Positions 1 through 64,000 of a stretch of 64,000 nt of DNA are shown here, one piece after another. Under the pieces are notes generated by a model. It did not search any database and was not told the origin of the DNA. It saw only the letters and a list, made by a program, of their open reading frames with translations. The position numbers and the translations under genes were made by a program. Each line of letters begins with the position of its first letter. Positions within the stretch are counted from its first letter, which is position 1. The DNA comes from Modestobacter sp. L9-4 (lineage in GTDB: Bacteria; Actinomycetota; Actinomycetes; Mycobacteriales; Geodermatophilaceae): assembly GCF_019112525.1 (NCBI RefSeq), contig NZ_CP077800.1, forward strand, positions 3,596,001 to 3,660,000, written 5' to 3'.

Positions 1-951
<951 letters not shown>

Positions 952-966
952 TCCGTCGCTCTCCCG

Positions 967-1000
967 AACGGCCCGCCCCCCTGCTGGGGGGCGGGCCGTT
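967..1000 (+). terminator. Rho-independent-type terminator after clpX
   Basis: Perfect 15-bp inverted repeat (967-981 with 986-1000) around a TGCT loop. There is no long T tract, as is common in high-GC actinobacteria. Confidence 0.85.
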
Positions 1001-1240
1001 CTGCGTCCCCGCGACCGCGCTCATCGCGGGACGGGGCCTGCACCTCCGTGAGCTGGGGGCGACACGGTCGCGGGCCGGGGTGGACGCGAGTCGCCCGGGT
1101 CCCCGCCCGGTCCTGGGCCGGGCGAGGTCCCGCGGGACGGTGGTCGGCGCGGCGAGCGCGACACGCCGGGGTGGGGAAGAGGGGCGGGGCTGTGCGTGCT
1201 CTGTGCGGGTACGCCCACCGAGCCAGGGAGACACCCCGCG

Positions 1241-1951
1241 ATGCCGACGCTGCTGCAGCACCCGGACACCTCCGCCGCCCAGGTGGTCGCCCGCCGCCCA
1301 CGCCGGCTCCGCCGCCGGCTGGTCGCCGCCGGGATCGGTGTGGCGGTCGTCGTCCCGCTGGCCGGGGTCGCCTACGACCGGATCAGCGACTGGGTGACCC
1401 CGTTCGACCAGCAGGTGGTCGACCGCAGCACCCCGCCGTTGCTGCTGGCGCTGGACGACCTGCAGGAGTACCACGCAGCGACCGGCAGCTTCCAGGTCGT
1501 CATCGACCAGGAGCGCGACACCCGCTACGTGCCCTCGGCGATCAGCGGCGAGCGCACCAGCCTGCTCGCCACCGGCAGCGTCGACGCCTACGTCGACTTC
1601 ACCGGCCTGGACACCGGGCTGGTGCAGCTGTCCGCCGACGGAACCTCGGCCAGCCTGACCCTGCCGGCCCCGCGCCTGGACACCCCGCAGGTGGACGTGG
1701 CCAACAGCCGGGTCCTCGACCGCGACCGCGGCCTGCTCGACCGGGTCGGCGACGCGATCGCCGACGAGCCGGTCGACGACAGCGCGCTCTACGCCGCGGC
1801 GGGGGAGCGGATGGCAGCTGCCGCCGCCGAGAGCGACCTGCGCGCCCGGGCCGAGGAGAACACCCGCGACATGCTGACCGGGCTGGGCAGGTCCTTCGGC
1901 GTCCCGGACGTCACCGTGACCTTCGCGCCCGCGGCGGACGCCCAGAGCTGA
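1241..1951 (+). CDS. DUF4230-type membrane-anchored protein
   Basis: A 236-residue protein with a basic N-terminus rich in RRLRRR, one membrane helix at about residues 26-43, and an extracytoplasmic domain that resembles the DUF4230 family, whose function is unknown. The start at the ATG is chosen because AGGGAG sits 10 bases upstream; a longer reading from 1196 has no ribosome binding site. The domain is rich in Asp and Val and has no cysteine pairs or catalytic motif that I recognise. It stands alone between clpX and valS. Its last codons and stop lie in the first unit of a 48-bp tandem repeat. The family call rests on the general pattern, not on a search. Confidence 0.75.
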   Translation: MPTLLQHPDTSAAQVVARRPRRLRRRLVAAGIGVAVVVPLAGVAYDRISDWVTPFDQQVVDRSTPPLLLALDDLQEYHAATGSFQVVIDQERDTRYVPSAISGERTSLLATGSVDAYVDFTGLDTGLVQLSADGTSASLTLPAPRLDTPQVDVANSRVLDRDRGLLDRVGDAIADEPVDDSALYAAAGERMAAAAAESDLRARAEENTRDMLTGLGRSFGVPDVTVTFAPAADAQS

Positions 1952-2070
1952 GCCGTGCGGGGCCGGTCGACCGTGCCCGCGGCGGACGCCCGGAGCTGAG
2001 CCGTGCGGGGCCGGCCGACCGTGCCCGCGGCGAACGCCCGGAGCTGAGCTGTGCGGGGCCGGCCGTCCCG
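1927..2070. repeat. Three 48-bp imperfect tandem repeats over a gene end
   Basis: Units 1927-1974, 1975-2022 and 2023-2070 are nearly identical. Unit 1 contains the last codons and TGA of the DUF4230 gene. Each unit carries the arm GTGCGGGGCCGG, but only the last is followed by the complementary arm, so the terminator arm has been multiplied together with the 3' end of the gene. Confidence 0.9.
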
Positions 2071-2079
2071 GCCCCGCAC
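2051..2079. terminator. Bidirectional terminator between DUF4230 gene and valS
   Basis: Perfect 12-bp stem (2051-2062 with 2068-2079) and 5-base loop, in the convergent gap just beyond the valS stop. Confidence 0.85.
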
Positions 2080-2084
2080 CCGCC

Positions 2085-4676
2085 TCACGCCTCGGTGGGG
2101 ACCTCGGCGAGGACGACGTCGACCCGCAGCGGGCCCTCGCCGGCCACGATCGTGAGCTCGGCGATCCGGCCGGCCGCCACGAGGTCGGGGCGCACCGCCT
2201 CCACCAGCGGCACCTGCGCGGCCGGCGCGGTCACCGTGGCCGAGGCGACGTCGGCGCGCATCGACTGCTTGGCCTCCGACTTCGCCTTGCGCACCGCGGC
2301 CAGGGTCTCCGCGGCCACCACCGGCACCGCGGTGTCACCGCCGGCCGGCAGCTCCGTCGCGGTGGGCCACAGCGCCCGGTGCACCGACCCGCTCTGCCAC
2401 CACGACCAGACCTCCTCGGTCACGAACGGCAGCACCGGCGCGAACAGCCGCAGCTGCACCGACAGCGCCAGCGCCAGCGTCGCCTGCGCGGAGACCGCGG
2501 TGGCGTCGGTCTGGTACGCCCGGGTCTTCACCAGCTCCACGTAGTCGTCGCAGAACGACCAGAAGAACGTCTCGGCCACCTCGAGGGCCCGGGTGTAGTT
2601 GTAGGCGTCCATCGCCGCGGTGGCCTCGTCGACCACCTGCGCGAGCGAGGCGAGCAGGCCCAGGTCGATCGGCTCGGTGACGTCGGCGGCGGTCAGCGAC
2701 GGGGAGGCGCCCAGGCCGAGGACGAACTTGCCGACGTTGAGGATCTTCATGGCCAGCCGGCGGCCGACCTTCATCTGTGCCTCGTCGAAGGGTGAGTCGG
2801 CACCCGGGCGGGCACCGGCCGCACGCCAGCGCACCGCGTCGGTGCCGTAGCGCTCCAGCACGTCGATCGGCGTGGTGGCGTTGCCCTTGGACTTGCTCAT
2901 CTTCTTGCGGTCGGGGTCGACGACGAAGCCGGAGATGGTGGCGTGCGTGAACGGCACCGAGTCGTGCTCGTAGTGCGCCCGGACGACGGTGGAGAACAGC
3001 CAGGTGCGGATGATGTCGTGCGCCTGCGGCCGCTGGTCCATCGGGAAGACGTGCGCGAACAGCTCCGGGTCGGTGTCCCAGCCCGAGGCCACCTGCGGCG
3101 ACAGCGAGGACGTCGCCCAGGTGTCCATGACGTCGGGGTCGGCCATGAACCCGCCGGGCACGCCGCGCTGGTCCTCGGTGAACCCCTCGGGGACGTCGGA
3201 GGACGGGTCGACCGGCAGTGCGGCCTCCGGCGCCAGCAGCGGCTCGTCGTAGAGCGGGAGGCCCTCGGCGTCCAGCCGGTACCAGATCGGGAACGGGACG
3301 CCGAAGAACCGTTGACGGCTGACCAGCCAGTCACCGTTGAGGCCGTCGACCCAGTTCTCGTAGCGGTGCCGCATGTGCTCGGGGACCCACTGGATCTCCC
3401 GGCCGCGCTGGATCAGCGCGGCGCGCAGGTCGGCGTCCCGGCCGCCGTTGCGGATGTACCACTGGCGGGTGGTGACGATCTCCAGCGGGCGCTCGCCCTT
3501 CTCGAAGAACTTCACCGCGTGGGTGATCGGCTTCGGGTCACCGGCCAGGTCACCGCTCTCGCGCAGCAGCTCCACGATCCGCTGCTGGGCGCTGAACGAC
3601 GTCTTGCCGGCCAGCTCCGCATAGACGTCGGCGGGCACGCCCTCGGGGGCGTCGGCGACGAACCGGCCGTCCCAGCCGATGACGGCGCGGGTGGGCAGCT
3701 GCAGCTCCCGCCACCAGGTGACGTCGTTGAGGTCGCCGAAGGTGCAGATCATCGCGATGCCCGAGCCCTTGTCCGGCTCCGCGAGGCGGTGGGCGAGCAC
3801 CGGGACCTCGACCTCGAACAGCGGCGTCCGGACGGTCTTCCCGAACAGCGGCTGGTAGCGGGCGTCGTCCGGGTGCGCGACCAGGGCCACGCAGGCCGGC
3901 AGCAGCTCGGGCCGGGTGGTCTCGATGAAGACCGGGTCGCCGCCGGGGCCGGCGAAGCCGACGCGGTGGTAGGCGCCGGGGCGCTCCCGGTCCTCCAGCT
4001 CGGCCTGGGCGACGGCGGTGCGGAAGGTGACGTCCCAGAGGGTCGGCGCCTCCTGGGCGTACGCCTCGCCGCGGGTCAGGTTGTGCAGGAACATCCGCTG
4101 CGCGGTGGCCCGGGAGGTCTCCGAGATCGTGCGGTAGACGTTCGACCAGTCGACCGACAGGCCCACGCGCTTCCACAGCTCGGCGAAGGACTCCTCGTCG
4201 ACCGCGGTCAGCTGCTCGCAGAGCTCGACGAAGTTGCGCCGGGAGATCGGCAGCTGGTCCTTGCCCGGCTTCTCCGGCGGGGTGAAGTCGGCGTCGTAGG
4301 GCAGCGAGGGGTCGCAGCGCACGCCGTAGTAGTTCTGCACCCGGCGCTCGGTCGGCAGGCCGTTGTCGTCCCAGCCCATCGGGTAGAACACGTGCTTGCC
4401 GCGCATCCGCTGGTAGCGGGCGACGATGTCGGTGTGGGTGTAGCTGAACACGTGCCCGACGTGCAGCGACCCGCTCGCCGTGGGGGGCGGGGTGTCGATC
4501 GCGTAGGTCTGCGACCGGGGTGCGGCCAGCGCGGCGGCCCGGTCGAAGGCGTAGGTGTCCTGCTCCGACCAGCGGGCGGTCCAGGTGGCCTCGAGCCCGT
4601 CGACGGAGGGCTTGTCGGGTACGCCGGCGGTCGCTCCCGGGGCCGTGCTGTCCAGGGGGGAGGTGTCGGCTGCCAT
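2085..4676 (-). CDS. valS: Valyl-tRNA synthetase
   Basis: Class I synthetase that charges tRNA-Val. The 863 residues hold the HIGH-type signature HVGH (72-75, in GSLHVGH) and KMSKS (about 592-596, in KKMSKSKGN), with the CP1 editing insert between them. The shape resembles the shorter archaeal-type ValS found in many actinobacteria. I place the start at the ATG that opens MAADTSP; another ATG nine bases further upstream is possible. valS is divergent from folC with only 19 bases between the start codons, whereas in most actinobacteria clpX, valS and folC point the same way. No T-box leader is visible. Confidence 0.97.
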
Positions 4677-4695
4677 GACTGGCATCCTAGGAGCG

Positions 4696-6084
4696 GTGAG
4701 CACCTCCCTTCCCCGTGACCTCGCCCGGGTCGAGCAGGCGCTCCTCGCCCGCTGGCCGGAGAGCCGTCTCGAGCCGTCGCTGACCCGCATCACCGCGCTG
4801 CTGGACCTGCTGGGCTCCCCGCACCGCGCCTTCCCCGTCGTCCAGGTCACCGGCACCAACGGCAAGACCACGACGGCGCGGATGATCGACGAGCTGCTGC
4901 GCGGGTTCGGCCTGCGCGTGGGCCGGTTCACCAGCCCGCACCTGGAGCAGGTGCGGGAGCGGATCGTGCTCGACGGCGAGCCGATCAGCGCCGAGCGCTT
5001 CGTCGAGGTCTTCGACGACATCGCCCCCTACGTGCAGATGGTCGACGCCGGCAGCGACGTCCCGATGTCCTTCTTCGAGGTCACCGTCGCCATGGCCTAC
5101 GCCGCCTTCGCCGAGACCCCGGTCGACGTCGCGGTGGTCGAGGTGGGCATGGGCGGCACCTGGGACGCGACCAACGTCGCCGACGCCCGGGTCGCCGTCG
5201 TCACCCCGGTGTCGATGGACCACGCCGAGTACCTGGGCCCCGACGTGGCCAGCATCGCCACCGAGAAGGCCGGGATCATCAAGCCCGCGCCGCCCGTGGA
5301 GGAGGGGCTGCCCGCCGTCGACGTCGTCGCCGTGCTCGCCCACCAGCCGGCCGGTGCGCTGGAGGCGCTGGTGCGCCGGGCGATCGAGGTCGACGCGACC
5401 GTGGCCCGCGAGGGCACCGAGTTCGGCGTGCTGGAGCGGCGGGTCGCCGTCGGCGGGCAGCAGGTGCGCCTGCAGGGCCTGGGCGGGGAGTACGACGAGG
5501 TCTTCCTGCCGCTGTTCGGCGCACACCAGGCGCAGAACGCCGCCGTCGCGCTGGCCGCCGTCGAGGCGTTCCTCGGTGCGGGTCAGGCCACCGGGCCGGT
5601 CGCGCAGGACGTCGTCCGCGAGTCCTTCGCCGCCGTCCGGTCGCCCGGGCGGCTGGAGCGGCTGCGCACCTCGCCGGCCGTGCTGGTCGACGCCGCGCAC
5701 AACCCGGCCGGCATGGCCGCGACCGTGGCCGCCGTCCGGGAGTCCTTCGACTTCACCCGGCTGGTCGGGGTCGTCGGGTGCGTCCAGGGCAAGGACGTGA
5801 CCGGCATGCTCACCGAGCTCGAGGGCCTGTGCGCCGAGCTCGTGGTCACCCAGAACAGCTCGCCGCGGGCCATCCCGGCCGACGAGCTGGGCGCGCTGGC
5901 CGTCGACGTCTTCGGCGCCGACCGGGTGAGCGTCCACCCGCAGCTGTCCGACGCCCTGGAGGCCGCGATCGAGCTGGCCGAGGCCGGCCCGGACGACGCC
6001 CTGGGCGGCTCCGGTGTGCTGGTCACCGGCAGCGTCGTCACCGCGGGGGAGGCCCGCACGCTGCTGGGCGGGGGGCGGAGGTGA
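4696..6084 (+). CDS. folC: Folylpolyglutamate / dihydrofolate synthase FolC
   Basis: Mur-ligase-family enzyme that joins glutamate to dihydropteroate or folates using ATP. The N-terminal ATP loop [12 protein letters not shown] lies near residue 55. The Mur central domain, with a [14 protein letters not shown] segment, and the C-terminal ligase domain, with [10 protein letters not shown], follow. The 462 residues from this GTG have the usual family length. TAGGAG lies only 2 bases upstream of the GTG, so the start is uncertain: an in-frame ATG at 4675 would overlap valS, and leaderless initiation is also possible. The stop overlaps the next start as GTGA. Confidence 0.95.
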
Positions 6085-6470
6085 CCGCGCCGGACCCGGT
6101 CCGCGCGGGGAGGGCGCTCGGCGGGGCGGCCGCGGCGATCCTGCTGCTGGAGGGGATCGCCGTCCTGTTCGTCCCGCGGGGCATCGCGCAGAGCGGCGAC
6201 GGGCTGACCGGCTTCCGGCTCACCGTGCTGATCGTGCTGGCGGTGCTGTTCGTCCTGGCCAGCGGCATGCAGCGGAAGCCGCGCGGGCTGCTGATCGGGA
6301 CCGTGCTGCAGGTGCCGCTGCTGCTGACCGGCTTCTTCGGTGCCGCCATGTGGCTGGTCGGCGGCCTGTTCGTGCTCATCTGGGCCTACCTGCTGCAGAC
6401 CCGCAAGGAGCTCCTGGGCTCACCGCTCGGGCCGCCGCCCGCGGCGCCGCCGTCACCGCCGGTGGGCTGA
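6081..6470 (+). CDS. DUF4233 small membrane protein
   Basis: A 129-residue protein with four predicted membrane helices (about residues 15-33, 44-60, 68-84 and 88-104) and a Pro/Ala-rich C-terminal tail. It fits the DUF4233 family that sits between folC and ndk in actinobacteria (the Rv2446c position). Its function is unknown. Its GTG start overlaps the folC stop by four bases, so the two are translationally coupled. Confidence 0.85.
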   Translation: MTAPDPVRAGRALGGAAAAILLLEGIAVLFVPRGIAQSGDGLTGFRLTVLIVLAVLFVLASGMQRKPRGLLIGTVLQVPLLLTGFFGAAMWLVGGLFVLIWAYLLQTRKELLGSPLGPPPAAPPSPPVG

Positions 6471-6482
6471 CCGCGACAGGGG

Positions 6483-6499
6483 TCCCCCGTTCGGGGGGA
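6483..6499 (+). terminator. Small GC hairpin after DUF4233 gene
   Basis: TCCCCCG and CGGGGGGA face each other across a two-base loop, 13 bases after the stop. Confidence 0.5.
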
Positions 6500-6584
6500 G
6501 TCGGGGGAGCTCCGCTGCGGTTGCCGCCGGGCGCGGTCGAAGCTGGGGGAGAGCCCACGGACGAGCTCGCGAGTGGAGGCAGGG

Positions 6585-6869
6585 ATGAGGCACCACAGCG
6601 GTTGTTGCGCCAGCGCCACCGGGCAGGACGGGACGAAGAAGCGCCCGGGCCCGGGTGAGCCGGCGATCGGCATGGCCGGACCGGTCAGCCAGACCATCGT
6701 GGAGTTCGCGGCCCGTACCCGGCACCAGGTGCACGGCGACCTGGTCGAGCGGCACGCCCGCGAGCTGCACTCCCGGTCCAGCTACGACTGCTGGAACGGC
6801 CTGTCCGACCGCGACCAGGAGCTGTGGCGGCACATGGCCCGCCTGGACCTGACCACCGGTCGCCCCTAG
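6585..6869 (+). CDS. Small hypothetical protein (94 aa)
   Basis: I do not recognise this protein. The ATG is preceded by GGAGG at a 5-base spacing, which supports translation from here. The N-terminal 30 residues are basic and low in complexity with a CC pair. The C-terminal part, about residues 30-94, is helical and charged, with His- and Arg-rich stretches and the segment SYDCWNGLSDRDQELWRHM. It is one of only three genes in the window that end in TAG, and that TAG lies in a CTAG palindrome shared with the stop of the convergent gene, so the two genes overlap by four bases. Confidence 0.6.
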   Translation: MRHHSGCCASATGQDGTKKRPGPGEPAIGMAGPVSQTIVEFAARTRHQVHGDLVERHARELHSRSSYDCWNGLSDRDQELWRHMARLDLTTGRP

Positions 6870-7420
6870 TCGGCGGCGGGGGGCTGGTGGAGCAGGGCAC
6901 TCAGACGCGCAGCCGCGTCGCCCAGCCCGTCCCGCAGCTCCTCGCCGTGGCCGCTCAGCCGGTCGAGCAGGCGGACGACGGTCGGGTCGGCCACCGCCAG
7001 GACGCCGAGCAGCACGTGCCCGCTGTCCAGCCGGCGTTCCCCCTGCCGCACCGCGGCCCGCAGCGACTCCTGCAGCACCCGCTTGCTGGCACTCGTGAAG
7101 GGCAGGTGGCCGCTGACCTCCTGCCGGCCGCGGTCGAGCGCGCCGGGCCCGAAGACGGCCTCGGCGGTGGCCCGCACCTGGTCCAGGTCCACGCCCACGG
7201 CGGCGAGCACGTCGGCGTCCAGGGCGCCCGGCTCCAGGGCCGTGCGCAGGCCCGCGTGGTCGACACCTGCCGCGGCCAGCGCCGTGCCGCCGCGTCCGGT
7301 GTCCCGGGTGAGCGCGAGCAGCAGGTGCACCGGCTCGATCTCCTCCGCGTGCAGCGTGCGGGCCTCCTCCTGCGCGCGGACGACGGCCTGCCGTGCCTCG
7401 TCGGTGAAGCGTTCGAACAC
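6866..7420 (-). CDS. Clp N-domain (Clp R repeat) protein without ATPase
   Basis: A 184-residue protein that carries a double Clp-N repeat like the substrate- and adaptor-binding N domain of ClpA/ClpC. Repeat 1 starts MFERFTDEARQAVVRAQEEA, with the AEEIEPVHLLLAL segment. Repeat 2 contains LPFTSASKRVLQESLRAA and DSGHVLLGVLAV. No AAA+ module follows, so it may bind or modulate a Clp protease instead of unfolding substrates (inference). The GTG start lies one base after the stop of the HTH gene, with GAAGGGA 8 bases upstream, so the two form an operon. It ends in TAG inside the shared CTAG. Confidence 0.85.
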   Translation of the reverse strand: MFERFTDEARQAVVRAQEEARTLHAEEIEPVHLLLALTRDTGRGGTALAAAGVDHAGLRTALEPGALDADVLAAVGVDLDQVRATAEAVFGPGALDRGRQEVSGHLPFTSASKRVLQESLRAAVRQGERRLDSGHVLLGVLAVADPTVVRLLDRLSGHGEELRDGLGDAAARLSALLHQPPAAD

Positions 7421-7421
7421 G

Positions 7422-7643
7422 TCAGCGGTCCCTTCGTGAGGTGGCGTGCTTCTTGTGGACGGCCTGCTTGCTGACCCCGAGGGCGTCGGCGATCTGCTGC
7501 CAGGACCAGCCGCGGGCCCGGGCGCTGCCGACCTGGAGGACCTCCAGGCGGTCGGCGAGGTCGCGGAGCGCGCGGACGGCCCGCAGCCCGGTGTCCGGGT
7601 CGTCGGCCGCCGCGGCGGTGGTGACGTCGGTCGGAGTGGCCAT
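7422..7643 (-). CDS. Small helix-turn-helix regulator of the Clp-N gene
   Basis: A 73-residue protein with a C-terminal helix-turn-helix (WSWQQIADALGVSKQAVHKKH) preceded by a helical segment. It is the first gene of a two-gene operon with the Clp-N protein, a pairing common in actinobacteria. The ATG has no Shine-Dalgarno sequence, but a perfect promoter ends six bases upstream, so the mRNA is probably leaderless. Two identical-arm palindromes overlap this promoter, which suggests that the protein represses its own operon (inference). Confidence 0.85.
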   Translation of the reverse strand: MATPTDVTTAAAADDPDTGLRAVRALRDLADRLEVLQVGSARARGWSWQQIADALGVSKQAVHKKHATSRRDR

Positions 7644-7646
7644 GTC

Positions 7647-7689
7647 GTCAACATAGGTTGACGCCACACCTCTGTCAACCCAGGTTGAC
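7647..7689 (-). promoter_or_regulatory. Promoter with two operator palindromes (HTH/Clp-N operon)
   Basis: GTCAAC-N4-GTTGAC occurs twice, at 7647-7662 and 7674-7689, with centres 27 bp apart. On the minus strand the second site contains part of -35 TTGACA (7673-7678) and the first contains -10 TATGTT (7650-7655), separated by exactly 17 bp. Binding at either site would block RNA polymerase. Confidence 0.85.
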
Positions 7690-7702
7690 GAGCGGCGTCC
7701 CG

Positions 7703-7708
7703 TACTCT
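7703..7708 (+). promoter_or_regulatory. -10 box of ndk (leaderless)
   Basis: TACTCT ends seven bases before the GTG start. No good -35 is seen; the operator sites of the divergent operon lie just upstream. Confidence 0.6.
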
Positions 7709-7715
7709 CCCCGGC

Positions 7716-8135
7716 GTGTCTGCACCCACTGCTGAGCGTTCGCTGGTCCTGGTCAAGCCCGACGGCGTGGCCCGCGGCCTGGTCGGCCAGGTCGTCGCCC
7801 GCCTCGAGGCCAAGGGCCTGCGCCTGGTCGCCGCCGAGCTGCGCACCCTGACCGTCGAGGTCGCCGAGGAGCACTACGGCGAGCACCGCGAGCGCCCGTT
7901 CTTCGGCTCGCTCGTCGAGTTCATCACCAGCGCCCCGCTGCTCGCCCTGGTCGTCGAGGGCCCCCGCGCCATCGAGGCGTTCCGCGCGCTCGCCGGCGCC
8001 ACCGACCCGGTCAAGGCCGCCCCCGGCACCATCCGCGGCGACTTCGCCCTCGAGGTGCAGTCCAACATCGTGCACGGCTCGGACTCGCCCGAGTCCGCCG
8101 CCCGCGAGATCGCGCTCTTCTTCCCCCAGCTCTGA
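7716..8135 (+). CDS. ndk: Nucleoside diphosphate kinase
   Basis: Transfers the gamma phosphate between nucleoside triphosphates and diphosphates through a phospho-histidine. The 139 residues contain the N-terminal VKPDG motif (13-17) and the active-site histidine H120 in NIVHGSDS, and have the standard family length. The GTG start has no ribosome binding site but has a -10 box seven bases upstream, which suggests a leaderless message. It is divergent from the HTH/Clp-N operon and lies in the conserved folC-ndk-rne neighbourhood. Confidence 0.97.
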
Positions 8136-8143
8136 CGGAGGAC

Positions 8144-8178
8144 CCCCTCGCGGGCTCGCCGCGCGAGCCTGCGAGGGG
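8144..8178 (+). terminator. REP-like hairpin after ndk (copy A)
   Basis: A 15-bp stem (8144-8158 with 8164-8178, one G-T wobble) and a 5-base loop, preceded by GGAGGACC right after the stop. It is a member of the dispersed element family also found at 41528, 46981, 60990 and 63415. Confidence 0.8.
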
Positions 8179-8221
8179 CTCGGGGGCGCTGTTGGCGGAC
8201 AGGGCCCCTGGTGGTGCCGGT

Positions 8222-8227
8222 TACCCT
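8222..8227 (+). promoter_or_regulatory. -10 box of the radical SAM gene
   Basis: TACCCT lies nine bases before the ATG. A spaced -35 is not evident. Confidence 0.45.
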
Positions 8228-8236
8228 GGACGGGCC

Positions 8237-10222
8237 ATGACTGTCGAGTCTCTCTACCCCCGCCTCGAGCCGCTCCTCGCCCAGGTGCAGAAGCCGATCC
8301 AGTACGTCGGCGGTGAGCTGAACGCCCAGGTCAAGCCCTGGGACTCGGTCGCCGTCCACTGGGCGCTGATGTACCCGGACGCCTACGAGGTCGGGGTGCC
8401 CAACCAGGGCCTCATGATCCTGTACGAGGTGCTCAACGAGCGCCCGGACGCCCTGGCCGAGCGCACCTACGCCGTCTGGCCCGACCTCGCCGGGCTGATG
8501 CGGGAGGCCGGTGTCGGCCAGTTCACGGTCGACGCCCACCGCCCGGTCCGCGACTTCGACCTGCTCGGCGTCAGCTTCGCCACCGAGCTGGGCTACACGA
8601 ACCTCCTCGAGGCGCTCGACCTGGCCGGGGTCCCGCTGCACGCGGTCGACCGCGACGAGAGCCACCCGGTCGTGGTCGCCGGCGGGCACGCCGCCTTCAA
8701 CCCCGAGCCGGTCAGCGACTTCATCGACTGCGCCGTCCTCGGTGACGGCGAGCAGGTCGTCGGCGACATCACCGACGTCGTCGCCGCCTGGAAGGAGCAG
8801 GGTCGCCCCGGCGGGCGGGTCGAGCTGCTGGCCCGGCTGTCCCGGGTCGAGGGCGTCTACGTGCCCCGCTTCTACGCCGTCACCTACGGCGCCGACGGCT
8901 CCATCGCCGAGGTGCTGCGCACCCGGGACGACGTCCCGCCGCGGATCAGCAAGCGCACGGTCATGGACCTCGACGAGTGGCCCTACCCGAAGCAGCCACT
9001 GGTCCCGCTGGCCGAGAGCGTGCACGAGCGGATGAGCGTGGAGATCTTCCGCGGCTGCACCCGCGGCTGCCGCTTCTGCCAGGCCGGGATGATCACCCGC
9101 CCGGTGCGCGAGCGGAGCATCACCGGCATCGGCTCGATGGTCGACGCGGGCCTGAAGGCCACCGGCTACGAGGAGGTGGGCCTGCTCTCGCTGAGCAGCG
9201 CCGACCACTCCGAGATCGGGCAGCTGGCCAAGGAGCTCGCCGACCGGTACGAGGGCACCAACACCGGTCTCTCCCTCCCGAGCACCCGCGTGGACGCCTT
9301 CAACGTCACGCTGGCCAACGAGCTGTCGCGCAACGGGCGCCGCAGCGGGTTGACCTTCGCCCCCGAGGGCGGCAGCGAGCGCATCCGCCGGGTGATCAAC
9401 AAGACCGTGTCCAAGGAGGACCTGGTCCGCACGGTCACCACGGCCTACGCCAACGGCTGGCGCCAGGTGAAGCTCTACTTCATGTGCGGTCTGCCCACCG
9501 AGACCGACGAGGACGTGCTGGAGATCGCCGAGCTCGCGGTCGAGGTCATCCGCGCCGGCCGCGAGGCCAGCGGGTCCAAGGACATCCGCTGCACCGTGTC
9601 CATCGGTGGCTTCGTGCCCAAGCCGCACACCCCGTTCCAGTGGGCCGCCCAGGCGAGTGCGGAGACCATCGACCACCGCCTCAAGGTGCTGCGCGACGCG
9701 ATCAACGCCGACCGCCGGATCGGGCGCTCGATCGGGCTGCGCTACCACGACGGCAAGCCCGGCGTGATCGAGGGACTGCTCTCCCGCGGCGACCGCCGGG
9801 TGGGCCGGGTCATCGAGCGGGTGTGGCGAGACGGCGGGCACTTCGACGGCTGGAGCGAGCACTTCTCCTACGACCGGTGGGCCACCGCCGCGGCCGAGGA
9901 GCTCGCCCCCTTCGGCGTCGACCTGGCCTGGTACACGACCCGCGAGCGCACCGAGCACGAGGTGCTGCCCTGGGACCACCTGGACTCCGGGCTGGACAAG
10001 GAGTGGCTCTGGGACGACTGGCAGGACGCCATCACCGAGGACGAGGTCGGCGACTGCCGCTGGACCGGCTGCTACGACTGCGGTGTCTGCCCGACCATGG
10101 GCACCGAGATCCAGATCGGCCCCACCGGACGCAGCCTCATCCCGCTGGCGGTCGTGGGTGCCCGCCCGCAGGTCGACGTGCACGCCGACGCAGCGGTGGC
10201 CGACCCGGTCCACACGCACTGA
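8237..10222 (+). CDS. B12-binding-type radical SAM protein (TIGR03960-like)
   Basis: A 661-residue radical S-adenosylmethionine protein of unknown reaction. The N-terminal half (about 40-220) looks like a cobalamin-binding-like fold. The cluster motif CxxxCxxC is C274, C278, C281 (GCTRGCRFCQAG). The C-terminus adds a cysteine-rich segment (CRWTGCYDCGVC) that could hold a second cluster (inference). The family is always paired with a DUF2344 gene, as here: the next gene starts within its stop (TGATG). In other bacteria the two halves can be fused. The pair lies just before rne, which is typical of actinobacteria and suggests a role in RNA or translation that has not been settled. Confidence 0.9.
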   Translation: MTVESLYPRLEPLLAQVQKPIQYVGGELNAQVKPWDSVAVHWALMYPDAYEVGVPNQGLMILYEVLNERPDALAERTYAVWPDLAGLMREAGVGQFTVDAHRPVRDFDLLGVSFATELGYTNLLEALDLAGVPLHAVDRDESHPVVVAGGHAAFNPEPVSDFIDCAVLGDGEQVVGDITDVVAAWKEQGRPGGRVELLARLSRVEGVYVPRFYAVTYGADGSIAEVLRTRDDVPPRISKRTVMDLDEWPYPKQPLVPLAESVHERMSVEIFRGCTRGCRFCQAGMITRPVRERSITGIGSMVDAGLKATGYEEVGLLSLSSADHSEIGQLAKELADRYEGTNTGLSLPSTRVDAFNVTLANELSRNGRRSGLTFAPEGGSERIRRVINKTVSKEDLVRTVTTAYANGWRQVKLYFMCGLPTETDEDVLEIAELAVEVIRAGREASGSKDIRCTVSIGGFVPKPHTPFQWAAQASAETIDHRLKVLRDAINADRRIGRSIGLRYHDGKPGVIEGLLSRGDRRVGRVIERVWRDGGHFDGWSEHFSYDRWATAAAEELAPFGVDLAWYTTRERTEHEVLPWDHLDSGLDKEWLWDDWQDAITEDEVGDCRWTGCYDCGVCPTMGTEIQIGPTGRSLIPLAVVGARPQVDVHADAAVADPVHTH

Positions 10223-10989
10223 TGGCCCGTACCCCCGACGGCCCCCCGCCGCCGCCGACCGTGCAGCGGCTGCGGCTGCGCTACACCAAGCGCGGTCCGC
10301 TGCGGTTCGCCTCGCACCGCGACCTGGCCCGCGCGCTGGAGCGTGCCCTGCGCCGGGCCCAGGTGCCGATGGCGTTCTCGGCCGGCTTCAGCCCGCACCC
10401 GAAGATCTCTTACATGGGCGCCGCGCCCACCGGCGCGGCCTCCGAGGCGGAGTACTTCGAGATCGGCCTGTCGGCGCGCTGCGACCCCGAGGCGGTGCGG
10501 GTCGCCCTGGACGCCTCGCTGCCCCCGGGCATCGACGTGCTGGAGTGCGTGGAGGCCGTCGAGGGGAGCGGGTCGCTGGCCGACCGGCTCGACGCCACCC
10601 GCTGGCGGATCGACCTGCCCGGCGTCGACACCGACGAGCTGGTCGCGGCGGTGCGCGAGCTGCTCTCCCGCGACGTCGTGACGGTGGCCAAGCGCACCAA
10701 GAACGGCCTCAAGGACATCGATGCCCGCGAGGCCGTCGTCGGTGCCGAGGTCACCGAGGAGGCAGGTTGTGCCATACTCACGGTGGTCGTACGGCAGCTC
10801 ACGCCGACCGTTCGACCGGACGACGTGATGGCCGCTCTGGCTGTCGTCGCCGACCTGCGCCCGCCGTTGCCCCCCCGGGCCGTGCGTGAGGCGCAGGGCC
10901 GGCTCGACGACAGCGGTGACGTCGCCGATCCGTTCGGGCCCGACCGCGCGGTGCGTTCCTCCCCCCAGGAGGAGAGCACGCCGGTCTGA
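10222..10989 (+). CDS. Radical SAM-linked protein, DUF2344 (TIGR03936-like)
   Basis: A 255-residue partner of the preceding radical SAM protein. Typical features are the N-terminal LRLRYTKRGPLRFASHRDL, then RRAQVPMAFSAGFSPHPKIS, and a C-terminal region with a KNGLKDIDARE segment. The ATG shares one base with the upstream stop, so the two are co-translated. The protein is soluble and basic at its N-terminus. The last 25 residues, rich in Asp and Ser, are variable. The biochemical role is not established. Confidence 0.9.
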   Translation: MARTPDGPPPPPTVQRLRLRYTKRGPLRFASHRDLARALERALRRAQVPMAFSAGFSPHPKISYMGAAPTGAASEAEYFEIGLSARCDPEAVRVALDASLPPGIDVLECVEAVEGSGSLADRLDATRWRIDLPGVDTDELVAAVRELLSRDVVTVAKRTKNGLKDIDAREAVVGAEVTEEAGCAILTVVVRQLTPTVRPDDVMAALAVVADLRPPLPPRAVREAQGRLDDSGDVADPFGPDRAVRSSPQEESTPV

Positions 10990-11293
10990 CCGGCGGAGCC
11001 GGACGCCGGACGTCGTGCCCGCGACACGTCTGCCAGCCGTGACGCACCCGCACCACCCCGAGCTCTGCACCACCTGAACTCGCACCACACGACTTCGCAC
11101 CACACTCCGCACCACCGCTCCACCCGCACGCTGCACCACCGGGCCCCAGCCGCACCGGCCGGGGCGCGACCAGGACTTCGCGGGGAGGGCTGCGCCGCAC
11201 ACCGCGGCCGCCCGAACCGCCCAACCCGCGTCCCTGCGCGGCCGCCAGTCGGAGACGATCGGCGCCCGGGGACGCACAGGAGGCGAGCCCTCA
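10990..11293 (+). promoter_or_regulatory. Gene-free leader region of rne with GCACCAC cluster
   Basis: About 300 bases hold no gene. GCACCAC occurs six times, at 11050, 11067, 11082, 11097, 11109 and 11133, in a C/A-rich, G-poor stretch that differs from the surrounding DNA. It probably includes the rne promoter and a long 5' untranslated region. AGGAGG at 11278-11283 is the rne ribosome binding site. Confidence 0.6.
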
Positions 11294-14200
11294 GTGGCCG
11301 ACCACTACGACGACGAGAACAACGCAGGGACCGGACAGGGGCAGGCACCCGCCGACTCACTGGACGGCCCCGCCCCCACGGACGGCGCCGCCGAGCAGGC
11401 GCTGCCGGCCGACGCGGACCCGCTCGCGGAGGACCCTGTCGAGGAGCCGGCCGAGGACGCCGAGCCCACCGCCGAGGAGCCCGCCCTCGGGGAGACCACC
11501 GCGCTGCCCGACGCCTGGGCGCCGCCGGTGCGCCGGCCGGAGCCCGAGCACGAGCCGGAGCTGCCCCGCTTCGGTGCGCAGTTCAGCTCGCCCGAGCCCA
11601 CCACCGTCACCGCCCGCCCGCGCCGCCGGGCCACCCGCCCCGCACTGGCCGCGGACCCGGACTCCGTCGAGCCGCTGAAGCCGGCCGCACCGACCGCGCC
11701 CGCCTTCGTGACCTTCGTGGCGCCCGAGCCCGAGGTCGCCGCACCCCGCCGCCGCAGCCGCCGCGCCGCGGCCGAGTCCCCGGTCGAGGAGACCGTCGAG
11801 GCTCCCGCCGTCGTCGACGACCGCGACGACGAGCCGGCTCCGCCGCGCCGCTCGCGCAGTCGCCGTCGTGAGGCCGTCGCGGAGGTGCCGGTCGAGGTCG
11901 TCGAGCCCGAGGTCGAGGACCTCGAGGTGGTCGAGCTCGACGACGCCGAGGACGACGAGCGCGACGACCGCGACGGTGAGGACGGTGGCGCCTCCGGCAG
12001 CCGCCGCCGTCGCCGTGGCCGCCGTGGCCGCGGCCGCGGCCGCACCGGTGACGACGCCGTCGACACCGACAGCGACCCCGACGCCGACCCCGACGAGGAC
12101 GCCGAGCAGTCCACCGAGGCCGTCTCCGGGTCCACCGACGAGCCCGAGGACGCCGCCGACGCCGACGAGGCCGAGGACGAGGACTCCGCGGAGTCCGGTG
12201 GCTCGACCACCCGCCGCCGGCGTCGCCGCCGTCGCCGGGGCACCAGCGCGGAGGGCAGCAGCGACGAGCCCGCCGAGGACACCGACGACCGCCCGGAGCG
12301 GGCCGGCCGCAACGGCCGCACCTCCAGCGACGACGACGTCCGGGGCGTGGCCGGGTCCACCCGCCTGGAGGCCAAGCGCCAGCGCCGCCGCGAGGGCCGC
12401 GACGGTGGCCGCAAGCGCGCGCCGATCCTGTCCGAGTCGGAGTTCCTCGCCCGCCGCGAGGCCGTCGACCGCGCCATGGTCATCCGCCAGCAGGGGGAGC
12501 GCACCCAGATCGCCGTCCTCGAGGACGACGTCCTGGTCGAGCACTACGTGACCCAGACGCAGGCGACGTCCTTCGCCGGCAACGTCTACCTCGGCCGGGT
12601 GCAGAACGTGCTGCCCAGCATGGAGGCGGCGTTCGTCGACATCGGCAAGGGCCGCAACGCCGTCCTCTACGCCGGTGAGGTCAACTGGGACGCCGCCGGC
12701 CTGTCCGGCAAGTCCCGGTCGATCGAGACCGCGCTGAAGTCCGGCGACAAGGTCCTGGTACAGGTCACCAAGGACCCGATCGGCCACAAGGGCGCCCGGC
12801 TCACCCAGCAGGTGAACCTGCCCGGCCGCTTCCTGGTCTACGTGCCCGGTGGCTCGATGACCGGCATCAGCCGCAAGCTGCCGGACAAGGAGCGCACCCG
12901 GCTCAAGGACATCCTCAAGAAGATCGTCCCCGACGACGCCGGCGTGATCATCCGGACCGCCGCGGAGGGCGCCTCGGAGGAGGAGCTCACCCGCGACGTG
13001 ACCCGGCTGCAGGCGCAGTGGGAGGTCATCCAGACCAAGGCCGCCTCGACGTCGAACGCCCCGACGCTGCTCTACGGCGAGCCCGACCTGGCCATCCGGG
13101 TCATCCGCGACGTCTTCAACGAGGACTTCAAGAAGCTGGTCGTGCAGGGCAGCGACGCCTGGGACACCGTGGAGGCCTACGTCGCCCACGTCTCCCCGGA
13201 GCTGTCGCCGCGGCTGGAGCGCTACACCGGCACCGGCGACGTCTTCCGCGACCTGCGGGTCGACGAGCAGCTGATGAAGGCCCTCGACCGCAAGGTCTGG
13301 CTGCCCTCCGGTGGCTCGCTGGTCATCGACCGCACCGAGGCCATGACGGTCGTCGACGTCAACACCGGCAAGTTCGTCGGCTCCGGGGGCAACCTCGAGC
13401 AGACCGTCACCCGCAACAACATCGAGGCCGCCGAGGAGATCGTCCGCCAGCTCCGGCTGCGCGACATCGGCGGGATCATCGTCATCGACTTCATCGACAT
13501 GGTCCTGGAGAGCAACCGCGACCTCGTGCTGCGGCGGCTCACCGAGTGCCTGGGGCGTGACCGCACCAAGCACCAGGTCGCCGAGGTCACCTCGCTGGGC
13601 CTGGTGCAGATGACCCGCAAGCGGGTCGGCCAGGGCCTGCTCGAGGTCTTCTCCGAGCCGTGCGAGCACTGCCGCGGTCGCGGTGTGCTGGTGCACCTGG
13701 ACAGCCCGGAGGGTAAGAAGGCCAACGGCGGCGGCACCCCCAACGGTGGCGCCAACGCCACCGGCGGGGACGCCGGCAACGGCCGGGCCCGGGGCCGGGA
13801 CAAGGCCGAGGGCGGCCGGCGCAACGGCGGCCAGCAGGACGCCGTCGAGACCGCTCCGGTCGACTCCGTGGACGTCGGCCCGGTCTCCGCGCCGCCGGCC
13901 GTCGAGGCAGCCGCGACCGGGACCCCGGCCGCCGCGGCCCCGGTCGAGGTGGCGACCGCCGTCGAGCCCGCAGCCGAGGAGTCCGCGACCGACGGGTCGG
14001 CAGCGGTCGTCGAGGCAGCGGTCGTTGAGGCCCCGGCCGAGCAGTCGGACGCCGACGTCGCGGCCGAGCCGGCCGAGGACGGGTCGCGCCGGGAGGGTGG
14101 ACGTCGCCGCGGCGGCGCGCGCCGTGAGCCGTCCCGCCGCGAGGACCCCGCCGCCGGCTGGGAGCTGGCCGACGCGCTGGCCCTCGGGGGCGGCAACCCG

Positions 14201-14677
14201 GCCCCCGAGCCGGTCGTCGAGACGGTCGGGCCCGCCGGTGACGAGCCCGCGGCCGAGTCGGCCGTCGAGGGGCGCGGTGGGCGGCGCAGCCGCGGACGTC
14301 GCGGTCGCGGCCAGTCGGCCGAGACCCGCACGGCCGAGGAGACCGGTGCCCCGGCCGAGCAGCCCGTCGAGCACGCGACGCCGGACACCCTGCTCGCCGC
14401 CGTGGTCGCCGAGACCGAGGCCGCGTCGGAGGAGAGCACCGAGCCCGGCGCCCCGCCGGTGGACGTCGAGTCGCTGACCAGCGAGACGCTGCTGGAGGAG
14501 ACGCCCGCCGAGCCGGCGGGGTCCCCGGTCGAGGCGCCGGCGGCCGCGCTGCCGGAGCCCACCGTGGTCGTCTCGCCGTTCGCGGTCGCCGAGCCGGTGG
14601 CCGCCGACGCGCCGCCGGTGGCCCGCCCGCGCCGGCGCCGGGCGGCCTCGCGGCCGGCCGGTCCGCCCGCGGTCTGA
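11294..14677 (+). CDS. rne: Ribonuclease E/G
   Basis: Endoribonuclease for mRNA decay and rRNA processing. In this 1127-residue protein the catalytic core is central, as in actinobacteria: a long acidic and Arg-rich N-terminal region (1-390) with [17 protein letters not shown] runs, S1 domain from about 426 (FAGNVYLGRVQNV), metal-binding Asp segments VVDVNTGKFVG (about 685-695) and DFIDM (about 731-735), the zinc-link CEHCRGRG (about 790), and a 330-residue disordered Ala/Pro/Glu tail with Arg-rich islands. The tails probably bind RNA and partner proteins. The GTG start has AGGAGG 10 bases upstream. It is likely regulated through its unusual leader (inference). Confidence 0.95.
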   Translation: MADHYDDENNAGTGQGQAPADSLDGPAPTDGAAEQALPADADPLAEDPVEEPAEDAEPTAEEPALGETTALPDAWAPPVRRPEPEHEPELPRFGAQFSSPEPTTVTARPRRRATRPALAADPDSVEPLKPAAPTAPAFVTFVAPEPEVAAPRRRSRRAAAESPVEETVEAPAVVDDRDDEPAPPRRSRSRRREAVAEVPVEVVEPEVEDLEVVELDDAEDDERDDRDGEDGGASGSRRRRRGRRGRGRGRTGDDAVDTDSDPDADPDEDAEQSTEAVSGSTDEPEDAADADEAEDEDSAESGGSTTRRRRRRRRRGTSAEGSSDEPAEDTDDRPERAGRNGRTSSDDDVRGVAGSTRLEAKRQRRREGRDGGRKRAPILSESEFLARREAVDRAMVIRQQGERTQIAVLEDDVLVEHYVTQTQATSFAGNVYLGRVQNVLPSMEAAFVDIGKGRNAVLYAGEVNWDAAGLSGKSRSIETALKSGDKVLVQVTKDPIGHKGARLTQQVNLPGRFLVYVPGGSMTGISRKLPDKERTRLKDILKKIVPDDAGVIIRTAAEGASEEELTRDVTRLQAQWEVIQTKAASTSNAPTLLYGEPDLAIRVIRDVFNEDFKKLVVQGSDAWDTVEAYVAHVSPELSPRLERYTGTGDVFRDLRVDEQLMKALDRKVWLPSGGSLVIDRTEAMTVVDVNTGKFVGSGGNLEQTVTRNNIEAAEEIVRQLRLRDIGGIIVIDFIDMVLESNRDLVLRRLTECLGRDRTKHQVAEVTSLGLVQMTRKRVGQGLLEVFSEPCEHCRGRGVLVHLDSPEGKKANGGGTPNGGANATGGDAGNGRARGRDKAEGGRRNGGQQDAVETAPVDSVDVGPVSAPPAVEAAATGTPAAAAPVEVATAVEPAAEESATDGSAAVVEAAVVEAPAEQSDADVAAEPAEDGSRREGGRRRGGARREPSRREDPAAGWELADALALGGGNPAPEPVVETVGPAGDEPAAESAVEGRGGRRSRGRRGRGQSAETRTAEETGAPAEQPVEHATPDTLLAAVVAETEAASEESTEPGAPPVDVESLTSETLLEETPAEPAGSPVEAPAAALPEPTVVVSPFAVAEPVAADAPPVARPRRRRAASRPAGPPAV

Positions 14678-14682
14678 GCTGA

Positions 14683-14727
14683 CCCTCCTGCCCACCGCCC
14701 CGCACGCCGGGGCGGCGGGCAGGAGGG
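14683..14727 (+). terminator. Terminator after rne
   Basis: A 20-bp stem with one mismatch (14683-14702 with 14708-14727) around a 5-base loop. Confidence 0.85.
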
Positions 14728-14753
14728 GTTCGACCCGGACGACGCCGCTCGGG

Positions 14754-14759
14754 TACGCT
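14754..14759 (+). promoter_or_regulatory. -10 box of rplU-rpmA with ~125-nt leader
   Basis: TACGCT, with a weak TTCGAC 19 bases upstream, follows the rne terminator. The leader up to 14892 may carry r-protein autoregulation, but I cannot draw a known fold. Confidence 0.5.
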
Positions 14760-14892
14760 GGACGGGTTGCTCCGCCACGACAGGCCACCTCTGGGTGCGT
14801 CGCGTCGGTGGACGACCGTCCAGCACTCGGCCGCGCGCCGGGGTGTGCGCAGGACACAGTGCTGGATACAGGAACCGATCGAGGAGTCAGTG

Positions 14893-15204
14893 GTGTACGC
14901 AGTCGTCAAGGCCGGTGGAACGCAGCACAAGGTGGGTGTCGGTGACACGTTCACCATCAACCGCCTGAGTGGGGTGGCCGGTGACACCGTCACCCTCCCG
15001 GCCATCCTCCTGGTGGACGGCGACACCGTCACCGCCGACGCCCAGACCCTCGCCGGGGTCACCGTGACCGGCGAGATCGTCGAGCACGGCAAGGGCCCGA
15101 AGATCCACATCCACAAGTTCAAGAACAAGACGGGCTACCACAAGCGCCAGGGGCACCGTCAGCCCCTGACCAGCGTCGTGGTCCGCGACATCACGAAGGG
15201 CTGA
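14893..15204 (+). CDS. rplU: 50S ribosomal protein bL21
   Basis: A 103-residue primary 23S rRNA-binding ribosomal protein. It starts [14 protein letters not shown] and ends with [18 protein letters not shown], typical of bL21. Two GTG codons stand in tandem (14890 and 14893); I choose the second because it gives the conserved N-terminus, with GAGGAG six bases upstream. It is followed after four bases by rpmA in the standard rplU-rpmA-obg order. Confidence 0.96.
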
Positions 15205-15208
15205 CGAC

Positions 15209-15499
15209 ATGGCACACAAGAAGGGCGCATCGTCGTCCCGCAACGGCCGCGACTCCAACGCCCAGCGTCTGGGCGTCAAGCGCTTCGGTGGCCAGGTCGT
15301 CAAGGCCGGCGAGATCATCGTCCGCCAGCGCGGCACCCACTTCCACCCGGGTCTCGGCGTCGGCCGCGGCAAGGACGACACGCTGTTCGCCCTCGTCCCC
15401 GGCGCGGTGACCTTCGGGTTCCGTCGTGGCCGTCGTGAGATCGCGATCACCGCTGTCGGGGCGCCGGTCGCCGCCGTCCGCGAGACCGTCTCCGCGTGA
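15209..15499 (+). CDS. rpmA: 50S ribosomal protein bL27
   Basis: A 96-residue protein whose N-terminus ([20 protein letters not shown]) reaches the peptidyl-transferase centre. The whole sequence matches bL27 in length and motifs ([18 protein letters not shown]). There is no N-terminal cleavable extension of the kind found in Firmicutes. It is co-transcribed with rplU and followed by two successive hairpins. Confidence 0.96.
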
Positions 15500-15504
15500 G
15501 TCCG

Positions 15505-15525
15505 GGCCTCCCCGCGAGGGAGGCC
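15505..15525 (+). terminator. First hairpin after rpmA
   Basis: An 8-bp perfect stem (15505-15512 with 15518-15525). Confidence 0.55.
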
Positions 15526-15538
15526 ATCCAGTACTGAG

Positions 15539-15572
15539 CGGGTGGCGGTGCCGACATCGGCGCCGCCACCCG
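15539..15572 (+). terminator. Second, strong terminator after rpmA
   Basis: A 16-base stem with one mismatch (15539-15554 with 15557-15572), followed by TTTCCCATTCC. It separates the ribosomal genes from obgE. Confidence 0.8.
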
Positions 15573-15663
15573 TTTCCCATTCCGGCCCCGTCCCGGAGGC
15601 TCGGCCCGAGCTCCGAGGGCCGGGCCCCCGGACGGGGTACTCCTGAACAGAGAGGCGGCGACC

Positions 15664-17150
15664 ATGGCCGCTTTCGTCGACCGTGTGACCGTCCACGTGA
15701 CCGCAGGCAACGGGGCGCACGGGGTCAGCTCCGTGCACCGCGAGAAGTTCAAGCCCCTCGGTGGGCCCGACGGGGGCAACGGTGGCGACGGCGGTGACGT
15801 CGTCCTCGAGGTCGACCCCAACGTGCACACGCTGCTGGACTTCCACCACTCCCCGCACCAGAAGGCCGGCAACGGCCGGCAGGCCGCCGGTGACTACAAG
15901 AACGGTGGTCGCGGCGAGGAGCGCGTGCTCAAGGTCCCGCCGGGCACCGTGGTCTCCGTGGGTGGGCAGGTCATCGGCGACCTGGTGGGCGCCGGCACCC
16001 GGCTCGTCCTCGCCCAGGGCGGCAAGGGCGGCCTCGGCAACGCCGCGCTGGCCAACGCCCGCCGCAAGGCCCCCGGCTTCGCCCTGCTCGGTGAGCCCGG
16101 TGAGTCCGTCGACGCCGTGCTGGAGCTCAAGAGCATCGCCGACGTCGGCCTGGTCGGGTACCCCTCGGCCGGCAAGTCCTCGCTGGTCGCCGCCATGTCC
16201 GCGGCCCGCCCGAAGATCGCCGACTACCCGTTCACCACGCTCGTGCCGCAGCTGGGCGTCGTCCGCTCCGGCAACGTCACCTACACGATGGCCGACGTCC
16301 CCGGGCTGATCCCGGGAGCGTCGGCCGGCAAGGGCCTCGGCCTGCAGTTCCTGCGGCACGTCGAGCGGTGCGCGGTGCTGGTGCACGTCGTCGACATGGC
16401 CACCATGGAGCCCGGGCGCGACCCGGAGAGCGACATCGTGGCGCTGGAGCACGAGCTGCGCGAGTACGGCGGCGAGGAGCTGGACCTGGTGGGCCGGCTG
16501 CGCATCGCCGTCCTGAACAAGATCGACGTCCCCGACGGCCGGGAGCTGGTCGACCTGGTCCGCACCACGCTGGAGGAGCGCGGCCTGCAGGTCTTCCCGA
16601 TCAGCGTGGCCACCCACGAGGGGCTCACCGAGCTGGGCTACGCGCTGGCCCGCGCCGTCGACGAGCACCGCGCCTCGCTGCCCGAGGTCGAGGCGGCGCC
16701 GATCACGCTCACCCCGCGCGCGGTCGACGACGGCGGCTTCACCGTCACCCCCGACCCGCGCACCGACGGCTGGCTGGTGCTGGGCACCAAGCCCGAGCGC
16801 TGGATCCGGCAGACGGACTTCAACAACGACGAGGCCGTGGGCTACCTGGCCGACCGGCTCAACCGGCTCGGCGTCGAGGAGGCGCTGGCCAAGGCCGGTG
16901 CCGTCCCCGGCGACGCGATCACCGTCGGCGACGTCACCTTCGACTGGGAGCCGACCCTGCCCGCCGGCACCCTCACCATCGAGGAGACCGCGGGCCTGGG
17001 TGGCCGTGGCACCGACGTGCGGCTCGAGGACAACCACCGCCCGGGCGCCGACCAGCGGCTGGCGGCCAAGAAGGCCCGCCGGCTGCCCTTCGAGGTAGCC
17101 GACGCCGACGGGTGGGTCGACGCCGACCTGATCCAGGGCGACGCGGGGAA

Positions 17151-17154
<4 letters not shown>
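15664..17154 (+). CDS. obgE: GTPase Obg/CgtA
   Basis: An essential ribosome-associated GTPase for 50S maturation and stress control. Its 496 residues hold the glycine-rich Obg fold (1-158, with repeated GGxGG segments), the G1 motif GYPSAGKSS (about 165-173), G3 DVPGL, G4 NKID, and a C-terminal OCT domain (about 345-425) followed by a charged tail. The ATG start is preceded by GAGAGGCGG. The stop overlaps the proB start as GTGA, so obgE and proB are translationally coupled. Confidence 0.96.
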
Positions 17155-18257
<1,103 letters not shown>

Positions 18258-18286
18258 GCCCGACGGGGAGCTGAGAGGATGCGCGG

Positions 18287-18766
18287 GTGACTGTGCGCCC
18301 CATCCGCGAGATCGGTGACCCGGTGCTGCGCACCCCGGCCGACCCGGTCCGCGCGTTCGACAAGGACCTCGCCGCGCTGGTCCGCGACCTCGAGGACACC
18401 GTCGACCACCCCGGCCGGGCCGGGGTGGCGGCCCCCCAGATCGGGGTCGGCCTGCGGGCGTTCTCCTACAACGTCGACGGCGTCATCGGGCACATGGTGA
18501 ACCCGGTGATCGTCGAGCGCTCCGAGGAGACGCAGGACGACGACGAGGGCTGCCTGTCGATCCCGGGCCTCTACGCCCCGACCGTGCGCGCCATGCACTG
18601 CGTCGCCGAGGGCCTCGACGTCCGCGGCGAGCCGCTGCGGCTGGCCGGCAGCGGGCTGCTGGCCCGGTGCCTGCAGCACGAGGTCGACCACCTCGACGGG
18701 AAACTGTTCGTCGACCGGCTGACCGGTGAGGCGCGCAAGCGCGTGCTGCGCGCCCTGCGCTCCTGA
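18287..18766 (+). CDS. def: Peptide deformylase
   Basis: Removes the formyl group from nascent N-terminal Met. The 159 residues hold the three family motifs: GVAAPQIG (46-53), EGCLS with metal ligand C89, and QHEVDH with H131, E132 and H135. Length and motif spacing are normal. The GTG start lies 29 bases after proB, with GAGAGG upstream at about 10 bases. Confidence 0.95.
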   Translation: MTVRPIREIGDPVLRTPADPVRAFDKDLAALVRDLEDTVDHPGRAGVAAPQIGVGLRAFSYNVDGVIGHMVNPVIVERSEETQDDDEGCLSIPGLYAPTVRAMHCVAEGLDVRGEPLRLAGSGLLARCLQHEVDHLDGKLFVDRLTGEARKRVLRALRS

Positions 18767-18804
18767 GCCTGGGCGCCGGGCCCGCGACCGACGTCGAGGG
18801 GCCC

Positions 18805-19536
18805 GTGCGGCTGGCGGTGGGGCTGCTGGTCCTCCTCGCGGTGGCGCTGGCGGCGCTCACCCTGGGCCGGATCGGGCACCGCCGCGCCGTGCTCACCGCC
18901 TCGGCGCGGGCGGTGGTGCAGCTGACCGTCGTGGCGCTGGCCCTGCGGGGCGTCTTCGCCGCACCCGCGACCGCCGTCGCCGTGCTGGCCGTGATGTTCT
19001 CCGTCGCCGTCTGGACCGCCGGGCGACGGCTCGCCGGCACGCCCGGGGCGCTGCGCGCGGTGGCGCTGGCCTGCGGCGCCGGTGCCGTGGTGACCATCGG
19101 CCTGATCTGCGGTCTCCCGGTGCTCGACCGCTCGGTGCGCACGCTGGTCGCCGTCTCCGGGATCGTCATCGGCGGCACCATGACGGCGGCGACGCTCACC
19201 GGACGGCGGCTCACCGACGGGCTGCACCGCCGGCGCGACGAGGTCGAGGGCTGGCTCGCCCTGGGTGCCACCCCGCGCCGGGCGGCGCAGGACGTCGCCC
19301 GGGACGCCGCGGCCGAGGCGCTGGTGCCCGCGCTGGACCAGACCCGCACGGTCGGCCTGGTCACCCTGCCCGGCGCGTTCGTGGGCGCGCTGCTCGGCGG
19401 GGCCGGGGCCGTCGGTGCCGCCCGCTTCCAGGTGGTGGTCCTGGTCGGGCTGCTGTGCGCAGAGTCGGTCACCGCCGTCTCGCTGGCCTGGCTGCTGGGC
19501 GCCCCCACCACCCTGCCGGAGACGCCGCAGCGGTGA
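18805..19536 (+). CDS. FetB-like (UPF0014) ABC permease
   Basis: A 243-residue hydrophobic protein with about six or seven membrane helices and the cytoplasmic coupling segment VEGWLALGATPRRAAQDVARDA, typical of the FetB/YbbM family of metal-export permeases. In Escherichia coli this subunit works with the ATPase FetA; no ATPase gene is adjacent here, so the partner must be elsewhere or the role differs (inference). The start is uncertain; I use the GTG with GAGG a few bases upstream. It interrupts the def-proA interval. Confidence 0.75.
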   Translation: MRLAVGLLVLLAVALAALTLGRIGHRRAVLTASARAVVQLTVVALALRGVFAAPATAVAVLAVMFSVAVWTAGRRLAGTPGALRAVALACGAGAVVTIGLICGLPVLDRSVRTLVAVSGIVIGGTMTAATLTGRRLTDGLHRRRDEVEGWLALGATPRRAAQDVARDAAAEALVPALDQTRTVGLVTLPGAFVGALLGGAGAVGAARFQVVVLVGLLCAESVTAVSLAWLLGAPTTLPETPQR

Positions 19537-19556
19537 TCGGGCCGGTCGGTCCCGCG

Positions 19557-19562
19557 TAACCT
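19557..19562 (+). promoter_or_regulatory. -10 box of proA (leaderless)
   Basis: TAACCT ends seven bases before the GTG start, and no Shine-Dalgarno sequence is present. Confidence 0.6.
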
Positions 19563-19569
19563 GGCCACC

Positions 19570-20820
19570 GTGTCCGACGCCGACCTGCCGCTGATCGGGG
19601 CCGCTGCGGCCCGTGCCCGCGAGGCCGCCCGGGTGCTGCGCACGCTGCCCACCGAGACCAAGGACGCCGCGCTCACCGCGATGGCCGACGCGCTGGGTGA
19701 GCGCGCCGACGAGGTGCTGGCCGCCAACGCCGCCGACGTCGAGGCCGCCGCCGCCGAGGGCACCGCGGAGTCCGTGCTCGACCGGCTCCGGCTGGACCCG
19801 CAGCGGCTGGCCGGGGTCGCCGACGCACTGCGCCACCTGGTCTCGCTGCCCGACCCGGTCGGCGACGTCGTCCGCGGCTCGACGCTGGCCAACGGCCTGC
19901 AGCTGCGCCAGGTCCGGGTGCCCCTCGGCGTGGTCGGCATCGTCTACGAGGCCCGGCCCAACGTCACCGTGGACGCCGCGGGCCTGTGCCTCAAGAGCGG
20001 CAACGCGGCGCTGCTCCGCGGGTCGGCGTCGGCGCACCGCACCAACACCGCGCTGGTCGCCGTCCTCACCGAAGCCGCCGAGAAGGCCGGGCTGCCGGCC
20101 GGCTGCATCGCGCTGCTGCCGGCCGACCGCGCCTCGGTCGGCGAGCTGCTGCACGCCCGTGGGCTGGTCGACGTGGTGATCCCGCGCGGCGGGGCGTCGC
20201 TGATCGCCCGGGTGGTCGCCGAGGCCACCGTGCCGGTGATCGAGACCGGGGTGGGCAACTGCCACGTCTACGTCGACGCCTCCGCCGACGCCGCGATGGC
20301 CGAGGCGATCGTGCTCAACGCCAAGACCTCCCGGGTGAGCGTCTGCAACTCCGCGGAGACCCTGCTGGTGCACCGCGACGTGCCGTTCCTGCCGCGGCTG
20401 CTCACCGCGCTGTCCGACGCGGGGGTCACCCTGCACGGCGACGAGCCGGCGCGCGCTGCGCACCCGGGCGTCGTCCCGGCCACCGACGAGGACTGGGCCA
20501 CCGAGTACCTGTCGATGGACATGGCCGTCCGGGTCGTCGACGACCTGCCGCAGGCGCTGGACCACATCAGCCGGTGGGGGAGCGGCCACTCCGAGGCGAT
20601 CGTGGCCGACTCCGCCCGGGCCATCGCCGACTTCACCGCCGGGGTCGACGCGGCCGCCGTCCTGGTCAACGCCTCCACCCGGTTCACCGACGGCGGGGAG
20701 TTCGGCTTCGGCGCCGAGATCGGCATCTCCACCCAGAAGCTGCACGCGCGCGGGCCGCTGGGCCTCCCGGAGCTCACCTCCACCACCTACGTCGTGACCG
20801 GCAGCGGGCACGTCCGCTGA
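19570..20820 (+). CDS. proA: Gamma-glutamyl phosphate reductase
   Basis: Second step of proline synthesis: NADPH-dependent reduction of gamma-glutamyl phosphate to glutamate semialdehyde. The 416 residues belong to the aldehyde-dehydrogenase superfamily with the catalytic cysteine C259 in [13 protein letters not shown], and with [26 protein letters not shown] and [17 protein letters not shown] motifs in pieces along the chain. It has a promoter of its own, separate from proB. Confidence 0.96.
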
Positions 20821-21069
20821 CCGGTCCGCGACAGTTCCTGCAGCTCCACCCGTAACCGAGACGGCTTCGTCACGTTGAGCAGTGCGGGACGGCGGCCACC
20901 GACCCGCGGTGACGCCCTCCGGGTGCCGTCGCGGGACGCCGCCGGCGACCGGCTGCACGGGGGGGCCGGTCAGCGGGCGGGGGTCGGCGACGACCACCGC
21001 CCGCCCTCCCGGGCCCGGCCGGCAGGGCCGCCGCCGGTGGTCGCACGACCGGCACCGGCGGGACCGGGC

Positions 21070-21075
21070 TAGTCT
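21070..21075 (+). promoter_or_regulatory. -10 box of nadD operon (leaderless)
   Basis: TAGTCT, then six bases, then the GTG start. The 260 bases between proA and nadD otherwise show no gene and only short GC hairpins. Confidence 0.65.
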
Positions 21076-21081
21076 CGGTCG

Positions 21082-21828
21082 GTGGCAGCACGTCGACTCG
21101 GGGTGATGGGCGGGACGTTCGACCCCGTCCACCACGGCCACCTCGTGGCCGCCAGCGAGGTCGCCGGCCTGTTCGGGCTCGACGAGGTCGTGTTCGTGCC
21201 GACCGGTCAGCCGTGGCAGAAGACCGAGCGAGGCGTGAGCCCGGCCGAGGACCGCTACCTGATGACGGTCATCGCGACCGCGTCGAACCCCCGGTTCTCC
21301 GTGAGCCGGGTCGACCTGGACCGCGACGGCCCGACCTACACGATCGACACCCTCGCCGACCTGCGCCGGCTGCACCCCGACGCGGAGCTGTTCTTCATCA
21401 CCGGCGCCGACGCGCTCGCCCAGATCGTGGGCTGGCACGAGACCGACAAGCTCTTCCAGCAGGCACACTTCGTGGGGGTGACCCGGCCGGGTTACCAGCT
21501 CGCCGACGCCGACCTGCCCCAGGGTGCGGTCAGCCTGGTCGAGGTGCCCGCCCTGGCCATCAGCTCCACCGACTGCCGGGACCGCGTCGAGCGCGGGATG
21601 CCCGTCTGGTACCTGGTGCCCGACGGGGTGGTCCAGTACATCGAGAAGCGCGGGCTGTACCGGGCGCCCACCACCCCCACCGGTGCGCTGCTGCCCGGCA
21701 CGCAGCCGCGGCGGGAGGGCCCTCCGCCCGGCGGGTCCCGGTCCACCGGCGCCGCCCGCCCCACCCTGCCCGACGACCCAGCCCCTGGGGACGACCCGTC
21801 CCCCGAACCGCAGGAGACCCCCAGATGA
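21082..21828 (+). CDS. nadD: Nicotinate-nucleotide adenylyltransferase
   Basis: Makes deamido-NAD from nicotinate mononucleotide and ATP. It shows the nucleotidyltransferase motif [12 protein letters not shown] (about 10-21), the metal and substrate segments SPAEDRYLM and TYTIDTL, and [13 protein letters not shown] near residue 165. After the catalytic core (about 195 residues) comes a 50-residue disordered Pro/Gly/Asp tail that most homologues lack. The stop overlaps the rsfS start as ATGA. The order nadD-rsfS-gpgP is as in mycobacteria. Confidence 0.95.
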
Positions 21829-22322
21829 CCGCCTCAGCCGAGGCACGTGAGACCGCGCTGATCGCAGCGCAGGCCGCCGCCGACAAGCTCGCCACCAACG
21901 TGTCCATCGTCGACGTCAGCGACCGGCTGGCCATCACCGACGCGTTCGTCCTGACGTCGGCACCCAACGAACGGCAGGTGCAGGCGATCGTCGACGCGGT
22001 CGAGGAGCGGCTGCGCGAGCACGACATCAAGCCCGTGCGCCGTGAGGGCTTGAACGAGGGCCGCTGGGTCCTGCTCGACTTCGTCGACGTCGTGGTGCAC
22101 GTGCAGCACGCCGAGGAGCGCGCCTACTACGCCCTCGAGCGGCTGTGGAAGGACTGCCCCGTCATCCCCTTCACCGACGCCGCCCGCCCCGCCTCCGCTG
22201 CGGCCACCGACGCTGTGGCCACCGACGCTGTGGCCACCGAGGACGAGGCTCACGACGACGAACTGGACGACGACCTGACGGACGGCACGGCCGACGCGGA
22301 GCTGGGCGAGAGCGACCGGTGA
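21825..22322 (+). CDS. rsfS: Ribosome silencing factor RsfS
   Basis: Binds L14 on the 50S subunit and blocks subunit joining in starved cells. The core (1-120) shows the DUF143 pattern, including [19 protein letters not shown] and [14 protein letters not shown] 45-residue acidic tail follows, with a 15-bp DNA repeat that gives ATDAV twice and then ATED. The ATG overlaps the nadD stop, and its own stop overlaps the next GTG, giving a tight three-gene operon. Confidence 0.93.
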
Positions 22323-23074
22323 CCTCGGGTCCGGCCGCCCCGCCGGTGCCGCGTCTGCTGGTGTGGCGGCACGGGCGCACCGCGTGGAACGCCGGCGGCC
22401 GCTTCCAGGGCCAGCTCGACCCGCCCCTGGACGACGAGGGGCGGGCGCAGGCCGCCCGCACGGCACCGCACCTGGCCGCCCTGCTTCAGGGTGAGGACAC
22501 CGTGGTGGTGTCCAGCGACCTGCAGCGGGCCCGGGACACCGCCGCGGCGCTCGCCCCGCTGCTGGGCGTGCAGGTGCAGGTCGACGGCCGGCTGCGCGAG
22601 CACGGGCTCGGGACCTGGGAGGGGCTGACCCGCGACGAGGTCGCCGAGCGCCACCCCGGTCAGTACGCCGACTGGATCGCCGGCCGGCCGGTGCCCGGTC
22701 GGGGCGGCGAAGCCCAGGCCGACGTGGCGGCGCGGGCGCTGGCTGCCGTCGCGGACCTCCCGCCCGCTGCGGTGGCGGTGCTGGTGACCCACGGGGGCAC
22801 GGCCGGCCGGCTGATCGAGGCCCTGCTGGGTCTGGGGTCGGAGCACCGGCGGGTCTTCGGGCCGCTGGGCAACTGCCACTGGAGCGAGCTGTCCTTCCAG
22901 GCCTCGGGGTGGCGGCTGATGCGGCACAGCCTGGCCGCGCCGGCGGCCGGTGACCACCGCGCACGGGAGAGCGGTGACCGCGGACCGTTCCCCGGGCCGT
23001 CGGCGTCGGACGCACCGGACGCCGGGGAGCCACCCGCCGACACCGCCGCGACCGACGCCGACGCCGCGGGCTGA
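22319..23074 (+). CDS. gpgP: Histidine phosphatase, probable glucosyl-3-phosphoglycerate phosphatase
   Basis: A phosphoglycerate-mutase-like phosphatase. The RHG motif with the phospho-histidine is VWRHGRTAWN (about residues 16-25), the acid-base Glu lies in REHGLGTWEGL, and the second histidine is in LVTHGGTAG. The position after nadD-rsfS is that of mycobacterial gpgP, which makes glucosylglycerate for methylglucose lipopolysaccharide; that exact substrate is inferred from position only. A 50-residue disordered tail rich in Asp, Ala and Pro follows the domain. Confidence 0.85.
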   Translation: MTSGPAAPPVPRLLVWRHGRTAWNAGGRFQGQLDPPLDDEGRAQAARTAPHLAALLQGEDTVVVSSDLQRARDTAAALAPLLGVQVQVDGRLREHGLGTWEGLTRDEVAERHPGQYADWIAGRPVPGRGGEAQADVAARALAAVADLPPAAVAVLVTHGGTAGRLIEALLGLGSEHRRVFGPLGNCHWSELSFQASGWRLMRHSLAAPAAGDHRARESGDRGPFPGPSASDAPDAGEPPADTAATDADAAG

Positions 23075-23122
23075 GCCGGCCCGCGGGACGGCTCCTCCCG
23101 GCACGGCCGGAGGCTCCGCGGC

Positions 23123-23128
23123 TAGCCT
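23123..23128 (+). promoter_or_regulatory. -10 box of degV gene (leaderless)
   Basis: TAGCCT, then six bases, then ATG; no ribosome binding site. Confidence 0.65.
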
Positions 23129-23134
23129 CGCGCC

Positions 23135-23998
23135 ATGTCCGTCGCCGTGGTCACCGACTCGACGGCCTACCTCCCGTCCGACCTCGTCGCCCGGTACGGC
23201 ATCGAGGTCGTGCCGCTCTACGTCGTGCTGGCCGGCAGGTCGGGTCGCGAGGGCAGCGACGTGACGTCGGCGGAGGTGGCCCGCGCGCTCGGGGCCCGCG
23301 GTGGGCAGGTCACCACCTCCCGGCCCACGCCGGGTGACTTCGTGGCCGTCTACCGCCGGCTGCTGGACGGCGGCGCCGACCGGCTGGTGTCGGTGCACCT
23401 GTCCGGTGAGCTGTCGGGCACCTGGGACGCCGCCCGGGTCGCCGCCTCGCAGGTCGGGGAGCACCTGGTCACGGTGCTGGACTCCCGCTCGGCGGCCATG
23501 GGCACCGGGTTCGCCGTGCTGGCCGCCGCCCGGGCCGCGGAGCACGGCGGGTCGGCCGAGGAGGTCGCCGCGCTCGCCCGGGAGGCCGCCGCCGACACCC
23601 GCACGTTCTTCGTCGTCGACACTCTCGAGCACCTGCGCCGGGGTGGGCGGATCGGCTCGGCCGCCGCCCTGCTGGGCAGCGCGCTGGCGATGAAGCCGGT
23701 GCTGCACGTGACCGACGGGCAGGTGGTCGCCCTGGAGAAGGTGCGCACCTCGACCCGGGCGCTCAACCGGCTCGTCCAGCGGGCCGCCGAAGTGGCCGGT
23801 GAGCGCCCGGTGGCCGTGGCGGTGCACCACCTGGCCGCCCCCGAGCGCGCGCAGAAGCTGGCCGACCAGCTGTCGGCCCAACTGCCACGGGTGACCGAGC
23901 TGTTCGTCAGCGAGCTGGGTGCTGCGGTGGGCGCCCACGTGGGGCCGGGTGCGGTCGGCGTCGTCGTCGCCCCGGCCACCGGCACGCAACAGGGCTGA
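23135..23998 (+). CDS. DegV family fatty-acid-binding protein
   Basis: A 287-residue DegV-fold protein. Members bind a fatty acid and can serve as the lipid-binding subunit of fatty acid kinase. N-terminal VAVVTDSTAYLP, the TSRPTPGDF segment, HLSGELSGTWDAA and DSRSAAMGTGF are family hallmarks. It lies where mycobacteria have the DegV gene, between the nadD operon and comEA. Whether a FakA-like kinase partner exists is not visible here. Confidence 0.92.
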   Translation: MSVAVVTDSTAYLPSDLVARYGIEVVPLYVVLAGRSGREGSDVTSAEVARALGARGGQVTTSRPTPGDFVAVYRRLLDGGADRLVSVHLSGELSGTWDAARVAASQVGEHLVTVLDSRSAAMGTGFAVLAAARAAEHGGSAEEVAALAREAAADTRTFFVVDTLEHLRRGGRIGSAAALLGSALAMKPVLHVTDGQVVALEKVRTSTRALNRLVQRAAEVAGERPVAVAVHHLAAPERAQKLADQLSAQLPRVTELFVSELGAAVGAHVGPGAVGVVVAPATGTQQG

Positions 23999-24119
23999 GG
24001 TCGTAGGGGGCACGCCGCCCACCGTGTCGGCGCGGGCGCCGGTCCGGGCACCGCCGTCCACAGCGGCGGGGTCCGTCCACAACCTCCGCCGCGGGCCGTC
24101 CGCCGTCCCGCCGCGCTCC

Positions 24120-24125
24120 TAGCGT
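24120..24125 (+). promoter_or_regulatory. -10 box of comEA-comEC (leaderless)
   Basis: TAGCGT ends seven bases before the GTG start. The 134-base gap before it holds no gene. Confidence 0.55.
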
Positions 24126-24132
24126 CCCTGCG

Positions 24133-25008
24133 GTGCGCCCCTCCGCCCGTCGCAGCGACGACTCCGACGTCATCCGCGCCCGGTTGCGCGCACTGCTCGC
24201 CGAGGGGCAGGCGCGCGGTGGCTGGGTGCCTGAGGAGGAGCCCGAGCCCGACGAGTGGGACGACGACGCCGCGGTGACCGCTGCGCGCCCGGAGCCCGAG
24301 GCGGACCTGGCACTGCCGGGCGGGCTGGGGCGGCACCGGTCGCCCGGCCGCACCGCCCGGCTGGACCCGGGCCGGCGGGGCTCCTGGGCGCTGTGGGTCG
24401 CGGCGGTGGTCGCCGGGGCGGCGATGGTCGGCTGGACCTGGCTGGGCCGCCCGGCGGTCGAGCCGGTGCCCGCAGCGGTGTCGACGGCTGCCCAGCCGGA
24501 CAGCCGCTCCAGCGACCCGGCACCCGCAGAGCCGACGGCCGCCCCGCCGACGGCGACCCTGCCGCCGGCCGGCACGGTCGTGGTGTCCGTCGTCGGCATG
24601 GTCGCCGTCCCCGGGCTGGTGACCCTGCCGGCCGGGTCCCGCGTCGCCGACGCGCTCGACGCCGCCGGTGGGCTGCTGCCCGAGGCCGACCCCGCGTCGG
24701 TCAACGCCGCGGCGGTGCTCTCCGACGGCCAGCAGATCGCCATCGGTGTCCCCGGTGCGGTCGCACCCGGGGTCGACGCCGCGGCCGGGGACCCGGCCAC
24801 CGCTGCGGGCGGGGGCGGGCTGCTCGACCTCAACGCCGCGACCGCCGGCGACCTCGACGCGCTGCCGGGGATCGGACCGGTCCTGGCCCAGCGCATCGTC
24901 GACCACCGCACCGCGCACGGTCCGTTCACCTCCGTCGACCAGCTCGACGACGTCAGCGGCATCGGCCCGGCGATCTTCGCCGCGCTGGCCGAGCGCGTGC
25001 GGGTCTGA
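24133..25008 (+). CDS. comEA: ComEA-type DNA-binding protein
   Basis: Membrane-anchored receptor for DNA during uptake. The 291 residues have a cytoplasmic acidic N-terminus, one membrane helix (about 84-102), a Pro/Ala linker, an SLBB domain (VSVVGMVAVPGLVTLPAGSRV, about 155-205), and a C-terminal double helix-hairpin-helix (LDLNAATAGDLDALPGIGPV, about 234-288). comEC follows after one base, so the two are likely to be co-translated. A role in natural transformation has not been shown for this group. Confidence 0.9.
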   Translation: MRPSARRSDDSDVIRARLRALLAEGQARGGWVPEEEPEPDEWDDDAAVTAARPEPEADLALPGGLGRHRSPGRTARLDPGRRGSWALWVAAVVAGAAMVGWTWLGRPAVEPVPAAVSTAAQPDSRSSDPAPAEPTAAPPTATLPPAGTVVVSVVGMVAVPGLVTLPAGSRVADALDAAGGLLPEADPASVNAAAVLSDGQQIAIGVPGAVAPGVDAAAGDPATAAGGGGLLDLNAATAGDLDALPGIGPVLAQRIVDHRTAHGPFTSVDQLDDVSGIGPAIFAALAERVRV

Positions 25009-25009
25009 C

Positions 25010-28000
25010 GTGCCCCCACCCCGGGCCGCGGTGCGCCGCGGGCGCACCCAGCAGCCCTGGGCGTGGCTGGACCTGCGGCTGGTGCCGGCCGCCGGGACGG
25101 TCTGGCTGCTGACGCTGGTGGCCCCGCACGCGCCGGTGCGGCTGCTGCTGACCACGGCCGCGGTGGGGGCACTGGGCGGCGCGGCGGTGCTGGCCGGCAC
25201 CCGGCGGGCGAGCACCGTGCGGCGGGCCGCGGTCGCCTCCGTCCTGCTGGGCTGCCTCGCCGCGGTCACGCTCACCGGCGCCGCCGCAGCGGTCCGCGGG
25301 CACGCCCGGGCGGTCTCCCCGCTGACCGCGGCGGCCGAGCAGCAGGCCACCGTCCCGGTCGTGCTCGAGCTGGACGACGACCCGCGGCTGCTGGCCGGCG
25401 CCGGAGTGCCCCGGGTGCTGGTGCGGGCCGGCGTCAGCGAGGTGGGCGGGCGACCCCTGGGCGGTGACCCGGTGCTGCTGTTCGGGCCTGCCGAGGACTG
25501 GGCCGGCCTGCTCCCCGGGCAGACGGTGCGGCTGCGCGCCGCCGTGCGGCCCGCCGAGCCCGGGGACGACGTGTGGGCGGTGCTGTCGGCGCGGACACCG
25601 CCGGAGCCCGTCGGTGGCCCGGGGCCCGTGCAGCGCGCCGCCGGTGCCCTCCGCAGCGGCCTCGCCGACTCCGCGGCCCGCACTCTGCCCGCCCGGCCGG
25701 CCGGGCTGCTCCCGGGTCTGGTCGTGGGTGACACCACGGCGATGGACCCGGCACTCGCCGCCGAGTTCCGGCGGGCCGGGCTGGCGCACCTGACGGCGGT
25801 CTCCGGCGCGAACGTGGCGATCGTGGTGGCGCTGGTCCTGGTGCCGCTGCGGGCCCGCGGCAGCGACCGGCGGCTGCAGGCCGCGGTGGCGGCGCTGGCG
25901 ATCGTCGGGTTCGTGGTGCTGGCCCGACCGGGTGCGAGCGTGCTGCGGGCCGCGGCGATGGGCGCGGTGGGGGTGCTGGCCCTGGCGTCGGGGCGCTCCC
26001 GGGCCGCGGTGCCGGCGCTCGCCGCGACGGTGCTGGTGCTGCTGCTGGTCCGGCCGGCGCTGGCGACCGACGGGGGCTTCGCGCTCTCGGTGGCCGCCAC
26101 CGCGGCGATCGTGGTCCTGGCACCGGGCTGGTCCCGGTCGCTGCGCCGGCGCGGGGTGTGGCGGCCGGTCGCCGACGCGCTGGCGGTGAGCGCCGCGGCC
26201 GGGCTGGTGACCGCTCCGCTGGTGGCGGCGCTGTCCGGCGCGGTCAGCCTGGTCTCGCTGCCGGCCAACCTGCTGGCCGCACCGGCGGTCGCCCCGGCGA
26301 CCGTGCTGGGGCTGCTGGCCGCGGTGGTCTCACCCGTCCTCCCCGGTGCCGCCGACGGCCTCACCTGGCTAGCCGGCTGGCCCGTGCGCTGGCTGGTGCT
26401 GGTCGCCGAGCGGGCCGCAGACGTGCCCGACGGTGCCACCGGCTGGCCGGCCGGGACGCGCGGAGCGGTGCTGCTGGCCCTCCTGCTCGCCGTCGGCGCC
26501 GGGGTGCTGGTGCGGTGGCCGCGGCTGCGGCCGCTCACCCTGGCGGCGCTGCTCGGTCTGGTGCTCGTCGGCTGGCCCCTGCGGCAGGTGACCCGCGGCT
26601 GGCCGCCACCGGACCCGGCGGTCGTCGCCTGCGACGTCGGGCAGGGCGACGCCCTCGTGCTGCCCACCGCCCCCGGTGAGGCCGTCCTGGTCGACGCCGG
26701 ACCCGACGAGGCACTGGTCGACGGCTGCCTGGACCGGCTGGGCGTGCGCCGGCTGCCGCTGGTCGTGCTCTCCCACCTGGACGCCGACCACGTGACCGGC
26801 CTGCCCGGCGCGCTGTCCGGCCGCGAGGTGGGCGAGGTGGTGACCGGCACCCTGGCGCCCACCGACGACCGTGCGCCGGCGGTCGCGGCGGTGATCGCGC
26901 AGGCGGGCGGCCGGCAGAGCGTGCTGGTGCCGGGAGACCGCCGGACGGTCGGCACCGCGGAGCTCGAGGCGCTGGCCCCCGATCCCGCCCGGGCGACCCC
27001 CGGCGCCGACCCGAACGACCTGAGCCTGGTCGTGCGGGTCACCCAGCGGGGGCTGCGGGTGCTGTTCACCGGCGACCTCAGCGCACAGGCCGAGGGGCGG
27101 GTCCGCGCCGGAGGCGCCGACCTGACCGCCGACGTGCTCAAGGTGCCGCACCACGGCAGCGCCGACGCCGACCCGGCCTTCCTGGCCGCCACCGGTGCTG
27201 CGGTCGCGCTGGTGTCCGTGGGCGCCGACAACACCTACGGCCACCCGGCCGACCGGCTGATGGACTGGCTCGCGGCCGACGGCATGCGCACCTACCGCAC
27301 CGACCGGGACGGCGACGTCGCCGTGGTCGGCCGGGCGGGGGAGTGGGGGGTGGCGGTCCGGGGTCCCGACACCGTGCTGCGGGCGACGGCGTCCGCGCCG
27401 GCTCCCGCGCCGGGGGTGGCCCGGACGGCCCGGTCCGGTCGGTACCGCGTGGCAGCATGGGGCCGTGGCAGCAGCAGCACCCCCGGCGCCGACGTCCCGC
27501 CTGCGCGTCGTGGTCGGCGAGGAGGAACTGCTCCGCGCGCGGGCGGTCAGCGCCGTGCGCGTCGCGGTGCGCGAGGCCCACCCCGACAGCGAGGAGCACG
27601 AGCTCGCCGCTGCCGGTCTGTCACTCGGGCAGCTGACCGACGCGCTGGCACCGTCGCTGTTCGGCGGGCACCGGCTCGTGGTGGTCACCGGCGTGCACGA
27701 GGCGGCCGCGGCGCTGGCCGACACCCTGGTCAGCTACACCACCGACCCCGACCCCGAGCTGACGCTGGTGCTGGTCCACCACGGCGGCAAGCGGAACGAG
27801 GCCCTGGTCAAGGCGTTCAAGTCCGCCGGCGCCGCCATCGACGAGTGCCCGAAGATCAGCTCCGCGGGGGAGCGGATCGCCTTCGTGCGCAACGAGGTCC
27901 GGCACGCCGGCGGCAGGATCAGCCCGGACGCCGTCACCGCGCTGCTGGAGGCGGTGGGCAACGACCTCCGCGGGCTGTCGGCCGCCGCCAGCCAGCTGGT

Positions 28001-28669
28001 GTCGGACTTCGGCGGGTCGATCGACGCCGACGCGGTCGCCAAGTTCCACCGCGGGCAGGCCGAGGTCACCGGCTTCACCGTCGCCGAGCGGGTGCTGGTG
28101 GGCGACACGGCGGGCTCGGTGGAGATGCTGCGCTGGGCGCTCGACCGCGGGGTGGCGCACGTGCTCATCGCCGACGCGCTGGCCGACGGTGTCCGCACCG
28201 CCGCCCGGGTCGCCTCGCTGAACACGACCAACATCGGCGAGCTGGCCCGCCAGCTCAAGCTCCCGCCGTGGAAGGTGAAGAAGGCCCAGTCGCAGGCCCG
28301 CGGCTGGACGATCGACGCGCTGCAGCAGGCCATCGGGGTCGCCGCGTCGCTCAACGCCGACGTCAAGGGCGCAGCGGCCAGTGCCGACTACGCGCTCGAG
28401 CGGGCGATCCGTCAGCTGGTGGCGATCCGGGCGGCCGGCGCCGGCGAGCGGGCCCGCTCCTTCCGCTGAGCGACCGGCCGGCAGCCCACCGGCCGCTCGG
28501 TCCGCCGACCTCGCGAGGGGTGGACCGGGTGGACGGTCACGCTCGTACCGGCTCCCGGTGTGCGTCGAGACCGATCACGCGGACCTGGCGAGCGGTGGAC
28601 CGGGCGGACGGTCACGCTGGTACTGGCTCCCGGCGTGCGTCGAGAACCGACCAGCCGACTCCGCGGTGA
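25010..28669 (+). CDS. comEC: ComEC/Rec2 DNA uptake channel (open frame runs through holA)
   Basis: A polytopic channel for single-stranded DNA entry. The recognisable protein spans about the first 810 residues: a soluble N-terminal domain, a competence membrane domain with about ten helices, then a metallo-beta-lactamase-like domain (SHLDADHVTGLPG; later VPHHGS). Homology should end near base 27,440, but the frame stays open to the TGA at 28669, so the formal product has 1219 residues and fully contains holA in another frame. The extra 400 residues are Arg/Gly-rich, as expected of an off-frame reading. None of the three plus frames has a stop between 27343 and 27633, so a single indel would not remove the overlap. 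The true C-terminus is unknown. Confidence 0.8.
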   Translation: MPPPRAAVRRGRTQQPWAWLDLRLVPAAGTVWLLTLVAPHAPVRLLLTTAAVGALGGAAVLAGTRRASTVRRAAVASVLLGCLAAVTLTGAAAAVRGHARAVSPLTAAAEQQATVPVVLELDDDPRLLAGAGVPRVLVRAGVSEVGGRPLGGDPVLLFGPAEDWAGLLPGQTVRLRAAVRPAEPGDDVWAVLSARTPPEPVGGPGPVQRAAGALRSGLADSAARTLPARPAGLLPGLVVGDTTAMDPALAAEFRRAGLAHLTAVSGANVAIVVALVLVPLRARGSDRRLQAAVAALAIVGFVVLARPGASVLRAAAMGAVGVLALASGRSRAAVPALAATVLVLLLVRPALATDGGFALSVAATAAIVVLAPGWSRSLRRRGVWRPVADALAVSAAAGLVTAPLVAALSGAVSLVSLPANLLAAPAVAPATVLGLLAAVVSPVLPGAADGLTWLAGWPVRWLVLVAERAADVPDGATGWPAGTRGAVLLALLLAVGAGVLVRWPRLRPLTLAALLGLVLVGWPLRQVTRGWPPPDPAVVACDVGQGDALVLPTAPGEAVLVDAGPDEALVDGCLDRLGVRRLPLVVLSHLDADHVTGLPGALSGREVGEVVTGTLAPTDDRAPAVAAVIAQAGGRQSVLVPGDRRTVGTAELEALAPDPARATPGADPNDLSLVVRVTQRGLRVLFTGDLSAQAEGRVRAGGADLTADVLKVPHHGSADADPAFLAATGAAVALVSVGADNTYGHPADRLMDWLAADGMRTYRTDRDGDVAVVGRAGEWGVAVRGPDTVLRATASAPAPAPGVARTARSGRYRVAAWGRGSSSTPGADVPPARRGRRGGTAPRAGGQRRARRGARGPPRQRGARARRCRSVTRAADRRAGTVAVRRAPARGGHRRARGGRGAGRHPGQLHHRPRPRADAGAGPPRRQAERGPGQGVQVRRRRHRRVPEDQLRGGADRLRAQRGPARRRQDQPGRRHRAAGGGGQRPPRAVGRRQPAGVGLRRVDRRRRGRQVPPRAGRGHRLHRRRAGAGGRHGGLGGDAALGARPRGGARAHRRRAGRRCPHRRPGRLAEHDQHRRAGPPAQAPAVEGEEGPVAGPRLDDRRAAAGHRGRRVAQRRRQGRSGQCRLRARAGDPSAGGDPGGRRRRAGPLLPLSDRPAAHRPLGPPTSRGVDRVDGHARTGSRCASRPITRTWRAVDRADGHAGTGSRRASRTDQPTPR
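27465..28469 (+). CDS. holA: DNA polymerase III delta subunit
   Basis: The clamp-loader subunit that opens the beta clamp. Its 334 residues show the actinobacterial HolA pattern, with an AAA+-like N-terminal part lacking a working Walker A, LVLVHHGGKRNEALVKA near 102-118, and a helical C-terminal collar domain. It starts at a GTG with CAGCAT six bases before it, suggesting leaderless expression. The gene lies wholly inside the open frame that continues from comEC, in a different frame. Confidence 0.92.
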   Translation: MAAAAPPAPTSRLRVVVGEEELLRARAVSAVRVAVREAHPDSEEHELAAAGLSLGQLTDALAPSLFGGHRLVVVTGVHEAAAALADTLVSYTTDPDPELTLVLVHHGGKRNEALVKAFKSAGAAIDECPKISSAGERIAFVRNEVRHAGGRISPDAVTALLEAVGNDLRGLSAAASQLVSDFGGSIDADAVAKFHRGQAEVTGFTVAERVLVGDTAGSVEMLRWALDRGVAHVLIADALADGVRTAARVASLNTTNIGELARQLKLPPWKVKKAQSQARGWTIDALQQAIGVAASLNADVKGAAASADYALERAIRQLVAIRAAGAGERARSFR

Positions 28670-28745
28670 GTGGACGGGCCGGACGGTCACGCTGGTACCG
28701 GCCGCCAAGGTGCGTCGAGGACGGACACCGGGCCCGGAACGGCGA
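28521..28745. repeat. Three 75-bp tandem repeats between holA and rpsT
   Basis: Units begin at 28521, 28596 and 28671, exactly 75 bp apart. The first ~50 bases of each are strongly conserved (TGGACCGGG, GGACGGTCACGCT, GTGCGTCGAG); the remaining ~25 bases vary. A fainter trace may precede the first unit. No gene of normal codon use fits here. Confidence 0.9.
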
Positions 28746-28780
28746 CGAGCCCCTCTCCCGGCGGGGAGAGGGGCTCGTCG
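28743..28780. terminator. Bidirectional terminator between holA and rpsT
   Basis: Perfect 17-bp stem (28743-28759 with 28764-28780) and 4-base loop in the convergent gap. Confidence 0.9.
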
Positions 28781-28816
28781 GCCGAGCGCGACCGGCAGGC
28801 GGTCGCGCTCGGGAGG

Positions 28817-29077
28817 TCAGAGGCTGGCGACCTTCTTGGCCAGCGCCGACTTGCGGTTCGCAGCCTGGTTCTTGTGGATGATGCCCTTGCTGGCGGCCTT
28901 GTCCAGGGCCTTGCTGGCGATCTGGAGCGCGGTGAGGGCCGCGTCCTTGTCGCCGGCGTCGGCGGCGGTGCGGAAACGGCGCACCTGGGTCTTCAGCGAG
29001 GACTTGACCGCGACGTTGCGCTTGCGCGCGATCTCGTTGGTCTTGATCCGCTTGATCTGGGACTTGATGTTCGCCAC
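28817..29077 (-). CDS. rpsT: 30S ribosomal protein bS20
   Basis: An 86-residue basic helical protein that binds 16S rRNA early in 30S assembly. [20 protein letters not shown] and the C-terminal [20 protein letters not shown] are typical. It is convergent with holA, as in mycobacteria. Its promoter about 95 bases upstream leaves an untranslated leader that could serve autoregulation. Confidence 0.97.
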
Positions 29078-29172
29078 GCGTGAGCCTCGAATGTCTGCTG
29101 GGAGTCTGGGTCAGTGCTGGTGCTGAGTCGCGCGTCCACGGCGCAACGAAGCGCACAGCGGACCGGCCTCAC

Positions 29173-29201
29173 AAGATACCAGCACGGCGTCGCGGACCCA
29201 A
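29173..29201 (-). promoter_or_regulatory. Promoter of rpsT
   Basis: On the minus strand, -35 TTGGGT (29196-29201), 17 bp, and -10 TATCTT (29173-29178), with transcription expected to start near 29165. Confidence 0.75.
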
Positions 29202-29211
29202 CAGTCGCAGG

Positions 29212-30195
29212 TCAGGCCAGCCCGGCCGCCGTCCGCTGCACGACCCAGGCCAGCGCCACGTCGTGGAACCGCCGTTGGAAGGCCCGCAGCGTGGGCAGTC
29301 CCGGTGGGGCCGGTCGGCGCATGGTCACCGCCCACATCCCGACGAGCACCAGCAGCAGGTCGGTGACGTCCGCCGGGTCCGCAGCGGTCACCGCCGGCAC
29401 GCCGGCCAGCAGCGCAGCCGGGTCGAGGCCGCCGTGCACGGCCATGTCCAGCGCCAGCAGCACGGGGTCGACCCAGGCCGGGCCGCGGGCCGCCCACGCC
29501 CAGTCCAGCAGCACGACCTCGCCGGCGGGGGTGAGCAGCAGGTTGTCCGCGCGCAGGTCGAGGTGCACCAGGCTGTCGCCGGTCAGGGCGCCGCGGGAGG
29601 CCAGGCGGTCAGGGAGGGTGGCCAGCTCCGCCAGGCGCTCGGTCTCCCACGGGTCGAGGTCGGCCGGGGGTGCTGCGTGCAGCAGCGGCCAGGCGGTGAG
29701 CTCCCGGGTCATCCGGTCGATCAGCGACGGCAGCCCCGGCGCCGGGCAGGGGGTCGCCGCGACGCCGAACGCGGCCACGCCGGCGAGCACCCGGGTCGCC
29801 GTCCCCGCCGTCCAGGGCAGCTCCGGGTTGGCGCCCTCGATGACGTCGAAGAGCAGGGCCACCCACTCGTCGTCCCCGTCGCGGACCTCCAGGTGCGCGC
29901 GCAGCCGCGGCACCGGCAGCCCGGCGGGCAGCGCGGCGGAGATCTGTGCCTCGCTGCGCAGCAGGTCCGGGGTGTCCGGGTTCAGCGGCGTCCCGACGGC
30001 CTTGACGAACGCGCGCGAGCCGTCCGCGCAGGTGACGACCGTGGCCGGGCCGGGGGAGAAGCCACCGGTGCGCGGGGAGACGGCCACCACCGGCGACCCG
30101 AGCGCGGCGTCGACCGCCGTCCGCAGACCGGCCGGGAGCCGGTCGTAGGGGAGGCGGGGACTGCCGGGGAGGACCACCGGGCCACGGTGGGCCAC
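29212..30195 (-). CDS. Aminoglycoside phosphotransferase-like kinase
   Basis: A protein-kinase-like small-molecule kinase of about 327 residues. It shows the catalytic loop [11 protein letters not shown] (Brenner motif HxDxxxxN) and the metal-binding [15 protein letters not shown]. The N-terminal half has a lobe with SRAFVKAVG, in which the lysine likely binds ATP. The substrate is unknown; the family includes antibiotic kinases and many metabolic kinases, and nothing here indicates resistance. I use the GTG with GAGG four bases upstream; a GTG 18 bases further in is equally possible. The gene is divergent from lepA. Confidence 0.8.
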
Positions 30196-30253
30196 GGCGC
30201 CTCGGTGGGCAATCGCTTTACCGGGTGCGAGTCCGTGGGACGATGGGCGCACT

Positions 30254-32083
30254 GTGACGACTCCTGCCAGCACCGATCCCGCCCGGATCCGGAACTTCTG
30301 CATCATCGCCCACATCGACCACGGCAAGTCGACGCTGGCCGACCGGATGCTCGAGGTGACCGGCATCGTCGAGGGGCGCCAGATGCGCGCCCAGTACCTC
30401 GACCGGATGGACATCGAACGCGAGCGCGGCATCACCATCAAGTCGCAGAACGTGCGGCTGCCCTGGAGCGTCGGCGGCGAGGAGTTCGTCCTCGACATGA
30501 TCGACACCCCCGGGCACGTCGACTTCACCTACGAGGTGTCCCGCTCGCTGGCCGCCTGCGAGGGCGCCGTGCTGCTGGTCGACGCCGCGCAGGGCATCGA
30601 GGCCCAGACGCTGGCGAACCTGTACCTGGCGCTCGAGAACAACCTGACGATCATCCCGGTGCTCAACAAGATCGACCTGCCGGCCGCACAGCCGGAGAAG
30701 TTCGCCGCGGAGATCGCCAACATCATCGGCTGCGAGCCCGGCGACGTCCTGCGGGTCAGCGGCAAGACCGGCGTCGGCGTCCCGGAGCTGCTGGACCAGA
30801 TCGTGGCCAAGATCCCGGCCCCGGTGGGCGACGCCGACGGCCCGGCGCGGGCGATGATCTTCGACTCGGTCTACGACATCTACCGCGGCGTCATCACTTA
30901 CGTCCGGGTCATGGACGGCCGGATCAGCGGCCGCGACCGGATCAAGATGATGTCCACCGGCGCGAACCACGAGCTGCTGGAGATCGGCGTCATCTCCCCG
31001 GAGCCCAAGCCGGTCGAGGGGCTCGGGGTCGGCGAGGTCGGCTACTTCATCACCGGCGTGAAGGACGTCCGCCAGTCCCGCGTCGGTGACACCGTGACGC
31101 TGCAGCACAAGCCGGCCACCGAGCCGATCGGCGGCTACAGCGACCCCAAGCCGATGGTCTACTCCGGCCTCTACCCGATCGACGGCAGCGAGTACCAGCT
31201 GCTGCGCGAGGCGCTGGACAAGCTGCTGCTCAACGACGCCGCGCTGGTCTACGAGCCGGAGACCTCCGCCGCCCTGGGCTTCGGCTTCCGCGTGGGCTTC
31301 CTGGGCCTGCTGCACCTGGAGATCGTCCGGGAGCGGCTGGAGCGCGAGGCCGGGCTGAGCCTGATCTCCACCGCGCCCAACGTCGTCTACCGGGTGGTGA
31401 TGGAGGACAAGAGCGAGGTCGTCGTCACCAACCCCAGCGACTGGCCGCACGGCAAGATGGAGGCCGTCTACGAGCCGGTCGTGAACGCCACGATCATCGC
31501 CCCCAGCGACTACACCGGCGCGATCATGGAGCTCTGCCAGGGCCGCCGCGGCGCGCTGACCGGGATGGACTACCTGTCCGAGACCCGGGTCGAGCTGCGC
31601 TACACGCTGCCCCTGGGCGAGATCATCTTCGACTTCTTCGACGCACTGAAGTCCCGCACCCGCGGCTACGCGAGCCTGGACTACCAGGAGGCTGGCGAGC
31701 AGGTGTCCGACCTGGTGAAGGTGGACATCCTGCTGCAGGGCGAGGCCGTCGACGCGTTCTCCGCGATCGTGCACAAGGACAAGGCCTACAGCTACGGCGT
31801 GCTGATGGCCGGCAAGCTCCGCGAGCTCATCCCGCGCCAGCAGTTCGAGGTGCCGATCCAGGCCGCCGTCGGCGCCCGGGTGATCGCCCGCGAGACCGTC
31901 CGCGCGATCCGCAAGGACGTGCTGGCCAAGTGCTACGGCGGTGACATCACCCGCAAGCGCAAGCTGCTGGAGAAGCAGAAGGAGGGCAAGAAGCGGATGA
32001 AGATGGTCGGCCGCGTCGAGGTCCCCCAGGAGGCCTTCGTGGCCGCGCTCTCCACCAACGAGTCGACGGCGTCCAAGAAGTGA
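30254..32083 (+). CDS. lepA: Elongation factor 4 (back-translocase LepA)
   Basis: A translational GTPase acting on stalled or mis-translocated ribosomes. The 609 residues hold [12 protein letters not shown] (G1), DTPGHVDF (G3), NKID (G4), EF-G-like domains, and the LepA-specific C-terminal domain ending [17 protein letters not shown]. It is in the conserved holA-rpsT-lepA order. The GTG start lacks a clear ribosome binding site. The stop overlaps the next GTG as GTGA. Confidence 0.97.
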
Positions 32084-32733
32084 CCGGGCGGCTGGAGGCG
32101 GTCTGCGTCTCGGGGAGCGACCTCCTGCCGCTGCCGGACAAGCGCCCGAACCGCTCCGGCATCGACAAGCACCCGGTCACCGGACGGGTCGCCGTCCACC
32201 CGCTGGGCCTGGACGGCGACGTGCAGGTCAACAAGAAGCACCACGGCGGCGAGGGCCAGGCGGTCTACGCCTACGCCCAGGCCGACGCCGACTTCTGGGC
32301 GGGCGAGCTCGGCCGCGAGCTGCCGCCCGGCCGCTTCGGGGAGAACCTGCGCACGTCCGGGATCGACCTGAACGCCGCCGTCTTCGGCGAGCGCTGGCAG
32401 GTCGGGACCGCGCTGCTCGAGGTCACCGCCTGGCGTACCCCCTGCGCCAACTTCGCCCGCTTCTGGGACGTGCCGGACCTGGTCAAGCGCTTCGCCGCGC
32501 ACGGGGCGACCGGCGTGTACCTGCGGGTGCTGGAGACCGGCGAGCTCGGTGCCGGGGACGCCGTCGAGGTCGTCTCCCGACCCGACCACGGGATCACCGT
32601 GGCCACCGGCTTCCGGATCGTGATGACCCAGCGCGCGCGGCTGCCCGAGCTGGAGCCGGCGCTGCCGTTCATGCCGCTCAAGGACCAGCCGGTGCTCGCC
32701 GCCAAGATCGAGCGGCAGCGCGCCCGGGCGTAG
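32080..32733 (+). CDS. MOSC domain protein (YiiM-like)
   Basis: A 217-residue MOSC-fold protein that resembles the YiiM group, which handles molybdenum-cofactor-dependent reduction of N-hydroxylated compounds. The conserved cysteine is in [19 protein letters not shown], and [19 protein letters not shown] is the other hallmark. The start overlaps the lepA stop by four bases. It is one of the three genes here that end in TAG; no SECIS-like hairpin follows, so I read that TAG as a normal stop. It is convergent with the next gene across a one-base gap. Confidence 0.85.
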
Positions 32734-32734
32734 C

Positions 32735-33700
32735 TCAGACCGAGAAGACGATCTTCCCGGCGGTCCGCCCCTCCAGCATGTGCGCGAACCCCTCGCGCGC
32801 CTCGGTGAGCGCCAGCTCGACGCCGATCTCCGGCCGCACGCCGGTGACCTCGAGCATCCGCATCAGCTGCGCCAGCTCCTCGCGGGTGCCCATCGTCGAG
32901 CCGACCACCGACAGCTGGGTGAAGAAGACCCGGTTGAGCTCCGCGCTCGGGTCGAAGCCGGTGGTGGCCCCGCACGTGACGACGACGCCGCCCGGCTTCA
33001 GCGACCGGATGCTGTGCGCCCAGGTGGCCTTCCCGACGCTCTCCATCACGCCGTCCACCCGCTCGGGCAGCCGGGCGCCGGGCTCGAAGGCCTGTTCCGC
33101 ACCCAGCGCGAGTGCCGCCGCCCGCTTCTCCTCGGTGCGTCCGGTCACCCACATCCGGTAGCCGGCGGCCGTCCCCAGCTGCACGAGCGCGGTGGCCACC
33201 CCGCCGCTGGCGCCCTGCACCAGCACGGTCTGCCCCGGCCGCAGCCCGGACCGGACGAAGAGCATCCGGTAGGCCGTCAGCCACGCCGTCGGCAGGCAGG
33301 CGGCCTCGGCGAACGACAGCGCCGCCGGCTTGGGGACGACGTTGCGCGCCGGGACGACGACCTGCTCGGCCAGCGTCCCCTGGTACCGCTCGGACAGCAG
33401 CGAGCGCTTCGGGTCCAGCGTCTCGTCACCGGTCCACCCCGGGCTGCTGATCACCGCGTGGACGACGACCTCGTTGCCGTCGGCGTCGGTGCCCGCGGCG
33501 TCGCAGCCCAGGGTCATCGGCATCCGCTCGGCCGGCAGCCCGACCCCGCGCAGGCTGAACAGGTCGTGGTGGTTCAGCGCTGCGGCCCGCACCGTGACCG
33601 TCGTCCAGCCCTCGGGCGCCTCCGGCTCGGGGCGCTCACCGACCTCCAGCACCGAGAGCGGGTCGTCCGGGGACGGGGTGGAGACGAAGGCAGCGAGCAC
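32735..33700 (-). CDS. Medium-chain (zinc-type) quinone/alcohol oxidoreductase
   Basis: A 321-residue member of the medium-chain dehydrogenase superfamily. GroES-like N-domain with ALNHHDLFSLRG, then a Rossmann domain with VLVQGASGGVATALVQL. The structural-zinc cysteine cluster of classical alcohol dehydrogenases is absent, and the pattern is closer to quinone oxidoreductases and related NADPH enzymes. The substrate cannot be read from the sequence. The start is a GTG. Its 5' neighbour is a secreted protein gene on the same strand. Confidence 0.85.
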   Translation of the reverse strand: MLAAFVSTPSPDDPLSVLEVGERPEPEAPEGWTTVTVRAAALNHHDLFSLRGVGLPAERMPMTLGCDAAGTDADGNEVVVHAVISSPGWTGDETLDPKRSLLSERYQGTLAEQVVVPARNVVPKPAALSFAEAACLPTAWLTAYRMLFVRSGLRPGQTVLVQGASGGVATALVQLGTAAGYRMWVTGRTEEKRAAALALGAEQAFEPGARLPERVDGVMESVGKATWAHSIRSLKPGGVVVTCGATTGFDPSAELNRVFFTQLSVVGSTMGTREELAQLMRMLEVTGVRPEIGVELALTEAREGFAHMLEGRTAGKIVFSV

Positions 33701-33768
33701 GAGCGGACGTTAGTCGAGCGCCGTCGCCGTTGCGACCCAGGTCACCCTCGTCCTTTCGCGGGGTCGGC

Positions 33769-34347
33769 TCAACAGGTCCGCCGCTCCTGGCGGATGTCGG
33801 CGTCGTCCGCTGCGTTCAGGGTCAGCGTCGCCGACCCGACGCCCGGGACGACGGCGAGCATGCCGCCGGTCACCCGGGCCGGGCGGACCTGGAGGGTGAT
33901 GGTGCACCCCTCCTCGTCCGCCCAGGAGTGCTCGACGACCTCGCCCTGCCCGGTCCACCGCAGGTGCACGGCGGCGTACCCGCGGACCGTGCCCTCCGGC
34001 GAGCCGCACTCGTAGCGCAGCCGGCCGGTGGCCCGTGCGGACTCCAGGCCGTCCACCCGGGCCGGGACGGAGTCCTCGGTGAGGCACTCGTAGCCGCCGA
34101 TGAACACCTCGCCGCGGGCGAACGCCGGCACACCGGCCGGGGCGTAGGCCGAGAACATGCTCTCCACGCCGCCTCCGCCGGTCCTGTTCTCCCCGTACAG
34201 CAGGGCGTTGGCGTAGCCGATCGTGCCCTCGGTCGTCCCGGTCCCGGGGGCCGTGCCGGCGGGCGACGCCGCCGCCGTCCCCGTCCCGACCAGGAGCAGC
34301 GCGGCTGTGGAGCTGCCGCAGAGCCAGGTTCGTGTCCTCGTCCGCAT
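33769..34347 (-). CDS. Secreted protein of unknown function
   Basis: A 192-residue protein with a clear signal peptide: basic MRTRTRTW, a hydrophobic core to about residue 20, and a likely cut after TAAA near residue 27. The mature part has several cysteines (ECLTED, YECGSPEG, EEGCTITL, and a C-terminal Cys) that could form disulfides outside the cell, and a beta-rich pattern. I do not recognise a family. It lies between the oxidoreductase and selD with no sign of an operon. Confidence 0.65.
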   Translation of the reverse strand: MRTRTRTWLCGSSTAALLLVGTGTAAASPAGTAPGTGTTEGTIGYANALLYGENRTGGGGVESMFSAYAPAGVPAFARGEVFIGGYECLTEDSVPARVDGLESARATGRLRYECGSPEGTVRGYAAVHLRWTGQGEVVEHSWADEEGCTITLQVRPARVTGGMLAVVPGVGSATLTLNAADDADIRQERRTC

Positions 34348-34514
34348 GACCTGTCCTCCCGACGGGCCGGTCGATCAGCCGGTCGCCTCGTGCGGCCGCG
34401 GGCCCACGGGGAGGATGGCAGCGCAGGAGCTCTGCGCGCAGCGTCGTCCGACGTGCCAGGGAGCGGCACCCCGGCGCGTCGCCGCCGACATGCCGACCGG
34501 CGGACGCCGGGCCG

Positions 34515-35516
<1,002 letters not shown>

Positions 35517-35522
35517 GACCCG

Positions 35523-35528
35523 AATCTA
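35523..35528 (-). promoter_or_regulatory. -10 box of selD (leaderless)
   Basis: TAGATT on the minus strand, six bases before the ATG. Confidence 0.65.
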
Positions 35529-35685
35529 GGCCGCCTCCGCGCGCCCCGGCACGCGGGCGGGCGACCTCACCGCAGCGGCGGGACGGCGGTGCGCAGAACG
35601 GAACGCGAAGTCCACGGGAGGAGCGAACAGCGGTGACGGGAGGCGCGGAACGTCCGGGTCCCACCCACCTCCCGAGAGGACGGCC

Positions 35686-36291
35686 ATGGCCCGCGTCCCG
35701 CTCATCAACGCCACCGATCCCGGTGTCGACCCGACCGCGGCGGCGATCCTGACCGCCGCCGCCGAGCAGCCCAGCGGTGTGCTCAACGTGCACCGCGCAC
35801 TGGCGAACCACCCGCAGATCATGGAGCGCTTCTTCGGCCTGGCCGAGGTCGCCTACTTCGACAACTCGATCGGCCCGGCCCGCAGCGAGCTCGCCTACCT
35901 CACGGCGGCGATGCAGAACGACTGCCACTACTAGACCCCCACTCACGTGGTGCTCGGTCGGAGCGCCGGATTGAGTGACGAGCAGATGGCCCACCTCCTC
36001 GACGACCCCCTCCCGGAGGGCCTGTACGCCCCGGACGAGGCCGCGATCATCCGGTTCAGTCGCCTGTCGACGAAGATGGAGCCGATCGACAACCGGACCT
36101 GGGCCGACCTGACGGCCCACTTCGACACCCGGGCGATCATGGAGATCGTCTTCATCGTCGGGATGGACCAGGTCATCAGCCGGATGCACGCCGCGCTGCG
36201 CACGGACCTGGACGGGGTGACCAGCGACGAGATCGGCGACACCTGCGCCGTGCCGATGCCGCAGCTGGCGCCGGAGGGGTCGATGAGCTGA
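35686..36291 (+). CDS. AhpD/CMD-like selenoprotein, Sec encoded by in-frame UAG
   Basis: A carboxymuconolactone-decarboxylase-fold protein (AhpD-like thiol peroxidase family). Conventional reading gives an 82-residue fragment stopped by TAG at 35932-35934 and a second open piece in the same frame, to a TGA at 36289. Read through, the 201-residue product has NDC80-HY-X83-TPT-H87, where X is the TAG: this is the CxxC-xxx-H site of AhpD, with the TAG at the second, reactive cysteine. A SECIS-like hairpin follows, and a tRNA-Sec with anticodon CUA lies 55 bases downstream. I conclude that residue 83 is selenocysteine. AGAGGA before the ATG is the ribosome binding site. The electron donor and substrate are unknown. 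Confidence 0.93.
35932..35934 (+). other. In-frame UAG read as selenocysteine
   Basis: Codon 83 of the AhpD-like gene, at the fourth position of CxxC. It is matched by the CUA anticodon at 36382-36384. Confidence 0.92.
35940..35977 (+). promoter_or_regulatory. Bacterial-type SECIS element
   Basis: The lower stem pairs CACTCA (35940-35945) with TGAGTG (35972-35977). The upper 7-bp stem pairs 35949-35955 with 35961-35967 (one G-T), with apical loop GGTCG. The upper stem begins 14 bases after the UAG. The loop resembles the GGUC loop of the E. coli fdhF SECIS, where the G and U contact SelB. The same bases encode the conserved family segment LGRSAG. Confidence 0.85.
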
Positions 36292-36298
36292 GCCCGCG

Positions 36299-36330
36299 CC
36301 GGTCCCGGCCGGGCAGCCGGCCGGGACCGG
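36299..36330 (+). terminator. Terminator between selenoprotein gene and tRNA-Sec
   Basis: Perfect 14-bp stem (36299-36312 with 36317-36330) and 4-base loop. Confidence 0.85.
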
Positions 36331-36333
36331 CCC

Positions 36334-36339
36334 TAGGCT
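36334..36339 (+). promoter_or_regulatory. -10 box of tRNA-Sec
   Basis: TAGGCT ends seven bases before the first tRNA base, so transcription may start at or near the mature 5' end. The same hexamer precedes selA. Confidence 0.6.
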
Positions 36340-36346
36340 CACCGAT

Positions 36347-36442
36347 GGAGGCGTCAGGGTGTCTGGTGGCCCCCGCGGCCTCTAAAGCCGACGTGATCGA
36401 GCATCTCGGTCAGGCGGGTTCGATTCCCGTCCGCCTCCGCCA
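36347..36442 (+). tRNA. selC: tRNA-Sec with anticodon CUA (decodes UAG)
   Basis: A 96-base tRNA with encoded CCA and discriminator G. The acceptor GGAGGCG pairs with CGCCTCC, and the T arm has loop TTCGATT. The long variable arm has about 8 bp (TGATCGAG with CTCGGTCA around CAT), as expected of tRNA-Sec. The anticodon stem CGGC/GCCG closes the 7-base loop CTCTAAA at 36380-36386, so the anticodon is CTA at 36382-36384. The usual tRNA-Sec loop is CTTCAAA with anticodon TCA. It lies between the UAG-containing gene and selA-selB. Confidence 0.96.
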
Positions 36443-36487
36443 GCCTGCTGCGGAGCCGGCCCCGCGGCCGGCTCCGCGCCGGCGACC

Positions 36488-36493
36488 TAGGCT
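36488..36493 (+). promoter_or_regulatory. -10 box of selA-selB
   Basis: TAGGCT nine bases before the selA ATG. Confidence 0.55.
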
Positions 36494-36502
36494 GGTCCGG
36501 AC

Positions 36503-37813
36503 ATGACCGGAGACCCCCGCCGCGCCGTACCCCGCACCGACGCCGTGCTGGCCGAGCCGCCGGTCGCCGCCGCCGTCGAGCGGCTGGGCCGCGAGCTGGT
36601 CAAGGCCCTCGTGCAGACCGCGCAGCAGCAGGTCCGCGCCGGTGAGCTCACCCCGGACGGCGTCGTCCCGGCCGTGCTCGCCGCCCTGCCCGGCACCGCC
36701 GGCAGCCTGTCGCCGGTGCTCAACGCGACCGGCGTGCTGGTGCACACCAACCTCGGTCGCGCCCCCTGGTCGGCCGCCGCCGTCGAGGCGGTCGTCGCGG
36801 CCAGCGGCACCACCGACGTCGAGCTCGACCTGGGCACCGGGCGCCGCGGGCCTCGCGGCGAGGGCGCGCTGGGCGCGCTGCTGGAGGCGGTCCCGGCCGC
36901 CGAGGCCGCGCTCGTGGTCAACAACTGCGCGGCCGCCCTCGCCCTGGTCGCCACCGCGCTGGGCGGGGAACTGGTCATCGCCCGCGGCGAGCTGGTCGAG
37001 ATCGGCGACGGGTTCCGCATCCCCGACCTGCTGGTGTCCACCGGTGCCCGGCTGCACGAGGTCGGGACGACGAACCGCGCCTCGGTCGCCGACTACACCG
37101 CGGCCCTGGGCCCGGACACCGGCGCGGTGCTCAAGGTGCACCCGTCGAACTTCGTCGTCCGCGGCTTCACCCGCTCGGTCGAGGTCGCCGAGCTGGCCCC
37201 GGCGCTGGCCGGCACGGGTGTCCCGCTGGTCGCCGACGTGGGCAGCGGGCTGCTGCGCCCGCACCCGCTGCTGCCCGACGAGCCCGACCTGCAGACGACG
37301 CTGGCCGCCGGCGCGGACCTGGTGATGTGCAGCGGGGACAAGCTGCTCGGCGGGCCACAGGCCGGCATCGTGCTCGGCCGCGCCGACCTGGTGCAGCGGC
37401 TGCGCTGGCACCCGCTCTACCGGGCACTGCGGGTGGACAAGACGACGCTCGCCGCCCTCGAGGCCACGCTGCGCGGCCCGGTCCCGCCGGTGCGCCAGAT
37501 GCTGGACGCCGACCCGGCGCAGCTGCACGCCCGGGCCACCGCGGTCGCCGAGGCGCTGCGGGCCGGCGGGGTGGAGGCGGTCGCGGTCGAGGCCACGGCC
37601 CGGGTCGGCGGAGGAGGGGCGCCGGAGTTCGAGCTGCCCAGCGCCGCCGTCGCCCTCGACGTCCGGTTCGCCGAGCCGCTGCGGGCGGCCACCCCGCCGG
37701 TGGTCGGCTACCTGGAGAGCGGCCGCACCCTGCTCGACGTGCGCAGCCTGCAGCCCGCCCAGGACGCCGAGCTCACCCGCGTCGTGCTGGAGGTGGCGGC
37801 CGCGTGGACGTGA
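36503..37813 (+). CDS. selA: L-seryl-tRNA(Sec) selenium transferase SelA
   Basis: A PLP enzyme that converts Ser-tRNA(Sec) to Sec-tRNA(Sec) with selenophosphate. The PLP lysine is K280 in CSGDKLLGGPQAG. LNATGVLVHTNLGRAPW, VNNCAAALAL, RGELVEIGDGFRIPD and VHPSNFVVRGF are family segments. The 436 residues are slightly shorter than in E. coli. It is read 60 bases after the tRNA-Sec gene and overlaps selB by 10 bases. SelA recognises the body of its tRNA, so a changed anticodon need not affect it (known for the family). Confidence 0.97.
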   Translation: MTGDPRRAVPRTDAVLAEPPVAAAVERLGRELVKALVQTAQQQVRAGELTPDGVVPAVLAALPGTAGSLSPVLNATGVLVHTNLGRAPWSAAAVEAVVAASGTTDVELDLGTGRRGPRGEGALGALLEAVPAAEAALVVNNCAAALALVATALGGELVIARGELVEIGDGFRIPDLLVSTGARLHEVGTTNRASVADYTAALGPDTGAVLKVHPSNFVVRGFTRSVEVAELAPALAGTGVPLVADVGSGLLRPHPLLPDEPDLQTTLAAGADLVMCSGDKLLGGPQAGIVLGRADLVQRLRWHPLYRALRVDKTTLAALEATLRGPVPPVRQMLDADPAQLHARATAVAEALRAGGVEAVAVEATARVGGGGAPEFELPSAAVALDVRFAEPLRAATPPVVGYLESGRTLLDVRSLQPAQDAELTRVVLEVAAAWT

Positions 37814-39549
37814 TCGCCACCGCCGGGCACGTCGACCACGGCAAGTCGACGCTGGTCCGCGCGCTCACCGGCATGGAGCCCGACCGGTGGGAGGAGGAGC
37901 GCCGTCGCGGCCTCACCATCGACCTCGGTTTCGCCTGGACGACGCTTGCCTCCGGCCGCCGCCTGGCCGTGGTCGACGTCCCCGGGCACGAGCGCTTCGT
38001 GGGCAACATGCTCGCCGGCGTCGGTTCGGTGCCGGCCGCCCTCGTCGTGGTCGCCGCCGACGACGGCTGGTCGGCGCAGACCGCCGAGCACGTCGCGGTG
38101 CTGGACGCCCTCGGGGTGCGGCACGGGCTGCTCGCGGTCACCAAGTCCGACCTCGCCGACCCCGCGCCCGTGCTCGCCGACGCCGGCGAGCGGCTGGCCG
38201 GGACGTCGCTGGGCCGGCTGTCCGCGGTCGCGGTCAGCGCCCGCACCGGTGCCGGACTGCCGGAGCTGTCGGCGCTGCTGGAGCAGGTGCTCGCCGACCT
38301 GCCCGCCCCGGACCGGGCCGCGCCGGTGCGGCTGTGGGTCGACCGCGCGTTCACCATCCGGGGCGCCGGCACCGTCGTCACCGGCACGCTGGCCGCCGGG
38401 ACCGTGGCCGCCGGTGACCGGCTGGACCTCGGCGGGGAGCTCGTGACCGTCCGCGGCCTGCAGTCCCTCGGCGAGCCGGTCGAGTCGGCGGCCGCGACCG
38501 CCCGGGTGGCGCTCAACCTGCGCGGCATCGCCGTCGAGCAGCTGTCCCGGGGCGACGCGCTGCTGACCCCGGACGCCTTCCGCCGCACCACCGACCTCGA
38601 CGTCTCCCTGGTCACGCCGGTGGAGGACAGGCTGCCGGCCGAGCTGGTCGTGCACATCGGCTCGGCGACGGTGGCCGCCCGCGTCCGCCCGCTGGACGGC
38701 AGCGCCCTGCGGCTGCGGCTGACCGAGCCCCTGCCGCTGCGGGTCGGCGACCGGCTGCTGCTGCGCGACCCCGGCGCCCGCCGCGCGTTCGGTGCCGACG
38801 TGCGGGACGTCGACCCGCCCGAGCTGCGCCGCCGTGGTGCCGCCGCCAGCCGTGCGGCCGAGCTGGCCGAGCAGCCGACCGGTGAGGCCGGGGCGCTGGC
38901 GGACCTGGCGCGGCGGCGGTTCGTGCGCCGCGCGGACTTCGTCGCGATGGGCTGGCCGGTGCCTGCCGGGGTGCCCGCGGTCGGGCCGTGGCTGGTCGCG
39001 CCCGCGCTGGCGGACGAGCTGGCCGCGCGGGTGCCGCAGGTGGTCGCCCGCTACCGGCAGCTGCGCCCGCTGGAGCCCGGCCCGCCGGTGGCCGTGCTGC
39101 GCTCGGCGCTGGAGCTTCCCGACGTCGAGCTGGTGCCGGCGTTCGTGCGCCCGCCGTTGTCGCTGCGTGACGGCCGGGTGGTCGCCGAGTCAGCCGCCCT
39201 GCCGCCGGAGGTGCAGCGCGCGGTCGACGGCATCCGCGCCCGGCTGGCCGAGTCGCCGTTCGCCGCACCCGAGGCCGGTGACCTGGTGGCCGCCGGGCTC
39301 GGCGCGCGCGAGCTCGCCGCAGCCGTGCGGGACGAACAGCTGGTGCGGATCAGCGACGGCATCTACCTGGCGCCGGGTGTCGCCGAGGTGGCCCGGGTCC
39401 GGCTGGCCGCGCTGCCGCAGCCGTTCACGCTGAGCCAGGCCAGGCAGGCCTGGGGCACCAGCCGCCGCGTTGCCGTCCCGCTGGCCGAGTGGCTCGACGC
39501 CCGCGGCGTCACCGTGCGCCAGCCGGACAACACCCGCCGCCTGCGCTGA
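37804..39549 (+). CDS. selB: Selenocysteine-specific elongation factor SelB
   Basis: An EF-Tu-like GTPase that carries Sec-tRNA(Sec) and binds the SECIS hairpin through its C-terminal winged helices. TAGHVDHGKSTLVRALTG (G1), DVPGHERFV (G3) and TKSD (G4) are present, followed by beta-barrel domains and winged-helix repeats (about residues 370-581). At 581 residues it is of normal length. The GTG start overlaps selA, with GGAGG 10 bases upstream; a second GTG at 37810 is possible. Since decoding is by the tRNA, SelB can serve UAG without changes to its G domain. Confidence 0.97.
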   Translation: MDVIATAGHVDHGKSTLVRALTGMEPDRWEEERRRGLTIDLGFAWTTLASGRRLAVVDVPGHERFVGNMLAGVGSVPAALVVVAADDGWSAQTAEHVAVLDALGVRHGLLAVTKSDLADPAPVLADAGERLAGTSLGRLSAVAVSARTGAGLPELSALLEQVLADLPAPDRAAPVRLWVDRAFTIRGAGTVVTGTLAAGTVAAGDRLDLGGELVTVRGLQSLGEPVESAAATARVALNLRGIAVEQLSRGDALLTPDAFRRTTDLDVSLVTPVEDRLPAELVVHIGSATVAARVRPLDGSALRLRLTEPLPLRVGDRLLLRDPGARRAFGADVRDVDPPELRRRGAAASRAAELAEQPTGEAGALADLARRRFVRRADFVAMGWPVPAGVPAVGPWLVAPALADELAARVPQVVARYRQLRPLEPGPPVAVLRSALELPDVELVPAFVRPPLSLRDGRVVAESAALPPEVQRAVDGIRARLAESPFAAPEAGDLVAAGLGARELAAAVRDEQLVRISDGIYLAPGVAEVARVRLAALPQPFTLSQARQAWGTSRRVAVPLAEWLDARGVTVRQPDNTRRLR

Positions 39550-39585
39550 CCGGCGTGGGAGCGCCGTTCCGGACGATGCCGTCCC

Positions 39586-39591
39586 TACGGT
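39586..39591 (+). promoter_or_regulatory. -10 box of PH-domain gene (leaderless)
   Basis: TACGGT, then six bases, then GTG. Confidence 0.55.
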
Positions 39592-39597
39592 GACGCG

Positions 39598-39972
39598 GTG
39601 ATCGACTTCGCGAACGGCTCCGTGTTCAAGCTCAGCCCCTGCAAGCCCGACGAGATCGCGCCGGCCGTCGCACCGCTGCTCGTGCACGGCGAGCAGTTCG
39701 TCGCGACCTTCAAGGCGGTGCGCGACTTCGTCGTCTTCACCGACAAGCGGCTCATCGCGGTCAACGTGCAGGGCATCACCGGCAAGAAGCGGGACTTCAC
39801 CTCCCTGCCCTACAGCAAGGTCCAGGCGTTCTCGATCGAGACCGCGGGCACCTTCGACCTCGACGCCGAGCTGGACCTGTGGTTCAGCGGGCTGGGCAAG
39901 GTCCGGCTGGAGTTCAAGGGCAGTGCCGACATCCGCCAGCTCGGCCAGATGATCGCCACCTACGTGCTCTGA
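39598..39972 (+). CDS. Bacterial PH-domain protein
   Basis: A 124-residue soluble protein that fits the bacterial PH-like family (YvbH/DUF1696 type): VFTDKRLIAVNVQGITGKKRD, then SLPYSKVQAFSIETAGTFDLD and a C-terminal helix. Its function is unknown. The GTG start is apparently leaderless. It does not appear to belong to the Sec locus beyond lying next to selB. Confidence 0.85.
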   Translation: MIDFANGSVFKLSPCKPDEIAPAVAPLLVHGEQFVATFKAVRDFVVFTDKRLIAVNVQGITGKKRDFTSLPYSKVQAFSIETAGTFDLDAELDLWFSGLGKVRLEFKGSADIRQLGQMIATYVL

Positions 39973-39979
39973 GCCCCGG

Positions 39980-40129
39980 TCAGCCGCCGAGGTAGGGCGG
40001 CTGCCAGGCGGGCGCCGGCTCCTGCTCGGGCTCGACCGGGCGGACGTCCGCGGTCTCCACGACGTCCTCGGGCTGCACCCGCTCGGGGAGCTGCCGGTAC
40101 TGCGCCCGCGGGTCCTCCGGTTCGGTCAT
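39980..40129 (-). CDS. Small acidic hypothetical protein (49 aa)
   Basis: A short open frame from ATG to TGA coding for an acidic, Pro- and Glu-rich peptide (starts MTEPEDPRAQYRQLPERV, ends WQPPYLGG) with the GC3 pattern of real genes. It has no recognised domain. It lies in the convergent gap behind the PH-domain gene. No Shine-Dalgarno sequence is seen. Confidence 0.5.
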   Translation of the reverse strand: MTEPEDPRAQYRQLPERVQPEDVVETADVRPVEPEQEPAPAWQPPYLGG

Positions 40130-40174
40130 GCGGTCAGCGTGGAGCGCCGGCCGGCGGGCGGCAAGGGGTTCGCC

Positions 40175-40219
40175 GACGCTCGTGCTCTGCTCACCAGGGG
40201 GGAGCAGAGCACGAGCGTC
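40175..40219. repeat. Perfect 18-bp inverted repeat upstream of hemW
   Basis: GACGCTCGTGCTCTGCTC at 40175-40192 and its exact complement at 40202-40219, separated by 9 bases. It lies between two divergent starts, so it could be an operator or a hairpin in the hemW leader. Confidence 0.85.
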
Positions 40220-40294
40220 TGGAGATCACCGTTGCCGAGGTCACCCGCCCACGACGTCGTGAGGTTGCCGGGGGCGGTCACACTGGGAGCAGCG

Positions 40295-41527
40295 ATGACC
40301 ACCACCCTGCCGCTCCTCGGCGCGACCCCCGCCCTGCCGGCCGACCCCTCGATGCTCCCGGCATCGGCGCGCGCGGGCCTGCAGACGACGCCCTTCGGCC
40401 TCTACGTGCACGTGCCGTTCTGCGCGACCCGCTGCGGCTACTGCGACTTCAACACCTACACCTCCGACGAGCTGGGCCCCGGCGCCAACCGCAGCGAGTA
40501 CGCCGGGACGGCGATCGCCGAGCTGCGGCTGGCCGCGCAGGTGCTGGGCCCGGACCTCCCCGCCGTGCAGACGGTGTTCGTCGGCGGCGGCACGCCCACG
40601 CTGCTGCCGGCGCACGACCTGGTCGCGGTGATGGACGCCGTCCGCGAGCTGTTCCCGGTCGCCCCCGACGTCGAGATGACCACCGAGGCCAACCCCGAGT
40701 CGGTGACGCCGGAGTCGCTGGCCACCCTGCGCGCCGGTGGCTTCACCCGGATCAGCCTGGGCATGCAGTCCGCCGCCGAGCACGTGCTCGCCGTGCTGGA
40801 CCGCCGGCACACCCCCGGCCGCGCCGTGCAGGCTGCGCACGAGGCGCGGGCGGCCGGGTTCGAGCACGTCAACCTCGACCTGATCTACGGGGCACCGGGG
40901 GAGTCCGACGCCGACTGGCAGGCCTCGATCGACGCCGTGCTGGCCGCACCCGTCGACCACGTCAGCGCCTACGCCCTCATCGTCGAGCACGGCACCCGGC
41001 TGGCCCGCCGGGTGGCGAAGGGCGAGCTGCCCATGCCCGACGACGACGTGCTGGCCGACCGCTACGAGATGGCCGACCGGGCGTTCGGCGGTGCGGGGCT
41101 GGGCTGGTACGAGGTGTCCAACTGGGCCCGCGACCGCGCCGCCCGGTGCCGGCACAACGAGCTGTACTGGGCCAACGCGAACTGGTGGGGGATCGGCCCC
41201 GGCGCGCACTCCCACGTCGGCGGGTTGCGCTGGTGGAACGTGAAGCACCCCGCCGCCTACGCCGACCGGATCGCCGCCGGCCTGCACCCGGCCGCCGACA
41301 CCGAGCTGCTCAGCGCCGACGACCGGGCGCTGGAGCGGGTGATGCTCGGCCTGCGGCTGCGCGACGGACTGCCGCTGACCGCGCTGTCGCCGGCCGGGCG
41401 GGCGCGGGCAGCTGAGAGCGTCGTCCGCGGGCTGTTGGAGGCCGGGCCGCACGAGGCCGGTCTCGCCGTCCTCACCGACCGCGGCCGGCTGCTCGCCGAC
41501 GCCGTGGTCCGCGACCTCACGGACTGA
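40295..41527 (+). CDS. hemW: Radical SAM protein HemW (heme chaperone-like)
   Basis: A radical SAM enzyme of the HemN/HemW family. C43, C47 and C50 (PFCATRCGYCDF) bind the 4Fe-4S cluster; VFVGGGTPTLLP and the later NLDLIYGAPGE are family segments. HemW inserts heme into target proteins and lacks coproporphyrinogen dehydrogenase activity; the N-terminal motif here is the CxxxCxxC type without the extra HemN cysteine. The ATG has GGGAG five bases upstream. A REP-like element follows the stop. Confidence 0.92.
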   Translation: MTTTLPLLGATPALPADPSMLPASARAGLQTTPFGLYVHVPFCATRCGYCDFNTYTSDELGPGANRSEYAGTAIAELRLAAQVLGPDLPAVQTVFVGGGTPTLLPAHDLVAVMDAVRELFPVAPDVEMTTEANPESVTPESLATLRAGGFTRISLGMQSAAEHVLAVLDRRHTPGRAVQAAHEARAAGFEHVNLDLIYGAPGESDADWQASIDAVLAAPVDHVSAYALIVEHGTRLARRVAKGELPMPDDDVLADRYEMADRAFGGAGLGWYEVSNWARDRAARCRHNELYWANANWWGIGPGAHSHVGGLRWWNVKHPAAYADRIAAGLHPAADTELLSADDRALERVMLGLRLRDGLPLTALSPAGRARAAESVVRGLLEAGPHEAGLAVLTDRGRLLADAVVRDLTD

Positions 41528-41592
41528 GGAAGGGCCCGACTGCCCCCACCACTCGCGAGCTCGTGGCGGGACCCTGCAGTCAGGCCGGGAAG
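41528..41592 (+). repeat. REP-like palindromic element, copy B
   Basis: It begins right after the hemW TGA with GGAAGGGCCC, and has outer arms GACTGC (41538-41543) and GCAGTC (41576-41581) with an inner CTCGCGAGCTCG palindrome. It is likely to act as a terminator towards convergent recQ. Confidence 0.75.
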
Positions 41593-41614
41593 CGTGCCGT
41601 GGGTGCGGAGGAGC

Positions 41615-43459
41615 TCAGGCGTGCAGGGCGGCGAGGAGGGACTCGCCGTAGCGCTCCAGCTTGGCCGCGCCGACACCGCTGACGGTGCCCAGCGCCGCCA
41701 GCGTCGTCGGTTCCTCGGTGGCGATCTGGCGCAGCGTCGCGTCGTGGAAGACGACGTAGGCCGGCACGCCCTGCTCCTTGGCCGTCGCCCCGCGCCAGGC
41801 CCGCAGCCGCTCGAAGGCGCCGGCGGCCGCGGCGGGCAGCTCGGGGGCGGCGGTGGCCCGGTCCTTCCGCGCCGACCGGCCCGAGCGCGCCGGGCGGTCG
41901 GGGTCGCGGCGCATCAGCACGGTCTGCTCCCGGCGCAGCACCGGCCCGCTGGCCTCGCTGAGCGCCAGGGTGGCGTACTCGCCCTGCACCGCGAGCAGCC
42001 CCTGCGCCAGCAGCTGGCGGGCGACACCGCGCCACTGGCCCTCGCTGAGGTCGGTACCGATGCCGAAGGTGGTCAGCTCGTCGTGCGAGTGCTGGGTGAC
42101 CTTCTCGGTGCGCTTGCCCAGCAGGATGTCGATCGACTGGCCTGCCCCGAACGACTGCCCACGTTCGCGCTGCAGCCGCAGCACGGTCGACAGCAGCTTC
42201 TGCGCCGGCACGGTGGCGTCCCAGGACTCTGGCGGGGTCAGGCAGGTGTCGCAGTTGCCGCAGGGGGTGGCTTCCTGCCCGAAGTGGGCCAGCAGCCGCA
42301 CCCGGCGGCACTCGACGGTCTCGCAGAGCGCCAGCATCGCGTCCAGCTGTGCCGACAGCACCCGGCGGTGCGCGGCGTCGCCGTCCGAGGTCTGGATCAT
42401 CTTGCGCTGCTGCACGACGTCGGCCAGGCCGTAGGCCAGCCACGCGGTGGCCGGCTGCCCGTCGCGGCCGGCGCGGCCGGTCTCCTGGTAGTAGCCCTCG
42501 ACCGACTTGGGCAGGTCCAGGTGGGCGACGAAGCGGACGTCGGGCTTGTCGATGCCCATGCCGAACGCGACCGTCGCCACCATCACCAGGCCGTCCTCGC
42601 GCAGGAAGCGGGACTGGTTCTGCGCGCGCACCTGCTGCTCGAGCCCTGCGTGGTACGGCAGCGCGGGGATGCCCTCGCGCACCAGCAGGTCTGCGGTCTT
42701 CTCCACCGACGCCCGGGACAGGCAGTAGACGATGCCGGCGTCGCCGGGGTGCTCGGTGCGCAGCAGGTCCAGCAGCTGCTTGTTCGGCGAGTCCTTCGGC
42801 GCGATCCGGTACTGGATGTTGGGCCGGTCGAAGCCGGCGACCACGTGCAGGGCGTCGTCGAGCTGCAGCCGAGTGCTGATCTCGGCGTGCGTGGCCGGGG
42901 TGGCGGTGGCGGTCAGCGCGATCCGGGGGACGTCGGGCCAGCGCTCGTGCAGCATCGACAGCGCCAGGTAGTCGGGCCGGAAGTCGTGGCCCCACTGGGC
43001 GACGCAGTGCGCTTCGTCGATGGCGAACAGCGCGATCTTCCCGCGCTCCAGCAGCCGCGCGGTCGGTGAGGACCCACCGCCCAGGGACTCCGGGGCCACG
43101 TAGAGCAGGTCGAGCTCCTGCGCCAAGAAAGCCTGCTCGACGGCCCGGCGCTCGTCGCGGTCCTGGCTGGAGTTGAGGAACCCGGCGCGCACGCCCAGCG
43201 CCTGCAGCGCGTCGACCTGGTCCTGCATCAGCGCGATCAGCGGGGAGACGACCACCCCCACGCCCTCGCGCAGCAGGGACGGCACCTGGTAGCACAGCGA
43301 CTTGCCGCCACCGGTGGGCATGAGCACCAGCGCGTCACCGCCGGCCACGACGTGGTCGACCACCTCGCGCTGCGGCCCACGGAAGGCGTCGTAGCCGAAC
43401 ACCCGCTCCAGCACCTCGAGCGCGGGGTCGGTCGGCACGGGGGCCTCGATGACGTCCAC
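41615..43459 (-). CDS. recQ: ATP-dependent DNA helicase RecQ
   Basis: A 3'-5' helicase of recombination repair. The 614 residues hold Walker A ([10 protein letters not shown]), the DEAH box (IDEAHC), helicase C-domain [11 protein letters not shown], the RQC zinc cluster ([11 protein letters not shown] followed by CGNCDTCL), a winged helix, and a C-terminal HRDC domain. I choose the GTG at 43459 (VDVIEAPVP) over an ATG 39 bases upstream, because TACCCT lies exactly six bases before it, the pattern of leaderless genes here. Confidence 0.94.
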
Positions 43460-43465
43460 ACGGCG

Positions 43466-43471
43466 AGGGTA
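43466..43471 (-). promoter_or_regulatory. -10 box of recQ (leaderless)
   Basis: Minus-strand TACCCT, six bases, GTG. Confidence 0.6.
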
Positions 43472-43489
43472 AGCGGGTCGGGCGCCCCC

Positions 43490-43507
43490 GTCTGACATCC
43501 GTCAGAC
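43490..43507. promoter_or_regulatory. Operator-like palindrome upstream of the ABC/two-component operon
   Basis: GTCTGAC-ATCC-GTCAGAC is a perfect 7+4+7 palindrome centred about 65 bases before the ABC ATPase start. It is a likely binding site for the LuxR-type response regulator of this operon (inference). Confidence 0.7.
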
Positions 43508-43551
43508 GCTGTGGACGACGTCCGGCACTCCCGCCGGCCCCGGTGGGGCGA

Positions 43552-43557
43552 CAGGCT
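43552..43557 (+). promoter_or_regulatory. -10 box of ABC exporter operon
   Basis: CAGGCT, then six bases, then the ATG at 43564. Confidence 0.5.
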
Positions 43558-43563
43558 GGACGC

Positions 43564-44466
43564 ATGCCCGACACCCCGGCCCTCGACGTCGAGGGGCTCA
43601 CCGTCCGCTACGGCACCACGCTCGCCGTCGACGGCGTCGACCTGCGCATCCCGGCCGGTGAGACCGTCGCCCTGCTGGGCTCCAACGGCGCCGGGAAGTC
43701 CTCCATCGTCAACGCCGCGCTCGGGCTGTTCCGCCCGGCCGCCGGGGCGGTCCGGCTGCTGGGCCGGTCCCCGGCCGAGGCGATCGCCTCCGGTGGGGTC
43801 GGCGCGATGCTGCAGCACGGCGGCCTGCCCAGCGAGACCCGGGTCGGGGAGGTGCTGGCCCTGGTCCGCCGCCGCTACGCCGACCCGTGGCCGGCCGAGG
43901 ACCTGGTCGCCACCGCCGGCATCGACGGGCTGCTCGGCCGCCGGGTCGACGCGCTGTCCGGCGGCCAGCGGCAGCGGGTGCTGCTCGCCCTGGCACTGGC
44001 CGGCGCTCCACCACTGCTGCTGCTCGACGAGCCCACCTCGGCGATGGACGTCGAGGGGCGGCAGGCGTTCTGGTCGACGATGCGCACGCTGGCCGGGCGC
44101 GGGCACACCGTCGTCTTCGCCACCCACCACCTCGACGAGGCCGACGCGGTCGCCGACCGGGTGGTCGTCGTCGGCGGGGGCCGGGTGCTCGCCGACGGGA
44201 CGGCGTCCTCGATCAAGTCGCGCATCGCCGGGCGCACCGTGCGCTTCCGCTGCCCCGGCCCCCGGGACGGGCTCGCCGCGCTCCCCGGTGTCAGCACCGT
44301 CGGCGGGGACGGCGACCTCGTGGAGCTGGCCACCGGCGACGTCGAGGCGACGCTGCGCGCCCTGCTCGGCAGCCGCGCCGTGCTGCCCGAGCTGGAGGTC
44401 CGCGGCGCCACCCTCGAGCAGGCCTTCCTGTCCCTCACCACCGCACCGGACGGAGCTCCCCGATGA
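43564..44466 (+). CDS. ABC transporter ATPase (ABC-2 exporter type)
   Basis: A 300-residue ATPase: Walker A GSNGAGKSS, Q-loop MLQHGG, signature LSGGQRQR, Walker B LLLLDEPTS, switch His in FATHHLDEADAV, then an ~80-residue C-terminal extension typical of multidrug/lipid ABC-2 exporters (CcmA-like). The ATG at 43564 has a -10-like CAGGCT six bases upstream; a GTG 21 bases earlier is less likely. The stop overlaps the permease start (ATGA). It is the first of a four-gene operon with permease, sensor kinase and response regulator. Confidence 0.92.
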   Translation: MPDTPALDVEGLTVRYGTTLAVDGVDLRIPAGETVALLGSNGAGKSSIVNAALGLFRPAAGAVRLLGRSPAEAIASGGVGAMLQHGGLPSETRVGEVLALVRRRYADPWPAEDLVATAGIDGLLGRRVDALSGGQRQRVLLALALAGAPPLLLLDEPTSAMDVEGRQAFWSTMRTLAGRGHTVVFATHHLDEADAVADRVVVVGGGRVLADGTASSIKSRIAGRTVRFRCPGPRDGLAALPGVSTVGGDGDLVELATGDVEATLRALLGSRAVLPELEVRGATLEQAFLSLTTAPDGAPR

Positions 44467-45203
44467 CCGACCTGCTGCTCTTCCAGCTCCGCCGGGTGGG
44501 GCGCAACAAGCAGTACCTGTTCTTCACCGTGCTGCTGCCGGCGCTGTTCACGGTCTTCTTCACCAAGATCTTCGGGGCACAGACCGCGACCGCCGACTAC
44601 CAGGACCTCGCCGGGGCCACGATGATCTCGATGATGGGCTACGGGGCGATCGGCGCGGCGCTGGGCGCCACCATCCGGATGGCCTTCGACCGCTCGTCGG
44701 GGTGGCTGCGACAGCTGCGCGTGCTGCCGGTGCCCCCGGCGGCCACCCTCGCCGTCGACGTGGTGGTGGGCGCGGTGCTCGTGCTCCCGAGCCTGGTGGT
44801 CGTGGCGCTGGTGGGCCGGTTCGTCAACGACGTCCAGTTCGGCCTGGGCACCTGGCTGGCGCTCATCGGTGCGCTGTGGGCCGCCTCGATCGTGTTCGTG
44901 GCGCTCGGGGTGGCGGTCGGGCTGGCGCTGGACGCCCAGGCCGCCGGCGCCGCCATCGGCATCCTGGGCACGGTGCTCGCCGCGCTCGGTGGGCTGTGGA
45001 TCCCGGTCGAGGTGTTCCCTGCGGGCATGGTCGGCCTGGCGCACGCGATGCCCTCCTACTGGTACGCCGAGCTCGGCCGGGACGTCGCCGACGGCGCCGC
45101 CTCGCTCACGCCGGTGCTGGCGCTGGCCGGCTTCGGCGTGGTCTTCGCCGCGCTCGCCGTGGTCGTGGCACGCCGCCGTCCGCTGCACGCCGTGGCGGGC
45201 TGA
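44463..45203 (+). CDS. ABC-2 type permease
   Basis: A 246-residue membrane protein with six helices and the ABC-2 pattern: an N-terminal RRVGRNKQYLFFTVLLPALFTVFF, and an FGLGTWLALIGALWAASIVFVALGV-type helix block in the middle. Its start overlaps the ATPase stop. Together they form a half-size exporter, which probably dimerises. The exported compound is unknown; the linked kinase resembles sensors of membrane or antibiotic stress. Confidence 0.9.
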   Translation: MTDLLLFQLRRVGRNKQYLFFTVLLPALFTVFFTKIFGAQTATADYQDLAGATMISMMGYGAIGAALGATIRMAFDRSSGWLRQLRVLPVPPAATLAVDVVVGAVLVLPSLVVVALVGRFVNDVQFGLGTWLALIGALWAASIVFVALGVAVGLALDAQAAGAAIGILGTVLAALGGLWIPVEVFPAGMVGLAHAMPSYWYAELGRDVADGAASLTPVLALAGFGVVFAALAVVVARRRPLHAVAG

Positions 45204-45206
45204 ACC

Positions 45207-46334
45207 GTGGCCGCCGGTGGTGCCGTCGACAGGTCGAGCTGGTGGGGGCAGGCGGTCTGGGCGCTGCCGTGGCTGCTGTTCCAGTGGTTCCCGGTCGCCG
45301 ACCTGGTGACCACCGACCGGCCCGTGCCCGCCCGCTGGGCCGGCGCGCTCGGGCTGGTCGCCTTCACGGCCGTCTACCTGCGGGTGATGGGGCGGCTGGG
45401 CCGGCCGCGGGCCTGGCGGCCGGACTTCGTGGCGATGGTCGCGCTCGCCGCCGTCCTGGCCGTGGGCTTCGGCGCCAACTGGTCGGGCCTGATGATCTAC
45501 GTCTCCGCAGCCTCGGCCGCCGCCCTGCCGTGGCGCTGGGTGTGGCCGACCGTGGTCGCCGCCGCCCTGCTGTGTCTGGCGGTCATCGTGACCGACGACG
45601 AGCCGGGGCTGCTGTTCCTGCCGCCCATCTGCCTGCTCACCGCCTTCGGCATCCGCGGCACCGGCTACCTGCTCACGGTCAACGCCGAGCTGCGGGAGGC
45701 CCGTGAGGAGCTGGCCCGGCACGCCGTCGCCGAGGAGCGGCAGCGCTTCGCCCGCGACCTGCACGACCTGCTCGGCCACTCGCTGTCGCTGATCGCGCTC
45801 AAGAGCGAGCTGGCCCGCCGGCTGGCCCCGGTCGACCCGGTCCGGGCGGCCACCGAGATGGCCGACGTCGAGGACGCCGCCCGCCAGGCGCTGGCCGAGG
45901 TGCGCGAGGCGGTCAGCGGCTACCGGCAGGTGACCTGCGGACAGGCGCTGGCCGAGGCCCGGGCGGCGCTGACCGGTGCGGGCATCACGGTGCGGCTGCC
46001 CGACCGGGTGCCGGTGCTCCCCGGCAGCGCCGACGTGGCGCTGGGCTGGGTGGTGCGCGAGGCCACCACCAACGTGCTGCGGCACAGCGGGGCGCAGCAG
46101 GTCACCGTCGAGCTGACCGAGGACGCCGACCGGGCGCTGCTCACCGTCACCGACGACGGTCACGGGGGAGCCCCGCGGGTGACCGTCCTCGGGACGTCGT
46201 CCGGTTCGGGGCTGGCCGGGCTGCGGGAGCGGGTCGGTGCGCTCGGCGGGGAGCTGACGGCCGGCCCGGTGGACGGCGGCGGCTACCGGGTCTGCGCTGC
46301 CGTCCCGTGCACGGCTGCGACGGTGGGGGCGTGA
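45207..46334 (+). CDS. Sensor histidine kinase (DesK/LiaS-like, NarL partner)
   Basis: A 375-residue kinase with an N-terminal block of five to six membrane helices (about 10-160) without a large external sensor domain. The HisKA_3 phospho-acceptor is in RFARDLHDLLGHSLSLIALK, and the HATPase domain has VVREATTNVLRHSGA and GLAGLRERV. Such intramembrane kinases usually sense the membrane state or their own ABC transporter. It lies three bases after the permease gene. Its stop overlaps the start of a 14-codon open frame that leads to the regulator gene. Confidence 0.92.
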   Translation: MAAGGAVDRSSWWGQAVWALPWLLFQWFPVADLVTTDRPVPARWAGALGLVAFTAVYLRVMGRLGRPRAWRPDFVAMVALAAVLAVGFGANWSGLMIYVSAASAAALPWRWVWPTVVAAALLCLAVIVTDDEPGLLFLPPICLLTAFGIRGTGYLLTVNAELREAREELARHAVAEERQRFARDLHDLLGHSLSLIALKSELARRLAPVDPVRAATEMADVEDAARQALAEVREAVSGYRQVTCGQALAEARAALTGAGITVRLPDRVPVLPGSADVALGWVVREATTNVLRHSGAQQVTVELTEDADRALLTVTDDGHGGAPRVTVLGTSSGSGLAGLRERVGALGGELTAGPVDGGGYRVCAAVPCTAATVGA

Positions 46335-46375
46335 CCACCGGAGTGCGGCGGGCGTCTGCGACGGTGGACGCGTGA
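46331..46375 (+). other. 14-codon linker ORF between kinase and regulator, with duplicated start
   Basis: GTGA at 46331-46334 joins the kinase stop to this ORF's GTG, and GTGA at 46372-46375 joins its stop to the regulator GTG. The flanks are a direct repeat (TGCGACGGTGG, two variable bases, GCGTGACCA) 41 bases apart. Confidence 0.6.
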
Positions 46376-46980
46376 CCATCCGGGTGCTCCTGGCCGAGGA
46401 CCAGACGCTGGTGCGCGGCGCGCTGCGGGCCCTGCTGGAGCTCGAGCCCGACATCGAGGTGGTGGCCGAGGTCGGCCGCGGCGACCTGGTGCTGGCCGCC
46501 GCGCTCGAGCACCGGCCCGACGTGGCGCTGCTGGACATCGAGATGCCCGGCCAGGACGGCATCGAGGCCGCGCGCGAGCTGGCCGCCCAGCTGCCCGCCG
46601 TGCGCGCCGTCGTCCTCACGACCTTCGGCCGGCCGGGGTTCCTCCGGCGGGCGATGGAGGTCGGGGCGGCCGGGTTCCTGGTGAAGGACTCACCCGTCGC
46701 CGAGCTCGCCCGGGCCATCCGCGCGGTGGTGGCCGGCGAGCGGGTGATCGACCGCGAGCTGGCTGCCGCGGCGCTGGCCCTCGGCGCGACACCGCTGTCG
46801 GGGCGGGAGGCCGACGTGCTGCGGGCCGCCGCCGACGGCGCGACGGTCGCCGACATCGCCGGACGGCTGTTCCTCAGCGAGGGGACGGTGCGCAACTACC
46901 TGTCCGCCGCGATCGGCAAGACCGGTGCGCGCACCCGGGTCGAGGCCGCCCGGGTAGCCGCGGACAAGGGCTGGCTCTGA
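46372..46980 (+). CDS. NarL/FixJ-type response regulator
   Basis: A 202-residue regulator: receiver domain with acidic pocket (LLAEDQTLV), phospho-acceptor Asp in DVALLDIEMPGQDG, and Lys in FLVKDSP; LuxR helix-turn-helix at the C-terminus (LSGREADVLRAAADGATVA, LSEGTVRNYLSAAI). It is the cognate partner of the upstream kinase and probably controls the ABC operon through the palindrome at 43490. Two tandem REP-like elements follow the stop. Confidence 0.94.
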   Translation: MTIRVLLAEDQTLVRGALRALLELEPDIEVVAEVGRGDLVLAAALEHRPDVALLDIEMPGQDGIEAARELAAQLPAVRAVVLTTFGRPGFLRRAMEVGAAGFLVKDSPVAELARAIRAVVAGERVIDRELAAAALALGATPLSGREADVLRAAADGATVADIAGRLFLSEGTVRNYLSAAIGKTGARTRVEAARVAADKGWL

Positions 46981-47104
46981 AGGACCCCCCGACCCCTCGC
47001 TCTGCTCGGGACCGGGCCCCTGCGAGACGAAGGACCCTCTCGCCCCCCACCTCTCGCTCCGCTCGCGGCGGGCCCCTGCGAGAGGGCCGGGAGGGCGAGG
47101 GGCG
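46981..47104 (+). repeat. Two tandem REP-like elements, copies C1 and C2
   Basis: C1 covers 46981-47028 and C2 47029-47104. C2 has perfect outer arms CCCTCTCGC (47035-47043) and GCGAGAGGG (47078-47086) around GCCCCCCACC and CGCTCGCGG. They lie in a convergent gap. Confidence 0.75.
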
Positions 47105-47105
47105 G

Positions 47106-47441
47106 TCAGAGGACGTCGGCGGGGGTGTCCTGGTCGGCGGGCATGAGCGCGTCGAGGTCGAGCACCCGCACGTGGATGACGTTGCGCTGCTGCAGGGCCG
47201 CGCGCAGGGCGCGGTGCACGCCGTCCTCGAGGTAGGTCTCGCCGTGCCACTGCACCGCGTGGGGGAACAGGTCGCCGTAGAAGGTCGAGTCGTCGGCCAG
47301 CAGCGCGTCCAGGGCGAGCTCGCGCTTGGTCGTGACCAGGGTGTCCAGCCGGATCTGCCGGGGCGGGATCATCGCCCAGTCCTTGGTGGAGAAGCCGTGG
47401 TCGGGGTAGGGGCGTCCGTCCCGTACTGCCTTGAAGATCAG
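47106..47441 (-). CDS. Conserved actinobacterial protein (Rv2375-like), CTG start
   Basis: A 111-residue protein of a family divergent from hrcA in actinobacteria. Its full conserved N-terminus, IFKAVRDGRPYPDHG, is reached only from a CTG codon with GGAGG seven bases upstream; the first ATG (47372) would cut 23 conserved residues. The rest, with TTKRELALDALLADDSTFYGDLFP and YLEDGVHRALRAALQQR, is strongly patterned. The function is unknown; related entries are sometimes named VapB-like antitoxin, for which I see no toxin partner. Confidence 0.75.
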   Translation of the reverse strand: MIFKAVRDGRPYPDHGFSTKDWAMIPPRQIRLDTLVTTKRELALDALLADDSTFYGDLFPHAVQWHGETYLEDGVHRALRAALQQRNVIHVRVLDLDALMPADQDTPADVL

Positions 47442-47492
47442 GGCCGAGCCTCCCGCTCCCCGGGCCCCTGCTGCTGGAGGCCCGTCGACTTC

Positions 47493-47512
47493 GAATCACA
47501 CTAGTGTGATTC
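47493..47512. promoter_or_regulatory. Perfect 20-bp palindrome upstream of the Rv2375-like gene
   Basis: GAATCACACTAGTGTGATTC, with CTAG at the centre, is AT-rich against the surroundings. It contains TAGTGT on both strands, so it could be an operator over a -10 box. Confidence 0.7.
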
Positions 47513-47613
47513 TCCCGACCGTCGCCGGGCCCCTCCCGCGGGACCGATCCCACCGCGGCGGCCCCCCGGCGCCCCCGGCCTGCGAGCCGGAGGACGGCGG
47601 GGACGGGCCGCCG

Positions 47614-47644
47614 TATGCTGGCACTCGGACCGCTGGAGTGCCAG
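47614..47644 (+). promoter_or_regulatory. hrcA promoter -10 overlapped by CIRCE element
   Basis: CTGGCACTC (47618-47626), nine bases, GAGTGCCAG (47636-47644) matches the CIRCE operator of HrcA. The -10 TATGCT (47614-47619) overlaps its left arm, so HrcA would repress its own operon. Confidence 0.9.
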
Positions 47645-47678
47645 AGCGGCCCGTCGACCGGTACGGGAGGTGTCAGCC

Positions 47679-48701
47679 GTGGCGCACGACGACCGCCGCC
47701 TGCGCGTCCTCCGGGCGATCGTCCAGGACTACGTCTCCACCAACGACCCGGTGGGGAGCAAGGCCCTGGCCGCCCGGTACGACCTGGGCGTCTCACCCGC
47801 CACCATCCGCAACGACATGGCGGTGCTGGAGGAGGAGGGGTACATCACCCAGCCGCACACCAGTGCCGGCCGGGTGCCCACCGACAAGGGCTACCGCTTC
47901 TTCGTCGACCGGCTCAACACGGTCAAGCCGCTGTCGGCCGCCGAGCGCACTGCGATCGAGAAGTTCCTCGACGGCGCCGTGGACCTGCACGACGTCCTGG
48001 GCCGCAGTGTCCGGCTGCTCGCCCAGCTCACCCGTCAGGTCGCCGTCGTCCAGTACCCGACGCTGTCGCGCAGCGCCGTCCGGCACCTGGAGCTGGTGCC
48101 GCTGTCGACGTCCCGGCTGCTCATGGTGCTCATCACCGACACCGGCCGGGTCGAGCAGCGCGTGGTGGAGGTGCCGGTCGACACCGAGTCCGAGACCGTC
48201 GCCGAGCTGCGCACCCTGCTCAACGCCACCTTCACCGGTGCGAAGCTCGCCGAGGCCAGCGACAAGGCCCCGGGCCTGGTCGAGGGCGCCCCGCCGCACC
48301 TGCGCCCGCTGGTCGCCGCGGTCAGCGCCACCCTGCTGGAGACCCTCGTCGAGCCCTCGGAGGACCGGCTGGTCATCGGCGGGACGGCGAACCTGGCCCA
48401 CGGCAGCACCCTGGACTTCCCAGGCACCGTCCGGCCGCTGCTGGAGGCGCTGGAAGAACAGGTGGTGGTCCTGCGGTTGATGGCCGAGGTGGACTCCAGC
48501 GCGGTGATCGTGAGCATCGGCGAGGAGAACCAGCACGAGGCGCTGACCGGCGCGTCGTTCGTGTCCGTCGGGTACGGCTCGGGCGAGGAGGCCCTCGGCG
48601 GCCTCGGCGTCGTGGGCCCCACCCGGATGGACTACGCAGGGAACATGGCCGCGGTACGAGCCGTGGCCCGCTACGTCGGCCACCTGCTGGCCGAGAGCTG
48701 A
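47679..48701 (+). CDS. hrcA: Heat-inducible transcription repressor HrcA
   Basis: Represses heat-shock genes by binding CIRCE. The 340 residues have an N-terminal winged helix ([40 protein letters not shown]), [18 protein letters not shown], and the GAF-like C-terminal domain. GGGAGG lies eight bases before this GTG; an earlier GTG at 47670 overlaps the ribosome binding site and is rejected. dnaJ follows after 15 bases. GroES/GroEL usually assist its folding. Confidence 0.96.
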
Positions 48702-48716
48702 GGACTGAGAACACGC

Positions 48717-49859
48717 ATGGCAACCGACTACTACGGCGTCCTGGGTCTGAAGCAGGGGGCCAGCGACTCCGACATCAAGCGCGCCTACCGCAAGATGGCC
48801 CGCGACCTGCACCCCGACGTGAACCCCGACGAGGGCGCGAAGGAGCAGTTCCAGCAGGTCAGCCGGGCCTACGAGGCGCTCACCGACCCGGAGAAGCGGC
48901 GCATCGTCGACCTCGGCGGTGACCCCTTCGACGCCGGTGGTGGCCGCGGCGGGGGCAACCCCTTCGGCAACGCCGCGGGCTTCGGTGGCCTCGGCGACAT
49001 CATGGACGCCTTCTTCGGTGGCCAGGGCGGCGGCCGCGGGCCGCGCAGCCGCACCCGCGAGGGCGAGGACGCCCTCATCCGGGTCGACCTCGACCTCGAC
49101 GAGACCGTCTTCGGGACGACGACGGAGATCACCGTCGACACCGCCGTCCTCTGCGACGTGTGCACCGGTGCCGGCACCGCGCCCGGCACCCACCCCGAGA
49201 CCTGCTCCACCTGCAACGGCCGCGGCGAGGTGCAGAGCGTGCAGCGCTCCTTCCTCGGCCAGGTCATCGCCTCCCGCCCCTGCCCCACCTGCGCGGGCAC
49301 CGGCCAGGTCATCCCCAGCCCCTGCCCGCAGTGCGCCGGCGACGGCCGGGTCCGCGCCCGCCGCAGCATCCCGGTGAAGATCCCCGCCGGCGTCGAGGAC
49401 GGCATGCGCATCCGGCTGGCCGGCTACGGCGAGGTCGGCCCCGGCGGCGGCCCGGCCGGTGACCTCTACGTCGAGGTGCACGAGCGCCGGCACGACGTCT
49501 TCACCCGCGACGGGGAGGACCTGCACTGCCGGGTCACCCTGCCGATGACGGCGGCCGCCCTGGGCACGTCGCTGAAGCTGGAGACGCTCGAGGGCGCCGA
49601 GGACCTCGACATCCGCCCGGGCACGCAGTCCGGCAGCGTGCTCACCCTGCGCGCGCACGGCGCCCCGCGGCTGCGCGGCACCGGCCGCGGCAACCTGCTG
49701 GTGCACCTGGACGTGCAGACGCCGACCCGGCTGGACGACCGCCAGTCCGAGCTGCTGCGCGAGCTGGCCGGCCTGCGCAACGAGGACCTCACCAAGGGCA
49801 CCGAGGCCAACCACGGCGGCCTGTTCTCCCGGGTGCGCGACGCGTTCAACGGCCGATGA
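48717..49859 (+). CDS. dnaJ: Chaperone DnaJ (DnaJ2)
   Basis: An Hsp40 co-chaperone. J domain with HPD at 32-34, a Gly/Phe-rich linker, four zinc CxxCxGxG repeats ([32 protein letters not shown]; about 145-200), and two C-terminal beta domains. It is the actinobacterial DnaJ2 next to hrcA. Its stop overlaps the rsmE start (ATGA). Confidence 0.96.
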
Positions 49860-50611
49860 GCGACGCCGCGGCCCCTGAGGCCGACGGCGCCCCGCTCTTC
49901 CTGCTCGACGAGGTGCCCGCCGGCGACGTGCTGACCGTCGCCGGCGCCGAGGGCCGGCACGCCGTCGACGTCCTGCGGCTGGGCGCCGGTGAGCGGGTGC
50001 GGGTCTCCGACGGCCGCGGCCTGCTGGTGGAGGGCTCGGTGCTGGCCGCCGAGGGCTCGACGCTGCAGGTGCACGTGCTCGCCCGCCACGACGTCCCCGC
50101 GCCGACGCCGGAGTTCGTGCTCGTGCAGGCGCTGCCCAAGGGCGACCACGGTCCCCTCGCCGTCGACCTGGCCACCGAGCTCGGCGTGGACCGGATCGTG
50201 CCGTGGACGGCGGCGCGCTGCGTCACCAAGTGGCGCGACGACCGCGTGGACAAGGGCCTGGCCAAGTGGCGGTCGGCGGCCCGGGCGGCCAGCAAGCAGG
50301 CCCGCCGGCCGCGGGTGCCGGAGGTGACGCCCCCGATGACCACGCGGCAGGTCATCGGCCTGCTGGGCGACGTCGACCTGGCGCTGGTGCTGCACGAGCA
50401 GGCCCGCCGTCCGCTGGCCCGGGTCGACGTCCCGACCAGCGGCACCGTCGCGGTCATCGTCGGCCCCGAGGGGGGCATCACCGACGGCGAGGTCGTCGCC
50501 TTCAGCGCGGCCGGCGCGCAGTCGGTGCGGATGGGCCCCGAGGTGCTGCGCGCGTCGACGGCCGGGGCGGCCGCCCTGGCCGCGCTGAGCGCCCGCACCC
50601 GCTGGGCCTGA
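49856..50611 (+). CDS. rsmE: 16S rRNA m3U1498 methyltransferase RsmE
   Basis: A SPOUT-type RNA methyltransferase. An N-terminal PUA-like part (to about 80), then the knotted SAM-binding domain with [14 protein letters not shown] and [12 protein letters not shown]. Its 251 residues are normal. It is the third gene of the hrcA-dnaJ-rsmE operon, in the same order as in mycobacteria. Confidence 0.95.
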
Positions 50612-50623
50612 CCGACCCGGGCG

Positions 50624-50668
50624 GGTGCTGCCCCGCGGCGGCGCGCGCCGACGCGCGCTGGCAGCACC
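50624..50668. terminator. Terminator between rsmE and phnE
   Basis: GGTGCTGCC (50624-50632) pairs with GGCAGCACC (50660-50668); GCGCGC segments inside can extend the stem. It is in a convergent gap. Confidence 0.75.
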
Positions 50669-50689
50669 TGACCGGCCGGCCGCAGCGGG

Positions 50690-52291
50690 TCAGCGCAGCG
50701 CGGCCCGCGCGCGGGCGCTGACGAGGTCGACGGCCGCCGTCAGCAGCACCAGGGCGGCGAGCACGGTGGTCACCGCGCCCCAGTCGAACACCGCGAGCCG
50801 GGAGGCCAGCAGCGCCCCCAGTCCGCCGGCGCCGAGCAGCCCGACGAGCACGGTGTCCCGGATCGCGACCTCCCAGCGGTAGAGGGCGAAGGCCAGCACC
50901 GGCCCGGTCGCCGCGGGCAGCACCCCGTACAGCCAGCCCGCCACCGGCGCCGCGCCCAGCGCGGTCAGCGCTGCCCGGGGCCGGGGGTCGACCTCCTCGG
51001 TGGCCTCCGCGGCCAGCCGGCCGAGCACACCCAGGGTGTAGACCCCCAGCGCCAGCGCGCCCGGCAGGACACCCGGCAGCAGCACGAAGAGCAGCACCAG
51101 CGCCCACACCGGCGGCGGCACCGCGCGCAGCACCAGCAGCACGAACCGGACGACGGCCCCGGCCAGGCGCCGCACCACCGAGGGGTGCAGCGGGTGCGCG
51201 GCCACCCCGGCCAGCAGCACCGCGCCGACCGTGGCGAACCCGATCGCGATCACCGACATCTGGACGGTGTCCACGGCCGCCGAGGCCACCGCCGACAGCA
51301 GCGGCCCGTCGACGTCCGGCGGCCAGGCGGCGGCGAGCAGGTAGCGCAGCTGGGCGCCGGTGCGGTCGGAGACCAGGGTCGCCGGGGAGACCGCCAGGTA
51401 CCACCACGACCACGCCACCGCGGCCAGGGTCGTGAGCACGGCGGTGGTCAGCAGCGGGTCGCGGCGCAGCCGGTCGCCGGCCGGGTGGGGGTCGGCCACC
51501 CGCCGGCGCACCGCCCGCCCGGCGACCACGGCCAGCACGCACAGCGCCGACAGCGCGTAGACGCACGACCAGACCTGCGGCCAGCGCAGCGAGCTGAACG
51601 ACAGCGACAGCTGGTAGCCCAGCCCGCCGGCGCCGATCAGGCCCAGCACCACCGCCGAGCGCACCGCGCACTCCAGCCGGTAGAAGGAGTAGGACAGCAG
51701 CCCGCCCGACGCCGCCGGCAGCAGCCCGTACAGCGCCGCGGACAGCCGCCCGGCGCCGGCGGCGAGCAGTGCGTCGTACGGCCCGCGCGGCACCTCGTCG
51801 AGCAGGTCGGCGAACACCTTGGCGGTGACCGCGCCGTACGGGACGCCGATCGCCAGCACGCCCACCCACGGGTCCAGGCCGAGCAGGTTGACCAGCAGCA
51901 GCCCCCACACCGCCTCGTGCAGGCCGCGCGGGACGGCGAGCGCGCCGCGGGTCAGCGCCCAGCCCAGCCGGCGCCGTCCCCACGCGGTGCGGGAGACCGC
52001 GACCGCCCCGACCGCGCCGAGCCCGACCGCCAGCGCGGCCCCCAGCGCCGCGTAGGCGACGGTGACGAGCACCGAGGAGGCGAGCACGCCGAGGAAGGCA
52101 CCGTCGGTGGCGGGAGAGAGCGCACCGGCGGCGAACCGGCCGAACTGCCGGGTGCCGGCCCCGTTCAGCACCGCGCCGGAGAAGAGCCCCGCGCCGGCCA
52201 GCGACCATGCGAGGACGACGAGCGCGCCGAGCCCCCACGCCCAGCGCCCGCGGTCCCGCCGCAGCACAGCGGGGGCGAGCACCGTCGTCAC
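50690..52291 (-). CDS. phnE: Fused PhnE-PhnE phosphonate/phosphite-type ABC permease
   Basis: A 533-residue membrane protein built from two permease units (about 1-265 and 290-533). Each has about six helices and an EAA-type loop (LLAAGAGRLSAALYGLLPAA; LTALGAAPVAGWLYGVLPAA), followed by YRLECAVRSAVVLGLIGAGGLGY and YRWEVAIRDTVLVGLLGAGGLGA respectively. Normally two chains pair; here both are in one gene. The GTG start overlaps the ATPase stop (GTGA). No C-P lyase or phosphite dehydrogenase genes are near, so the substrate (phosphonate, phosphite or other anion) is open. Confidence 0.9.
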   Translation of the reverse strand: MTTVLAPAVLRRDRGRWAWGLGALVVLAWSLAGAGLFSGAVLNGAGTRQFGRFAAGALSPATDGAFLGVLASSVLVTVAYAALGAALAVGLGAVGAVAVSRTAWGRRRLGWALTRGALAVPRGLHEAVWGLLLVNLLGLDPWVGVLAIGVPYGAVTAKVFADLLDEVPRGPYDALLAAGAGRLSAALYGLLPAASGGLLSYSFYRLECAVRSAVVLGLIGAGGLGYQLSLSFSSLRWPQVWSCVYALSALCVLAVVAGRAVRRRVADPHPAGDRLRRDPLLTTAVLTTLAAVAWSWWYLAVSPATLVSDRTGAQLRYLLAAAWPPDVDGPLLSAVASAAVDTVQMSVIAIGFATVGAVLLAGVAAHPLHPSVVRRLAGAVVRFVLLVLRAVPPPVWALVLLFVLLPGVLPGALALGVYTLGVLGRLAAEATEEVDPRPRAALTALGAAPVAGWLYGVLPAATGPVLAFALYRWEVAIRDTVLVGLLGAGGLGALLASRLAVFDWGAVTTVLAALVLLTAAVDLVSARARAALR

Positions 52292-53022
52292 CGGGACGCG
52301 CCGTAGAAGGCGGTCAGGTCGGCGGGGGACAGCCCGGCGGTGGGGGAGTCCAGCACCACCCGCCCGCCGGCCAGCCCGACCACCCGCGTGCAGTGCCGCA
52401 GCGCCAGCGCCGGGTCGTGCAGCGAGGCGAGCAGTGCGCTGCCGGTGCCGGTCAGCAGCGCCATCGTGCGGTCGGCGAGCACCGGGTCCAGCGCGGACGC
52501 CGGCTCGTCGGCGAGCACCAGCTCCGGGCGCTGCACCAGGACCCGGGCCACGGCGACCCGCTGCCGCTGGCCACCGGACAGCCGGTCGGTGCGCTCGTAC
52601 ACCCGGTCGGCCAGCTCCACCGCCGACAGCGCGGCGAGCACCTCGGGCAGCCCCTGAGGCCGCAGCAGCGAGACCGCGGCCCGCCACGCCGGCCACGCCG
52701 ACAGCCGGCCGGCGTTGACGTTGTGCACGACCCGCAGCTGGCCGACCAGCTCCAGGTGCTGGTGCACCGTGCCCACCCGGGCGCGCAGCTGCCGCAGCGC
52801 CCGGCCGGACAGCGCGGCCGGGTCGGCGCCGAGCACCTCGACGCGGCCCGCGGTGGGCGCGACCGAGCCGTTGACCACCCCGAGCAGCGTCGACTTGCCG
52901 GCGCCCGACGCCCCGACCACGGCCACCCGCTCGCCGGCGTCGACGGTGAGGTCGACGCCGGACAGCGCGGTGGTGGTGCCGTGGGTGACCGTGACGCCGT
53001 GCAGCCGGAGGACGGCGGTCAG
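52288..53022 (-). CDS. phnC: PhnC-type ABC ATPase, likely CTG start
   Basis: The ATPase of the phosphonate-type importer: Walker A GASGAGKST, signature LSGGQRQRVAVARVL, Walker B LVLADEPASALD, switch His in LASLHDPALAL. The first GTG (52926) falls inside the domain, just before Walker A. In-frame sequence upstream gives a normal ABC N-terminus (LTAVLRLHGVTVTHG, TALSGVDLTV), with the only candidate start being CTG at 53022, which overlaps the phnD stop as CTGA, parallel to the GTGA/ATGA couplings here. This gives 244 residues. Confidence 0.82.
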   Translation of the reverse strand: MTAVLRLHGVTVTHGTTTALSGVDLTVDAGERVAVVGASGAGKSTLLGVVNGSVAPTAGRVEVLGADPAALSGRALRQLRARVGTVHQHLELVGQLRVVHNVNAGRLSAWPAWRAAVSLLRPQGLPEVLAALSAVELADRVYERTDRLSGGQRQRVAVARVLVQRPELVLADEPASALDPVLADRTMALLTGTGSALLASLHDPALALRHCTRVVGLAGGRVVLDSPTAGLSPADLTAFYGASR

Positions 53023-53966
53023 CTGACCAGTCCCAGGGAGCGGCCGATCTCCTCGATCTGGTCGTAGTCGGCCACCGCGGCGGGCACGAACGACCCGGCG
53101 CCGAACAGCTCGAGCACCGGGTCGCCGGCGGGCAGTCCGGTGAGGTACTGCCGCACCCGGTCGCCCAGGTCGGCGCCGAGCCGTTGAGGCGCCTGCGGGC
53201 CGAGCAGCCAGTGGTAGTCGTGGAAGGCCGGGGTGCGGGCGTACTGCACCACCGCGGGGTCGACCGTGCCGGCCGCCGTCCGGCTCTCCCAGACCTGCTC
53301 GTTGAGCACGCCGGCCTGGTAGGTGCCCGCGGCCACCAGCGCCAGCGTCGCGTCGTGGGAGCCGGAGAAGCCCGGCCCGCCCGGGAAGCCCTGCGGGTCG
53401 ACGCCGGCCTGCTGCAGGAAGTACGCGGGCATCAGTCGCCCCGACGTCGAGGTCTCGCTGCCGTAGGTGAAGCGCAGCGGCGCCAGCGGGGCGAGGTCGT
53501 CGGCGGGCGCGAGCCCGGTGGCGGTGTTGACCACGAAGACCGAGTGGAAGTCCTCGTCGATGTCGCGCTGGGCGACCGGCTGCGCGCCCGGGGTCTGCAG
53601 CCGGGCCTGCACGCCGGTGAGCCCACCGAACCAGACCAGGTCCAGGTCACCGGTGCGGAAGAGGGAGACCGCGGCGCCGTAGTCGGTCACCGGGGAGTAG
53701 CTGACGTCGAGACCCAGCGCCGCCGACATCGAGTCCGCGACGGTGCCGTACAGGCGCTGGAGGACCTCGGGGTCCTGGTCGGGGATGGCCCCGATCCGCA
53801 GGGCGCCCCGGCCGCTGGGCGCGGGGGCGGCGGAGACGGGGGAGGTTCGGCCGCAGGCGGCGAGCGCGGCGGCTGCGGCGGTGGCCGCGGTCCCGGCGAG
53901 GAACTCGCGGCGGGAGAGCAGAGCTTCGACTCGACCACCCGACCGGACGGTGCGACGGGTGCTCAC
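53019..53966 (-). CDS. phnD: PhnD-type substrate-binding lipoprotein
   Basis: A 315-residue periplasmic-binding-type lipoprotein. A Tat-like SRREFLAGTAA motif (about 18-28) is followed by a lipobox LAAC with Cys near residue 38. The mature domain has RIGAIPDQDPEVL, DLDLVWFGGLTGVQAR and YGSETSTSGRLMPAYFLQQAG, typical of PhnD/PtxB proteins for phosphonates or phosphite. It is the first gene of a phnDCE operon. Confidence 0.88.
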   Translation of the reverse strand: MSTRRTVRSGGRVEALLSRREFLAGTAATAAAAALAACGRTSPVSAAPAPSGRGALRIGAIPDQDPEVLQRLYGTVADSMSAALGLDVSYSPVTDYGAAVSLFRTGDLDLVWFGGLTGVQARLQTPGAQPVAQRDIDEDFHSVFVVNTATGLAPADDLAPLAPLRFTYGSETSTSGRLMPAYFLQQAGVDPQGFPGGPGFSGSHDATLALVAAGTYQAGVLNEQVWESRTAAGTVDPAVVQYARTPAFHDYHWLLGPQAPQRLGADLGDRVRQYLTGLPAGDPVLELFGAGSFVPAAVADYDQIEEIGRSLGLVS

Positions 53967-54023
53967 TACGTCCTCGCGATGGGCTGCAGAGCGGGCACAG
54001 AGGACCTCCAGGGGACGGCGCGG

Positions 54024-54061
54024 GGACGGACGGCGCCCATCGTCGCCGACGCCGTCCGTCC
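54024..54061 (-). terminator. Inverted repeat downstream of XRE regulator gene
   Basis: Perfect 12-bp arms (54024-54035 with 54050-54061) and a 14-base loop, 18 bases beyond the stop of the regulator gene and upstream of phnD. Confidence 0.65.
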
Positions 54062-54078
54062 GGTCGTGCTCGGGGCGC

Positions 54079-54927
54079 TCAGCCCGCCGACGCCGGTGCC
54101 GTCGCGCCCCAGCCGGCCAGCAGCGGCAGCGCAGCGGCGGTCCGCGACCCCGGCTCCGCGGTGTAGACGATCAGCCGCTGGTCCAGGTCGTGCGGGGCGG
54201 AGACCAGCTCGATGTCGAAGGACAGCGGGCCGGCGACCGGGTGCGCGATCCGCTTGGGGACGGAGGCGTAGTCGCGCACGCCCTGGTCGTCCCACCAGCG
54301 GGCGACGTCGGGGTCCGCGGCCCGCAGCTCGTCGATGAGGGTGTGCAGCCGGACGTCGTCGGGGTGGCGGGCGGCGTCGCGGCGCAGCGCCCCCACCGAC
54401 GCCATGGCGAACTGCGGCCAGTTGACGATCCGCTCGCGGGCACCGGGGTCGAGGAACAGCCAGCGCAGCAGCGAGGACCCCGGCTCGAAGGCGTGGCCGA
54501 GCACGGCGGTCAGCAGCGCGTTGCCGGCCAGCACCTCGCCCCGCTGGCCCAGGACCAGCGCCGGCAGGTGGTCCAGCCCGGTCATCAGCCGCAGCAGCCC
54601 CGGGTCGGCCCGCTGCGGCACCGAGGAGGTGGCCCGGCGCCGCCGGGTGGGCGCGGCGAGGTCGCGCAGGTGGGCGTGCTCGACCTCGTCCAGCCGCAGT
54701 GCGCGGGCCAGCGCGTCGAGCACCTCGTCGGAGACGTTGGCCTGCCGGCCCTGCTCCAGCCGCGAGTAGTAGTCCGGGCTCAGCCCGGCCAAGAGGGCCA
54801 GCTCCTCCTTGCGCAGTCCCGGCACCCGGCGCGGTCCGGGGAAGGCCGCCATGCCGGCCTGCGCCGGGGTCAGCCGGTCACGGCGGGAGCGCAGGAAGGC
54901 GCCCAGCGCGGCGCGGTCGGTCGGCAC
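54079..54927 (-). CDS. XRE-family regulator with MmyB-like ligand domain
   Basis: A 282-residue regulator with an N-terminal helix-turn-helix (LGAFLRSRRDRLTPAQAG, RRVPGLRKEELALLAGLS, YYSRLEQG) and a C-terminal PAS-like MmyB domain (VLGQRGEVLAGNALLTAVLG, MASVGALRRDAARHPDD). The MmyB domain binds fatty-acid-like ligands in the one solved structure I know of. It is divergent from the short-chain dehydrogenase gene, the usual arrangement in which the regulator controls its neighbour. The GTG has TACCGT six bases upstream (leaderless). Confidence 0.92.
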   Translation of the reverse strand: MPTDRAALGAFLRSRRDRLTPAQAGMAAFPGPRRVPGLRKEELALLAGLSPDYYSRLEQGRQANVSDEVLDALARALRLDEVEHAHLRDLAAPTRRRRATSSVPQRADPGLLRLMTGLDHLPALVLGQRGEVLAGNALLTAVLGHAFEPGSSLLRWLFLDPGARERIVNWPQFAMASVGALRRDAARHPDDVRLHTLIDELRAADPDVARWWDDQGVRDYASVPKRIAHPVAGPLSFDIELVSAPHDLDQRLIVYTAEPGSRTAAALPLLAGWGATAPASAG

Positions 54928-54970
54928 GTGACCACGGTAGGGCCGCGACCACCGGACCTGGCTGGTCACG
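54927..54970. promoter_or_regulatory. -10 box and inverted repeat between XRE regulator and SDR gene
   Basis: CGTGACCA (54927-54934) and TGGTCACG (54963-54970) form 8-bp arms that flank the minus-strand -10 TACCGT (54934-54939). This is a plausible autoregulatory site (inference). Confidence 0.5.
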
Positions 54971-55028
54971 GCGTGCCCAGGCTGAGGGCGACCTGGCCCG
55001 GGCCGGCCGCGCCGGGTGCAGTGGCCCC

Positions 55029-55808
55029 ATGACCTCACCGACCCCCAGCACCGGCCGCCTGGCCGGCCGCACCGCACTCGTCACCGGCTCCACCAGCGGC
55101 ATCGGCGCCGCCACCGCCCGCCTGCTCGCCGCCGAGGGCGCCACCGTCGCGGTCAGCGGCCGGGACGCCGTCCGCGGCGGGGCCGTCGTGGCCGCGATCA
55201 CGGCAGCGGGCGGGCACGCCGTCTTCGTCCCCGCCGACCTCGGTGGCAGCTACGCCGACCTGCGGGCGTTCGCCGCCGCGGCCACCGCGGCGCTCGGTGG
55301 GCGGGTCGACGTCCTGGTCAACAACGCCGGCATCTACCCGGTCACGGCCACCGCCGACCTGCCCGACGGCGACCTGGACGCGATGCTCGCGGTCAACGTG
55401 CGCGCTCCGCACGTGCTCGTCGGTGAGCTCGTGCCGGCGATGGCCGGGCGCGGTGCCGGCGCCGTGGTCACGATCGGGTCCTGGATGGCCTCGGTCGGCA
55501 GCCCCTTCGGCGCGATGTACACCGCGACCAAGGCCGCCGCCGAGCAGCTGACCCGGGCCTGGGCCGCCGAGTTCGGGCAGCGGGGCGTGCGGGTCAACAC
55601 CGTGGCCCCCGGTGTCACGCGCACCGAGGGCAACGCGGCCGCCGGTGAGGTGCTGGACGCGATGACCGCCACCACGCCGGCCGGGGTCCCGGTCCGTCCC
55701 GAGGACGTCGCCCGGGCGGTGCTGTTCCTCGCCTCCGACGACGCGGCGATGGTGCACGGCGCCACGCTGTACGTCGACGGCGGCATCACCGCGACGAAGC
55801 TCGCCTGA
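55029..55808 (+). CDS. Short-chain dehydrogenase/reductase
   Basis: A 259-residue classical SDR: cofactor motif TGSTSGIG (about 20-27), NNAG, catalytic Ser in TIGSWMAS, and YTATK with the catalytic Tyr and Lys, ending in ATLYVDGGITATK. An Arg after the second strand (SGRD) suggests NADPH. The substrate is unknown; it is presumably the target of the divergent MmyB-like regulator. Confidence 0.93.
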   Translation: MTSPTPSTGRLAGRTALVTGSTSGIGAATARLLAAEGATVAVSGRDAVRGGAVVAAITAAGGHAVFVPADLGGSYADLRAFAAAATAALGGRVDVLVNNAGIYPVTATADLPDGDLDAMLAVNVRAPHVLVGELVPAMAGRGAGAVVTIGSWMASVGSPFGAMYTATKAAAEQLTRAWAAEFGQRGVRVNTVAPGVTRTEGNAAAGEVLDAMTATTPAGVPVRPEDVARAVLFLASDDAAMVHGATLYVDGGITATKLA

Positions 55809-55814
55809 ACCGTG

Positions 55815-55844
55815 CCGGGTCGGCCGCCGCGGCGGCCGACCCGG
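55815..55844. terminator. Bidirectional terminator between SDR and MCP genes
   Basis: A 14-bp palindromic stem (55815-55828 with 55831-55844) in the convergent gap. Confidence 0.85.
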
Positions 55845-55849
55845 GGACG

Positions 55850-57406
55850 TCAGGACATCTCGACGATGCTGCGGGTGACCGCGGACTGCTCGGTGAGCAC
55901 CCCGGCGATCAGGTGCTGGGTCTCGTTGACCCGGTCGACGACGTCGCGGATGGAGTCCAGTGCCCCGACGACGCGCTGCACGTCGCCCTGGATGGCGGTC
56001 ACCCGGCTGCTGACCTCCTCGGTGGCCTTGGCGGTCTCCCGGGCCAGTTCCTTGACCTCGCCGGCCACGACCGCGAAGCCCTTGCCGGACTCCCCGGCCC
56101 GGGCGGCCTCGATCGTGGCGTTGAGGGCCAGCAGGTTCGTCTGCTCGGCGATGCCGGTGATGACCCGCACGACCTTGTCGATCTCCGCGCTGGAGGTGCC
56201 CAGGTGGGCGACGAACTCCGCCGCCTGGCCGGCCACGCGCTGGCCCTCGCCGGCGACGCTGGTGGCCTCGGCGACGTTGCGCTGCACCTCGTCGATGGAG
56301 GAGACCATCTCCCGCGCGGCCCCGGCGACCCGCTCCGAGGCCCGCATCCGCTGGATGGTCTGGGAGATGAGGAAGCCGGTGTTGCGCAGCGCGTCCCGCC
56401 GGCTGTCGGCCATGACCAGCGTCCGCTTGGCGAAGAAGTCCATGGTGCCGATGACCCGGCCGTCGATCATGATCGGCAGGCAGACGCCGGACCTGACGCC
56501 CGACTGCTGGGCGGCCGGGGCCCGGACGCAGTCCTTGACCTCGCCGAGGTCCTCGACGAAGACCAGGTCGCGGGCCTTCCAGGTGCGGCCGGCGACGCCC
56601 ACGCCCTCGGCGAAGGACGCCGTCCGGCTGACCTCGCGGAACGCCGGGCCGAGGTCGCCGGACTCGAGCTGGACGGTCAGCGCGTTCTTCTGCTCGTCGA
56701 TCGTCCAGTAGGACCCGTAGTGCCAGTCGAACTCGCGGCGGATGGTGTCCAGCGCCGTGCTGACCGCGTTCTCGACGGTCGTCGCCTTGCCCAGCTCGCG
56801 CAGCAGGATGTTGATCGCCGCGACGTCACCGGCGGCGCGCTTCTGGTCCGCGGCGGTGGCGACCCGGCTGAACGCCTGGGACACCAGCTTGCCGACCGCG
56901 CGCAGCGCGTCCAGCCGCTCCTTGCTCGGGGCGAGGGTCTCGGTGGCGAAGAAGTCCATCGTCCCGAGCACCTCGGTGCCGCGCATGATCGGGAAGCAGA
57001 CGCCGGACCGCACGCCCACGCGCTGGGCGGCGGGTGCGCGGACGCAGTCGGTCATCTCGCCCAGGTCGGCGACGAAGAACAGGTCGCGGGACTTCCAGGC
57101 ACGCCCGGACAGCCCGACGCCCTCGGCGAAGGAGGCCGTCAGCGTCACCTCGCGGAACTCCCGGCCGGCGTCGCCGGACTCCACGGCGAAGTGCAGCGCG
57201 TGGTCGCCGGCGGCGATCTTCCAGTAGGAGCCGTACGCCCAGCCGAAGCACTCGCGGACGGTGTCCAGCGCGGCGCGGGCCACCTGCTCCTCCGTGGCGG
57301 CGCCGTCGAGGGCCATGAGCACCCGGGTGACGGCGGTGACGTCGGAGCGGGCCTCGGCCAGTTCGGCAGAGGTGTCGACGACGGGACGGCGGGACGAGAT
57401 GCGCAC
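55850..57406 (-). CDS. Soluble GAF-GAF chemoreceptor (MCP signalling domain)
   Basis: A 518-residue cytoplasmic receptor without membrane helices. Two closely similar GAF modules (about 30-185 and 195-345) share YGSYW, TASFAEGVG, DCVRAPAAQ and GVRSGVC, so they arose by duplication; the paired cysteines may bind a cofactor or sense redox (inference). The C-terminal coiled coil holds the MCP tip EQTNLLALNATIEAARAGE. The C-terminal leg is short. No che genes are in the window. The GTG has GGAGG five bases upstream. Confidence 0.9.
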   Translation of the reverse strand: MRISSRRPVVDTSAELAEARSDVTAVTRVLMALDGAATEEQVARAALDTVRECFGWAYGSYWKIAAGDHALHFAVESGDAGREFREVTLTASFAEGVGLSGRAWKSRDLFFVADLGEMTDCVRAPAAQRVGVRSGVCFPIMRGTEVLGTMDFFATETLAPSKERLDALRAVGKLVSQAFSRVATAADQKRAAGDVAAINILLRELGKATTVENAVSTALDTIRREFDWHYGSYWTIDEQKNALTVQLESGDLGPAFREVSRTASFAEGVGVAGRTWKARDLVFVEDLGEVKDCVRAPAAQQSGVRSGVCLPIMIDGRVIGTMDFFAKRTLVMADSRRDALRNTGFLISQTIQRMRASERVAGAAREMVSSIDEVQRNVAEATSVAGEGQRVAGQAAEFVAHLGTSSAEIDKVVRVITGIAEQTNLLALNATIEAARAGESGKGFAVVAGEVKELARETAKATEEVSSRVTAIQGDVQRVVGALDSIRDVVDRVNETQHLIAGVLTEQSAVTRSIVEMS

Positions 57407-57520
57407 GGAGACCTCCAGGTCGGATCCGCCGTGTGTTCGACAGTTCCTGTGCTGACCTCGGCCCCGTGCCGGGCAGCTGAAGCCGAAAGCCTCCGTTGTG
57501 CGCGATCGAACTGGACTCTG

Positions 57521-57548
57521 TTGTTCCGTTGACCAGCGGATCTAGGCT
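57521..57548 (+). promoter_or_regulatory. Promoter of HIT gene (leaderless)
   Basis: -35-like TTGTTC (57521-57526), 16 bases, -10 TAGGCT (57543-57548), then six bases to ATG. Confidence 0.65.
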
Positions 57549-57554
57549 CGCGGC

Positions 57555-57926
57555 ATGACCGAGGCCGCGCCCGACTGCCTGTTCTGCCGGATGGTCGCCG
57601 GGGACATCACGCCCGACGTCGTCGCCGAGACCGCCACCACGCTGGCCTTCCGTGACCTCAACCCGCAGGCGCCGACCCACGTGCTGGTGGTCCCGAAGGC
57701 CCACCACGCGACCATCGGTGCGCTCGCCGCCGCCGACCCCGGGCTGGCCGCGGAGCTGCTCGCGGCGGCCCAGGCCGTCGCGGTGCAGGAGGGGCTGGCC
57801 ACCGACGGCGCCCCCGAGCCGGGCTGGCGGCTGGTGGCCAACAGCGGCCCGGACGCCGGACAGACGGTGCACCACGTGCACCTGCACGTCCTCGGCGGCC
57901 GCGGCCTGGGGTGGCCCCCCGGCTGA
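57555..57926 (+). CDS. HIT-family (HINT-type) nucleotide hydrolase
   Basis: A 123-residue histidine-triad protein with HVHLH at 107-111 and the catalytic histidine in the HxHxH run; C8 and C11 (CLFCRM) may bind zinc, with a histidine in KAHHATIG. HINT proteins hydrolyse AMP-lysine or other adenosine phosphoramidates. It lies upstream of phoH, as in other actinobacteria. The ATG is leaderless. Confidence 0.95.
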   Translation: MTEAAPDCLFCRMVAGDITPDVVAETATTLAFRDLNPQAPTHVLVVPKAHHATIGALAAADPGLAAELLAAAQAVAVQEGLATDGAPEPGWRLVANSGPDAGQTVHHVHLHVLGGRGLGWPPG

Positions 57927-57967
57927 CCCGTCGGCGGCGAGCGGGTCCGGGTGCGGCCGCCGGCGCG

Positions 57968-57973
57968 TAGACT
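57968..57973 (+). promoter_or_regulatory. -10 box of phoH operon
   Basis: TAGACT; transcription from near 57980 would give a ~40-base leader. Confidence 0.5.
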
Positions 57974-58017
57974 CGCCCAGGTCACAGCCCCGTCACGGAA
58001 GGCAGGGTCGAGCGTTC

Positions 58018-59151
<1,134 letters not shown>

Positions 59152-59156
59152 TCGGC

Positions 59157-59654
59157 GTGCCCGTCGAGGTCGCGAACGAGTCCGAGACAGCTGTCGACGA
59201 GGCCGCGCTGGCCGGGATCTGCCGCTACGTGCTCGACGCCATGGAGGTCAGCCCGCTCGCGGAGCTGTCCGTGCTGTGCGTCGACACCGACTACATGGCC
59301 ACGCTGCACGAGCGGTGGATGGGCGAGAAGGGCCCCACCGACGTCCTCGCCTTCCCGATGGACGACCTGGACACCAAGCGGCCCGACGACCCCGAGCCGG
59401 GTCCGGCGCTGCTCGGTGACGTCGTGCTCTGCCCGACCGTCGCGATCCGGCAGGCCCGCGCGGCCGGGCACTCGATGGACGACGAGCTGCTGATGCTGGC
59501 CACCCACGGCGTGCTCCACCTGCTGGGCTACGACCACATGGAGCCCGACGAGGAGAAGGAGATGTTCGGCCTGCAGGGCAAGCTGCTCGAGGGCTGGCGT
59601 TCCGTGCCGAGGGAACCGGTGACCGGCGAGCCCGTGGAGCCGGGCGACCGATGA
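59157..59654 (+). CDS. ybeY: Endoribonuclease YbeY (rRNA maturation factor)
   Basis: A 165-residue metalloprotein with the zinc site [11 protein letters not shown] near residues 120-130, and [10 protein letters not shown] upstream. It is involved in 16S rRNA 3' processing and 70S quality control. The GTG lies five bases after the phoH stop with AGGGGAG upstream. The stop overlaps the next ATG (ATGA). Confidence 0.95.
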
Positions 59655-60988
59655 GCCCGACCGCGGTGGTCCTGCTCGTGATCGCCGTCCTGCTCGTGCT
59701 CCTCGCCGGCGTCTTCGGCGCGCTCGACGCGGCCCTGCAACGGCTGTCCGTCGCCCGCGTCGAGGAGCTGCGCCGGGACGGCGCGAAGCGCGCCGGCCCG
59801 CTGCTGCAGGTCGTCGAGGAGCGTGCCCGGCACGTGGCGCTGCTCCTGCTGCTGCGGATCGTGTGCGAGATGACCGCCGCGGTGCTCGTCGCCGGGGTGT
59901 TCTTCCGGCTCTTCGACTCCGTCCCGCTGGGGGTCGTCGTGGCCGCTGCGGTCATGACCGTCGTCAGCTACGTGCTCGTGGGCGTGGGCCCGCGCACGGT
60001 CGGCCGGCAGCACGCCTACCCGATCGCGCTGGCCGCAGCGCCGCTGGTCCGGCTGCTGGGCCGGATGCTGGGGCCGATCGCCACGCTGCTGATCCTCATC
60101 GGCAACGCGATCACCCCCGGCAAGGGCTACCGCGACGGGCCGTTCAGCAGCGAGGTCGAGCTGCGCGAGCTGGTCGACATGGCCGAGGAGCGCGGCGTCG
60201 TCGAGTCCGGTGAGCGCAACATGATCCACGGCGTCTTCGAGCTCGGCGACACCATCGCCCGCGAGGTGATGGTGCCCCGCCCCGACGTCGTGTGGATCGA
60301 GCGCGGCAAGACGCTGCGCCAGGCGCTGGCGCTGTGCCTGCGCAGCGGCTTCAGCCGGCTGCCGGTGATCGGGGAGAACGTCGACGACATCATCGGCGTC
60401 GTCTTCCTCAAGGACCTCGTGCGCCGCTCGCAGGGCTCCTCGGACTCCCGGGTCAGCGAGCCGCGGGTCGAGGAGCTGATGCGCCCGGCGTCGTTCATCC
60501 CGGAGTCCAAGCCCGTCGACGAGCTGCTGCGGGAGATGCAGGCCAGCCGCACGCACATGGCCGTCGTCGTCGACGAGTACGGCGGCTTCGCCGGACTGGT
60601 GACCATCGAGGACATCCTCGAGGAGATCGTCGGGGAGATCGCCGACGAGCACGACGCCGTCCAGCGGCCGCCGGTCGAGGAGCTGCCCGACGGCTCGGTG
60701 CGGATCACCGCACGGCTGCCGGTCGAGGACCTCGCCGACCTGCTGAAGGTCGAGCTGCCCGAGGACGACGGCGTCGAGACCGTCGGTGGGCTGCTGGCCC
60801 GCGAGCTCGGCGTGGTGCCGATCGAGGGCTCCGAGGCCGAGGTCGGCGGGCTCCGGCTGGTCGCGGAGAGCACCGGCGGGCGGCGCAACCAGATCGACAC
60901 CATCCTGGTGAGCCGGCTGCCCGAGCCGGGCGCCGACGACGCCGAGCCGGCCACCCGTGAGCCCGAGCCGGCGTCGGTGGAAGGCTGA
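59651..60988 (+). CDS. CorC/HlyC-family CBS-pair transporter protein
   Basis: A 445-residue protein with an N-terminal DUF21/CNNM membrane domain of three to four helices (1-140), two CBS domains (about 200-320, with [18 protein letters not shown] and [14 protein letters not shown]), and a C-terminal CorC domain. The family takes part in Mg2+ or Co2+ transport. It is coupled to ybeY by a four-base overlap. A REP-like element follows. Confidence 0.92.
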
Positions 60989-60989
60989 C

Positions 60990-61048
60990 GGAGGACCCTC
61001 CCGCCCCACCGCGAGCGCGCTCGCGGTGGGTCCCTGTCCGAGGGCCGA
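60990..61048 (+). repeat. REP-like palindromic element, copy D
   Basis: It begins one base after the TGA with GGAGGACCCTC. The inner perfect 12-bp stem (61005-61016 with 61019-61030) has CCCACCGCGAGC as its left arm, and the outer CCCTC faces GAGGG. It may attenuate reading into the next gene. Confidence 0.75.
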
Positions 61049-61070
61049 CCGACGGTTGGAGATCGATCCC

Positions 61071-61403
61071 GTGACTGAGCTGGACCCCGAGGACGCCAAG
61101 CTGATCACGCTGGCCCGCTCCGCCCGCGGGCGCACCGGGGCCGCGGAGGGTGCTGCCGTCCGCGACACCGACGGCCGCACCTACCTCGCCGCGACGGTGA
61201 CGCTGCCCTCGCTGCAGCTGTCGGCTCTGCAGGCCGCCGTGGCGGCGGCGGTCTCCAGCGGGGTCGAGGGGCTGGAGGCAGCCGCGGTCGTGACCGCCGC
61301 GGAGGCGCTCGAGCCGGCCGGGATGGCCGCAGTGCGCGACCTGACGCCGTCCGCGCCGGTGCTGCTGGCCGGGCCGGACGGCCTGCTCCGGCCGTCTGCC
61401 TGA
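61071..61403 (+). CDS. Cytidine deaminase-like protein (degenerate)
   Basis: A 110-residue protein of the family found between corC and era in actinobacteria (Rv2365c position), usually annotated as cytidine deaminase. The shape of the N-terminus (SARGRTGAAEGAAVRDTDGRTYLAAT) recalls that fold, but the zinc ligands (HAE and PCxxC) are missing, so catalysis is unlikely. GGAGA precedes the GTG. Normally era follows; here it does not. Confidence 0.75.
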   Translation: MTELDPEDAKLITLARSARGRTGAAEGAAVRDTDGRTYLAATVTLPSLQLSALQAAVAAAVSSGVEGLEAAAVVTAAEALEPAGMAAVRDLTPSAPVLLAGPDGLLRPSA

Positions 61404-61511
61404 CCGGGCGTTCCGGTGTACTCCGTGGCCGCGAGTGATGTGTCGAAAGTTGTAGTGCAGATACACCTTTCGGGGGCTGAGCTTCCGCCGCCGATGGGAC
61501 AGGCTGAGCGC
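61404..61511 (+). promoter_or_regulatory. AT-richer regulatory stretch before the second two-component operon
   Basis: 61440-61472 is clearly poorer in GC than its surroundings and holds the inverted pair CGAAAG (61444-61449) and CTTTCG (61467-61472), and TGTA facing TACA inside it. CAGGCT at 61500-61505 is a -10 candidate, six bases before a GTG. Confidence 0.5.
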
Positions 61512-61637
61512 GTGACCCGGGACGAGAGCACGGCTGTGCTGCGTCCCGAGCCCGGGGAGGCGAAGGCCCGTACCGACGGTGCGGCCTCCGCTCGTCCGGG
61601 TCCGGCACTCCTGCCGTCCGTCACCGGCTCCCGGTGA
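61512..61637 (+). CDS. Small leader protein coupled to histidine kinase (41 aa)
   Basis: A 41-residue open frame from GTG, rich in Ala, Pro and Arg, with no recognised domain. The start choice rests on CAGGCT six bases upstream; an ATG at 61494 in the same frame is possible. Its TGA overlaps the kinase GTG (GTGA), so translating it may drive kinase translation. It could be only a leader peptide. Confidence 0.45.
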   Translation: MTRDESTAVLRPEPGEAKARTDGAASARPGPALLPSVTGSR

Positions 61638-62758
61638 CGACGGCGGGCGACGGGTCCTCCGACGTCCTCCTCGGCGACGCGCACGGGGGTGCCGCCGAGG
61701 GGGACCCCCCGGGGAGCCCGCCGACGGACGCAGCGGTCGACGACGAGGTCGTCGCTGCGTTCCTCGCCGAGGTCGCCGTCGTCTCGCCCCGGCTGGTCGC
61801 CGACCAGGCGCACCGCACGATGCTGGCCGGGCGTGCGGTCGCGGTCCTGCACGCCACCCGCGCCCGGCTGCGCGGCCTGCCCCCGCCGGTCCCGCGCCAG
61901 GTCGACGTCGGCGCGACCCGGGCCCGCGCCGACGTGCCCCCGGCCGACTCGCTGCGGGCGGCGAGCCTGCTGTTCCGGCACGCCCTCACCCCACTGCTCG
62001 CCCAGGCCCGCGACCTGGTGCCCGGCGACCCGGCCGCCGCCGAGTCGATCGCCGTCGCGCTGCACGAGGTCATCGACGAGTTGGTGGTGCCCGCCGCCAT
62101 CTCCTACGTCGACGTCCTGCTGTCCCGCGTCAGCGACGCGAACCGCGACGAGCGCCGCCGGGTGGCCCGCGACCTGCACGACCACACCAGCCACGGCATC
62201 GGCGCGGCCATGCAGGGCCTGGACCTGGCGCTGCACCTGCTCGAGACCGGCCAGCCGCTGGACCCCACCCGGCTGCGGGCGACCCGGCAGCTGCTGCTGG
62301 AGACCCTCAACGACGTCCGCAGCCTGGCCACCCGGCTGCGCGACATGGTCGGCGTCCGCACGCTGGCCCAGGCGCTGCAGGAGTACCTGGACTTCACCGT
62401 GCCCATCGGCCTGGCGGCGACGCTGACCGAGGAGGGCGAGGAGGCGGTCGTGCTGCCCTCGCACGTCAAGGAGGAGTGCTACCTGATCGTGCGCGAGGCC
62501 ATCCGCAACTCCCTCGTCCACGCCCGCGGGGCGACCCGGCTGACGGTGACCCTCCGGGTCGCCGAGGCGCTGCTCACCGCGGTGGTGGAGGACGACGGCG
62601 CCGGCTTCGACCCGGCGACGGTCGACACCACCCGCACGGTGGGGCTGGCCTCGCTGCGCGAGCGGGCGCAGGGGCTGGGCGGCGTCGCCGCGATCGACGC
62701 CGGCCCCGGCGGTGTGCGGCTGACCCTCACCGTGCCGCTCACGGTGGCCCTGTCGTGA
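61634..62758 (+). CDS. Soluble histidine kinase (NarL-partner type)
   Basis: A 374-residue kinase with no membrane helix: an acidic N-terminal segment, a helical sensing part (about 40-165) of unknown type, HisKA_3 acceptor in VARDLHDHTSHGIGAAMQGL, and an HATPase domain with IVREAIRNSLVHARGA and VGLASLRERAQGL. It is therefore likely to respond to a cytoplasmic signal. Its stop overlaps the regulator start (GTGA). Confidence 0.9.
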   Translation: MTTAGDGSSDVLLGDAHGGAAEGDPPGSPPTDAAVDDEVVAAFLAEVAVVSPRLVADQAHRTMLAGRAVAVLHATRARLRGLPPPVPRQVDVGATRARADVPPADSLRAASLLFRHALTPLLAQARDLVPGDPAAAESIAVALHEVIDELVVPAAISYVDVLLSRVSDANRDERRRVARDLHDHTSHGIGAAMQGLDLALHLLETGQPLDPTRLRATRQLLLETLNDVRSLATRLRDMVGVRTLAQALQEYLDFTVPIGLAATLTEEGEEAVVLPSHVKEECYLIVREAIRNSLVHARGATRLTVTLRVAEALLTAVVEDDGAGFDPATVDTTRTVGLASLRERAQGLGGVAAIDAGPGGVRLTLTVPLTVALS

Positions 62759-63414
62759 CCAGCTCGGTGCGCCGGCTGAGCGTGGTCCTCGTCGACGACC
62801 ACCGGCTCTTCCGCGAGAGCCTGGGGGCGCTGCTCGCCGTGCACGAGGGCATCGAGGTGGTCGCCGAGGGCTCGAACGGCGAGGAGGCCGTGCGGCTGGC
62901 CCGCCAGCACCGCCCCGACGTGGTGCTGCTCGACGTCGAGATGCCCGGGCAGTCGGTGCTCACCTCGCTGGTGGAGATCCGCGGGGCGTCGCCGTCGACG
63001 AAGGTCGTCGTCCTCACCATGCACGAGAACACCCCGCTGGCCCGGCAGCTGCTGCTGCGCGGGGCCTCGGCCTACCTGATCAAGACCATCGGGCACCACG
63101 AGCTGGTCGCGGCCATCCGGGCCAGCACCGAGCACGAGCAGGACCTGGTGACGCTGTCGGTGTCCCGCAGCGGGCTGGCCGGGCTCACCTCACCGGTGGC
63201 GCCGATGCTGTCCGACCGGGAGGTGGAGGTGCTCGCCCTGGTCGCCCGGGCCTGCTCCAACCTCGCCATCGCCACCGAGCTGCGGATCAGCGAGGGCACC
63301 GTGAAGCGGCACCTGAGCAACATCAACAGCAAGCTCGGGTCGACGTCCCGGCTGGACGCCGTGCGCCGCGCGACCCGCGCCCGGCTGCTGCCGCCCGGCC
63401 TCCAGGACGACTGA
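62755..63414 (+). CDS. NarL/FixJ-type response regulator
   Basis: A 219-residue regulator: receiver with VVLVDDHRLF, phospho-acceptor in DVVLLDVEMPGQS, then a LuxR helix-turn-helix (LSDREVEVLALVARACSN, ISEGTVKRHLSNINSKLG). It is the cognate partner of the preceding kinase. It probably acts on the AT-richer region upstream of the operon (inference). A REP-like element follows. Confidence 0.93.
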   Translation: MTSSVRRLSVVLVDDHRLFRESLGALLAVHEGIEVVAEGSNGEEAVRLARQHRPDVVLLDVEMPGQSVLTSLVEIRGASPSTKVVVLTMHENTPLARQLLLRGASAYLIKTIGHHELVAAIRASTEHEQDLVTLSVSRSGLAGLTSPVAPMLSDREVEVLALVARACSNLAIATELRISEGTVKRHLSNINSKLGSTSRLDAVRRATRARLLPPGLQDD

Positions 63415-63487
63415 AGAAGGACCTCGCTGCCCCCCACCACTCGCGAGCTCGCGGCCGGCCCCTGCAGCGAGGCCGGAGGGCGAGGAC
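63415..63487 (+). repeat. REP-like palindromic element, copy E
   Basis: It begins directly after the TGA: outer 9-bp arms CCTCGCTGC (63422-63430) and GCAGCGAGG (63464-63472), inner CTCGCGAGCTCGCGG. It reaches the stop of the convergent gene. Confidence 0.75.
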
Positions 63488-64000
63488 TCAGCGGAGCGGG
63501 TGGCCGAGGGCGTCGGCGACGGCGGAGGGGTCGCGGACCCAGACGGTGAAGGCCCGGGCCGTCTCCCCGTCGTCGGCCAGGTGGGCCACGCTGATCCGCC
63601 GCCGGCCCGGCCACCAGCCGCCCCGGTGGCGCGCCTTCGGCCACCCGGCCGGCGCGGACCCGAGGACGACGTCGGTGACCAGCACGAGCGGGACGACGCC
63701 GAAGGACGACGTCTGGCGCAGCCCGGCGATGTCGGTGGACACCGCCCGGTCGCCCACGGTGAACCGCCCGGTGGACACGACCAGCACCAGCAGGCCTAGC
63801 CCGACCGCCACCGGTGCCTCGTCGGCGACCGCCGCGCCGCCGTCGCGCCAGCCGAGGAACCCCAGCCAGACGGCGACGGCCAGCACGGTCAGCCCGATCA
63901 CCAGCGGGGAGGCCAGGTCGTACTGCCAGTACCGCAGCGGCCGCGGCACCACCGTGACGTGCCGCTTGGGCCCGCGCCCGGCGAGGTAGCCGTAGCTGCC
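63488..64000 (-). CDS. Membrane protein of unknown function (5' end may lie outside window)
   Basis: The frame is open to the right edge, so the start may be outside; the first start codons inside are GTG at 63952 and its neighbourhood. Two hydrophobic segments (about 15-30 and 45-60 counted from 63952) are followed by a soluble PH-like or beta-rich part, with RFTVGDRAVSTDIAGLRQ, a VPLVLVTDVVLG strand and the C-terminal FTVWVRDPSAVADALG. That layout recalls small actinobacterial membrane proteins of the DUF3093 kind, but I cannot confirm it. Confidence 0.6.
   Translation of the reverse strand, partial: GSYGYLAGRGPKRHVTVVPRPLRYWQYDLASPLVIGLTVLAVAVWLGFLGWRDGGAAVADEAPVAVGLGLLVLVVSTGRFTVGDRAVSTDIAGLRQTSSFGVVPLVLVTDVVLGSAPAGWPKARHRGGWWPGRRRISVAHLADDGETARAFTVWVRDPSAVADALGHPLR

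Follow-up and report, generated by a model that had tools for sequence, protein, structure and literature searches.

Selenocysteine (Sec) encoded by UAG in the Geodermatophilaceae was reportedly first described by Mukai et al. in 2016. Citing its reference 56, PMC5330540 gives an account of three genomes of this family with a tRNASec carrying the anticodon CUA, together with formate dehydrogenases and UGSC-motif proteins; it also includes an AhpC of Blastococcus saxobsidens DD2 whose Sec is encoded by TAG. AhpD-like selenoproteins with a CxxU site have also been described, with UGA as the Sec codon (PMC1088965, PMC2398784, PMC13188914). Among AhpD proteins that contain two Cys and no Sec, PA0269 of Pseudomonas aeruginosa has a proton relay made up of Glu36, Cys48, Tyr50, Cys51, and His55, as set out in PMC3141380; the same paper names both cysteines of AhpD as catalytic, and the CxxC site with a relay Glu and His that it treats is also that of Mycobacterium tuberculosis AhpD (PDB 1knc), likewise without Sec.

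The window analyzed here is a stretch of 64,000 nucleotides from Modestobacter sp. L9-4. It resembles the systems of PMC5330540 in belonging to the same family, in its tRNASec-CUA, in a TAG at a Sec site, and in a formate dehydrogenase with TAG elsewhere in the genome. It differs from the set given in section 17 of that paper in that the gene with the TAG in the window codes for an AhpD-like protein, which is not named in that section. From the UGA-encoded AhpD-like proteins, which share its CMD/AhpD-like character and the placement of Sec at the second CxxC position, it differs in having UAG as the codon. The combination of an AhpD-like selenoprotein with UAG was not found in the open-licence literature searched. 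UAG-encoded Sec, a rare code, is already known in the Geodermatophilaceae; its use in an AhpD-like gene appears to be new, which adds this enzyme to a short list of genes. We propose that it very probably encodes a selenoprotein, the in-frame UAG of which would be read as Sec by the adjoining tRNASec-CUA. The earlier note on this DNA had suggested as much, and its suggestion gains support from the CUA tRNASec, from selA, selB, and selD, from a SECIS-like hairpin, from orthologs with TGA at the same codon, and from Cys at this column in 11 of 31 distant homologs. The features are listed in Table 1.

Table 1. Features of the selenocysteine locus as read from the DNA of the window
Feature	Position in window	Strand	Basis or details
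selD, selenide water dikinase, own reactive site Cys (HGGGCACK)	34515..35516	-	TIGR00476, 382.7 bits (cut-off 125)
AhpD-like (CMD fold) gene, predicted selenoprotein	35686..36291	+	ORF with one in-frame TAG, 201 residues
Active-site motif C80-H-Y-U83-T-P-T-H87	35923..35946	+	Spacing as in the AhpD proton relay of PMC3141380
TAG, codon 83, predicted Sec codon	35932..35934	+	TAG or TGA there in 16/16 orthologous genes
SECIS-like hairpin	35940..35977	+	Upper stem 35948-35955 with 35961-35968, loop GGUCG 35956-35960
tRNASec (selC), anticodon CUA at 36382-36384	36347..36442	+	ARAGORN; Rfam tRNA-Sec, 64.6 bits
selA, L-seryl-tRNASec selenium transferase	36503..37813	+	TIGR00474, 411.9 bits (cut-off 267.9)
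selB, selenocysteine-specific elongation factor	37810..39549	+	TIGR00475, 284 bits (cut-off 242.25)

Two pieces in the same frame, divided by a single TAG, had been described at this position in the earlier note, together with a read-through site C80-H-Y-X83-T-P-T-H87 in which X takes the place of the second cysteine of CxxCxxxH; our coordinates and translation agree with both statements. From its ATG the AhpD-like gene runs open for 82 amino acids up to the TAG, resumes in frame after it with X at residue 83, and ends at a TGA (36289-36291); with Cys at residue 83 the computed mass is 21.7 kDa. The Pfam model CMD (PF02627) bridges both pieces, covering residues 43-106 with 40.6 bits (cut-off 23). 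Five NCBIfam models also match, all below their curated cut-offs: TIGR01926 (34.5 bits, cut-off 81.8), NF053654 (30.8, cut-off 310), NF041238 (29.6, cut-off 175), TIGR00778 (23.2, cut-off 27.8), and TIGR04030 (22.2, cut-off 233). The GC content at third codon positions (GC3) is 0.95, similar to that of the neighboring genes; over all positions it is 0.688, below the values of selA (0.78) and selB (0.785).

All five relay residues are present in the AhpD-like protein with AhpD spacing, namely, E68, C80, Y82, U83 in place of Cys, and H87; the pattern E-(12)-C-x-Y-C-x3-H is equally spaced in PA0269. In a 16-row alignment the complete set is kept in 14 of 14 orthologs, as it is in the gene of genome G715, which belongs to another family of the order, and is incomplete in the two distant rows of that alignment (P0048 and P0050). 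The earlier assignment of the UAG to the peroxidatic cysteine can be retained in part: the codon does occupy the second CxxC position, but PMC3141380 calls both cysteines catalytic, and "peroxidatic" is at most a tentative label for the second. A predicted model of the protein (mean pLDDT of 76.2) adopts the all-helical AhpD-like fold. A structure search of the PDB with this model ranked the P. aeruginosa AhpD/PA0269 entries first (2ijc, 2o4d, and 7xw1); the best match, 7xw1, gave a TM score of 0.87 by target length and was alone below an E value of 0.001. The matched chains are shorter, at 133-145 residues compared with 201, and are 20-22% identical in the structural alignments. M. tuberculosis AhpD (1knc) is a weak structural match (E of 1.2, TM of 0.45-0.52).

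Given these residues, a Sec83 selenolate might attack a peroxide or a similar electrophile, Cys80 might resolve it as a selenenylsulfide, E68, Y82, and H87 would relay protons, and a cellular thiol system would then reset the enzyme. The DNA itself shows the gene, its in-frame codon, the tRNA, the Sel genes, the hairpin, and the agreement of codon with anticodon; that the product contains selenium is predicted from these, as are its activity, reductant, and substrate. We consider it somewhat unlikely that the UAG is read as Sec and the enzyme serves mainly as a selenol-thiol oxidoreductase for some other electrophile, for example in dehalogenation or in a step of selenium metabolism linked with the sel locus. 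The AhpD-like fold spans other chemistries, the debrominase Bmp8 being among the structural matches of the model, and the gene lies within the sel locus both here and in genomes G504, G505, and G512, where it is found between selC and selA. The full AhpD proton-relay set speaks against such a reading, however, as do the five other UAG-containing AhpD-like genes, which lie away from the sel locus as far as the examined stretches show.

A protein search returned 50 hits, of which one was the window's own tail, four were distant, and 45 were other homologs. Automatic annotation had been expected to split such a gene or call it a pseudogene, and the database entries bear out the splitting: 44 of the 45 consist only of the piece after the stop, so that genes of this kind are hidden by annotation. 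The remaining one, P0003, is the only full-length close homolog in the protein search and has Trp at the Sec column (CHYWVPTH), which could be a TGA translated with another code. No close version with Cys was found among the 50 hits. A tblastn search of 51 loci yielded 41 rows. Ten of them, which represent nine genes because one was seen twice, have a stop in this position; the remaining 31 are distant. Cysteine at this column in homologs, which the earlier note had named as a check, was seen in the CxxC of 11 of the 31 distant rows, but the other 20 have neither Cys nor a stop. Close homologs had also been flagged as a possible source of an unrelated residue; the stop is present in every orthologous gene checked by residue, with P0003 and its Trp standing against this.

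The genes so checked number 16 (15 aligned rows plus the gene at locus L264), and at the position of codon 83 nine have TAG and seven, from six genomes, have TGA. The stop codon agrees with the anticodon of the host tRNASec. All nine hosts of TAG genes have CUA, and the four typed hosts of TGA genes (G121, G132, G229, and G271) all have UCA; G715 and the record of row L006 are outside this count. Within the Geodermatophilaceae, 108 of 112 genomes could be typed (G002, G016, G514, and G516 are not counted): the anticodon is CUA in 101 genomes, every typed member of nine genera, and UCA in 7, every typed member of three other genera. With both anticodons in one family, the spread of an alternative Sec codon becomes testable.

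Matches to the AhpD-like protein at an E value of 1e-20 or better were obtained in 9 of the 112 Geodermatophilaceae genomes, each with one inner TAG. At the same threshold an order-level search gave 7 of 397 genomes, six of them Geodermatophilaceae and the seventh G715, whose gene has TGA and the highest identity listed (62%), although its bit score is a little below that of two UAG genes. A phylum sample matched in 18 of 396 genomes at 1e-10; close relatives were present in the window's own genome and in four others, and those four all have TGA. In the family of G132, 5 of 39 genomes matched at 1e-20, all with TGA; G814 gave only a partial match, with its TGA presumably at the site. A relative with TGA is also present in an alphaproteobacterial metagenome assembly, and one scan of genome contigs found a single relative. 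Two genomes have a second AhpD-like copy with an inner TGA: in G132 (L053, C1:2705566-2705985) the N-terminal frame of this copy is disturbed, and in G229 (L054, C147:6733-7239) the copy lies just before the main gene.

These comparisons bear on two readings in which no Sec is inserted. A recent nonsense mutation that has left a pseudogene would fit with the two short frames of the standard code and with the absence of the gene from the same place in sister species. We regard this as very improbable: every one of the 16 orthologous genes checked has its stop at this codon, TAG or TGA in line with the host wherever this was typed; both halves align along their whole length; and the GC3 value noted above also speaks against it. 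The same low standing goes to the idea of two separate short genes, an 82-residue protein followed by a 114-residue protein from GTG 35947: both frames exist and databases list such tails, yet a single Pfam domain extends across the stop, which has relay residues before and after it, and the codon itself is conserved.

The decisive neighbor of the AhpD-like gene, to which the earlier note makes no reference, is the CUA tRNASec, which starts 55 bases 3' of it in a locus with the order selD, AhpD-like gene, selC, selA, selB. The Rfam tRNA-Sec model covers this tRNA from end to end and scores above its gathering score of 47 bits. The genome, a single contig of 4.22 Mb, contains no other tRNASec; four weaker matches to the model are three tRNA-Ser and one tRNA-Tyr. 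Compared with the UCA tRNASec of the three sister genera, it is equal at 80-87 of 96 aligned positions. The top-ranked named relatives of SelB are Modestobacter proteins (88-90% identity). Reading of the UAG as pyrrolysine, which might be suggested by the label Pyl that ARAGORN gives this tRNA because its anticodon is CUA, is extremely improbable in the face of the covariance-model assignment over the whole length, the resemblance to UCA tRNASec noted above, the flanking selA, selB, and selD, and the TGA in orthologs.

Two further observations were made on tRNASec in these genomes. Between UCA and CUA forms (L061 and others compared with L001), a base pair of the anticodon stem is altered on both sides. 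Genome G506 has two tRNASec, one with CUA (L090:1169-1263 on C17) and one with UCA (L091:7833-7928 on C11); the ORFs around the latter look transposase-like by eye, and no sel genes are listed in 8 kb. The UCA tRNASec of G506 is either an acquired copy or a contaminant contig.

Directly after the TAG, the mRNA can fold into the SECIS-like hairpin of Table 1. Taken alone in the window, this hairpin is only moderately stable compared with shuffled sequences (-22.3 kcal/mol, z score of -1.61, 14 of 200 shuffles as good). In each of the 15 aligned orthologous rows the loop opens with GGUC at a distance of exactly 21 nt from the codon, and at L264, outside these rows, GGTC is found at the same distance. 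The stem has 8 pairs in 14 rows and 7 pairs in row L006, with loops of four or five bases. All 14 rows counted use GGT for the glycine of the loop, compared with 10 of 141 other glycines in the same genes, which points to constraint on silent sites; the partial row L053, itself also GGT, was left out of this count. When silent variants were generated (5,000 trials per row), 0.8-6.3% reached the observed stem at the same place and 3-19% reached it at any place; these are per-row values that cannot be multiplied, because the rows are related. RNAalifold found no consensus structure in a gapless alignment of the 15 rows, probably because the four- and five-base loops shift the register.

We also asked how often such an arrangement occurs in the window, defining it as a GGUC-loop hairpin, with a stem of 7 pairs or more, 14-27 bases after a trinucleotide on either strand. 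Hairpins of this type follow 2 of 244 TAG, 1 of 1,039 TGA, and 0 of 11 TAA. Among the trinucleotides that bear them, the TAG of codon 83 is the only one flanked in each direction by 50 or more open codons. The codon-83 TAG together with its hairpin is more than chance would give. Natural UGA and UAG versions of the gene have the same hairpin, and whether SelB and the SECIS element are indifferent to the codon is thus directly testable.

RF1 is present in the genome (470.6 bits, cut-off 423.25), and of 46 ORFs in the window found with a crude ORF caller, 43 end in TGA and 3 in TAG. Two of the TAG-ending ORFs have Pfam matches, a MOSC-domain gene (32080-32733) and a Clp_N gene (6866-7846); the third has no match. 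The MOSC-domain and Clp_N genes, together with RF1, indicate that UAG probably still serves as a stop in this genome, and reading it as Sec would therefore be context dependent. In the mechanism that we favor for the AhpD-like gene, SelA and SelD would make Sec on tRNASec-CUA, SelB would carry the Sec-tRNA to the ribosome and bind the hairpin just after the UAG, and Sec would outcompete RF1 at codon 83, while UAG elsewhere would still end genes.

The history of the AhpD-like gene was examined with a tree of the C-terminal part (60 rows, 119 columns). A branch with support of 100/100 parts 17 rows from 43. The smaller group holds the gene of the window, three further UAG genes (G504, G505, and G512), one UGA gene (G715), and tails whose codon is unknown; the larger holds the remaining five UAG genes, UGA genes (the alphaproteobacterial one and four from actinobacteria), and further tails. 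Since UAG and UGA copies occur on both sides of this deep split, the UAG copies do not share a single clade, and which codon a copy has follows the tRNA of its host. A tree of 17 full-length rows left 9 of 14 inner branches open and did not recover the deep split.

At the level of the locus, seven near-relative loci were compared. Four of them (L097, L098, L177, and L180, from G010, G013, G006, and G011) align on both flanks but lack some 760 bases (35549-36309) that lie between selD and selC in the window; the other three align on the selC side only. SelD of G010 and G013 is 98% identical. The absence of the AhpD-like gene in these relatives reflects either gain in the window's genome or loss there. 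A tentative proposal, which we find plausible without holding it to be probable, is that on two or more occasions the AhpD-like family passed into the UAG-Sec lineage by a change of stop codon, with the codon matching the host tRNASec and the hairpin left intact, one branch retaining the gene as a cassette in the sel locus; selenoprotein genes might cross the border between UGA-Sec and UAG-Sec in this way. At L097 (G010, C8:528000-540000) selD adjoins selC, and no selA or selB was found within the 12 kb, unlike the other sel loci compared.

UAG at a Sec site is also found in other genes. In a formate dehydrogenase of the same genome the Sec site (NQARI-U-HSSTVPG) is likewise a TAG, and a GGUC hairpin lies 18 nt beyond it. 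Among formate dehydrogenase rows matching at 1e-50 or better, 24 from the Geodermatophilaceae, the window's own genome included, have one TAG each; in other families of the order, one TGA is present in G036, G038, and G047, and no inner stop in G039 and G041. Checks of the Sec site covered five rows of this type (three TAG, two TGA) and three of another type, all TGA. No member of the UGSC family was found in the window's own genome. Sixteen rows of this family from elsewhere comprise seven with one TAG, one with one TGA (G036, of another family), and eight without an inner stop; UGSC genes were seen in G003, G007, G008, G015, and G018, the last four of which have TAG and stop-free copies together. 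Five matches to the AhpC-TSA family were found in the window's own genome, none with an inner stop. Genome G459 has an AhpC-TSA-type gene with a TAG directly before PYCC (L260:859-861; C1, about 130358), which is probably the published UAG-Sec AhpC of B. saxobsidens DD2; separately, G459 carries an AhpD-like gene with TAG.
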